A DNA stretch of 35,600 nt from Minisyncoccota bacterium (GTDB taxonomy: Bacteria; Patescibacteriota; Minisyncoccia; Minisyncoccales; JAQTPW01): the NCBI GenBank assembly GCA_028712565.1, contig JAQTPW010000002.1:1-35600 (forward strand). Direction: 5' to 3'. The notes beneath the pieces are model-generated. The model had not been told where the DNA came from. It saw only the letters and a list, made by a program, of their open reading frames with translations, and did no database searches. Below, one piece after another: positions 1 to 35,600 of the stretch; the stretch's first letter is position 1; each line of letters starts with the position of its first letter. Made by a program: the position numbers and the translations under genes.

Positions 1-1332
1 TGCAAGGCCTCTAAAACTATCGCTTTTTACTAAAATCCCTTTTGCCTCAAGCTCTGTAATAATTTGTCTTCCTGAAATTGCCCTTGTCGCAGCATGGCGC
101 GACATTGCTCTGCCGGCGCCGTGACAGGTGCTGCCAAAAGTATTAAGATCTGCTTCTTTTGTTCCGACTAAAATATAAGAAGCGGTTCCCATGGATCCCG
201 GGATCAAAACCGGCTGGCCAATCTGCCTATATTTTTCAGGGATTTCCAAATGTCCCGGGCCAAAGGATCTAGTTGCTCCTTTTCTATGGACAATCAATTT
301 CATTTCTTTCCCAGAAACTAAATGATTTTCTATTTTGGCAATATTATGAGCCACATCGTAAACTGATGTAAGTTTTGAGCAGTCCTTGCCCAAGATATTT
401 TCCCAAGCTTTTCTGATATAAAAAGCTATCATTTGACGATTTGCCCAGGCAAAATTGGCTCCCGCGCACATAGCATAAAAATAATTTTGCCCTTCTTTTG
501 AATTAAAAGGGCAAGCTGCCAGCTCTAAATCCGGAAGAGAAATTCCATATTTTTCCATAGCTCCCATCATAATTTTTATATAATCTGTAGCAATTTGGTG
601 GCCTAATCCCCGAGAACCTGTATGAATCATAACCACTACCTGATCTAAAAAAATACCGAAAACAGAAGCTGCATTTTCATCGAAAATTTCATCCACTCTC
701 TGAATTTCCAAAAAATGATTTCCTGATCCCAAAGTTCCAACCTGGTCCCTGCCTCTATCTTTTGCATGATCTGAAACTAATTCTGGCTGAGCCAAGTTCA
801 GGTTTCCTTGGGCCTCGCAATTTTCTATATCCTCTTTTTCTCCATATCCCAGCTCAACTAATTTTTTTGCTCCTCCTTCTAAAATTTTTTCTAGGGTTTT
901 AATATCTAATTTTATCTGCCGACCCTTTCCAAGTCCGCTGGGAACTTGTTTTTGTATTTCTCCGGCCAATTTGTCCAAATAATTTTTAATATCTTTTGTC
1001 GCATAATCTGATTTCAAAAGCTTCATTCCGCAATTAATATCATATCCTACGCCACCGGGAGATATAACCCCGTTTTCAATATCTAAAGCCGCAACTCCTC
1101 CTATTGGAAAACCATAACCTTCATGCATATCAGGCATTGCCAAAGCATAATTAATAATACCCGGCAAAGTTGAAACATTTACTAATTGATCTAAAGATCT
1201 GTCTTTAAAACTTTCTTCTAGCATTTTTTCAGAAATATAAGCCCTGGCCGGAACCCGCATGTCTTGCCTAAAAGTTTTTGGTATTTGCCAAAGATATTCA
1301 TTAATTTTTTCGAAATCCGATTTTTTTATCAT
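1..1332 (-). CDS. rtcB: RtcB RNA-splicing ligase (3' end cut by window edge)
   Basis: RtcB joins RNA 2',3'-cyclic phosphate (or 3'-phosphate) ends to 5'-OH ends, using GTP and Mn2+, in tRNA splicing or RNA repair. I translated this gene by hand from the ATG at 1332. The 444 codons present stay open to base 1. Family signatures are all present: GGVGYDINCG with the metal-binding Cys at residue 101, GSGNHFLE, IHTGSRGLGHQ, and near the end STCHGAGRAMSR, which carries the His that is guanylylated in studied RtcB proteins. Family members are about 400-480 residues, so little is missing. Archease, its activator, lies two genes upstream on the same strand. A terminator-like hairpin just upstream suggests rtcB may also have its own promoter. 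The family call is very secure; the cellular substrate is unknown. Confidence 0.95.
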   Translation of the reverse strand, partial: MIKKSDFEKINEYLWQIPKTFRQDMRVPARAYISEKMLEESFKDRSLDQLVNVSTLPGIINYALAMPDMHEGYGFPIGGVAALDIENGVISPGGVGYDINCGMKLLKSDYATKDIKNYLDKLAGEIQKQVPSGLGKGRQIKLDIKTLEKILEGGAKKLVELGYGEKEDIENCEAQGNLNLAQPELVSDHAKDRGRDQVGTLGSGNHFLEIQRVDEIFDENAASVFGIFLDQVVVMIHTGSRGLGHQIATDYIKIMMGAMEKYGISLPDLELAACPFNSKEGQNYFYAMCAGANFAWANRQMIAFYIRKAWENILGKDCSKLTSVYDVAHNIAKIENHLVSGKEMKLIVHRKGATRSFGPGHLEIPEKYRQIGQPVLIPGSMGTASYILVGTKEADLNTFGSTCHGAGRAMSRHAATRAISGRQIITELEAKGILVKSDSFRGLA

Positions 1333-1368
1333 ATTTCATTCTATGGAAATTAGATTTTTTTGCAAACA

Positions 1369-1392
1369 AAAGGACCGTTTTACTGGTCCTTT
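1369..1392 (-). terminator. Rho-independent terminator-like hairpin between the 119-aa gene and rtcB
   Basis: A perfect 8-bp stem (AAAGGACC/GGTCCTTT) encloses an 8-nt loop. On the minus strand it is followed by a T-rich run (TTTTGTTTG). It sits after the stop of the 119-aa gene and before the rtcB start, so it could end or attenuate transcription from the murE-archease side. Confidence 0.55.
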
Positions 1393-1412
1393 ATCCGATT
1401 ATTTTTAGCTAT

Positions 1413-1772
1413 TTAAGAAGCCCTATTGAGTAGCGAAGACTCGATTTCTTTTGCCTTCTGTGCTTCTTTTTTGTAGATATTTTTAAACCCTGGATGGAAG
1501 TATTTCATATTAATTACAAGCCGCCCGGAGTTTACAGAATACCAAGAAAATACATTATTTTTATCCTGTTTATTTTCGGGGCTTAAGAAATCGATTGAAA
1601 ATTTATCGAAAGGAAGTTCTTTGATAATAGTACTTACTTCAGCCATTGCCCGTGGAAGTTTGTTCAGAAAATTATCTTTTATCTCGCGTCTATGGAAAAC
1701 GACAACTTCCTTGCCCTTACAGTTTTTGATAAAGCTAATGAAAATGTCATCCGCCTCTTTTTTAAGTTGCAA
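1413..1772 (-). CDS. hypothetical protein, 119 aa, between archease and rtcB
   Basis: I do not recognise this family. The protein is soluble and mixed in charge. It has a basic stretch near residues 25-35 (HRREIKDN), an aromatic segment around FSWYSVNSGRLVINMKYFHP and a Lys-rich C-terminus. The start is a TTG at 1772, chosen because an ideal Shine-Dalgarno (AAAGGAGGT at 1779-1787) lies 6 nt upstream; most other genes in the window have no such site. It lies between two members of the RtcB RNA-ligation system on the same strand, so a link to RNA repair or tRNA maturation is possible but rests on position alone. A terminator-like hairpin follows it. Confidence 0.7.
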   Translation of the reverse strand: MQLKKEADDIFISFIKNCKGKEVVVFHRREIKDNFLNKLPRAMAEVSTIIKELPFDKFSIDFLSPENKQDKNNVFSWYSVNSGRLVINMKYFHPGFKNIYKKEAQKAKEIESSLLNRAS

Positions 1773-1778
1773 TCTAAA

Positions 1779-1787
1779 ACCTCCTTT
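1779..1787 (-). promoter_or_regulatory. strong Shine-Dalgarno for the TTG-started 119-aa gene
   Basis: The minus strand reads AAAGGAGGT, then 6 nt, then the TTG start codon at 1772. It decides the start of this gene. It is the only near-perfect ribosome-binding site I noticed; uvrB, dnaN, rpmH, yidC, pilB and tyrS show none. Confidence 0.75.
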
Positions 1788-1816
1788 TTTTCCCCCAATT
1801 ATTTATTATTCAAGCA

Positions 1817-2224
1817 TCAGACATCAAAAAGAATTGTTGCCTGCCAAGAACCATCTTTTTCTTGGTGGACATCCAAATCGTGGTAAGTTACGGCTTTTAT
1901 ATCTTCGCCGAATCTTTCTACTTTTTCTCCAGAAACTTCGGCTTCTAAAATCATATCTGTCAGTATTTTAAATTTGATGCTGTTATAAGCTTCTTTCTCT
2001 ATTTGATTTTTATACAAAATTTCGCTTAAAAAATCAACAAGTAAGGATTGGAAATCCAATGATTTTATTTTAATTTCTCTTTTTATTTTTTCTTTTTTAA
2101 TAATTTCTGGCTCCAAACTTTCTTCCATAGCCAGCATTGCATACAAAAATAGCTCTTCTTTTGTCTTGCCAAAAGCTTTGATCTTTAAATCTGATGGATG
2201 CTCCAAGGTCTCGTAGTTTTTCAT
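1817..2224 (-). CDS. archease, RtcB-activating protein
   Basis: Archease is a small metal-binding protein that speeds RtcB guanylylation and lets the ligase turn over. The 135-aa length is normal for the family. Diagnostic parts are the N-terminal EHPSDLKIKAFG, where the Asp matches a conserved acidic metal ligand; the central SLLVDFLSEILY helix; and the C-terminal IKAVTYHDLDVHQ followed by a Trp and a terminal ILFDV strand. It begins 46 bases after the murE stop and shares that gene's strand. rtcB lies about 480 bases further downstream, so the pair is kept together with one unknown gene between. The family call is strong. Whether transcription runs through to rtcB is uncertain because of the hairpin at 1369-1392. 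Confidence 0.9.
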   Translation of the reverse strand: MKNYETLEHPSDLKIKAFGKTKEELFLYAMLAMEESLEPEIIKKEKIKREIKIKSLDFQSLLVDFLSEILYKNQIEKEAYNSIKFKILTDMILEAEVSGEKVERFGEDIKAVTYHDLDVHQEKDGSWQATILFDV

Positions 2225-2229
2225 AAGCT

Positions 2230-2285
2230 CGCCGCTAATTTACAAATTAACACCAATTTTACCAATCTTACTAATTCCCAATGCC
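2230..2285. repeat. short-period repeat tract at the murE stop / archease leader
   Basis: The minus strand repeats words such as ATTAGTAAG, ATTGGTAAA, ATTGGTGTTA and ATTTGTAAA at about 10-bp spacing. The tract includes the last murE codons (GIGN and stop) and fills the gap to archease. It is the same style of sequence as the tracts at 2676-2762, 5155-5238 and 32028-32372. Confidence 0.6.
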
Positions 2286-3578
2286 AAATTTTTCGAATTC
2301 TTCCTGAACAATTTTTCGATCATCCCAAGGAATTTTTTTACCGTGCGCTTCAACCAGCCAAGGTTCGCAACCCTTTCCGGTAATTACAACTGCATCTCCG
2401 GGTTTTGCTTCTTGTAAAGATTTTCTAATGGCTTCCCTTCTGTCTAAAATTTTATGGATAGAAGCTGATTTACGCTGATATCTACGCTGATCAACGCTGA
2501 AGTCTTCTGCACCTTTTGCGACTTGATTAATAATATCTTCTGGATTTTCATCATAGGGGTCCTCATTTGTAATAATAACTTCATCACAATATTTTGCTGC
2601 CAAACTTCCCAAAACCGGCCTTTTCCATTTATCCCTGCCTCCGCCGCAAGCTCCCAGAACGCAAATCAATTTATTAGGGGCACTAATTTTCACTAATTTA
2701 CCACCAATATCGCTAATATTTGTGTTATTCGTGGCAGATTCGTGCAAATTCGCGACAGTGCGGTAAACTTTTTCTAAAGCATTCGGAGTAAAAGCGTAAT
2801 CAACAAAAACCTTAAATGGTTCTGAAATTACAATTTCCATTCTCCCAGGAATGCTTTCAATGCTTTCCACTGCCTTTTTGCAAATTTCCAGATTTACCCC
2901 GTGTTCCAAGCCCACGCAAATTGCAGCCAAAGCATTATAAATATTAAAATTTCCCGTTAAAAGAAGTTTTAGACTTAAATTTTTATTATTAATGACGCCT
3001 TTTTCTAAACCATAAGTAATTGTTTTTTTAGCTGAGAAATTTAAAAAATAATCGGAATTTTTATCATCTAAATTAATAATGTGAACATTTTTTGTTGCCT
3101 GAAATAATTTTCCCTTTGCCGCTTTATAATTTTCAAATCCTTTATGGGCTTCGATATGCTCGGGTGTCAAGTTTGTAAAAACCGCCGTATCAAAATCAAT
3201 GAATTTGTGCCGATACTGTTTTATCCCCTCTGAAGTAACTTCAATTATCGCGTATTTACAGCCGCTATTTACTGCCTGCCTTAAAAATTTCTGGATGAAA
3301 AACCTGCCGGGCATTGTCATTTTGTAAGTATTTTGTATTTCTTTGTCTCCGATTTTAAACCTGATTGACGATTGGGAAGCGACCTTAATCCCTGCCTCTT
3401 CAAAAATTTTTGTTATAAATTCAACTACGGTGGATTTTCCATTTGTCCCAGTAACTCCGATTACTTTTAACTTTTTTGACGGAAATCTGTACAAAAAGGC
3501 GCCTAAAAAAGCCAATAAAAAATGATACCAATCCAGCAAAAAAGAGGGTAAAATTTTTTTGATTAAAGATTTTAGCAT
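2271..3578 (-). CDS. murE: MurE-type Mur ligase (UDP-MurNAc-tripeptide synthetase)
   Basis: MurE adds the third amino acid (diaminopimelate or lysine) to UDP-MurNAc-L-Ala-D-Glu in the cytoplasm, using ATP, during peptidoglycan synthesis. The ATP loop GTNGKST is at residues 44-50, YKAAKGKLF (151-159) contains the lysine usually carbamylated, and the C-terminal domain ends with GKGCEPW (401-407). The first 40 residues are a hydrophobic segment rather than the usual UDP-binding domain of about 90 residues. The position of the DNPR diaminopimelate motif reads NEDPYDENP (338-346), so the amino-acid preference cannot be told. Two short-repeat insertions lie in frame, at residues 273-301 and 360-372. 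It follows a small membrane gene by 17 bases and precedes archease. Mur ligase is certain; MurE is the best subfamily. Confidence 0.87.
   Translation of the reverse strand: MLKSLIKKILPSFLLDWYHFLLAFLGAFLYRFPSKKLKVIGVTGTNGKSTVVEFITKIFEEAGIKVASQSSIRFKIGDKEIQNTYKMTMPGRFFIQKFLRQAVNSGCKYAIIEVTSEGIKQYRHKFIDFDTAVFTNLTPEHIEAHKGFENYKAAKGKLFQATKNVHIINLDDKNSDYFLNFSAKKTITYGLEKGVINNKNLSLKLLLTGNFNIYNALAAICVGLEHGVNLEICKKAVESIESIPGRMEIVISEPFKVFVDYAFTPNALEKVYRTVANLHESATNNTNISDIGGKLVKISAPNKLICVLGACGGGRDKWKRPVLGSLAAKYCDEVIITNEDPYDENPEDIINQVAKGAEDFSVDQRRYQRKSASIHKILDRREAIRKSLQEAKPGDAVVITGKGCEPWLVEAHGKKIPWDDRKIVQEEFEKFGIGN
2463..2501. repeat. in-frame ATCAGCGT-type repeat inside murE
   Basis: On the coding strand the word ATCAGCGT or AGCGT recurs about every 10-12 bases (AGCGTTGATC, AGCGTAGATATC, AGCGTAAATC). 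It encodes SVDQRRYQRKSA (residues 361-372), a stretch with no counterpart I can place in the Mur ligase fold, just before the conserved RREAI helix. It is a different word family from the tract at 2676-2762. Confidence 0.6.
2676..2762. repeat. in-frame approx. 10-bp-periodic repeat inside murE
   Basis: On the coding strand the words GCGAATTTG, CACGAATCTG, CCACGAATAA, CACAAATATT, ATTGGTGGTAAATT and ATTAGTGC follow each other with a period near 10-11 bases. The tract encodes residues 273-301 including ISDIGGKLVKISA. The uvrB tract at 5155-5238 shares CCACGAATA, CACAAATA, ATTGGTGGTAAATT and ATTAGTGC in the same order, orientation to the gene and reading frame. Confidence 0.75.
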
Positions 3579-3595
3579 ATTTTACGCTCTCAACC

Positions 3596-3982
3596 TTAAG
3601 CCAATTTTTTTGATTTTTTATAAAAATACAGCGAAATAAGAGTCCCGAAAACTCCGGCAATTACGATAAACATCCAGGACGTGTTGATCGCGTTGAATTT
3701 TGATCCGTCGCCCGTATAATATTCATCGGGCAATACCCCAAAAACAACGCTTTTTATAGCATAAGGATGAGCTTCCCGATAGGAATCATGCTGGCAATAA
3801 CCAGTACGGTCACAATAAACGCCACGATTAGCCATAATTAAATATCGGGCATTCCAAACGATAAAAACGAGCATTAAAACAAAAAATATTCCAGTGAGCG
3901 TTGCCGATAGTATAGTTAAATTTTTGTATACTCTTTTCATTTTATTTATTATCCAATGATTTTGCTTAAACCATTTTTTCAA
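3596..3982 (-). CDS. small membrane protein of unknown function, 128 aa
   Basis: I do not recognise the family. There are two clear hydrophobic helices, near residues 25-50 (LSATLTGIFFVLMLVFIVW) and 103-122 (SWMFIVIAGVFGTLISLYFY). They flank a roughly 50-residue loop that carries a CX5C pair (CDRTGYC), several aromatic residues and an acidic stretch. A Lys-rich tail follows the second helix, so the loop is probably outside the cell, and the two cysteines could form a disulfide. The ATG at 3982 has a TATACT element (3992-3997) close by, which would give almost no leader. An internal Met at residue 15 is an alternative start. It ends 17 bases before murE on the same strand, so co-transcription with that cell-wall gene is likely. 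Confidence 0.65.
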   Translation of the reverse strand: MKKWFKQNHWIINKMKRVYKNLTILSATLTGIFFVLMLVFIVWNARYLIMANRGVYCDRTGYCQHDSYREAHPYAIKSVVFGVLPDEYYTGDGSKFNAINTSWMFIVIAGVFGTLISLYFYKKSKKLA

Positions 3983-4172
3983 GGTTTGAAAAGTATAAAT
4001 TGTTACGGTAGCTAAAAAAAATGTTAAAAATGCTGCAAAAAAATCTCTAAAATTCTATCATAGGCATTGGTCACAAAAATGTTATTACCTATGGTTTTAA
4101 CTATATTCCTTTGGCTCAATCCTTTCTCAACTCGAATTGCTCGCAAGCCAAAAAAACAAAATTCCAGTTGGC
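3983..4172. other. 190-bp gap with no gene found
   Basis: This AT-rich spacer lies between two minus-strand hypothetical genes. I see short inverted repeats (AAGCCAA/TTGGCTT at about 4145-4174 and CATAGG/CCTATG near 4063-4099). Neither has a convincing T-tract, and I find no open frame with recognisable content. Confidence 0.4.
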
Positions 4173-4445
4173 TTAATTGTTGCGCAAGAATTCTTTGAGA
4201 GTATTGTGATTATCAAAAACAATACGAGGCACCTCTATCCCTTTTTTATGATATGCATCTATCAGTTTCTCGTAAGAATCAATCCTATTTTTGACGATTC
4301 TCTCAAGGATTTCCGGATGATCGGCGCTCTTTCTTTTTGCTTCAAGCAGCTCTTGGGGTGTTATCCTTTCCTCTTTGATTCTCCCTGATAAAGAAAATTT
4401 TGCCGTTTTTTTGAATAGGTTTGTAAATAAGTTTAAAAGTCCCAT
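4173..4445 (-). CDS. hypothetical protein, 90 aa
   Basis: This is an unrecognised small basic protein. Its N-terminus is a short amphipathic stretch (MGLLNLFTNLFKK) that could associate with the membrane. The rest is charged and mostly predicted helical, including ELLEAKRKSADHPEILERI and a C-terminal half with FDNHNTLKEFL. It is the first gene of the minus-strand group and is divergent from uvrB, with 55 bases between the two starts. I see no motif that suggests a function. It is kept because the frame is complete, the start lies at the divergent intergenic region, and no better frame competes. Confidence 0.5.
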   Translation of the reverse strand: MGLLNLFTNLFKKTAKFSLSGRIKEERITPQELLEAKRKSADHPEILERIVKNRIDSYEKLIDAYHKKGIEVPRIVFDNHNTLKEFLRNN

Positions 4446-4464
4446 ATTTTAAACTATCACAAAG

Positions 4465-4493
4465 TTGAATCAAAAGGAAATTTAAGTTAAATT
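4465..4493 (+). promoter_or_regulatory. predicted sigma70 promoter of uvrB
   Basis: TTGAAT (4465-4470), a 17-bp spacer, then TAAATT (4488-4493). Transcription would start about at the uvrB ATG (4501), so the mRNA may be leaderless; no Shine-Dalgarno is present. Confidence 0.4.
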
Positions 4494-4500
4494 AATATAG

Positions 4501-6468
4501 ATGTTTAAATTAGTCGCAAAATTCAAACCTACCGGGGATCAGCCGCAGGCGATTGAAAAACTGGTTAAAAACTTAAAATCCGGAGTAAAACATCAGGTGC
4601 TTTTGGGCGTCACTGGTTCTGGAAAAACTTTTACTATGGCTTCGGTGATTGAAAAGATTGAAAAGCCGGTTTTAATAATTTCCCATAATAAAACTTTGGC
4701 CGCCCAGACCTATCAGGAATTCAAGGAATTTTTCCCGGAAAATGGGATCCACTATTTTGTTTCTTATTATGATTATTACCAGCCCGAGGCCTATATTCCC
4801 CAAACCGACACTTACATAGAAAAAGATTCAAAAATAAATGAAGAAATTGACAGGTTACGCCATGCCGCAGTCCAAGATTTATTAACCAGAAAAGATGTAG
4901 TAATTGTGGCTTCCGTTTCCTGCATTTACAATATCGGCTCTCCTGAAGATTATCAGCAAGTTTCTCTGGAAATAAAAAAAGGCAAGACAATAAAAAGAAA
5001 AGATTTCCTGTCGCATTTGGTAAGTTTGCAATACCAAAGAAACGAGGTTGATTTTAAGCCGGGGAGTTTCAGGGTCAGAGGAAATAATATAGATATTTAT
5101 TTAGTAACCGGAGAGGCAATTTTGAGAATCGAATTTTTAGGCGACACTGTTTCGCAAATCTACACAAATATACCACGAATATCACAAATAGGCATTAGTG
5201 AAATTGGTGGTAAATTCGCGCCGATTAGTGCAATAAAGATATACCCTGCTCATTTCTGGGTAACCCCACAAGAAAAAGTAAATATCGCAGTTGAAAATAT
5301 AAGATTAGAACTTCAAGAAAGGCTAAAATATTTTAAAAAACAAAAAAAATTAGTCGAAGCCCAAAGATTGGAGCAAAGAGTAAACTATGATTTGGAGATG
5401 TTAAAAGAAACCGGGTTTTGCCATGGAATTGAGAATTACTCAAGGCATTTGGAATTCAGGAAGCCGGGGCAGGCCCCTTATACCCTTATTGATTACTTCC
5501 CGAAAGATTTTTTGATTTTTATTGATGAATCCCACCAAACTCTTTCCCAGCTTCACGCCATGGCAAACCAAGACAGGGCAAGAAAAAAATCTTTAATTGA
5601 GTACGGCTTCCGCCTGCCTTCTGCAATAGACAACCGGCCTTTGACTTATCAAGAATTCGAAGAAAGAAAAAACCAAATAGTTTATGTATCAGCCACTCCT
5701 TCTGAAGAAGAAAAGGGAAAGGCCCTTCAAGAAGCTCAGGGAAAAACAAAATATATTATTGAACAGTTAATAAGGCCTACTGGGCTTGTAGAACCTTCGA
5801 TTGAAATCAGACCGACTAAAAACCAAGTAAAAGATTTAATAGATGAAATAAAGAGCCGGATTTTGAAAAAACAAAGGGTATTAGCTATTACTTTGACAAA
5901 AAGATTAGCAGAGGCACTTTCTGACTATTTGGTTGAAGAAGGAATTTCCTGCCAATGGTTGCATTCTGAAGTTAAAACATTGGAAAGGCCAAAAATTTTA
6001 AACGAATTAAGAGAGGGAAAATATGATGTTTTAGTTGGAATTAATTTATTAAGAGAAGGGCTGGATTTGCCAGAAGTTTCTTTAGTAGCGATTTTGGACG
6101 CCGACAAAGAAGGGTTCTTAAGATCAGAAACTACCTTAATCCAGACCATGGGAAGAGCTGCAAGAAATATAAACGGCCATGTAATTTTGTATGCCGACAA
6201 AATTACAGAATCGATGAGAAAAGCCATAAATGAAATAAAAAGAAGGAGAAAAATACAGGAAGATTATAATAAAAAACAGGGAATTACACCAAAACAGATA
6301 ATAAAAGAGATTAGGGCTTGGGAATTTGCCGCAAAAGAAAAAGAGGTGTCTGCTGAATTTTGGATGGTTCGCGACAAAAAACTTTTGGACAAAGAGATGA
6401 AAGAAGCTGCCAAAAATTTGGATTTTGAAAGGGCGGCAAAAATTCGCGATTTGATTAAAAAATTATAA
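4501..6468 (+). CDS. uvrB: UvrB, excinuclease ABC subunit B
   Basis: UvrB is the damage-verifying helicase of nucleotide excision repair. UvrA loads it onto DNA and it then recruits UvrC. The 655-aa length is normal. Visible parts are Walker A GVTGSGKT (36-43), the beta-hairpin region YYDYYQPEAYIP (89-100) that inserts between the strands, DESH (342-345), helicase motifs with LLREGLDLPEVSLVAILDADKEGFLRS in the second RecA domain, and a C-terminal UVR helix pair (KNLDFERAAKIRDLI) that binds UvrC. Residues 219-246, between LGDTVS and IYPAHFWVTP, are unusual. They replace the normal segment of about 20 residues with repeat-encoded sequence that is roughly 8 residues longer and resembles the tract in murE. 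The permease gene follows after 9 bases. Confidence 0.97.
   Translation: MFKLVAKFKPTGDQPQAIEKLVKNLKSGVKHQVLLGVTGSGKTFTMASVIEKIEKPVLIISHNKTLAAQTYQEFKEFFPENGIHYFVSYYDYYQPEAYIPQTDTYIEKDSKINEEIDRLRHAAVQDLLTRKDVVIVASVSCIYNIGSPEDYQQVSLEIKKGKTIKRKDFLSHLVSLQYQRNEVDFKPGSFRVRGNNIDIYLVTGEAILRIEFLGDTVSQIYTNIPRISQIGISEIGGKFAPISAIKIYPAHFWVTPQEKVNIAVENIRLELQERLKYFKKQKKLVEAQRLEQRVNYDLEMLKETGFCHGIENYSRHLEFRKPGQAPYTLIDYFPKDFLIFIDESHQTLSQLHAMANQDRARKKSLIEYGFRLPSAIDNRPLTYQEFEERKNQIVYVSATPSEEEKGKALQEAQGKTKYIIEQLIRPTGLVEPSIEIRPTKNQVKDLIDEIKSRILKKQRVLAITLTKRLAEALSDYLVEEGISCQWLHSEVKTLERPKILNELREGKYDVLVGINLLREGLDLPEVSLVAILDADKEGFLRSETTLIQTMGRAARNINGHVILYADKITESMRKAINEIKRRRKIQEDYNKKQGITPKQIIKEIRAWEFAAKEKEVSAEFWMVRDKKLLDKEMKEAAKNLDFERAAKIRDLIKKL
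5155..5238. repeat. in-frame approx. 10-bp-periodic repeat inside uvrB
   Basis: The words CACAAATATA, CCACGAATAT, CACAAATAG, ATTAGTGAAA, ATTGGTGGTAAATT and ATTAGTGC follow one another. They encode residues 219-246, including ISEIGGKFAPISA. The murE tract encodes ISDIGGKLVKISA from nearly the same DNA words, so the two tracts are copies of one element kept in the same frame. Confidence 0.75.
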
Positions 6469-6477
6469 AATTCAAGA

Positions 6478-7746
6478 ATGGACTCAAAAATTATTTCATT
6501 GGCGATTTTTTTAACCGCATATCTTCTTTTTATAATCTTTCCTAAGAAAAGAGTGTTTTTTTCAATTTTTGCAGTTGCGCTTTTAATTCTTGTCGGAATA
6601 ATTTCTCCAAAAGAGGCATTTTTGTCTGTTAACTGGAATGTCATGGCAATATTTGTCGGCACCTTGATAGTCGCTGACTTGTTTACAAAAAGCAAGGTCC
6701 CGGCGCACGCAGCTGAAATAATTATTAAAAAAGCCAAAAATACTGCTTGGGCAATACTGTTTATTTGCCTTTTAACAGGTTTTATTTCGGCATTTGTAGA
6801 AAACGTTGCAACTGTTTTAATTGTAGCCCCGATAGCCCTGTCTCTTTCAAAAAAAATGAAAATGAATCCCGTAAAAATGATGATTGCCATCGCAATTTCA
6901 AGCAATTTGCAGGGAACGGCTACTTTAATTGGAGACCCGCCAAGCATGCTGTTGGGAAGTTTTGCTAAAATGAATTTCGGGGATTTTTTCCTCTATCAGG
7001 GAAAACCTAGCATATTCTTTGCCGTGGAGTTGGGAGCCGTATTCTCATTTATAATTCTTTATTTTATATTCAGGAACCACAAAGAAAAAATTCCCAGCTC
7101 TCCTGTTGAAAAAGTGAAATCGTGGCTGCCCACTATTATATTAGCCAGCTTGATTTTTGCATTGGCTATTTGTTCCTTTTGCTTTGACTATCAATATTCA
7201 ACAGGAATTATTTGTATTTTGTTCGGGATAATTTCACTAATCGTCGGAGAATTTATAAGCAAAAACTTTATTTTGGAATCATTGAAATTATTTGATTGGG
7301 AAACGGTTTTTTTCTTAATCGGGGTTTTTATTCTGGTCGGCAGCATAACTTCGACCGGCTGGATTGAAACAGCTTCTGCTTTTTTAACGGGCTTGATGGG
7401 GAAAAATATATTTTTAGGATACACCCTTATTGTTTTCATTTCGGTTTTTCTTTCTGCCTTTATTGATAACGTCCCTTTTTTAATTGCCATGCTTCCGGTA
7501 GCGGCTTCGACCGCAAACCAGCTTCAAATAAATCCTGCTCTTTTTCTTTTTGGCTTGCTGATTGGCACGAGTTTGGGAGGGAATATCACCCCAATTGGCG
7601 CATCTGCAAATATTGTTGCCCTAAGTTTGCTGAAAAAGGAAGGTTATAAAGTCGGGTTTTGCGAATTTTTGAAAATTGGGCTGCCTTTTACTTTGGCCGC
7701 AGTAACAGCCGCATATTTTTTTATCTGGTTTGTTTGGGCGAGATAG
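6478..7746 (+). CDS. ArsB/NhaD-type ion permease (ion transporter superfamily)
   Basis: This is a 422-residue integral membrane protein with about ten or eleven hydrophobic helices. Two pseudo-symmetrical halves each carry a family hallmark. In the first half, FVENVATVLIVAPIAL is followed by LQGTATLIGDPPSML. In the second, FIDNVPFLIAMLPV is followed by LGGNITPIGASANIVAL. These paired N-x-(A/P) and GD/GA hairpins are typical of the ArsB/NhaD/SLC13-like superfamily, whose members move Na+/H+, arsenite, citrate or other anions. The substrate cannot be read from sequence. No arsenic genes (arsR, arsC, arsA) are adjacent, so arsenite efflux is not favoured and a Na+/H+ or organic-anion role is equally possible. 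It starts 9 bases after uvrB and is probably co-transcribed. Confidence 0.85.
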   Translation: MDSKIISLAIFLTAYLLFIIFPKKRVFFSIFAVALLILVGIISPKEAFLSVNWNVMAIFVGTLIVADLFTKSKVPAHAAEIIIKKAKNTAWAILFICLLTGFISAFVENVATVLIVAPIALSLSKKMKMNPVKMMIAIAISSNLQGTATLIGDPPSMLLGSFAKMNFGDFFLYQGKPSIFFAVELGAVFSFIILYFIFRNHKEKIPSSPVEKVKSWLPTIILASLIFALAICSFCFDYQYSTGIICILFGIISLIVGEFISKNFILESLKLFDWETVFFLIGVFILVGSITSTGWIETASAFLTGLMGKNIFLGYTLIVFISVFLSAFIDNVPFLIAMLPVAASTANQLQINPALFLFGLLIGTSLGGNITPIGASANIVALSLLKKEGYKVGFCEFLKIGLPFTLAAVTAAYFFIWFVWAR

Positions 7747-7748
7747 GG

Positions 7749-7776
7749 TTGATATTTAAAAGCAAAGGCGTATAAT
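7749..7776 (+). promoter_or_regulatory. predicted sigma70 promoter of rpsT
   Basis: TTGATA (7749-7754), a 16-bp spacer, then consensus TATAAT (7771-7776). It lies just after the permease stop and about 55 bases before the rpsT ATG. Confidence 0.65.
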
Positions 7777-7831
7777 ACAAACCAGAAAATAGTCACAAGT
7801 TTGAAGCTTATAAATTTAACTAAAATCAATT

Positions 7832-8098
7832 ATGCCAATAACAAAAGCTGCAAAAAAATCTATTAGAAAGGATCGCGGAAGGAAAGAAAGGAATATCCAA
7901 AAAAAGACGGAAATAAAAAAACTCTTAAAAGAGTTGGCTGTTTTTATTTCCGAGAAAAAAACCGAGGACGCCAAAAAACTCTTGCCTCAGGTTTATAAAG
8001 CCCTGGACAAGGCGGCAAAGACAGGATTGATTAAAAAGAACGCAGTTTCTAGAAAGAAATCCCGGATTACAAAATTAATTTCCAAAACTCAGAAGTAA
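7832..8098 (+). CDS. rpsT: 30S ribosomal protein S20
   Basis: S20 is a small helical protein that binds 16S rRNA early in 30S subunit assembly. The 88-aa length and very basic composition fit. Key stretches are MPITKAAKKSIRKDRGRKERN at the N-terminus, a middle helix with KLLPQVYKALDKAAKTG, and the conserved GLIKKNAVSRKKSRITKLI C-terminal block. It has its own predicted promoter. A stem followed by a T-rich stretch lies just downstream, inside the 3' end of the convergent holA gene. Confidence 0.95.
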   Translation: MPITKAAKKSIRKDRGRKERNIQKKTEIKKLLKELAVFISEKKTEDAKKLLPQVYKALDKAAKTGLIKKNAVSRKKSRITKLISKTQK

Positions 8099-8106
8099 AA
8101 TCTTCT

Positions 8107-9042
8107 CTAAATCCCCGAGATAAGCAAATCAAGCGCTGTCTCGGGTTCTATTTTTCCGGTTTTAATTGAAAGATCTGCCTTCAGGATTTTTTGGTAGATC
8201 TTTTTTAATTCCGGGGAATTGAATCTTTGCGCCTGCCAATAGCTTTTTTTTGCCACAAACGGATGAAGCCCGCTTTTTTTAACTATTTCATAAAATGGCG
8301 TATTTTTTTCCATTAAATCTTTCATTTCTAAAATATTTCTAAACTGCATGGCAACCATAGATAAAAGATATAAAGGAGAATCGCCTTTTTCCAAATGCCG
8401 GTGGAGCAAAGAAAGAGCTTTGTCCTTTTTCTTTTCCACCAAAGAATCAATGGTTTTGAAAATATCATTCTCTATTTTTGGTTTTATTAAAATCTCTGTA
8501 TCTTCCTTCTTTATTTTTTTCCCTTTTGCATAGCTTGCCAGTTTTTTTATTTCATTTTCCATCTGCCAAAGATCGCTGCCAACGGAATCAAGAAGGAATT
8601 CAAAAGCATTTGCTTCAATTTCAACTTTATAATTGCTTATTTCTTTTTTTGCCCAATTTTTTAATTTTTCCCCTTCTAAAAGCTCAAATTCCTGCGCTTT
8701 TGAATTTTTTTGCAGAAATTTAAACAAAGAATCCCTTTTGTCTATTTCTTTTCTTTCATAAATTAAAATTATGTTTTCGGATTTTAAAAAATTATTTTGC
8801 TCTTCCAAAAATTTTTCTTTAAAGTTAACATTTGAAAAAACATTTTCCAAGACAGCAAGTTTTTTCTCCTGAAACATGGAGTTTATCTCAATTTCGTTTT
8901 TAAAGTTCTGGAAGTTTAAATTTTGATCAGAAAAATGGGAAAAACTTATCCCGTTTTTGTGGATTTTTTTATAACTTGCTACTATTTCCTCCATCTTTTT
9001 CTTGCTCCTAAAAGTATCTTTTCCGTATAAAAAAATTATCAT
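8107..9042 (-). CDS. holA: DNA polymerase III delta subunit (HolA-like)
   Basis: Delta is the clamp-opening wrench of the clamp loader and binds the DnaN ring at the replication fork. The 311-aa protein starts with the typical IIFLYGKDTFRSKKKMEEI strand-turn-helix. It continues with the acidic/hydrophobic first domain (LAVLENVFSN), a central AAA+-like domain without Walker motifs (LLDSVGSDLWQMENEIKKLA is the most recognisable block) and a C-terminal helical collar domain including SPLYLLSMVAMQFRNILEM. It is slightly shorter than the usual 330-340 residues. It starts 7 bases after mutM ends on the same strand and is probably the last gene of that long minus-strand run. It converges tightly on rpsT. 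Confidence 0.88.
   Translation of the reverse strand: MIIFLYGKDTFRSKKKMEEIVASYKKIHKNGISFSHFSDQNLNFQNFKNEIEINSMFQEKKLAVLENVFSNVNFKEKFLEEQNNFLKSENIILIYERKEIDKRDSLFKFLQKNSKAQEFELLEGEKLKNWAKKEISNYKVEIEANAFEFLLDSVGSDLWQMENEIKKLASYAKGKKIKKEDTEILIKPKIENDIFKTIDSLVEKKKDKALSLLHRHLEKGDSPLYLLSMVAMQFRNILEMKDLMEKNTPFYEIVKKSGLHPFVAKKSYWQAQRFNSPELKKIYQKILKADLSIKTGKIEPETALDLLISGI
8114..8155 (+). terminator. candidate rpsT terminator embedded in the holA 3' end
   Basis: CCCGAGA (8114-8120) can pair with TCTCGGG (8139-8145) across an 18-nt loop. TTCTATTTTT follows on the plus strand. It begins 15 bases after the rpsT stop and lies within the last holA codons. The loop is long, so strength is uncertain. Confidence 0.4.
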
Positions 9043-9049
9043 ATATGGC

Positions 9050-9925
9050 TTATTTTTGGCAAACCGGGCAAAAATGCGCCGACCTGCCTCCTATCTTCTG
9101 CCTTTTAATTATGCCTCCATCTTTCCTAAAACATGGCTTTCCCTCCCTGCCATAAGCTTTTTGGATTTTCTGATAGCCGCCCAATTCGCCCGATATTGTC
9201 CGGAAGTCAGAAAAGCTATCCCCCTTTAATTTAACCGCTTTTTTTAAAATTTTTTTAATCGCTTTATATATCTTTAAAAATTCCGCTTCAGTAATTTCTG
9301 CTGCATTTCGAAAGGGAAGAACCTTGGCTTCCCATAGTATCTCGTCAGAATAAATATTTCCGATTCCGGCGATAATATTTTGGTCCATTAAAACCTGTTT
9401 TATTTTTCCTTTTTTGGGGAGAACCGATTTGAATTTTTCAAAGGTAAAATTACTATCCAGAGGTTCCGGGCCTAAATTCTTAAGCTCTTCCAAGTTAATT
9501 AGTTCTTCTCTGCCCCTTAGCTCAATCTTGGCAAATTTCCTTAAATCAGAAAGCGCAAGCTGGCTTTTATTGTCCAAAAAAAAGATTACATGCAAAAATC
9601 GGTTTTTTGGATCTTCTGCTAAAGGGCCTTTATTTTCAGGTTCCCAAAAATTGTTTTTTCTGTCCCATTTTCCAAATAGCAGATGGCCGGTTAATTTTTG
9701 ATGAATTAATAATGATTTTTCGCCCGATAAATCAAAAATAATATTTTTTCCTCTACGCCAAATCTTTTTTATTTTTTGGCCGGTTATTTCTTTTTTAAAT
9801 AATAAAAAGTTCTTAGGAAATTTAATTATTTTTTGCCAGTCCGTCCATACATCAACAAAGGTCCTTCCTAGGACCTTTTTATCCAAACCAGCAACTATTG
9901 TTTCTACTTCTGGAAGCTCGGGCAT
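9050..9925 (-). CDS. mutM: formamidopyrimidine-DNA glycosylase MutM/Fpg
   Basis: MutM removes 8-oxoguanine and formamidopyrimidines and nicks the abasic site. I placed the start at the ATG at 9925 so that the protein begins MPELPEVETI: after Met removal the N-terminal proline is the catalytic nucleophile and Glu follows. A start at 9934 would bury that proline and overlap the preceding gene. The conserved helix-two-turn-helix MDQNIIAGIGNIYSDEILWEA and the lysine in LLIHQKLTGHLLF are present. The C-terminal zinc finger is unusual: it reads PCFRKDG and then FCPVCQ, so one of the four expected cysteines is Lys. It follows the response-regulator stop by one base and precedes holA by 7 bases. Confidence 0.95.
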   Translation of the reverse strand: MPELPEVETIVAGLDKKVLGRTFVDVWTDWQKIIKFPKNFLLFKKEITGQKIKKIWRRGKNIIFDLSGEKSLLIHQKLTGHLLFGKWDRKNNFWEPENKGPLAEDPKNRFLHVIFFLDNKSQLALSDLRKFAKIELRGREELINLEELKNLGPEPLDSNFTFEKFKSVLPKKGKIKQVLMDQNIIAGIGNIYSDEILWEAKVLPFRNAAEITEAEFLKIYKAIKKILKKAVKLKGDSFSDFRTISGELGGYQKIQKAYGREGKPCFRKDGGIIKRQKIGGRSAHFCPVCQK

Positions 9926-9926
9926 C

Positions 9927-10295
9927 CTACCCAAGAATTGATTTTATTTTTTCAATAATTTCTCCGGGAGTAAAATGGGCTTTTATCAGATAATCAGCCG
10001 CTCCCAGCTTTAGCCCTTTTTCAACGTCTTCTTTCTGGCCAAGATTGGAAAGGATGATTATCGGGATTTTTGCCAGCCCGGGATCCTCCTTTGTTTTTGA
10101 CAAGACCTCAAATCCATCAATTCCGGGCAAAATCAAATCAAGCAGGACCAAATCCGGCTTTTCGTCTTTTATTTTTTTCAAGCCAATTTCGCCGTCAACC
10201 GCATCGGAAATTTTATACCCTTCCCTAATCAGCTTTTGAGAAATCAATTCCCTTAAAAATTTGTCGTCTTCAACTATGAGAATTGTTTTTTCCAT
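9927..10295 (-). CDS. single-domain response regulator (CheY-like), second of pair
   Basis: This 122-aa protein is a receiver domain with no output domain. It has the acidic pair VEDD near residues 8-11, the phospho-acceptor Asp in LVLLDLILPG (about residue 54), Ser in IIILSN and the conserved Lys in YLIKAHF. All residues for phosphotransfer from a histidine kinase are present. It lies 37 bases downstream of a similar receiver gene and after the histidine kinase gene on the same strand, so it very likely belongs to that kinase. Without an effector domain it must act by binding another protein, by relaying phosphate, or as a phosphate sink. The mutM start is immediately after its stop, which links repair gene expression to this operon. 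Confidence 0.9.
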   Translation of the reverse strand: MEKTILIVEDDKFLRELISQKLIREGYKISDAVDGEIGLKKIKDEKPDLVLLDLILPGIDGFEVLSKTKEDPGLAKIPIIILSNLGQKEDVEKGLKLGAADYLIKAHFTPGEIIEKIKSILG

Positions 10296-10332
10296 AATTT
10301 CTGGAATAGTTTTTAAAAAAATAATTTAAAAC

Positions 10333-10704
10333 TTATTTGCCAATTTGCTTTAAAACTTTTTCAATTATTTCCTGCGGATCAAATTCTGTTTTAATCAACC
10401 AATCCCGGGCTCCCAGTTTCTTGGCCTTATCTAGCTCCACTGGCTGGCCGGAATTGGAAATCACGATTACCGGGATTTCTTTTAATTTTTCATCGCTGAT
10501 CATTTCAGCCATTACTTCAAAGCCGCCCTTTTTGGGCATAATAATATCTAACAAAACGAGATCGGGGGCAGATTCCCGCATTTTTTCAAGTCCTTCCTCG
10601 CCGTCTCTAGCGACAGAAATATTGTAGCCCTCTTTTGCCAGCTTTTTTTGCAAAAGATTTACCATTATCTCCTCATCTTCAATTAACAAAATCTTTTTTG
10701 CCAT
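10333..10704 (-). CDS. single-domain response regulator (CheY-like), first of pair
   Basis: This 123-aa stand-alone receiver domain has IEDEE at residues 8-12, the phospho-acceptor Asp in LVLLDIIMPKKGG, Ser in VIVISNSG and Lys in WLIKTEF. It is clearly a sister of the next gene (same length and the same REGYNIS/REGYKIS and LGARDWLIK/LGAADYLIK layout), so the pair probably came from duplication. It follows the kinase after 99 bases. A TATAAT on the minus strand (10722-10727) lies close to the start, without a good -35, so the regulators may have a second promoter. No DNA-binding domain is present; the target is unknown. Confidence 0.9.
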   Translation of the reverse strand: MAKKILLIEDEEIMVNLLQKKLAKEGYNISVARDGEEGLEKMRESAPDLVLLDIIMPKKGGFEVMAEMISDEKLKEIPVIVISNSGQPVELDKAKKLGARDWLIKTEFDPQEIIEKVLKQIGK

Positions 10705-10803
10705 ATATTAAACCTATTTTTATTATACCCTCTTTTGGAAAATGATAAATAGCCGATCTTTTATTAATTATAACAAAATAATATTAAATGGAAAGAGGGT
10801 CCT

Positions 10804-12186
10804 TTAAAACTCTTTTAAAAATTCGGTGAATTCCTTTTGAATTGGCAGGGTGAAATAAAAAGTGGTCCCCTTTCCTTCTTCAGTTTCAAACCAGATTCTG
10901 CCGCCATGGGCTTCTATAATATTTTTAGCTATAAAAAGGCCGAGCCCCGATCCTTCGGTTTCCATGCGGATTACGTTTGCTGCCCGGAAGAACTTTGTGA
11001 AAACTCTTTCAGCCTGGCTTTTGGGAATTCCAACTCCGGTATCTTTCACAGAAATTTTAACCTCTTTTTCATTTGCTCCCAAAGAAACTTGGATCTTTCC
11101 CCCTGATGAAGTATACCTTAGCGCGTTGTCAACCAAATTTTGAATAGCCATTCTGACTTTCTCAACGTCAATTACTATTTTTGGAATCCTTGCGCTTTCT
11201 TTATCAAATTCCAATTTTATATTTCTCCTTTCAGCTTCTGCTTTGCAGGAATTTACAACAAACTGAACTATCGGCTCTATCTCCGTAAGGGTTGGGTTGA
11301 ATAAATACCTCCCTTCTTCAATTCTTGTTACATCCAAGAGGTCATTAATCAGAGCTATCATCCTTTCGTTTGATTCATAAGTTTTTTCCAAAATATCTTT
11401 TTGCTCTGAAGAGATTTCTCCCATGTCCCCGTCCAAAATCATCCTCAGAGTCCACTTCGTGGCAGATATCGGAGTCCTTAGCTGATGGGCTGCCACAGAA
11501 ACAAATTCTGTCTTTATTTTTTCCACCATTTTCTCCCGAGTTACGTCGTGGAGAATGACAAGGGTTTCAAATTTTTCCCCTTCCCGAATAATAGGAATAG
11601 TTGAAACCTCCAAAGTCAAATTTTTTTCGGTCTCCATCTCCTTTCTATAAATCTCCGAACTCTCTTTTAATAAAAGGTCGGCAAGATTTTTAAGGGAGGG
11701 GAAAATTTTTAATTCCGGCGCTGATTTTCCAAGTATTTCTTTGTCGTCTATGGTCAGAAATTTTTCAGCTTGCGGGTTTACCGAAACTAAAAACCCCTCC
11801 CTGTCAAAAACCAAAAGCCCATCGGCAAAATTTGAAACAATTGCCAATGTTTTATTTTTTTCCTCATCGGCTTTCTTACGCTCCTCTTCAACGTCCTCCA
11901 AAATATTTATTAAGGCCACCCTTGATTCTTCTAGTTCTCGCGTCCTTTCTCTTACCCTCTCTTCAAGGTTTTTATTCAATTCTTCCAGCTCCCTGGTTCT
12001 CGCTTTTACTTTGATTTCCAAAACAGATTTCGCTTCTTCTAATTCCTTCCTCGTATCGTCCAATTCTTTCATCCATTTTCCCATCAGTTCTCCGGTCCTA
12101 AGCAGCTCTTCTTCTTTTTCTTTCAGTATCTTTTTTAATTCATCCGTTTCTGATTTTTTTAGCGCTTTTTTCTTTTTCCTCTCCAT
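10804..12186 (-). CDS. soluble PAS-domain sensor histidine kinase with long N-terminal coiled coil
   Basis: This 460-aa protein has no transmembrane segment. Domains in order are a coiled coil at about 10-110 (with RTREL repeated at 63-67 and 81-85), a PAS domain at about 112-218, a HisKA dimerisation helix with the phospho-accepting His234 in AAHQLRTP, and an HATPase_c domain with N box (NLVDNALRY, 350-358), G1 (DTGVGI, 382-387) and G2 (GSGLGL, 412-417). All catalytic motifs are intact. Its two likely partners are the single-domain regulators directly downstream. Upstream are a 70-aa protein, a FIST protein and a flavodoxin-membrane protein whose tail has the same RT(R/K)EL coiled-coil repeat at the same 18-residue spacing, so the membrane protein may dock here and supply the input. 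Confidence 0.93.
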   Translation of the reverse strand: MERKKKKALKKSETDELKKILKEKEEELLRTGELMGKWMKELDDTRKELEEAKSVLEIKVKARTRELEELNKNLEERVRERTRELEESRVALINILEDVEEERKKADEEKNKTLAIVSNFADGLLVFDREGFLVSVNPQAEKFLTIDDKEILGKSAPELKIFPSLKNLADLLLKESSEIYRKEMETEKNLTLEVSTIPIIREGEKFETLVILHDVTREKMVEKIKTEFVSVAAHQLRTPISATKWTLRMILDGDMGEISSEQKDILEKTYESNERMIALINDLLDVTRIEEGRYLFNPTLTEIEPIVQFVVNSCKAEAERRNIKLEFDKESARIPKIVIDVEKVRMAIQNLVDNALRYTSSGGKIQVSLGANEKEVKISVKDTGVGIPKSQAERVFTKFFRAANVIRMETEGSGLGLFIAKNIIEAHGGRIWFETEEGKGTTFYFTLPIQKEFTEFLKEF

Positions 12187-12202
12187 GTTCTCTTGGAAAA
12201 AA

Positions 12203-12415
12203 TTATTCCACCAAAATTGCTTCTTCTATTTCTTTATCGGACACTCCTAATTCTTTTGTTATCGTTATTATTTTTGCAAATAATTCCGGGTCTTCGGCAG
12301 TATCATCTTTGATTTCAGTCAAATCTCTCCCGACTTTTAAGCAAAGACGGGCCATAAAAAAATATCCTCTGCGTTCAATTAGCCGATTAACTAATTGGGT
12401 AATTTTGTTTGGCAT
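12203..12415 (-). CDS. hypothetical protein, 70 aa, in the signalling cluster
   Basis: I do not recognise this family. The protein is small and soluble, with a basic N-terminal half (QLVNRLIERRGYFFMARLCLK) and an acidic C-terminal half (EIKDDTAEDPELF, then two predicted helices ending EEAILVE). It sits 16 bases before the kinase start and 19 bases after the FIST stop on the same strand, so it is almost certainly co-transcribed and translated. It may be an adaptor between the FIST protein and the kinase, but that rests on position only. No DNA-binding motif or membrane segment is visible. Confidence 0.65.
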   Translation of the reverse strand: MPNKITQLVNRLIERRGYFFMARLCLKVGRDLTEIKDDTAEDPELFAKIITITKELGVSDKEIEEAILVE

Positions 12416-12434
12416 GCTTTTCTTATTGATTCTA

Positions 12435-13643
12435 TTACTCTCCGAAAGCTAAACAGGTGATTGTGGCAGCCGACAATATTCCTGCCCAATATTCAGGCCC
12501 GCCGTGTATGCCGATCATCGGAGCTATATTCAAAACCTCCGCCATCTGGGGATAAGAAACCTCCTCGTCTTTCATCATTTTCATTCTGCTGGCGCAAGGA
12601 AAATAAATAATGGCTGAAACCTTGCCAAGTTTTTCCTTTATCCTATCTGTCATCTTCCGCGTGTCTTCTAAAATGCCGGTTCTTTCCATTATGTAAAGCT
12701 CACTTCCTTCGGCCACCTTATACATTGTAAGAAGCTTGGTTTTATTTTCTCCAACCGGAATAAAAGACCCCCTGATAAAAATCTGGTCATTGATTTTAAT
12801 GCCGTAGGGATGCTTTAAGGCAAGTTTTAGATTAAGCATTTTTTCAGTCCCTTGCTTGTTAACAGGAACCCCGGTCTCTTTTGCGTAAGACAGAGAAGCG
12901 GGTTCTCCATTGAGCTCGCCGATTACCTTGCCTTCCACTTTGCTGCAGATAAACGGGCCCTTTTTTATTTTGTAGTTGGAAGCTCTTTCCATTAAAAATG
13001 GGGTTTCTGAATTGACTATCGCAACAACGGCGCCGTCCTTTTCTACCATGCCTCCATTATAATGGATTCTGCCCGGAACCAACGCAAGTTTTAACAAGTT
13101 AAACTCAACTACTCCCATGCCGCAGATCAAAAGATTCGGGGCAAGATTGTAATAACTGTCCAAAACTTCTTCGGCAAAATTCTGATTCATTGGATACATG
13201 AAGTGGAAAAACAGCCCAAAATACTTATTTGGATCTAAGATTTTTAGGTCCACATTTAGCTCACTTGCAGCTTCTTTCAAAGCGGCCTCGCTTTTTCCTT
13301 TCCAATCAGCCGACATATTATAGATTGGCTTTATGGCTATTTTTATTTTTTCAGAAGCAATGCTCATTGCTGTCATACCTTCATCTTTAATTCCCTGATC
13401 AGTAAATAATCCAGTTGTATTCCCAAGGCCCGGAGCCCAGCCGCCGCTTGTAACGCCGATAAACGGCGTATTCGGCAATCCTTTTCTCCAGGCATCGTTT
13501 ACTTTTTTCTGATTGTATTTTTTATCTGAACAAAAATAAACAAAGCTTATGTTTTCTTGTTTAATCTGGCCCAATAATTCTTGAACCGCCTTATACGGAT
13601 CTCTGTTTTTACTATATCCTGTTTTAACGTTTATATTTTTCAT
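12435..13643 (-). CDS. FIST-domain sensory protein (FIST_N plus FIST_C)
   Basis: FIST proteins are predicted small-ligand sensors, often found beside histidine kinases, methyl-accepting proteins or cyclic-di-GMP enzymes. The 402-aa length matches a complete FIST_N plus FIST_C protein. Recognisable pieces are FVYFCSDKKYNQKKVNDAW and PFIGVTSGGWAPG in the N-terminal half, the central PLMERASNYKIKKG-like region, and the C-terminal SAIIYFPCASRMKMM followed by IGIHGGPEYWAGIL, which matches the end of FIST_C. It has no signal peptide and is probably cytoplasmic. It is encoded between the flavodoxin-membrane protein (20-base gap) and the 70-aa/kinase pair, so it is most simply an accessory sensor of this kinase. 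The ligand is unknown. Confidence 0.85.
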   Translation of the reverse strand: MKNINVKTGYSKNRDPYKAVQELLGQIKQENISFVYFCSDKKYNQKKVNDAWRKGLPNTPFIGVTSGGWAPGLGNTTGLFTDQGIKDEGMTAMSIASEKIKIAIKPIYNMSADWKGKSEAALKEAASELNVDLKILDPNKYFGLFFHFMYPMNQNFAEEVLDSYYNLAPNLLICGMGVVEFNLLKLALVPGRIHYNGGMVEKDGAVVAIVNSETPFLMERASNYKIKKGPFICSKVEGKVIGELNGEPASLSYAKETGVPVNKQGTEKMLNLKLALKHPYGIKINDQIFIRGSFIPVGENKTKLLTMYKVAEGSELYIMERTGILEDTRKMTDRIKEKLGKVSAIIYFPCASRMKMMKDEEVSYPQMAEVLNIAPMIGIHGGPEYWAGILSAATITCLAFGE

Positions 13644-13663
13644 ATTTTTTGTTTTATTTTAAA

Positions 13664-14980
13664 TTAAATTCGACCTTTATACTTATTTAATTCCTCGGTT
13701 AATTTTTTTACCTCCTCTTTTAATTCTATCATTTTTAACTCCCGGCCTACAGTTAATTTGTTAAACCTTTCCAATTCTTTAATTTTTTCCTGAAGCTCTC
13801 TTGTTCTTTCATCTCCCTGCTTCCCCAGGATTTCGGACATTTCTGTCAATTCTTTTGTTCTTTCTTCAATTTTCAACCCCAAAACCGCCCTTTCTGCTTC
13901 AATTTTGTCTTGAGTCCTTAATATGGCGAGATGGTATTCCTGCAGATTTCTTGTGATAAAAGCGACTATGCCTAAATTAAAAATAAGCAGTGGCAAATCT
14001 GTTCCCGGAGACAGGGTTTCCTTCGTAAAATAAAGAAAAAATAAAATTACGTAATAAAAAATAGATAAAATTCCGGCCAAAAGAATCACATTTATTTTTT
14101 GGAAGGGGATCATAACCATAAAAATTGAAATGTATCCAAAAATAACAACCTTATCAAAAGTAAAAGGAAAAAACATAACCAGCATGGTCCATCCGAAAAC
14201 CAAAAATATCGGAAATAAATATTTTCCCCAGTAGCTTCGCTGCTTGCTTCTCAATAATATTAAAACTAAAAGATAGATTAAAAATCCAAACGTAAAAAAA
14301 TAGAGATACCCCCTGAAGCTAAAAAATTGCCGGCCGGCCAAGAAAGCAATTATTTGGAAAAGCAATGAGGCAAATAAAAATACGGAATAAAATACGATTA
14401 GAATCCGCGATTCTTTGATTTCTTTTTGTTTTAAGAAAAAATCCTGGAAGGAAGTTATCGGGCTTTCCAATGTCTCGCAAAATCTTTTTATAATTTTCTT
14501 TCCGTACTCGGAATTTGAACTCCATTTTTTAAAACCACTGGAAAGCAAAATGCTGTCAATTACACGCCCTGCTTTTTCTTCAACAATATTCAAAAAAGTA
14601 GAGTTTAACAAATAAGCTGAAAAAAAATACCATTCCAGCGCCGGGATAAAAGCAGTTGTCGAAAAAAGCCCTATATTTTTATTTTCCAACCCCTCTATTT
14701 GTTTTAAATATCTTGCCATAGGAAGGGATATTTTTGTCCAGTTCGGAGAACCTACACAAATTACATCATATTCTGACACGTTTTTAACCTCCAAATCCCG
14801 AATCCTGCATTCGCTCTTGAAAATCCTGAGGATTCCCCATCCAAAGCTGGTGTGCTCTTTTTCAGGAAGCACTTTTTCCATATCTACCATATGGCCGCGG
14901 GCTTCAAACTCGTCCTTTATTAATTCCGCGGCTTTTTCTGTATTCCCTGTCTTTGAATAATATGCAATTAAAATTTTCAT
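13664..14980 (-). CDS. flavodoxin domain fused to a six-helix membrane region and a coiled-coil tail
   Basis: Residues 1-170 are a flavodoxin-like domain. KILIAYYSKTGNTEKAAELI holds the FMN-phosphate loop (SKTGNT, 9-14), and GSPNW (77-81) and LFSTTA (105-110) fit the isoalloxazine and third loops. Residues about 192-343 hold six hydrophobic helices. Residues about 350-436 are a coiled coil with RTKEL at 374-378 and RTREL at 392-396. There is no kinase, cyclase or methyl-accepting domain after it. The same repeat with the same 18-residue spacing occurs in the soluble kinase encoded three genes downstream. The simplest reading is a membrane redox/flavin sensor whose kinase is a separate protein. 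I know of no named family with this architecture. It begins 28 bases after the exonuclease gene on the same strand. Confidence 0.8.
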   Translation of the reverse strand: MKILIAYYSKTGNTEKAAELIKDEFEARGHMVDMEKVLPEKEHTSFGWGILRIFKSECRIRDLEVKNVSEYDVICVGSPNWTKISLPMARYLKQIEGLENKNIGLFSTTAFIPALEWYFFSAYLLNSTFLNIVEEKAGRVIDSILLSSGFKKWSSNSEYGKKIIKRFCETLESPITSFQDFFLKQKEIKESRILIVFYSVFLFASLLFQIIAFLAGRQFFSFRGYLYFFTFGFLIYLLVLILLRSKQRSYWGKYLFPIFLVFGWTMLVMFFPFTFDKVVIFGYISIFMVMIPFQKINVILLAGILSIFYYVILFFLYFTKETLSPGTDLPLLIFNLGIVAFITRNLQEYHLAILRTQDKIEAERAVLGLKIEERTKELTEMSEILGKQGDERTRELQEKIKELERFNKLTVGRELKMIELKEEVKKLTEELNKYKGRI

Positions 14981-15008
14981 TTGGGATTTTTATCTTCTTT
15001 TTGTAATT

Positions 15009-15977
15009 TTACAACAATTTTCCCTGTTTTCCTATCCCAGAGGCGCCTGCTCCAGAAACGCTGCTTTTTTCATAAATATCAGGTATCCTTTCTATTAAGC
15101 TTTTGAATTCCAAATCCTCGAGCATTTTTACGACTTTTTCTCTGTCAAATTTTTTCCAGTGGCATGCTTCTATGTCAAATTCTATGGGCACATTTTTTTG
15201 GACCTGAGCTAAATTTTCTGAAAGGAATGCCAGCTTTTCGTTTTTCAAAAGAGTTTCTTTTATTCTTGGCTTGATATTTTTTTCGTCTTCTGAGTCTTCT
15301 TTAATTTTTTTATAAATATTTTCCAATGTCCCGAACCTTAGCAAAAGCTCGGTTGCGGTCTTGTCTCCTATGCCCTCAACCCCCGGGATGTTGTCTGAAG
15401 AATCTCCTCGCAGGGCTTTAAAATCAACAAGCTGGCCGGGCTCTAAACCCCCAAACCTTTCTTTAACCAAACCCTCGTCATATAAAACAACATCTTTCAC
15501 TCCTTTTCTTAATGCAAAAACCTTAGTGCTTCTATCAACAAGTTGCAAAGCGTCTAAATCTCCGCTTAAAATAATTGCTTCCGTTTCCGCAGATTTTTTG
15601 GCGGAGCTTGCAATGGTTGCTATTATATCGTCTGCTTCAAATCCTTCTTTTTCAAAAACCGGAACCGAAAACGCCCTCAAGATTTCTTTTACTTTTGGCA
15701 TTTGGGATTTTAATTCTTTTGGGGTAGGCGGCCTTTTTGCCTTATACTCTTTGTATTTTTTATGCCGGAAAGTAGGAAACGGCAAATCAAATGCCGCAGA
15801 AATGCATTCGGGATGAAAATCCTTTATGGCTTTAAAAAAAACAAGCAAAAAGCCGTAAACTGCTCCGACCTCTTCGCCTTTTTTTGTGGTCAAGGCCGGC
15901 AGGGCATGGAAAGCCCGATGGATAATTGAATTGCTATCAATTACCATCAATACTTTTTTATCTTTTGGTTCTTCCAT
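15009..15977 (-). CDS. stand-alone 5'-3' exonuclease (DNA polymerase I N-terminal domain type)
   Basis: This enzyme type removes RNA primers and flaps during Okazaki fragment processing. The 322-aa protein matches only the exonuclease part of PolA. It has MVIDSNSIIHRAFHALP at the start, AAFDLPFPTFRHKKYKEYKAKRP, FEADDIIAT, SGDLDALQL, and the helix-hairpin-helix DNA-binding part LRGDSSDNIPGVEGIGDKTA. The clustered metal-binding aspartates are all present. No polymerase or proofreading domain follows; the C-terminus ends in a short Ser/Gly-rich tail. The polymerase may be encoded elsewhere or be absent. Its start overlaps the tsaE stop by 20 bases in another frame, a tight translational coupling. 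Confidence 0.9.
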   Translation of the reverse strand: MEEPKDKKVLMVIDSNSIIHRAFHALPALTTKKGEEVGAVYGFLLVFFKAIKDFHPECISAAFDLPFPTFRHKKYKEYKAKRPPTPKELKSQMPKVKEILRAFSVPVFEKEGFEADDIIATIASSAKKSAETEAIILSGDLDALQLVDRSTKVFALRKGVKDVVLYDEGLVKERFGGLEPGQLVDFKALRGDSSDNIPGVEGIGDKTATELLLRFGTLENIYKKIKEDSEDEKNIKPRIKETLLKNEKLAFLSENLAQVQKNVPIEFDIEACHWKKFDREKVVKMLEDLEFKSLIERIPDIYEKSSVSGAGASGIGKQGKLL

Positions 15978-16440
15978 TTATTTTGATTTTCCTTTTTTTG
16001 CTGCTTATAAATTCAAACCCAATATTTATTGCATCCTTTGGCAGAATTTTTTTTATTTTCTCCGCCCATTCAATAGCAATGATGTTTTGCGGATAATTTA
16101 TTATCTTTTTAAATTCTAAGGCAAGAATGTCTTTTGGGCTTTCAATCCGATAGCAATCAATGTGGTAAAAATTTTCAAAATTTTTCCTCTTTACCCGGGA
16201 TTTTCCCGCCGGGACTGAAAATCTTTTCATTATAACAAAAGTCGGGCTTAGTATTTTTTCAGAAATTCCGAGCCCTTTTGCAAAACCTTGCAAAAAAGTT
16301 GTTTTGCCCCCGCCCAAGCCCCCCTTTAGGCACAAAATTCTGGCTTTTCTTTGGAACCCCGAACCCAATATTTTTTTTGCCAAATTTCTTCCCAGTTTTT
16401 TTGTTTCCGAAGGGCTTTTGGTTGAATAAATTTTCCCCAT
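15958..16440 (-). CDS. tsaE: TsaE, ATPase for tRNA t6A modification
   Basis: TsaE (YjeE) is the P-loop ATPase that resets the TsaB-TsaD complex during synthesis of threonylcarbamoyladenosine at tRNA position 37. The 160-aa length is normal. Motifs are Walker A LKGGLGGGKTTFLQGFAKGL, SPTFVIMKRF, the HIDCYRI strand and the EWAEKI motif. A short basic insert (VPAGKSRVKRKNFENF) precedes YHIDCYR. It is the first gene of the long minus-strand run and is divergent from the pilB-like gene, with 88 bases between the starts. tsaB and tsaD are not in the window. Confidence 0.93.
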   Translation of the reverse strand: MGKIYSTKSPSETKKLGRNLAKKILGSGFQRKARILCLKGGLGGGKTTFLQGFAKGLGISEKILSPTFVIMKRFSVPAGKSRVKRKNFENFYHIDCYRIESPKDILALEFKKIINYPQNIIAIEWAEKIKKILPKDAINIGFEFISSKKRKIKINGRTKR

Positions 16441-16464
16441 TTTTCAAATTTTAATTTTTTATGA

Positions 16465-16493
16465 TTGACTTTTCAGAACGATTAAGTTAAATT
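16465..16493 (+). promoter_or_regulatory. predicted promoter of the pilB-like gene
   Basis: TTGACT (16465-16470), a 17-bp spacer, then TAAATT (16488-16493), in the divergent gap between tsaE and the ATPase gene. A short AT-rich leader of about 30 bases follows, with no Shine-Dalgarno. Confidence 0.5.
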
Positions 16494-16528
16494 CAATTAA
16501 ATACAACTTTTAATTATTGTAAACCTAA

Positions 16529-17836
16529 ATGCCGGAAGTTTCAAAAAAAATTACAGGACAGATAGAGATCCCGGAAAATGTTTTTGAAGAAATAAAAAAC
16601 AGCGTTAAGAATATTTCTGATCTTAAAGAAAAAATCGAGTCTTATTTGGCAAAAGACGTTACCAAAATTTTGGAAATTATTTTTGGCGGAGCGATTTCTT
16701 TGGAGGCGTCAGATGTCCACATAGAGCCAATATCTGATGCGGCAAAAATCAGGATAAGGATTGACGGAGCCTTGCAGGATGTGCTTCTTTTGGATAAAAA
16801 TATTTATGAAAATATTCTTTCCAGGATAAAGCTTCTTTCAGAAATTAAATTAAATGTCAGCGATCGGCCGCAGGATGGCCGGTTTTCTATTTTTTGGGAT
16901 GAAATCCAAATTGAAATAAGGACCTCGGTTTTGCCGGCAGAATACGGAGAATCAATTGTTTTAAGGATTTTAAACCCAAAAAGCTTGCTGGATATGGAAA
17001 CTCTGGGGTTAAGAAAAGACCTGCTCGCCACTTTTAAAGGAGAAATTGAAAAGCCAAACGGAATGATAATCGTTACCGGCCCCACCGGATCCGGAAAAAC
17101 CACGACTTTATATACTTTTCTAAAAAAAATCCAAAAACCAGAAATTAAAATAATAACAATTGAAGACCCTATTGAATATCATTTGGAAGGGATTTCCCAA
17201 ACTCAAGTCGCGCAGGAAAAAGGGTATGATTTTGCAAATGGATTAAAATCCATTATGCGCCAGGACCCGGATGTAATACTTGTCGGAGAGATCCGCGACT
17301 TGGAAACCGTGGATATCGCCCTTCAGGCGGCTTTGACCGGGCATTTGGTTTTAACCACTCTGCATACAAATGATGCCGCCGGAACTATTGCCAGATTATT
17401 GAGTTTAGGGGCAAAATTGTCAAATATAGGCCCGGCAATAAATATGGTAATAGCCGAAAGATTATCAAGGAGGGTTTGCGAAAAATGCGTTGAATTTTGG
17501 CCCATTTCCGGAGAAGAATTAAAAAAATTCCAAATAGGATTATTCGGCTTGTCAGAAATTTTAGAATTGCCGGAAATCGGCTCGCAAACAAAAATCCCTC
17601 ATGCCAAAGGATGCAGGGATTGCAATTTTACCGGATACAGGGGCCGGGTAGGAATTTTTGAAGCTTTTTTAATTGATGATGAAATGGAAAAATTTATATT
17701 AACCTCGCCGTCAATTGCGGCTTTAAAAGAAAGAGCCATTGAAAGAGGAATGGTGACAATGTATCAAGACGGCTTGGTCAAGGTTTTAGAAGGCGTTACA
17801 ACCTTGGATGAAATAGAAAGGATAACCGGCGAATAA
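16529..17836 (+). CDS. PilB/GspE-family assembly ATPase, short form
   Basis: This hexameric ATPase type powers pilus or type II secretion-like fibre assembly at the inner membrane. The 435-aa protein has N-terminal PAS-like sequence with EASDVHIEP, Walker A GPTGSGKT (184-191), the Asp box (IEDPIEYHLEG), Walker B with the His box (GEIRDLETVDIALQAALTGHLVLTTLHTND, about 253-282) and a zinc-binding pair of CXXC motifs (C317/C320 and C362/C365). It is about 100 residues shorter than PilB and lacks the N-terminal MshEN-type domain. No other pilus genes are adjacent, so its partners (PilC, pilins, PilD) must be elsewhere. Its stop overlaps the terminator of the convergent small RNA gene. Confidence 0.93.
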   Translation: MPEVSKKITGQIEIPENVFEEIKNSVKNISDLKEKIESYLAKDVTKILEIIFGGAISLEASDVHIEPISDAAKIRIRIDGALQDVLLLDKNIYENILSRIKLLSEIKLNVSDRPQDGRFSIFWDEIQIEIRTSVLPAEYGESIVLRILNPKSLLDMETLGLRKDLLATFKGEIEKPNGMIIVTGPTGSGKTTTLYTFLKKIQKPEIKIITIEDPIEYHLEGISQTQVAQEKGYDFANGLKSIMRQDPDVILVGEIRDLETVDIALQAALTGHLVLTTLHTNDAAGTIARLLSLGAKLSNIGPAINMVIAERLSRRVCEKCVEFWPISGEELKKFQIGLFGLSEILELPEIGSQTKIPHAKGCRDCNFTGYRGRVGIFEAFLIDDEMEKFILTSPSIAALKERAIERGMVTMYQDGLVKVLEGVTTLDEIERITGE

Positions 17837-17978
17837 AAAAACTAACCCCAAGGCCGGGGGCAGCTTAAGTATTAGGAACTAAGTTTAGAGTTTTTCCGAG
17901 GAATAGCCCAGTGCAAACCAGGCCATCCGGCTAAGAAAAACTCCGGGACCCCCAGCCTTGGAGTTAGCTATCTTACAT
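17835..17978 (-). ncRNA. structured small RNA gene, family not assigned (about 144 nt)
   Basis: On the minus strand a consensus promoter (17985-18013) is followed by a self-pairing sequence and then seven T's (17835-17841). The closing helix pairs 17949-17967 with 17842-17860: about 17 of 19 positions pair, including CTAAC/GTTAG, CCAAGGC/GCCTTGG and CCCCC/GGGGG. Inside it, a perfect 9-bp helix (17888-17896 with 17935-17943) carries a 38-nt apical region, and the 3' side holds a small hairpin (17864-17870 with 17878-17883). Closing stem, asymmetric bubble with a 3'-side hairpin, and apical stem together recall 6S RNA. I cannot match conserved 6S sequence, and the RNA is shorter than usual. The SRP RNA GGAAGG apical motif is absent. 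There is no open frame. It is a likely RNA gene of unknown class. Confidence 0.75.
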
Positions 17979-17984
17979 CTTGCT

Positions 17985-18013
17985 ATATTAGCAGATTATG
18001 TTAAATTTGTCAA
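17985..18013 (-). promoter_or_regulatory. sigma70 promoter of the small RNA gene
   Basis: The minus strand reads TTGACA (18008-18013), a 17-bp spacer, then TAATAT (17985-17990). This is one of the best promoters in the window. The -35 lies over the first codons of the divergent lamin-tail gene. The expected start is near 17978. Confidence 0.75.
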
Positions 18014-19323
18014 GCCCCCGAGGGTTCATAAGAGCTTCAAGAGACTTTAAGATAAAGCTGGCTCTATTTTTATTTTTGAGCTTATTTTTGCCTTTTTTTT
18101 CAAAAGCCGCGGAAAATTCGGGAATATTTATTAATGAAATTTCCTGGATGGGAGCAAAAATTGAAGGAATTGATTCTAAAAACTGGTGGAGATACGAATG
18201 GCTGGAGATTTATAATAATAACGAAGCCCCGGCCGTGCTTGATGGCTGGAAAATAGAGCTTAATAGGGTGAGCCTTGATTGGGCGCTTGATTTAAAAGGA
18301 GAGGTTTTGGGCAAAAGCTATTTTTTGGTTTCGGCTTCTGATAAAATTCCTTCTTTTGACCTAAATTATTCAAATCTTTCAGGAAAATTCGTAAACAGCG
18401 GGCAAAAGGTTTTATTAAAAAATAAGGAGGGGGAAATTGCAGACGAGGTAAATTGCGAAAATGGCTGGTTTGCCGGAGACAATGAAACAAAGCAGACAAT
18501 GGAAAAGAAAAATTCTGCTTTGCCGGGAAACGATCCAGATAATTGGCAAGATAGCGAAAATTCAGGCGGAACCCCTAAGGCAAAAAACAGCGCAACTGCA
18601 GATTTTTATAAAGAGCCGGAAATAAAAACAGAGCCGGCTTCTGAGACGGCATTTGAGCTCCCGGCCCAATCAAACAGAGAAGAGGAAGAGACAATTTTAG
18701 AAAAAGCAGGGACGGCCATAAAAGAGAACGTTTATCCTGGCGGAATAATATTTAATGAAATCCTCCCCTCCCCTGAAGGCGCAGATGAAGAAAATGAGTG
18801 GATTGAAATTTTTAACAAAAATAATTTTGAAATTGACCTTTCCGGCTGGAAAATGTCTGACGCGAACGGAAAAACGATAAATTATATTTTTCCGCAGGGA
18901 ATAAAACTGGGGCCAAAAAAATTTTTGGTTTTAAAAAGGCCCGAAACCAAAATTGTTTTAAATAACGATGCTGACGGATTAAGGCTTTTCACTCCTGACG
19001 GAAATTTGGCTGATAGCGTAAATTACGAAAAGGCTTCTGTCGGCCTTTCTTATAATTTAACTGCTTCTGATTGGATGTGGAGCGGTTCCCCCAGCCCCGG
19101 ATCTGAAAATGCCATTTATTCTGAAAATATAACTCCTGCCCCTGGGGAAAATCTTGCAGCTTCCGAGAAAGCCGCAGACTCTGCTACTAAAAATAATCTG
19201 GCGCAAATTAATGAAAGTTTTCCCGGAAATTCCAATAGCTTTCCTATTTTAATTTTTGCCGCATTTTTAGCTTTATTTTCCGGAATTATTATTTTAGTCC
19301 TAAGAAAGGTTGCATCAAAATAA
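17998..19323 (+). CDS. exported protein with two lamin-tail domains and a C-terminal membrane anchor
   Basis: The 441-aa protein has an N-terminal signal segment (FKIKLALFLFLSLFLPFF, then SKAAEN). It has two lamin-tail (LTD) domains at about residues 40-195 and 245-375, recognisable from IFINEISWMG...WLEIYN, LDGWKIE and IIFNEILPSPEG...WIEIFNKN, DLSGWKMSD. A final hydrophobic helix (FPILIFAAFLALFSGIIILVL) with a basic tail anchors the C-terminus. The domains are Ig-like beta folds, common on the surface of such bacteria and sometimes linked to nucleases or adhesion, but no catalytic residues are visible here. The linkers are rich in Glu, Ala and Pro. The start codon lies under the promoter of the antisense small RNA, so the two may influence each other. 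Confidence 0.85.
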   Translation: MLNLSSPRGFIRASRDFKIKLALFLFLSLFLPFFSKAAENSGIFINEISWMGAKIEGIDSKNWWRYEWLEIYNNNEAPAVLDGWKIELNRVSLDWALDLKGEVLGKSYFLVSASDKIPSFDLNYSNLSGKFVNSGQKVLLKNKEGEIADEVNCENGWFAGDNETKQTMEKKNSALPGNDPDNWQDSENSGGTPKAKNSATADFYKEPEIKTEPASETAFELPAQSNREEEETILEKAGTAIKENVYPGGIIFNEILPSPEGADEENEWIEIFNKNNFEIDLSGWKMSDANGKTINYIFPQGIKLGPKKFLVLKRPETKIVLNNDADGLRLFTPDGNLADSVNYEKASVGLSYNLTASDWMWSGSPSPGSENAIYSENITPAPGENLAASEKAADSATKNNLAQINESFPGNSNSFPILIFAAFLALFSGIIILVLRKVASK

Positions 19324-19337
19324 AAATCTGCTAGAAT
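19310..19337 (+). promoter_or_regulatory. predicted promoter of yebC
   Basis: TTGCAT (19310-19315) at the end of the lamin-tail gene, a 16-bp spacer, then an extended -10 TGCTAGAAT with TAGAAT at 19332-19337. It lies 34 bases before the yebC ATG. Confidence 0.45.
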
Positions 19338-19371
19338 GCTTCTAGATATATTCTAACCATCCAAAAACACT

Positions 19372-20109
19372 ATGTCAGGACATTCACACGCAAAAACAAT
19401 CAAACACCAAAAAAATATTACCGACCAAAAAAGAGGCCAGCTTTTTTCAAAAATGGCAAGAGTGATTTCGGTTGCCGTAAAAGAAGGCGGGGCCAATCCC
19501 GAAACCAACACAAAGCTAAGAATGGTAATTGAGCAGGCAAAAAGCCAAAATATGCCGAGAGACAATATTGACAGGGCGATCCAAAATGCGCTGGGTCCCG
19601 GCTCTGACGAGCATTTGGAAGAAGTTTCCTTTGAGGCATTTGGCCCGGGCGGAACAGCCGTTATCGTTGAAGGAATTACAGACAATACCAATAGAACCCT
19701 AGGAGAAATAAAGCAAATTTTAAACCAGCACGGCGGAAAACTAGTTGGAGAGGGCGCGGTAAAATGGCTTTTTGACAGAAAGGGATCCATAACTGTTGAT
19801 TTAAAATCCCAAAGCGAGGATTTGCAAAATAAAGAAAAGCTGGAAATGGCTGCAATTGAGGCGGGAGCGGATGACATCAAATGGGAAGAAGACGCTTTTT
19901 TGGAAATTTATACAAAAATTGAAACTTTGGACAAGACAAAAACTTCCCTTGAAAAGCAGGGCGTAAAAATTGATTCTGCTTATCTGGAATGGGTGCCGAA
20001 AGAGGAAATTTCCCTGGATGAAAAACAAAAAGAGGCCTGCCAGAAATTATTTGATGCTTTGGATGAAAATGATGCCGTCCAGAATGTATTCTCCAATTTA
20101 AAAATGTAA
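19372..20109 (+). CDS. yebC: YebC/PmpR/TACO1-family protein
   Basis: This family has been described as DNA-binding transcription regulators and, more recently, as factors that help ribosomes translate difficult sequences. The 245-aa length is typical. The N-terminus MSGHSHAKTIKHQKNITDQKR followed by LFSKMARVISVAVKEGG is diagnostic. The middle carries NMPRDNIDRAIQNALG, and GPGGTAVIVEGITDNTNRT precedes the conserved GGKLVGEGAVKWLFDRKG block. The C-terminus has the LEWVPKEEISLDEKQ region. It precedes ruvC by 25 bases on the same strand; yebC and ruvC neighbours are common across bacteria. No unusual feature is seen. Confidence 0.95.
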   Translation: MSGHSHAKTIKHQKNITDQKRGQLFSKMARVISVAVKEGGANPETNTKLRMVIEQAKSQNMPRDNIDRAIQNALGPGSDEHLEEVSFEAFGPGGTAVIVEGITDNTNRTLGEIKQILNQHGGKLVGEGAVKWLFDRKGSITVDLKSQSEDLQNKEKLEMAAIEAGADDIKWEEDAFLEIYTKIETLDKTKTSLEKQGVKIDSAYLEWVPKEEISLDEKQKEACQKLFDALDENDAVQNVFSNLKM

Positions 20110-20134
20110 AAATAAATTATATCTTTGCAATTTA

Positions 20135-20629
20135 ATGATTATTTTAGGGATTGATCCGGGGACTGCCAGCACTGGATATGGTGTTGTAAAGCAAACAAAA
20201 AATCTAAAATTAAAAACAAAAGTTTGTTTTGAATGTCTTGATTATGGCATAATTAAGACCTTGCCCACTCAAGCCACAGGAGAAAGGCTAAAAAAATTAA
20301 ATAATGAATTGTCCCGAATGATTAAAAAATATAAGCCCGAAGTTTTGTCTATTGAGAGCCTTTTTTTCTTTAAAAACCTAAAAACAGCTCTTCCTGTTTC
20401 CCAAGCCGCAGGAGTCATTCTTTTGACTGCCGCAAAAAATAACATTCCGGCTTTCAGTTTTACCCCGATGCAAGTTAAAATGATTATTGCCGGGCATGGC
20501 TGGGCAGAAAAAGAAAAAGTGCAGGAAAAGATAAAAAAAATACTGAAATTGAAGGAAATTCCAAAGCCAGACGATGCGGCCGACGCCCTGGCAATTGCCC
20601 TGACTTACCTGTTGAAAAAAACCTCTTGA
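20135..20629 (+). CDS. ruvC: RuvC, Holliday junction endonuclease
   Basis: RuvC cleaves Holliday junctions that the RuvAB motor has moved. The 164-aa length fits. The acidic catalytic residues can be placed: Asp in ILGIDPGTASTGYGVV (residue 7), Glu in LSIESLFFFKN, and the C-terminal Asp pair in PDDAADALAIALTYL. The conserved PVSQAAGVIL and FTPMQVKMIIAGHGWAEKEKV segments are also present. ruvA and ruvB are not adjacent. The stop codon TGA (20627-20629) lies inside the -35 box of the promoter for the next small gene, so the two are packed with no spacer. Confidence 0.95.
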   Translation: MIILGIDPGTASTGYGVVKQTKNLKLKTKVCFECLDYGIIKTLPTQATGERLKKLNNELSRMIKKYKPEVLSIESLFFFKNLKTALPVSQAAGVILLTAAKNNIPAFSFTPMQVKMIIAGHGWAEKEKVQEKIKKILKLKEIPKPDDAADALAIALTYLLKKTS

Positions 20630-20653
20630 CAAAGGTCTTGGGAAAATTATACT
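20626..20653 (+). promoter_or_regulatory. strong sigma70 promoter of the acidic 55-aa gene
   Basis: Consensus TTGACA (20626-20631), a 16-bp spacer and TATACT (20648-20653). The resulting leader of about 80 nt contains a hairpin (AGCTCT 20704-20709 with AGAGCT 20716-20721) just before the start codon region. Confidence 0.7.
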
Positions 20654-20739
20654 GATTACAGTAATCGAGTTATCAAAATTGAAAGGTCGAAACTTAAACA
20701 GAAAGCTCTTTTTATAGAGCTGTCAGAAAAAAATCAATT

Positions 20740-20907
20740 ATGGTTTACGAAGAAAAAAATCTAAATCTTGTTGATGAAGAAGAAACCGAAGAAATGGAAG
20801 ATTTTATGAATGAGGAAGACGTCCCCGAAGAAGAAACCCCTGAAGAAGTCCCCGAAGAGCCATCTGGCGACGACGATGACGACGAAGAGTCGTTAGACAA
20901 TTTCTAA
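20740..20907 (+). CDS. extremely acidic small protein, 55 aa
   Basis: I read this short gene directly from the DNA. It begins MVYEEKNLNLVDEEE, and of its 55 residues 28 are Asp or Glu and only one is Lys. It contains an EEDVPEEETPEEVPEEP repeat-like centre and a DDDDD run before SLDNF at the end. It has no hydrophobic segment and is probably disordered. A consensus promoter, a leader with a hairpin and a strong terminator make it a single-gene transcription unit. Its role is not recognised. Acidic tails of this kind occur in nucleic-acid mimics, chaperone-like proteins and RNA polymerase delta, but no folded domain supports any of these. Confidence 0.7.
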   Translation: MVYEEKNLNLVDEEETEEMEDFMNEEDVPEEETPEEVPEEPSGDDDDDEESLDNF

Positions 20908-20925
20908 AAATTTTATTTATTAACT

Positions 20926-20952
20926 AAAAACTCCGGGTTTCCCGGAGTTTTT
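20926..20952 (+). terminator. bidirectional Rho-independent terminator between the acidic gene and tyrS
   Basis: A perfect 12-bp stem (AAAAACTCCGGG with CCCGGAGTTTTT) with a 3-nt loop has T-rich flanks on both strands. It ends the acidic gene on plus and overlaps the end of tyrS on minus. Confidence 0.85.
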
Positions 20953-22159
20953 AGTTTACCTTTACAAATCTTCTTTTTCCTATCTGGATTACCATTCCTT
21001 CTTTTATAGGAATTTCTTTTTCCCAATTTTTTTCTGTTTTATTTTCAATTTTCACCCCTCCTTGCAAAACTAATCTTTTGGCTTCCGATTTTGACCTGAC
21101 TAAATTTGTTCTAACCAATAAATCCAGAATGCTCAAAGCTTTTTCCTCGATTTTTATTTCTGGAATATCAGAAGGCGCCTCTTTTTCTTTAAAAACTTTA
21201 TTAAATTCTTCTTCTGCGCCATCTGCCGTTTTTTTATCATAACAAATAGCAACTATTTCCTTTGCCAGCATTGCTTTTGCGTCTCTGGGATTCATTCTTT
21301 TATTTTTAATTTCTTCTGAAATTGAGCTTATTTCATCCAAGGGGACATTCGTGCAAAGCTCTAACCCCGGAACGATCAATTCATCCGGCCAGTTCATTAT
21401 TTTCCCGAACATTTCTTTGGGCTTGTCATCTATATTAATTGCATTGCCTTCGCTTTTTCCCATTTTTTTTCCGGAGGGATCGGTCAATAATTTCAGAGCT
21501 AGAACAAATTTTTCTTTATTTTTTAAAACTTTCATCAAATCCCTGCCGCACAGCATATTAAAAGTCTGGTCTTTCCCGCCAACTTCCAAGTCAACATCCA
21601 TTGCAACGCTGTCATAGGCCTGGGCCAAAGGATATAAAAATTCGTGCAGGAAAATCGGCCTTCCTTCTTTTATTCTTTCTTGAAACATATCTCTGGTTAT
21701 CATTTGCTGGACTGTAAAATTGGAGGCCAATTCTATCAAATCCACGAATGTCAGCTTGTCAGACCACTTACTGTTGTATAATATTTTTGCCGGGTTGGGC
21801 GGAGAAAAGCTGATTATTTTTCCTGCTAATTTTTTATAATTTTTGGAATTTCTTAAAACTTCCTGCCTGGTCAGTTTTTTTCGGGTGGTCGCCTTTTCGG
21901 TCGGGTCTCCGATCATGCCGGTAAAATCTCCGATTAGCATAATAATTTCGTGGCCCAAGGACTGGAATCCGGCTAATTTTTTTAAAGTAATCAGATGCCC
22001 GATATGAAGCGAAGCCCCTGACGGGTCGTACCCGCAGTACAATCTTAACCTTTTTCCGGAAGCTAATTTTTTTTCCAAAGACGCAAAATCCGGATAGATT
22101 TTTTCTACTCCTCTTGCCAAAGCGTTCTTAATTTTTTGCGGGTCGGTTTCTGTTTTCAT
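20951..22159 (-). CDS. tyrS: tyrosyl-tRNA synthetase
   Basis: This class I synthetase charges tRNA-Tyr. The 402-aa protein has the Rossmann-fold HIGH motif within YCGYDPSGASLHIGHL (about 41-56), KMGKS (about 228-232) as its KMSKS loop, the Tyr-binding segment QAYDSVAMDVDLEVGGKDQ, and a C-terminal S4 RNA-binding domain (LLVRTNLVRSKSEAKRLVLQGGVKIEN). Both domains are complete. On the minus strand an extended -10 (TG, one base, TAAAAT; 22170-22178) lies a few bases before the start, suggesting a very short leader. It is divergent from the PBP gene and ends on a bidirectional terminator, so it is probably a single-gene unit. Confidence 0.96.
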   Translation of the reverse strand: MKTETDPQKIKNALARGVEKIYPDFASLEKKLASGKRLRLYCGYDPSGASLHIGHLITLKKLAGFQSLGHEIIMLIGDFTGMIGDPTEKATTRKKLTRQEVLRNSKNYKKLAGKIISFSPPNPAKILYNSKWSDKLTFVDLIELASNFTVQQMITRDMFQERIKEGRPIFLHEFLYPLAQAYDSVAMDVDLEVGGKDQTFNMLCGRDLMKVLKNKEKFVLALKLLTDPSGKKMGKSEGNAINIDDKPKEMFGKIMNWPDELIVPGLELCTNVPLDEISSISEEIKNKRMNPRDAKAMLAKEIVAICYDKKTADGAEEEFNKVFKEKEAPSDIPEIKIEEKALSILDLLVRTNLVRSKSEAKRLVLQGGVKIENKTEKNWEKEIPIKEGMVIQIGKRRFVKVN

Positions 22160-22192
22160 ACGCTTTATAATTTTATCATAAAATTTTGGAGT

Positions 22193-22221
22193 TTGCTAAT
22201 TCTGCTTAAATTTAGTAGAAT
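22193..22221 (+). promoter_or_regulatory. predicted promoter of the class A PBP gene
   Basis: TTGCTA (22193-22198), a 17-bp spacer and TAGAAT (22216-22221), in the divergent gap with tyrS and 26 bases before the ATG. Confidence 0.55.
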
Positions 22222-22247
22222 AATTAAGATTTATCTTAAATTCTCTC

Positions 22248-24287
22248 ATGCCAAAAAGAAATCTCAACCGCAAAGTTTACCAAAAGGCAGGCCATGGAAA
22301 ATGGTTTTTTTTACTAAAGCTTTCCGGATTCGCTTTCGTTTTTTTTGTTTTCGCCGGAATTTTTTTGTTTATTTATTACGCAAAAGATTTGCCAAGGCCT
22401 GAAAAATTCACTGAAAGGCAGTTTTCCGAATCCACTAAAATTTATGACAGGACAGGCCAGGTTCTTTTATATGAAATTTATGGCGAAGAAAAAAGGACGG
22501 TTGTCCCCCTTGATAAAATTCCTTCTTATTTAAAGGAGGCAATTATTGCCACCGAAGACGCTAATTTTTACCGTCACTTCGGAATCGACTTAAAGGGGCT
22601 GGCCAGATCTATTTTGGCGGATCTAAAACTCGGCAGCCCTGCTTTTGGCGGCTCCACTATACCCCAGCAATTAATCAGGTCTACTTTCTTGTCGATGGAA
22701 AAAACCGCGGAAAGAAAAATCAGAGAAATTATTTTAGCCATAGAATTAGACCGGAGATACTCAAAAGACCAGATTTTGGAATGGTATTTAAACCAGATTC
22801 CTTTTGGCCAAAACACATATGGAGTAGAAGCCGCCAGCCAAACTTATTTTAAAAAATCAGTTTCTGAAATAACTTTGGCAGAGGCGGCCACTTTGGCCGC
22901 CCTGATAAAAGGGCCCAGTTATTATTCTCCTTATGGAAGCCATAAAGAAGAATTATTGGGGAGAAAGGATTATGTTTTGAACAGAATGGTTGCTGTCGGA
23001 TTTTTAAGCAAAGAAAAAGCGGACTTGACGAAACAGGAAACCCTTGAATTTTCAGAAGTTTTGCGGCCGATAAAAGCTCCCCATTTTACTTTATGGGTTG
23101 AAAGTTATCTTGAAGAAAAATACGGTGAAGATTTTTTAATGACAAACGGCTTGAAAATTTACACTTCCTTGGACTGGGAAATCCAAAAATCAGCTGAAAC
23201 AATAATTGAAGAAGGGGTAAAGAAAAATATGGCCTATAACGCAAATAACGGGGCGTTAGTTGCCATTGACCCAAAAACCGGCGAGATATTGGCCATGGTG
23301 GGCTCGGCAAACTGGTACGCGACAAGCTCTTATCCCGCAGGATGTTCCAGCTCAAAAAATAATTGTTTGTTTGATCCAAAATTTAATGTAGCTACTGGCT
23401 CTCCCGGCCGCCAGCCGGGATCTTCTTTCAAGCCCTTTGTTTACGCGACAGCTTTTGAAAATGGGTTTAACGCCTCAACTGTCGCAACTGATATTGAAAC
23501 AAATTTTGGCGTATGGGGCGGCAAAGAATATATTCCTCAAAACTACGACGGGAAATTTAGGGGAGAAATTACGCTTAGAAGCTCTCTTGCCCAATCCTTA
23601 AATATACCCTCAATTAAGGTTCTTTATTTGGCTGGTGACAAATCAGCTACTGAAGCCGATATTGCAACCAGCAGCTTTTTAGGAAAAGAAAATGTGTTTG
23701 TTGAGGGCTTGAAAAATAGCATTGCCACCGCAAAAGAAATGGGAATTACAACCTTGAACAAACCCCTTTCTTCTTACGGCCCGGCAATTGTTTTGGGAGG
23801 CGGCGAAGTAAAATTATTAGATATGGTTTCAGCTTACGGCGTCTTCGCAGCAGAAGGGGAAAAAATACCCCCTGTTTCTATTTTAAAAATCGTGGACTCA
23901 AAAGGAAATATTATTGAAGAAAACAAAAAAACGCCCCAAAGGGTGCTGGAAAAAAATATTGCCCGGCAAATTACCGATATTTTATCAGACAATAATGCGA
24001 GGGCTCCAATGTTCGGAACAAGATCGTCTTTGTATTTTGAAGGATACCAGGTCGCTGTAAAAACAGGTACTACTCAGGATTACAGAGACGCTTGGGTAAT
24101 AGGATATACTCCTTTAATAGCGGTAGGGGTTTGGGCGGGGAATAACGACAATTCTTCTATTGATAGGAGAACAGGGGCTATGATTGCAGCTCCTATGTGG
24201 CACCAGTTTATGGTTCAAATGCTGGAGAAATTTCCAAAAGAAGATTTCACAAAACCTGAAATAAATCAAACAGTTATCCCTTCTTAA
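22248..24287 (+). CDS. class A penicillin-binding protein (glycosyltransferase plus transpeptidase)
   Basis: This enzyme polymerises glycan strands from lipid II and cross-links the peptides. The 679-aa protein has one transmembrane anchor at about 18-44. The GT51 domain has catalytic Glu103 in ATEDANFYRHFG and GGSTIPQQLIRS. The transpeptidase domain has the active-site Ser392 in PGSSFKPF (SXXK), SLNIPSIKV (SXN motif) and KTGTTQDYRDAWVIGY. Two cysteines (366 and 373), in a loop just before the active-site serine, could form a disulfide outside the cell. It shows that this organism makes a cross-linked cell wall, consistent with murE in the same window. Its last codons overlap, antisense, a relic of the dnaN 3' end. 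Confidence 0.95.
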   Translation: MPKRNLNRKVYQKAGHGKWFFLLKLSGFAFVFFVFAGIFLFIYYAKDLPRPEKFTERQFSESTKIYDRTGQVLLYEIYGEEKRTVVPLDKIPSYLKEAIIATEDANFYRHFGIDLKGLARSILADLKLGSPAFGGSTIPQQLIRSTFLSMEKTAERKIREIILAIELDRRYSKDQILEWYLNQIPFGQNTYGVEAASQTYFKKSVSEITLAEAATLAALIKGPSYYSPYGSHKEELLGRKDYVLNRMVAVGFLSKEKADLTKQETLEFSEVLRPIKAPHFTLWVESYLEEKYGEDFLMTNGLKIYTSLDWEIQKSAETIIEEGVKKNMAYNANNGALVAIDPKTGEILAMVGSANWYATSSYPAGCSSSKNNCLFDPKFNVATGSPGRQPGSSFKPFVYATAFENGFNASTVATDIETNFGVWGGKEYIPQNYDGKFRGEITLRSSLAQSLNIPSIKVLYLAGDKSATEADIATSSFLGKENVFVEGLKNSIATAKEMGITTLNKPLSSYGPAIVLGGGEVKLLDMVSAYGVFAAEGEKIPPVSILKIVDSKGNIIEENKKTPQRVLEKNIARQITDILSDNNARAPMFGTRSSLYFEGYQVAVKTGTTQDYRDAWVIGYTPLIAVGVWAGNNDNSSIDRRTGAMIAAPMWHQFMVQMLEKFPKEDFTKPEINQTVIPS

Positions 24288-24303
24288 TTGACATTGCAAT
24301 ACA
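24274..24303 (-). pseudogene. relic copy of the dnaN 3' end
   Basis: On the minus strand this stretch reads CIAMSIKKG and stop, against YIAMPIKKG and stop at the end of dnaN (24417-24446). The DNA matches at 24 of 30 positions. All six differences are transitions and four fall in third codon positions, as expected for a once-coding copy. A weaker match continues beyond the hairpin at 24308-24335 (TAGTTGG versus CAGTTGG). Confidence 0.5.
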
Positions 24304-24307
24304 AATT

Positions 24308-24339
24308 AAAATCCCTAGCTGAAAGCTAGGGATTTTTTG
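24308..24339 (+). terminator. Rho-independent terminator after the PBP gene, possibly bidirectional
   Basis: AAAATCCCTAGCT pairs with AGCTAGGGATTTT around a GAA loop, followed by T's on plus; the minus strand is also T-rich after the stem. It can end the PBP transcript and the convergent dnaN transcript. Confidence 0.85.
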
Positions 24340-24416
24340 CCAACTAGATTTTGTTAAATAAAGTGAAGTAATAAAGTTTTCACGGCAACTTTCGCAGGAC
24401 GAGCAAACCGTATAAA

Positions 24417-25541
24417 CTACCCCTTCTTGATTGGCATTGCGATATAGACAAATTTATTTTCTCCAACTGGCTTTAGAATCGCCGGGCCCTCGCCGTCAGT
24501 TAATTCAAAAGAAACTTCTGATGTATTTATTTTCAACAGCCCGTCAATCAAAAACCTGAAGTTAAAAGAAATTTCAGTTTCTTTGCCCTTTATTTTTGCG
24601 GGCAAAGAGCTTTGATAATCCCCAAGGTCTGAATTTTGGCTGAGGATTTCTATTTTTTCTTTTTTGGGATCTATTTTAAATAAAATTTCATTGGTTTTCC
24701 CGGAAAATAAGCTTGCCGACTTTATCTGGTTTATAAATTCATTTCTTTGGACTAACATTTGGGTCGTTGTTTTTTGAGGGATAATTGCCTCATAGTCCGG
24801 GTAATTTCCTTCAATTAATCTGGAAATCAACTGAACTTGGGGATGTGCCATTTCCGGCATTGGAAACTCAAACAAAATCTGGTTGGGAGAAAAATATATT
24901 TTTAAATCCCCGTCTTTTTGGGAAAAAATATTAATTACTTCTTTTACTGTCTGCTGGGGAAGAATTAGGGAATATCCCTGGGACAGCTGGCTTTTTATAT
25001 AGAGTTTTTGCTCTCCCAATCGGAAACTGTCGGTGGCGACAATTTTTATTAAATCTTTTTCAAAAGAAAAATAAACTCCTGAAATCTCAGGCCTTGCCAC
25101 GGACGGGGAAGCAATGTCGGCAACTTGGTTTAAAGCTTGGCAGAATTCTGCGCAAGGAAGAGATATTTTTTCGCCTTCTTTTATTTCGGGTATAATTGGA
25201 AATTCTTCCGCTGAAAAACCCTTAATTGTGGTTTTGTGGTTTTGGCAAGTTATCAAAAGATTATTTTCATGGGTTTCTAAATTTACAGATTTATCCGGCA
25301 AAAAATCCACCAATTGGGATAAAACTCTTGCCGGAACCGCGACCTGCCCCTCTTTTTCATTTTTTGACAAACTCCAATATTTAATTCCAACTTCCAGATT
25401 GGTTGCCGAAAATGATAAAAAATTTTTCTCTGTTTTTAAAAGTATGTTTTGCAAAATTGGCAAGGTTAGCGATTTTTGGGCCAACCTTTCCACGGTTTTA
25501 ATTCCTTCTTTTAATTTTTCGTATATAATAGTTAATTTCAT
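24417..25541 (-). CDS. dnaN: DNA polymerase III beta subunit (sliding clamp)
   Basis: DnaN forms the ring that tethers the replicase to DNA. The 374-aa length is typical. There are three repeated clamp domains, starting with MKLTIIYEKLKEGIKTVERL and LPILQNILLKTE. They continue with a second domain (VARPEISGVYFSFEKDLIKIVATDSFRL, the most conserved block) and a third that ends with GPAILKPVGENKFVYIAMPIKKG. It lies downstream of dnaA on the same strand with a 169-bp gap that holds DnaA-box-like sites and a TATAAT (25568-25573) on the minus strand, so it may have its own promoter. A partial copy of its 3' end lies about 140 bp further downstream. Confidence 0.96.
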   Translation of the reverse strand: MKLTIIYEKLKEGIKTVERLAQKSLTLPILQNILLKTEKNFLSFSATNLEVGIKYWSLSKNEKEGQVAVPARVLSQLVDFLPDKSVNLETHENNLLITCQNHKTTIKGFSAEEFPIIPEIKEGEKISLPCAEFCQALNQVADIASPSVARPEISGVYFSFEKDLIKIVATDSFRLGEQKLYIKSQLSQGYSLILPQQTVKEVINIFSQKDGDLKIYFSPNQILFEFPMPEMAHPQVQLISRLIEGNYPDYEAIIPQKTTTQMLVQRNEFINQIKSASLFSGKTNEILFKIDPKKEKIEILSQNSDLGDYQSSLPAKIKGKETEISFNFRFLIDGLLKINTSEVSFELTDGEGPAILKPVGENKFVYIAMPIKKG

Positions 25542-25710
25542 TAATTTATTATATTTTTATTATTGTTATTATAGGGCTTAAAATTTAAAAATTTATGAGG
25601 ATGCAAGAATTGAAAAAGAAGGGTAAAAGGTGTGGATGAAAATATGATTTATTTTGGGGATTTCTTGAAGAAAAATTTCAGGCCTGATTTTTCCCGAAAT
25701 TTTCCACAGT
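25542..25710. other. candidate origin element in the dnaA-dnaN gap
   Basis: The gap is very AT-rich near dnaN (runs of TTATTATTGTTATTATA). It has two DnaA-box-like sites: TGTGGATGA at 25631-25639 (one mismatch to TGTGGATAA) and TTTTCCACA at 25700-25708, just before the dnaA stop. AT-rich unwinding sequence next to boxes fits an origin or an accessory box cluster. Function is inferred from position and motif only. Confidence 0.45.
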
Positions 25711-27060
25711 TTAATCACTTAAAACCCTCTGTTTGATTAGCCCAATTTCGTCGTTTAAAGTTTCATCCTTTTCTATATCCCGGGAAATTTTTTCGTAGGC
25801 ATGAATTGCAGTGGTATGGTCTTTTCCTCCGAATTTCCTGCCGATAAACGGGAAAGAGCTCTTTAACTCTTCCCTAAGTAAATACATTGCCACTTGCCTT
25901 GGCTTTACTATTTCTTTTTTTCTTGAAGAGGATATAATATCCTTTTCTTTTAAATCATAGAAATTAGAAACCACCTGAATTATTTTTTTCGGGCTGATCA
26001 TTTTATTAGGCGGAGAAATCAGGTTTTTTAACAAAGATTTTGCGGTTTCAAAATCAGGGCTTTGATTTTGCATTTTTTGGTAAGCTATTAACCTGTTTAA
26101 AGCGCCCTCTAGCTCCCTGATGTTTCTTTGGATATTAGAAGCCAAATAATTTAAAATTTCGTCCAAAAATTCTATTTTTCTTTCCTGGGATTTTGATTTT
26201 AAAATAGCCACCCTTGTTTCATAATCAGGATAAGAAATATCGGCAATCATTCCTCCTTCAAAACGGGATCTCAGCCTTTCGGTCAAGGCCGGGATCGCCT
26301 TTGGAGGCCTGTCAGAAGAAAGGATTATTTGCTTGTTTTTTTCGTAAAGAGAGTTGAAAATATGGAAAAATTCTTCTTGGGTTTTTTCTTTGCCGGCCAA
26401 AAATTGGGCATCGTCCAAAATCAAAACGTCAATAGCCCTTAGTTTGGCTTTGAAACTTTCCATTTCCTGGCTTCTAATCGAGGCGACGACTCCGGAAGTA
26501 AATTTTTCAGAAGGAATATATTTTACTTTTTTGCCGTTGAAATTTTTTATAACTTCGTTTCCGATCGCCTGAAGCAAGTGGGTCTTTCCCAGCCCCACTC
26601 CCCCATAAATAAATAAAGGGTTGTAAACTTGGCCCGGGGACTTGGCGGCCGCGGTTCCGGCGGCATGGGCCAACTCATTAAAAGGTCCGACTATAAAATT
26701 TTCAAAAGTGTATCTTGGATTTAAATTGGTTTCCTGGTTTATTTTAAATTCTTGAAAATCCAGCTGCTCGTTTTCCAAGGGCAGGGAAGGAATTTTCTTT
26801 AAAACTTTGAGCTCAGATTTGTTTATGGCGTATTTTACCGACCTTATTTTTTCATCCAATCCGTTTAAAACTTTGAAAATATTTTTGTTGTATTTTTGTT
26901 CAAGCCATTCTTTGGCAAATAAATTCGGCACAGAAACTATAACCTCTCCTTCTTTCTGGGAAGAAATGCCGGTGTTTTTAAACCACGTGGCAAAATTCGC
27001 CTGAGAAATATTTAATTGGATTTGGGCCAATACCGCCTGCCAAAGCTCTTCGTTGGTCAT
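25711..27060 (-). CDS. dnaA: chromosomal replication initiator DnaA
   Basis: DnaA binds origin boxes, melts the DNA and loads the helicase. The 449-aa protein has domain I (ELWQAVLAQIQLNISQANFATWF), a short linker, and the AAA+ domain with Walker A GGVGLGKT (153-160), Walker B in VLILDDAQFLAG and the sensor region LSSDRPPKAIPALTERLRSRFEGG. Domain IV is a helix-turn-helix with RQVAMYLLREEL and the DnaA signature GGKDHTTAIHAYEKI. The family call is certain. It is divergent from rpmH, with sites resembling DnaA boxes on both sides, which is the usual setting for autoregulation and for the origin. Confidence 0.98.
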   Translation of the reverse strand: MTNEELWQAVLAQIQLNISQANFATWFKNTGISSQKEGEVIVSVPNLFAKEWLEQKYNKNIFKVLNGLDEKIRSVKYAINKSELKVLKKIPSLPLENEQLDFQEFKINQETNLNPRYTFENFIVGPFNELAHAAGTAAAKSPGQVYNPLFIYGGVGLGKTHLLQAIGNEVIKNFNGKKVKYIPSEKFTSGVVASIRSQEMESFKAKLRAIDVLILDDAQFLAGKEKTQEEFFHIFNSLYEKNKQIILSSDRPPKAIPALTERLRSRFEGGMIADISYPDYETRVAILKSKSQERKIEFLDEILNYLASNIQRNIRELEGALNRLIAYQKMQNQSPDFETAKSLLKNLISPPNKMISPKKIIQVVSNFYDLKEKDIISSSRKKEIVKPRQVAMYLLREELKSSFPFIGRKFGGKDHTTAIHAYEKISRDIEKDETLNDEIGLIKQRVLSD

Positions 27061-27188
27061 ATAATAATATTAATAAAGAAAAACTTATGTTTTTGCAACT
27101 AAAAAGATTATATCATGTGCCAAGAAAAAGCAAAGCTAAGAATAGCCCGCCCCAAAACTGTTGATAAACTGGGGACAAAGTGTGGAAA
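27061..27188. other. candidate origin/regulatory element upstream of dnaA
   Basis: The divergent gap between dnaA and rpmH holds TGTTGATAA (27159-27167, reverse complement TTATCAACA) and TGTGGAAAT (27181-27189), both DnaA-box-like. The first lies within a CCCCA/TGGGG inverted repeat (27150-27154 and 27170-27174). The sites abut the rpmH promoter, so they could serve initiation, repression or both. Confidence 0.45.
27107..27115 (-). promoter_or_regulatory. extended -10 promoter of dnaA
   Basis: On the minus strand TGATATAAT (TG, one base, TATAAT) lies about 47 bases before the dnaA ATG. A weak TTGCTT lies upstream at a short 15-bp spacing. Confidence 0.5.
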
Positions 27189-27217
27189 TTGACTTCCTTT
27201 TGAAATTCCTTTAAAAT
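27189..27217 (+). promoter_or_regulatory. predicted sigma70 promoter of the rpmH-rnpA-yidD-yidC-jag operon
   Basis: TTGACT (27189-27194), a 17-bp spacer and TAAAAT (27212-27217). It overlaps a DnaA-box-like site by one base and lies 28 bases before the rpmH ATG. Confidence 0.65.
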
Positions 27218-27245
27218 GTATTATTAACAATTAGCAATTAATAAA

Positions 27246-27380
27246 ATGTCTTTTACCTACAACCCGAAAAAGAAAAAAAGGAAAAGAGTCCACGGTTTTT
27301 TGAGAAGACAAAAAACAAAGGGAGGCAAGCGCACGCTAAACCGGAGAAGGAGCAAAGGCAGAAAAAGAATTTCTGTTTAA
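27246..27380 (+). CDS. rpmH: 50S ribosomal protein L34
   Basis: L34 is a tiny, very basic protein of the large ribosomal subunit. I read this 44-aa gene directly: [21 protein letters not shown], then a Lys/Arg-rich helix with [16 protein letters not shown] and ISV at the end. The order NPKKKKR..HGFLRR..L.RRR.KGR is diagnostic. It is the first gene of the plus-strand operon next to dnaA, the classic arrangement around bacterial origins. The expected position, size and composition make the call very secure. Confidence 0.95.
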
Positions 27381-27407
27381 TTTTTGGTTAGTTTGGTTTG
27401 TGTTTTA

Positions 27408-27743
27408 ATGCCCAATTTTTTCCTAAAAAAAGAAAAAGATTTTGAAAGAGTCGCCAGATTTGGGAGGAGCCAAAAACAGGGGTTTTTGGTTTTAAAATTC
27501 ATAAAAAATGGAGAGAATATGACCCGCTTTGGGATTTCTGTTTCCAAAAAAGTTTCAAAAAAAGCAGTGGTCAGGAATAAAATAAAAAGAAGGATATCGG
27601 CTCTGGCAAGAAGAAAAATAGGAGGCATTTTAGAAGGGCTAGATATTTTTTTCCTGGTTCTTCCAGGATTTGAAAAGTTGAATTTTGCAGAAATAGATGA
27701 AATAATAAATGAGCTTTTAAAAAAAGCTAAAATCTTAAAATGA
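27408..27743 (+). CDS. rnpA: ribonuclease P protein component
   Basis: RnpA is the protein cofactor of RNase P, which trims 5' leaders from tRNA precursors. I start it at the ATG at 27408 (MPNFFLKKEKDFERV); a longer frame back to a TTG adds only a non-conserved hydrophobic stretch. The 111-aa protein has RFGISVSKKVSKKAVVRNKIKRRI, with the RNXXKR RNA-binding motif. The N-terminal KKEKDFERVARFGR region is also typical. It overlaps yidD by 4 bases (ATGA). The RNase P RNA gene is not in this window. Confidence 0.94.
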   Translation: MPNFFLKKEKDFERVARFGRSQKQGFLVLKFIKNGENMTRFGISVSKKVSKKAVVRNKIKRRISALARRKIGGILEGLDIFFLVLPGFEKLNFAEIDEIINELLKKAKILK

Positions 27744-27949
27744 TAAAAAAATCTATTTTAAAATTAATAAAGCTCTACCAAAACTATATTTCGCCCAATT
27801 TGGGGAAAAACTGCCGATTTTATCCGAGCTGTTCAGAATACGCTTATTTGGCAATAGAAAAGAAAGGGATTTTAAAAGGATTTTTTTTATCAATAAAAAG
27901 AGTAATAAAATGCTATCCTTGGAGTGAAGGCGGGATAGATTTGCCTTAA
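27740..27949 (+). CDS. yidD: YidD, membrane protein insertion efficiency factor
   Basis: YidD is a small membrane-associated protein that helps membrane protein insertion alongside YidC. The 69-aa protein carries the family signature LYQNYISPNLGKNCRFYPSCSEYA, with the cysteine pair and the PSCS turn, and ends in KCYPWSEGGID, close to the usual CHPFSEGGYDPVP. It starts inside the last codon of rnpA with a 4-base overlap and is followed by yidC after 5 bases. The order rpmH-rnpA-yidD-yidC is widely conserved. Confidence 0.95.
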   Translation: MIKKSILKLIKLYQNYISPNLGKNCRFYPSCSEYAYLAIEKKGILKGFFLSIKRVIKCYPWSEGGIDLP

Positions 27950-27954
27950 TTAAT

Positions 27955-28713
27955 ATGAATATTTTTAGCGTAATATTATACCAGCCATTATTTAACGCCT
28001 TAATTTTGCTTTACGATTATTTGCCGGGCCATAGTTTTGGAGCGGCAATAATTGCTTTGACAATAGTTATAAGATTTATTTTATATCCTTTAATGGCAAG
28101 CTCCATTAAATCCCAAAAGACGCTGAACGAGCTTCAGCCAAAATTGCAGGAAATCCAAAAAAAATACAAAGACGACAAAGAAAAGCAGGCGCTAGAAACA
28201 ATGGAGCTTTATAAAAAAGAGAAATTCAACCCCTTTGGCGGCTGCCTGCCGCTTTTGGTCCAGCTGCCGATTTTATGGACCTTATATCAGGTTTTTTCGA
28301 GGGGACTGAATGCAGAAGAGGCGGTTTACCTTTATAAATTTGTGCCAAATCCGGGCCAGATTAATTCGGTTTTTTTGCGGATACTCGATCTTTCCAAAGC
28401 CGCTCTGCATACCGTAGATGGTAAAACCCAGATTTTATTGCCGAATATGATACTTCTGGTTTTAGTGGGAATTGCGCAATTTATCCAGACAAAAATGTCG
28501 TCTGCAAAAACAAAAATCAGCCAAGGAGGCCAGGCGGCGCAGTTTTCTGAAATGATGCAAAAACAGATGCTTTATTTTTTCCCCGTTCTGACAACTATAA
28601 TCCTTTTGAAGCTTCCTTCGGCAATAGCGCTTTACTGGCTGGTTACAACTTTATTTTCAATAGTCCAGCAATATTTAATTTACAAAAAACAAAACCATGA
28701 TAGGCCAAGATAA
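27955..28713 (+). CDS. yidC: YidC/Oxa1 membrane protein insertase
   Basis: YidC inserts and folds proteins in the cytoplasmic membrane. The 252-aa protein is the short form without the large periplasmic domain of Gram-negative YidC. It has about five hydrophobic helices, with the conserved arginine in ALTIVIRFILYPLM, which lies in the hydrophilic groove. The FNPFGGCLPLLVQLPILWTLYQVF block and the C-terminal LPSAIALYWLVTTLFSIVQQYLI helix are both diagnostic. A charged loop (about residues 60-85) matches the cytoplasmic hairpin. It overlaps jag by 17 bases. Confidence 0.95.
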   Translation: MNIFSVILYQPLFNALILLYDYLPGHSFGAAIIALTIVIRFILYPLMASSIKSQKTLNELQPKLQEIQKKYKDDKEKQALETMELYKKEKFNPFGGCLPLLVQLPILWTLYQVFSRGLNAEEAVYLYKFVPNPGQINSVFLRILDLSKAALHTVDGKTQILLPNMILLVLVGIAQFIQTKMSSAKTKISQGGQAAQFSEMMQKQMLYFFPVLTTIILLKLPSAIALYWLVTTLFSIVQQYLIYKKQNHDRPR

Positions 28714-29158
28714 TATAGAAATAATAAAAAAAGAAGTCAGGGAATTTTTTGAGAAAATGAATTTTTTGGTGGAAATTGAATCCCCGTCGCAAAAAGAAAA
28801 TACCGTTTTTGTTAATTTAAAAACAGAAGAGCCGAAAATTTTGATTGGCGAAGGCGGCCAGACCCTGATGGAAATCCAGCATTTATTAAGAGTAATTTTG
28901 AGGAAAAAAATATCCGAGCCGTTTTTTTTGGACTTGGATATTTCCGATTATAAAAAGAAAAAAATTGAGTATTTAAAAGAATTGGCAAGGAATACGGCCG
29001 ATGAAGTTTCTCTCACAAAAAAAGAAAAAATCCTTCAACCTATGCCGGCTTATGAAAGAAGGATTGTGCATTTGGAGCTGTCAGAAAGGACAGATGTTTT
29101 GACTGAAAGCGAGGGCGAAGGTCCGGATAGAAAAATAATTATAAAGCCCCGCGCTTAA
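28697..29158 (+). CDS. jag: Jag/KhpB-family RNA-binding protein (KH plus R3H)
   Basis: KhpB-type proteins bind RNA and affect cell division and elongation in Gram-positive bacteria. The 153-aa protein has a KH-like domain with ILIGEGGQTLMEIQHLLR (the GXXG loop is GEGG) and a C-terminal R3H domain with MPAYERRIVHLELSERTDV and SEGEGPDRKIII. The N-terminal Jag_N domain of longer family members is absent. It is the last gene of the rpmH operon, overlaps yidC by 17 bases, and converges on the pilin gene with overlapping stops and no room for a terminator. Confidence 0.93.
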   Translation: MIGQDNIEIIKKEVREFFEKMNFLVEIESPSQKENTVFVNLKTEEPKILIGEGGQTLMEIQHLLRVILRKKISEPFFLDLDISDYKKKKIEYLKELARNTADEVSLTKKEKILQPMPAYERRIVHLELSERTDVLTESEGEGPDRKIIIKPRA

Positions 29159-29538
29159 TGAGGCAAAACAGGAGATTGGATTATAGTCAAAGACGGGTCA
29201 ATTGTTTTTAAAATCAGCCAAGAGGTGAAAATGATTAATAAGCCCAAAAGCGCAGAATAAATTTTATCTTTTGCGTCGCCTATTCTGCTTGGGCTTCCCG
29301 ATGAAACCAGCCATTCAATTCCTCCCCAAGTTATCATTACAAAAGCGGCAATGCCCGATATTCCTATAATTAAGTAATAAAACCAGAGTATAAGTTCTCC
29401 CAGATCCATATCCAATTCAAGTTTTACTTTCCCCAACCCCGGGATATTTATTTCCGGATAACTTAATTCCAAAGCCAAAGAAGCAATAGGGGCCAAAAGC
29501 AGCGAAATTAAAATTATTGAGGTTAAAAATCTTTTCAT
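29155..29538 (-). CDS. T4SS pilin-like two-helix membrane protein
   Basis: The 127-aa protein starts with a signal-like segment (FLTSIILISLLLAPIASLALE) followed by two hydrophobic helices, at about residues 50-72 and 91-113. A short loop between them holds GGIEWLVSSGSPSRIGDAKDKI. This layout (signal, two helices, short Gly/Ser/basic loop) is that of the VirB2/TrbC-like T4SS pilin family, common in Patescibacteria. It is encoded 45 bases after the VirB4 ATPase on the same strand, which supports the call. Mature subunits would form a pilus or channel lining. The stop overlaps the jag stop tail-to-tail. The exact role is not shown by sequence. Confidence 0.8.
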   Translation of the reverse strand: MKRFLTSIILISLLLAPIASLALELSYPEINIPGLGKVKLELDMDLGELILWFYYLIIGISGIAAFVMITWGGIEWLVSSGSPSRIGDAKDKIYSALLGLLIIFTSWLILKTIDPSLTIIQSPVLPH

Positions 29539-29583
29539 TAGTTTACTATAACATTTTTCAAAATAATTTCTGAATTCAACAAG

Positions 29584-31362
29584 CTATTCCTTGGCTTGTT
29601 TTATTTTTAATACTTCTTCTGGCGAGGTGGTAATTATCTGGTCTTCAGTGTAAGAGGAGACAACTCTTATCTGGACGTGCTTTTGGCCGGCAAAAAATAT
29701 GCCTTCCCCTACCGAGGACTCCAACAAAGCCATTTTTTCATAATCGGTTAAATTAAAAGTCCCTTGGACAATGTCTATTGTGGCTGAAGATTGTTTCATT
29801 AATAAAAGCAAAGAAGAGTTTGTGATAATCGGCTGGCCATATTCTGATTTCATAAAGTCGTTGACGTCCTGGCTTATAGTCGTCACTCCAAGCCAGTATT
29901 TTCTGGCTCTTTTTACGACCCCGAACAAGAAAGAGGCCCCGTCCGCCGTCTGCATCAGCCACCACGCCTCATCAACTACTAAAATTCTTTTTTTAAGCTC
30001 CGACCTGACTGCGTTCCAGATATATCTCATCACAATAAACATTGCCATAGGCCTCAATTCATCTTCCATGTCCCTGATTCCGAAAGAAACAAATTGTTTT
30101 TCCAAAGAAATATTTGTCGGCTTGTTGAAAAACTGTGCAAAAGTTCCTTTGGTGAATTTTCTGACTCTGTTTACCAATGATTCCGTTCCTTCCATGCCTT
30201 CCAAAACAGATTCAAAATCCTGCATAATCGGGATTTTTTTTGCCCAAGTTTCAGAATCAGTTTCGGGAGTTATGTCTTTTGCCGCATAGGTTTCTGTCAA
30301 AGCCCTGTCAATAATTGCGTCTTCTTCCGGAGTTAACCCGCCAAGCATTACTCTTAATAACCCCACCAGATTTATTATATTTGACCTTAAAACATCTTCT
30401 GGGTTTTCATCTTCTCTTGGCGTCGGCAAATCAAATGGGTTTATTTGGTTTCCAGAAGCCAGAGAAAGGTTTATAAAAGACCCTCCAACGGCTTCAGATA
30501 GGGCCTTGTACTCGTTTTCGGGGTCAACAACGATTACATCCACTCCCAGCATTAAATATCTTAATATCTCCAATTTTAAAGCATAGGATTTTCCGGATCC
30601 TGCCACTCCAAAACAGCAAAGATTTGAGTTTTCCAAGCCGAACCTGTCAAACAAAATCAATGAGCTGTTATGCATATTGATCCCGTATAAAATGCCTTCA
30701 TTCGAGCTCAAATCAAATGAAACAAAAGGAAAAGTGCTTGATAGTGGTTCTGTGTTTATTAAATTATGTATCGCTAATTTATCCAAACCATAAGGAGATG
30801 TGGACACAAATCCTTCTTTTTGCTGGTAAAGCGCGGGTTTGATATAAATCAATCTCGATTCAAGTATTGACCTTAAAGTGGTTTCAATTTCTCGTAGTCC
30901 CTCTTCTTTGTCGGCATATATGGTCACATAAAGCCCGAGTTTGAACATTCTTTCTTGGGCAGACTGGAGCCGATCTCTTAAAGCTTCTAAATCCTGATAA
31001 GCAATTTCCAAAGCCGGGTCTCTAATTTCCCCCTTTTCTTGTTTGCGGATTATTTCTGCCTGGACTTCAGTCACGCTTCTTCTCAATTTCCGCAATTCGG
31101 TGCTGGTTTCAATGGGATGGATGAAAAAAGAAATATCCATTGGCGCATCCAGATTTATTATGGGAGACAGCCAGGCAGTGCTTAATTCTCGCGGATAGGA
31201 AAAAATAAAAAAGCTTTTTGCAAATCTTTCTCCCAATTTTAAATAATTTTGAGAAATCGTAATTGAAGCCGGGGCAATAATATCTGTTGCCCTGACTACA
31301 TCTTCCTCAAAAACTTTTTCCGGCACTCTCCTTCCCCCTTTTTTTAAAAATGGTATTCTCAT
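29584..31362 (-). CDS. VirB4/TraC-family ATPase of a type IV secretion system
   Basis: VirB4 is the cytoplasmic motor that energises T4SS assembly and substrate transport. The 592-aa protein has an N-terminal part with a coiled-coil region (about 85-140), then the RecA-like domain with Walker A FGVAGSGKS (251-259), VIVVDPENEY (277-286), Walker B LVVDEAWWLM (461-470) and TTISQDVNDF. All nucleotide-binding motifs are intact. It follows a separate 214-aa gene that carries the missing N-terminal part of VirB4/TraC; the two starts and stops are clean with a 14-base gap, so this looks like a natural split. The pilin gene comes next. Confidence 0.92.
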   Translation of the reverse strand: MRIPFLKKGGRRVPEKVFEEDVVRATDIIAPASITISQNYLKLGERFAKSFFIFSYPRELSTAWLSPIINLDAPMDISFFIHPIETSTELRKLRRSVTEVQAEIIRKQEKGEIRDPALEIAYQDLEALRDRLQSAQERMFKLGLYVTIYADKEEGLREIETTLRSILESRLIYIKPALYQQKEGFVSTSPYGLDKLAIHNLINTEPLSSTFPFVSFDLSSNEGILYGINMHNSSLILFDRFGLENSNLCCFGVAGSGKSYALKLEILRYLMLGVDVIVVDPENEYKALSEAVGGSFINLSLASGNQINPFDLPTPREDENPEDVLRSNIINLVGLLRVMLGGLTPEEDAIIDRALTETYAAKDITPETDSETWAKKIPIMQDFESVLEGMEGTESLVNRVRKFTKGTFAQFFNKPTNISLEKQFVSFGIRDMEDELRPMAMFIVMRYIWNAVRSELKKRILVVDEAWWLMQTADGASFLFGVVKRARKYWLGVTTISQDVNDFMKSEYGQPIITNSSLLLLMKQSSATIDIVQGTFNLTDYEKMALLESSVGEGIFFAGQKHVQIRVVSSYTEDQIITTSPEEVLKIKQAKE

Positions 31363-31376
31363 TTAAAATTTTAATT

Positions 31377-32021
31377 TTACTGCGCTAATTCTGGCGGAAC
31401 TTCGGGATAAAACCCGACCTCTGCCTCCTGCGGATGGTATAAGCTCCAGAAAAGCTCAATTAATTCAGGAGTAGTCAAAGGCATTGCAGTCAGCCCGCAT
31501 CTTCTTAGCCCCAGAGCCAGGAATTCCAACCTTTGCCAGAGCTGGCCCTTGTATCTTTGGAAATCCTCTTCTTTTAAAGATACGGGTGCGTCTGCTTTTT
31601 TGAAAATTTTGTTGATTTTTGGGGCTTCCTGCAAAAATGGCATGTAAAAAGGAACTACTACAAAAAAGTTTTTTGACATAATTGAGCCCTCTTTAATCAG
31701 TCCCTCAACGAATTCCCGGTAGCTCTCGGTTTGGACTTTCAAAAGCTCATTTTCCTGATTTCCTGAAAGCTCTTTTAGTTTTTCGATATAGCCCGTAATA
31801 TTTAATTTTCTTGACTGGACAAGGATTTGGCAGGAAAAATCCAAAGAATTTAAAAAGCTCTGGAATTGGTAAATTGTTGCATCTTGTTCTTCTTCCGATT
31901 TCAAAGCAAGGTTTAAAGATGAAACCATTAAAATTCCCCTTAAGGATTTGTCTTTTAAGACAACTACCCCTTCTTTAATTTGGTCTATTTCTAAAAAATC
32001 TTGTGTTGCTAAATTAGGCAT
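31377..32021 (-). CDS. TraC/VirB4 N-terminal-domain protein (separate gene)
   Basis: The 214-aa protein matches the N-terminal, non-ATPase part of TraC/VirB4. It begins with a beta-rich region (FLEIDQIKEGVVVLKDKSLRG), followed by NLALKSEEEQDATIYQFQSFLNSLDF, ILVQSRKLN and a pair of helical segments. The later ALGLRRCGLTAMPLTTPELIELFW and SLYHP are typical of the end of that domain. No Walker motif is present. The next gene carries the ATPase domain, so together they make a VirB4 in two pieces. It starts after the 348-bp repeat-filled gap that follows PrgI, so it may be separately expressed from the upstream genes. Confidence 0.8.
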   Translation of the reverse strand: MPNLATQDFLEIDQIKEGVVVLKDKSLRGILMVSSLNLALKSEEEQDATIYQFQSFLNSLDFSCQILVQSRKLNITGYIEKLKELSGNQENELLKVQTESYREFVEGLIKEGSIMSKNFFVVVPFYMPFLQEAPKINKIFKKADAPVSLKEEDFQRYKGQLWQRLEFLALGLRRCGLTAMPLTTPELIELFWSLYHPQEAEVGFYPEVPPELAQ

Positions 32022-32369
32022 TGGATTTGTACGAGTGGTAAAATTGGTAATGATTAGTAATGATTTGTACGATTTGTAAAGAGTTAAATGCTGGGATTGA
32101 TTGTGGTTTTAATAAATGCGTTTAATTTTTTTCCGATATCATTAATTTTTTCTGACTAGGTGGCTTCCTGCCACACCTCCAAATCTTCTATATTTTTTAT
32201 CGAACCCATACGAATTTATTAATTTTACAAAGTTTACAAATTAAACTAATTCCGTCCTCCCCCATACTAATCTTACTAATTTTTACTAATCATACTAATC
32301 ATACCAATCCGCTACCAATCGTACCAATCGTACCAATCGTACCAATCCGCTACCAATCGTACCAATCCG
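32022..32369. other. 348-bp gap in the T4SS locus, filled mostly with short repeats
   Basis: No gene is found on either strand. The left part (32028-32100) and right part (32205-32372) are short-period repeats. The middle is AT-rich and has a bulged hairpin (32158-32164 with 32170-32178, AGGTGGC with GCCACACCT) with no clear T-tract. I see no confident promoter, so the function of the gap is open. Confidence 0.55.
32028..32100. repeat. short-period repeat tract upstream of the TraC-like gene
   Basis: The plus strand repeats GGTAAAATTGGTAATGATT, AGTAATGATT, TGTACGATT and TGTAAAGAG at about 9-11-bp spacing. It shares words with the tract at 2230-2285. It lies within the start region of the TraC-like gene's leader. 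Confidence 0.5.
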
Positions 32370-32372
32370 TTA
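32205..32372. repeat. tandem TACCAATCG / TACTAATCA array
   Basis: From about 32264 the plus strand holds some eleven units of 9-11 bases: TACTAATCT, TACTAATTT, TACTAATCA twice, TACCAATCCGC, then TACCAATCG repeated, interspersed with TACCAATCCGC. The first 60 bases are more degenerate (ACGAATTTATT, ACAAAGTTTAC). It abuts the PrgI stop exactly. Units are too short and too regular for CRISPR. Confidence 0.8.
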
Positions 32373-32780
32373 CTTTATCCTCGTTTCTATTTTTGTTGAT
32401 AACTGTTTTAATTGACTTTTTCCAGCTAATTTTAATGAAGGCGTTTCTTTTTCAACCTCTTTTTCTAAAACCTTCGCTATTTTTGGAGAAACCTCTTTTT
32501 TCTTCCAAAGATAAATTTTTGGGGCAATTGAATAAAATAAGAAATTTTTAATAACCCCCGGTAGTGATTTCCCGTTAATCTGTAAAAATGCAAAGCCCAA
32601 AGCCGTTGCCATTATCGTGATTGTTGCCAATATCCATAGAAAGAAATTATATTCTCCCAGCGAGAAAAAAATAATAAAACAAATTGCAATGCCCAATGCC
32701 ACAGAAATGAACTGTCTAAGGGTGAGGGGCCCGATTATAGGTATTTCTTTTTCAATAAATTGCGGAAAAGTAAATCGCAT
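32370..32780 (-). CDS. PrgI-family membrane protein of the T4SS locus
   Basis: The 136-aa protein begins with the PrgI motif PQFIEKEIPIIGPLTLRQFI, followed by two hydrophobic helices (about 26-45 and 47-66) and a short loop with NGKSLP. It continues with a membrane-adjacent segment (NFLFYSIAPKIYLWKKKE) and a basic, Lys-rich C-terminal tail of about 40 residues. PrgI proteins are VirB3-like partners of VirB4 in Gram-positive-type conjugation systems, and the gene order here (before the TraC/VirB4 genes) supports that. It begins 5 bases after the 147-aa gene ends. Its stop is immediately followed by the tandem repeat array. Confidence 0.85.
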   Translation of the reverse strand: MRFTFPQFIEKEIPIIGPLTLRQFISVALGIAICFIIFFSLGEYNFFLWILATITIMATALGFAFLQINGKSLPGVIKNFLFYSIAPKIYLWKKKEVSPKIAKVLEKEVEKETPSLKLAGKSQLKQLSTKIETRIK

Positions 32781-32785
32781 ATTGT

Positions 32786-33229
32786 TTATTCAATAGGTTC
32801 TCGGTACACATCTTTCCCCGATGGTTTAAAAGGTTCTTTGTCCTGACCAGTTTGTTTATTTAACGTTTTTTCCGATTTTGCCCCCGAAGAGGTTTCTATT
32901 TTTTGGAGTTCTTCCAAGCTGTTTTTTACTGGGTAAAAAATTAGCCGGGTTATCTGCTGAGAGATTGTTTTAGCTAATGAATCAGTTAATTTAGCCCTTT
33001 CTTTAATGGTTTTTTGAAAATCGGACAATGGAATTATTCCCAATAAGGTTAACGCAACACAATCTGTTAATTCGGTAATTTCTTCATCTTCTAACTCATA
33101 CATTTTACTGGCATTATTTATCGTATCTGCAGTCTCTAATGAAAAAAGAGTTTCCTTAATATCTTCCGGCAGTTCGTCTATTAATTTATTGATTTCCTCT
33201 TGTTTAAATTCTTCTAACATAAAACGCAT
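32786..33229 (-). CDS. hypothetical 147-aa protein in the T4SS locus
   Basis: I do not recognise a named family. The protein is soluble and acidic in its N-terminal two thirds. FKQEEINKLIDELPEDIKETL and a following region of predicted helices (YELEDEEITELTDCVALTLLGI) resemble small all-helical regulatory or adaptor domains. The C-terminal 40 residues are charged and probably disordered (QTGQDKEPFKPSGKD). Start choice is open: ATG at 33229 (MRF) or the internal ATG at 33220 (MLEEF). It lies between the VirB6-like gene and PrgI with 5-base spacing to the latter, so it is probably part of the secretion locus, perhaps a cytoplasmic adaptor. Confidence 0.7.
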   Translation of the reverse strand: MRFMLEEFKQEEINKLIDELPEDIKETLFSLETADTINNASKMYELEDEEITELTDCVALTLLGIIPLSDFQKTIKERAKLTDSLAKTISQQITRLIFYPVKNSLEELQKIETSSGAKSEKTLNKQTGQDKEPFKPSGKDVYREPIE

Positions 33230-33286
33230 TTAATTTTTATACGCTAAACTTTTTTCGAATAATAATTATTTAAAAGCTTTATTTGC

Positions 33287-35600
33287 TTATGGGCTGGTTT
33301 GTTTCTTCTTTAAATCCGCCAATCTTTCATCTTCTTCTTTAATTTTTATTGCGTTTTGATATTGCCTTTTTTGGCTTGTTAATCTCTGCAACTCTTCGCG
33401 ATCCGAATCGCTTTTTACTGGCTTTCCATTTATTTGGTTAATTGTATTTTCACGATCTGAAATCATCTGTCTTAGCGAATCAATAGAATTTTCTGTTGCC
33501 AATTTAATTTTAGCTTCAGTTATATCTATAGAGCTTTTTATCTGAGCCATTCCTTTTCCCCCTCCTTGTCCTTTCTGTTGCTTCTTTATAGTTTCCAGTT
33601 GCTCCCTTAGTGAAACTAGCTTGTTTTTAAGCTCTTCAGTTGCCGCATAAGATCTTTCTTCAATCATTTTGTTTACTTGGCCTTGCGTATATTCTTTTCC
33701 GACTCCGGCGCTTCTTGCTCCAGGGCTAGTTAAATAACGAAGCACATCGTCACCAATTTCATCTATGCCCATTCCCGTGTTTTCATATTCCCCTTCTTTA
33801 AAAATGAACTGCAAAATTTTATCTCTTTCAGCTTTGTTCGCCCTTCTAGCAAGCTGGGGCATAAAATCAGCGCCCCTTTCTTTGATTAATGTCCTAATGG
33901 CAAATTTCCCCTCATCTGTATCGGGATTAAAGTTACTAGGCGCCATATAATATCCTTCAATTTCTTGGCTTTTCAATTTTTCTGGGGTTTTATCAATAAA
34001 ACTATTTAAAATTTTAATATCTTCGGCGTCGCCGTCGTCTTTGAGTTTCCCGGTTTTTTTATCGTATGTCGCATTGTATCCAAATTTTTCAGGATTAGTG
34101 ATAATGTGCCCAAATAAAGCCTTAACTATCGGACGATAACCCGGGGAACCCATTCTTTTTCCAGCTTCAATAATTTCTTTAATTTTTGAAGCGTGCGGAG
34201 CAAGTATTCCTTCTTTTAATGATTTTTCTATGTCGTCACTATCCTTATTTTCTATCGTGCCAACTAATAAGCCAGCCACCCTGTCCCAATTAACCAAAGG
34301 TCCCTTTAATAATTCTGCATTCATTTTCCTAAAATTATCTTCTGAATTTTTGTTGGTTGCTTCTTTTTTGCCATTATCAAATTTGGTTGAATCATACTTT
34401 TCTAAAGCCATTATTCCCTTCCCTGCGCCGACAGCCAAGGATCTTCCCACCCATCTTTTACCAAAACGAGCAATAGCTGGAAAAACACCGCCTTTACTCT
34501 TTTCAGTTTCCATGCCACTCGCTGCTAGGTTTTTTCCAAATTTCTCAATTTCCGGGAGAGCTTTTCTCGAAATGGCAGAAGTAGCAGGGTTTAAACCATA
34601 AGTGGCTGCAAGCATGGCAACTGTCTTTACGCCTTTTTCTACCGAGCTTATTATTTGTTGGGCGGCTTTGGGTGCCATAGACCGGCTAACTTTCGTTCCG
34701 ACAAAAAGAATTATTAAACCAAGGGTAGGAGCTAGAAGGTTTACGAAAATAGAAGCAACTCCGCCAATACCAATAGCTTGAGGATTTTGCGCCGCTTCAT
34801 TTAGTTTCGTAGTAATCTGGCTTGGATCAAATAATTGATTTATGGTTTGTTGGTTTGTGCTTTGCATTATCCAATTTGAAATCATAAGGAAAAAACCAAT
34901 GGGAATCCCAAGTATTGCCCACGAAATAAGCTCACTCAGCCAAGTAGAAAAATATTTTTTAGTTTGTGGCAGAATATAGAAAAGAAAAACTATAGGGGCT
35001 GAAATTGTCAAAAGCCATAGAAAAACCGTGCGGAGGAAAAATAAAACCCCGACATAAGAATAAGCCACTGCCCCTAATGTATAAAAAGCGGCAAGAACAA
35101 AACCCTGCACTACGGTTCCCATAATCGGCGCAAAAGCAACAATTGGGTCTCCCGATATGGTTTGCGGGATAGATTGAGAATAAACTTTAAAAATGCTTAA
35201 AAAATAATCCCAAGCCTGCACCCAGATGTTGTCGATATTTGCAACTCCGGTTTTCGATAGGAAAAAATTCCCAACTATATTCCCAATATCGACAATGACA
35301 CCAATTAGTACGGGGCTGAAATTAATCAAAAGGGCGACAATTATTAAAGTAGGCAAAAGCTTCTTTGTTTCATAATCTTTCAATTTCAAAATAGTAGACA
35401 GTCCTATAAATGCCAAAATAAGAAGCAAAAACATATCGGCAAAATCTCGTGTAAATCTCCACGCTTGGGCGACAATGAAATCCCGCCCCATCCCTAAATT
35501 TGAAGGAGTAATAGGTATTGTTAAAGACACTTTTGCAATCCACATTGCAAGGATTGTTGCAATTGAATATAATGCAGCGCCCAAAGCGGCAAGTATAAAC
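33287..35600 (-). CDS. VirB6/TrbL-like T4SS membrane protein, 5' end cut by window edge
   Basis: This large protein is open to the right edge: codons before residue GAALYSIATILAM continue hydrophobically (FILAAL), so the true start is beyond 35600. The N-terminal third (about 300 residues) has several membrane helices (FADMFLLLILAFIGL, TLIIVALLINFSPVLIGVIV, GALAYSYVGVLFFLR-like, LLAPTLGLIILFVGTKV). The C-terminal two thirds are charged and largely helical, ending in a coiled coil (EELKNKLVSLREQLETIKKQQ) and a Lys-rich tail. Polytopic N-terminus plus long cytoplasmic tail, with VirB4/PrgI/pilin genes downstream, fits a VirB6/TrbL-like channel component. I could not find a short diagnostic motif, so this rests on architecture and context. 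Confidence 0.75.
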   Translation of the reverse strand, partial: FILAALGAALYSIATILAMWIAKVSLTIPITPSNLGMGRDFIVAQAWRFTRDFADMFLLLILAFIGLSTILKLKDYETKKLLPTLIIVALLINFSPVLIGVIVDIGNIVGNFFLSKTGVANIDNIWVQAWDYFLSIFKVYSQSIPQTISGDPIVAFAPIMGTVVQGFVLAAFYTLGAVAYSYVGVLFFLRTVFLWLLTISAPIVFLFYILPQTKKYFSTWLSELISWAILGIPIGFFLMISNWIMQSTNQQTINQLFDPSQITTKLNEAAQNPQAIGIGGVASIFVNLLAPTLGLIILFVGTKVSRSMAPKAAQQIISSVEKGVKTVAMLAATYGLNPATSAISRKALPEIEKFGKNLAASGMETEKSKGGVFPAIARFGKRWVGRSLAVGAGKGIMALEKYDSTKFDNGKKEATNKNSEDNFRKMNAELLKGPLVNWDRVAGLLVGTIENKDSDDIEKSLKEGILAPHASKIKEIIEAGKRMGSPGYRPIVKALFGHIITNPEKFGYNATYDKKTGKLKDDGDAEDIKILNSFIDKTPEKLKSQEIEGYYMAPSNFNPDTDEGKFAIRTLIKERGADFMPQLARRANKAERDKILQFIFKEGEYENTGMGIDEIGDDVLRYLTSPGARSAGVGKEYTQGQVNKMIEERSYAATEELKNKLVSLREQLETIKKQQKGQGGGKGMAQIKSSIDITEAKIKLATENSIDSLRQMISDRENTINQINGKPVKSDSDREELQRLTSQKRQYQNAIKIKEEDERLADLKKKQTSP

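Follow-up and report, generated by a model that had tools for sequence, protein, structure and literature searches.

The minus strand of the window (the whole stretch of DNA that was analysed, 35,600 nucleotides) carries, at 17978-17835, the gene for a folded RNA of about 141-144 nt, hereafter the minus-strand RNA. That this is a standalone structured non-coding RNA gene, with its own promoter, its own terminator, a conserved covarying structure and no open reading frame, is strongly supported. The family to which it belongs is apparently undescribed and, to our knowledge, the Candidate Phyla Radiation has so far yielded very few described non-coding RNAs. The first-pass annotation of this DNA had proposed a structured small RNA gene, unassigned to any family, with a promoter and a terminator of its own, and this proposal has held: there is no Rfam match, the fold covaries, and both the promoter and the T-run are enriched among homologues. 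Judging from sequence, we put at an even chance the wider reading that the minus-strand RNA is a standalone, probably abundant, trans-acting non-coding RNA of a new family in Paceibacteria, with a role in a ribonucleoprotein via its internal loop.

The promoter lies on the minus strand at 18013-17985, where it had first been read: the −35 hexamer is TTGACA (18008-18013) and the −10 hexamer, separated from it by a 17-nt spacer, is TAATAT (17985-17990), giving 10/12 promoter matches at the locus. An exact TTGACA is present upstream of 77 of 84 homologues, compared with 2.2% of random windows, and a promoter with at least 10/12 matches upstream of 76 of the 84 homologous loci, compared with a background of 2.0% in random windows from the same loci. 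Transcription would proceed from this strong promoter of the housekeeping sigma-70 type, on the strand opposite to that of the gene neighbourhood. The start is expected about 7 nt past the −10 hexamer, and the predicted non-coding RNA (17835-17978) ends with the last T of a run of seven T's (17841-17835), noticed from the outset as directly following the closing stem; the transcript would thereby end at a closing-stem terminator of its own. The TAA stop codon (17834-17836) of the convergent pilB-like gene lies partly within the T-run, and a run of at least four T's is found at the 3′ end of 70/84 homologues, compared with 26% of random stretches. The promoter had also been said to overlap the start of the divergent lamin-tail gene; the first ATG of that gene (17998) does lie in the spacer, but its signal peptide begins later and the real start may be downstream. 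The RNA contains no noteworthy reading frame on the minus strand, in keeping with the earlier reading, nor is any open reading frame conserved among the homologues, on which ground a conserved small peptide was rejected. The identities of tRNA and tmRNA were likewise rejected, as ARAGORN finds neither in the window.

The minus-strand RNA folds as a three-way junction. Its parts are the closing stem P1, the hairpin P4 on the 3′ side and a long arm, P2-P3, interrupted by an asymmetric internal loop that is near-invariant. In P1, CTAACTCCAAGGCTGGGGG (17967-17949) pairs with CCCCCGGCCTTGGGGTTAG (17860-17842) at all 19 positions; the 19-position end stem of the first-pass annotation therefore stands, whereas the two mismatches assigned to it are both G.U wobbles. 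The P2 helix is formed by GGAGUUUUUCU (17934-17944) and its 3′ strand (17887-17897), and the P3 apical helix by a 5′ strand with an invariant GG (17917-17928) and a 3′ strand (17900-17912). Between these two helices lie UAGCC on the 5′ side of the internal loop (17929-17933), of which AG is conserved (the G at about 92% in the order and 100% in the class loci), and the near-invariant CCUC (17898-17901), of which the two C's pair with the GG and UC belongs to the internal loop. The conservation of CCUC is 97, 100, 91 and 94% in the order, and 100% at all four positions in 28 class and phylum sequences. The P4 hairpin (17884-17864), which includes the loop region UUCCUAA, and the inner 9-bp helix, GAGTTTTTC/GAAAAACTC, are both present as they had been described. 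The folding energy is −75.4 kcal/mol, compared with −47.0 ± 3.9 kcal/mol in 200 dinucleotide shuffles (z = −7.3; 0/200).

This fold is far beyond chance, because the structure is preserved, with covarying pairs, in homologues from dozens of the order's families. A BLAST search with the minus-strand RNA against 60 relatives in the order already reached other families. In a MAFFT alignment of 21 homologues (A1), 93.0% of the cells are paired, compared with 84.2% in shuffles, and 31 of the 46 pairs have changed on both sides, compared with 15.0 in shuffles (0/500 reach 31). A larger alignment (A3) holds 86 diverse members, all but one from the order, and has 94.3% of its cells paired and canonical, compared with 75.3% in shuffles and 54.7-59.2% in one-column slides; since A3 and a further alignment, A5, were fitted to the model structure, their counts lean towards it, and the slides and A1 are the less biased tests. 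Double changes occur in 43/46 pairs of A3 (0/500 shuffles) and in all five helices, with 820 double-change cells compared with 216 in shuffles. They extend over all 19 pairs of P1, 11/11 pairs of P2 (10/11 in the class set) and 5/5 pairs of P4, and P3 combines covariation with conservation. A set of 29 matched rows, nearly all taken from beyond the order and kept out of the broadened covariance model described below, is 90.8% paired, compared with 64.2% after shuffling. A lack of compensatory change among homologues had been set beforehand as the refuting outcome; such change is abundant in A1, in A3 and in the 29-row set.

The minus strand is fixed as the RNA strand by the wobble bias, the near-consensus promoter and the T-run. 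In the paired columns of A3 there are 443 G.U or U.G cells and 71 C.A or A.C cells, and only a minus-strand RNA would be expected to give an excess of this kind. The locus itself scores 134.8 bits on the true strand and 30.3 bits on the other strand, and the true-strand scores of the homologues are mostly far above their opposite-strand scores. A plus-strand or leader reading was rejected on the counts of G.U and C.A and on the polarity of the promoter and terminator.

Two covariance models were used to follow the family: the first (R1) matches the locus at 17832-17976 on the minus strand with 134.8 bits (E 4e-38), and the second, broadened model (R2) with 133.6 bits. With the genomes of the order, class and phylum being samples, and the E-values of these models and of the 6S model described below being rough, R1 finds the RNA in 122/147 genomes and 89/105 genera of the order, and R2 in 90/142 genomes of the class (Parcubacteria/Paceibacteria) at E ≤ 0.05. 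The name of the class is taken from records with names among the nearest loci (Nealsonbacteria, Staskawiczbacteria, Paceibacterota). The only convincing matches of R2 in the phylum sample outside the class are in two genomes of one family (f102), at E 3e-8 and 2e-7. Among 77 loci that were fetched by their PilB-like protein alone, 23 have the RNA where it is expected and in the expected orientation (E ≤ 1e-19), and one more (L079) has it weakly. At a locus from Taylorbacteria (L050) there is an RNA-like hairpin of similar shape, but diverged, at the same place, which the model missed; thus, the counts of the distribution are probably lower bounds. This hairpin is very stable, lies downstream of a PilB-like gene (stop codon at 4419) and has the motif variant AGGA...UCCUUAA. 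One family of the order, f10, gave no R1 match in its four nearly complete genomes (G009, G055, G079 and G099), of which G009 has a 6S RNA; possibly, the minus-strand RNA has been lost or has strongly diverged there. Since some complete genomes of the order have no match, the RNA is either not strictly essential or has diverged beyond the model. Class members beyond the order (L218-L238) are longer, at mostly 151-174 nt; an additional hairpin 5′ of the junction is often present, and many of these members share a closing stem with TTAATCTGYAGGCAA/TTGCCTACAGATTAA.

At the locus, the minus-strand RNA is flanked by a convergent gene for a PilB/GspE-like type II/IV secretion ATPase (16529-17836, plus strand; PF00437, E 1e-112) and by a divergent gene for a lamin-tail-domain protein (17998-19323, plus strand; PF00932), in whose place most relatives have RuvB; yebC and ruvC come after the lamin-tail-domain gene. 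In A3, the first downstream gene is the convergent PilB-like ATPase at 82/86 loci, usually within about 100 bp, and the first upstream gene is a divergent RuvB at 48 loci and a lamin-tail or YebC gene at many others. All 26 class loci from outside the order adjoin a PilB-like gene, ruvB or both, which validates the weaker model matches, as several false matches in the phylum have neither. Four weak phylum matches (L207, L210, L211 and L212) were dismissed for having neither PilB nor RuvB beside them. One further candidate, from another class (L209), possesses a promoter and is similarly shaped, but is without PilB or RuvB neighbours. Two genomes carry two copies of the RNA each: in G050 they lie head-to-tail (L181:2956-3259), and in G010 they are 2.6 kb apart (L203:3194-3342 and 5798-5946), with one copy standing away from pilB.

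Searches of known RNA families left the minus-strand RNA unassigned. The scan with the Rfam covariance models, including 6S and SRP, which had been advised for this locus, gave no match at the gathering score in the window (Rfam 15), with nothing beyond chance matches when the local stretch was searched at E ≤ 10, and none above the gathering score at 20 class and phylum loci of the family. No description of such an RNA was found in open papers; the 2017 catalogue of 224 motifs was outside that scope, and an earlier unnamed report is possible. RNase P RNA identity was rejected, because a separate copy is present in the same genome (L239; G000:C30:39182-39653; E 1.6e-30); it scores 96.1 bits, just below the Rfam cut-off of 100. 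An rRNA-like nature of the conserved arm was rejected, as R2 finds no match in the E. coli rrnB operon.

The first-pass annotation had likened the layout to that of 6S RNA, and it could be asked whether the minus-strand RNA is the 6S of this lineage, or a 6S paralogue, which would sequester the RNA polymerase holoenzyme as a mimic of an open promoter. The likeness is real in that both are small standalone structured RNAs with a long closing stem and a distal arm, a strong promoter of their own and about one copy per genome, and a search of this genome with the 6S model (RF00013) finds no other 6S. However, RF00013 has no match to the minus-strand RNA either, be it at the gathering score, locally at E ≤ 10 or at the 20 class and phylum loci, and where 6S has a large single-stranded central bubble the minus-strand RNA has the covarying P2 helix, which leaves only a small asymmetric loop. 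It is also shorter than 6S (about 160-200 nt) and is without the CCCACC signature that patescibacterial 6S RNAs share. Furthermore, 6S is found alongside it: RF00013 matched 22/287 phylum genomes, none of them in the class, and a model tuned on 19 of these matches (R3), which recognised three held-out weak 6S loci at E 5e-8 to 7e-6, finds 6S-like RNAs in the same order (G009, G022) and class (G262, G318, G357, G383, G408), with a CCCAC motif and a closing stem; the one in G009 scores 40.2 bits with RF00013, under the cut-off of 46.4. Three genomes (G022, G262 and G318) carry both a 6S and a member of the new family. Neither model picks up the other's members on the correct strand: R3 gives no match to the RNA family at four loci (L103, L148, L218 and L224), and R2, at 19 6S loci, matches none of the 6S genes in the sense orientation. 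Since separate 6S genes coexist and the models do not cross-match, the minus-strand RNA belongs to a different family from 6S, although its own genome yielded no 6S. The neighbourhood differs as well, most of the 6S loci examined in the phylum outside the class lying no further than about 1 kb from an M50 site-2-protease-like gene and not beside pilB or ruvB (the 6S loci surveyed are L138-L143, L260-L275 and L304-L312). The identity with 6S was rejected on these grounds, and we regard a 6S role as highly improbable. A parallel in kind may also be drawn with Ms1 RNA of Actinobacteria, likewise lineage-specific and recognised by its structure and conserved gene neighbourhood (PMC9130861); Ms1, however, is about 300 nt long, has a 6S-like central bubble and binds core RNA polymerase, whereas the minus-strand RNA is shorter and lacks the bubble.

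The signal recognition particle (SRP) RNA is another housekeeping structured RNA of similar size, and the particle is absent from the order: RF00169 matches 0/142 genomes of the class, with positive controls, and SRP54-type GTPases (PF00448) are found in 0/60 genomes of the order, compared with 14/14 controls, in agreement with the loss reported for Parcubacteria in 2015 (PMC4508563). The minus-strand RNA might, then, be a functional substitute for the lost RNA. Without a match to the SRP RNA model, and with no Ffh or FtsY partner left, identity with SRP RNA was rejected; many other roles are equally possible, such that the coincidence alone carries little weight, and we hold a substitute to be extremely improbable. 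Less improbable, although still unlikely, is a base-pairing small RNA, in which the P4 loop (consensus about UCCNAA) would target Shine-Dalgarno-like GGA in mRNAs and the rest would be a scaffold for stability. Within the order, conservation of this loop is moderate (one position is C in 90%, and UCC is common), and the loop's pyrimidine-rich UCC is shared with csRNA (RF02379), a family of small RNAs that pair with ribosome-binding sites, to which there is a chance-level Rfam match (E 9.4; 16.6 bits compared with a gathering score of 57) despite an unrelated core architecture. The sequence of the P4 loop drifts, however, and is replaced in several families, the strongest conservation sits in the P2/P3 internal loop, and mRNA-pairing RNAs are not usually near-universal, nor do they usually have long covarying stems. 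The constant position, convergent to pilB, with a 3′ end that coincides with the stop codon of pilB or lies close to it, and kept across the class, would fit instead a cis element of the pilB-ruvB junction, which insulates ruvB from read-through or, as an antisense to the 3′ end, down-regulates pilB. Insulation needs neither an invariant internal loop nor compensatory, G.U-biased pairs in a distal arm, and one copy (L203) lies away from pilB, ruvB is replaced by other genes at many loci, and in f102, of another class, the RNA is about 1 kb from ruvB and without pilB; a cis role is thus rather improbable, even though synteny with pilB and ruvB runs very deep and leaves some room for it.

The reading that we favour, a trans-acting RNA recognised by a protein, takes its support from the pattern of conservation. 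The stems drift freely by compensatory change, and the positions that are invariant across the class (the GG, one G-C pair near the tip, CCUC and the AG opposite) form a single asymmetric internal loop, which separates P2 from P3, so that the best-conserved positions, the same in the order and in the class, are unpaired nucleotides of this loop or nucleotides that flank it. Conservation centred on such positions is the usual look of protein or tertiary recognition sites, and the two genomes with two copies each, one of these copies lying away from pilB, fit a trans-acting gene. Taken together, the conserved loop, the drifting stems and the two-copy genomes suggest that the RNA acts in trans and that a protein recognises its loop. 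The internal loop and the invariant GG/CC pairs would be the binding site of a putative protein partner, P1 and P2 would be a scaffold whose shape is under selection, and the RNA may act as a ribonucleoprotein on a general process and not on the neighbouring genes. More tentatively, and with some doubt, it can be imagined as a class-wide housekeeping ribonucleoprotein RNA that stands beside 6S, RNase P and rRNA, with a general task and a mechanism unlike those of known bacterial RNAs, possibly in the gap left by the loss of SRP.

The survey also indicates that 6S is widespread in Patescibacteria, although mostly under the Rfam threshold (107/287 phylum genomes by R3 at E ≤ 0.05, compared with 3/287 above the cut-off of RF00013). 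The alignments, the structure and the two covariance models make the new RNA family directly searchable and testable. An RNA of this kind, structured, driven by a near-consensus promoter, missing from Rfam and held at a single locus throughout a whole class whose genomes are strongly reduced, is a good candidate for a core function overlooked by current annotation.
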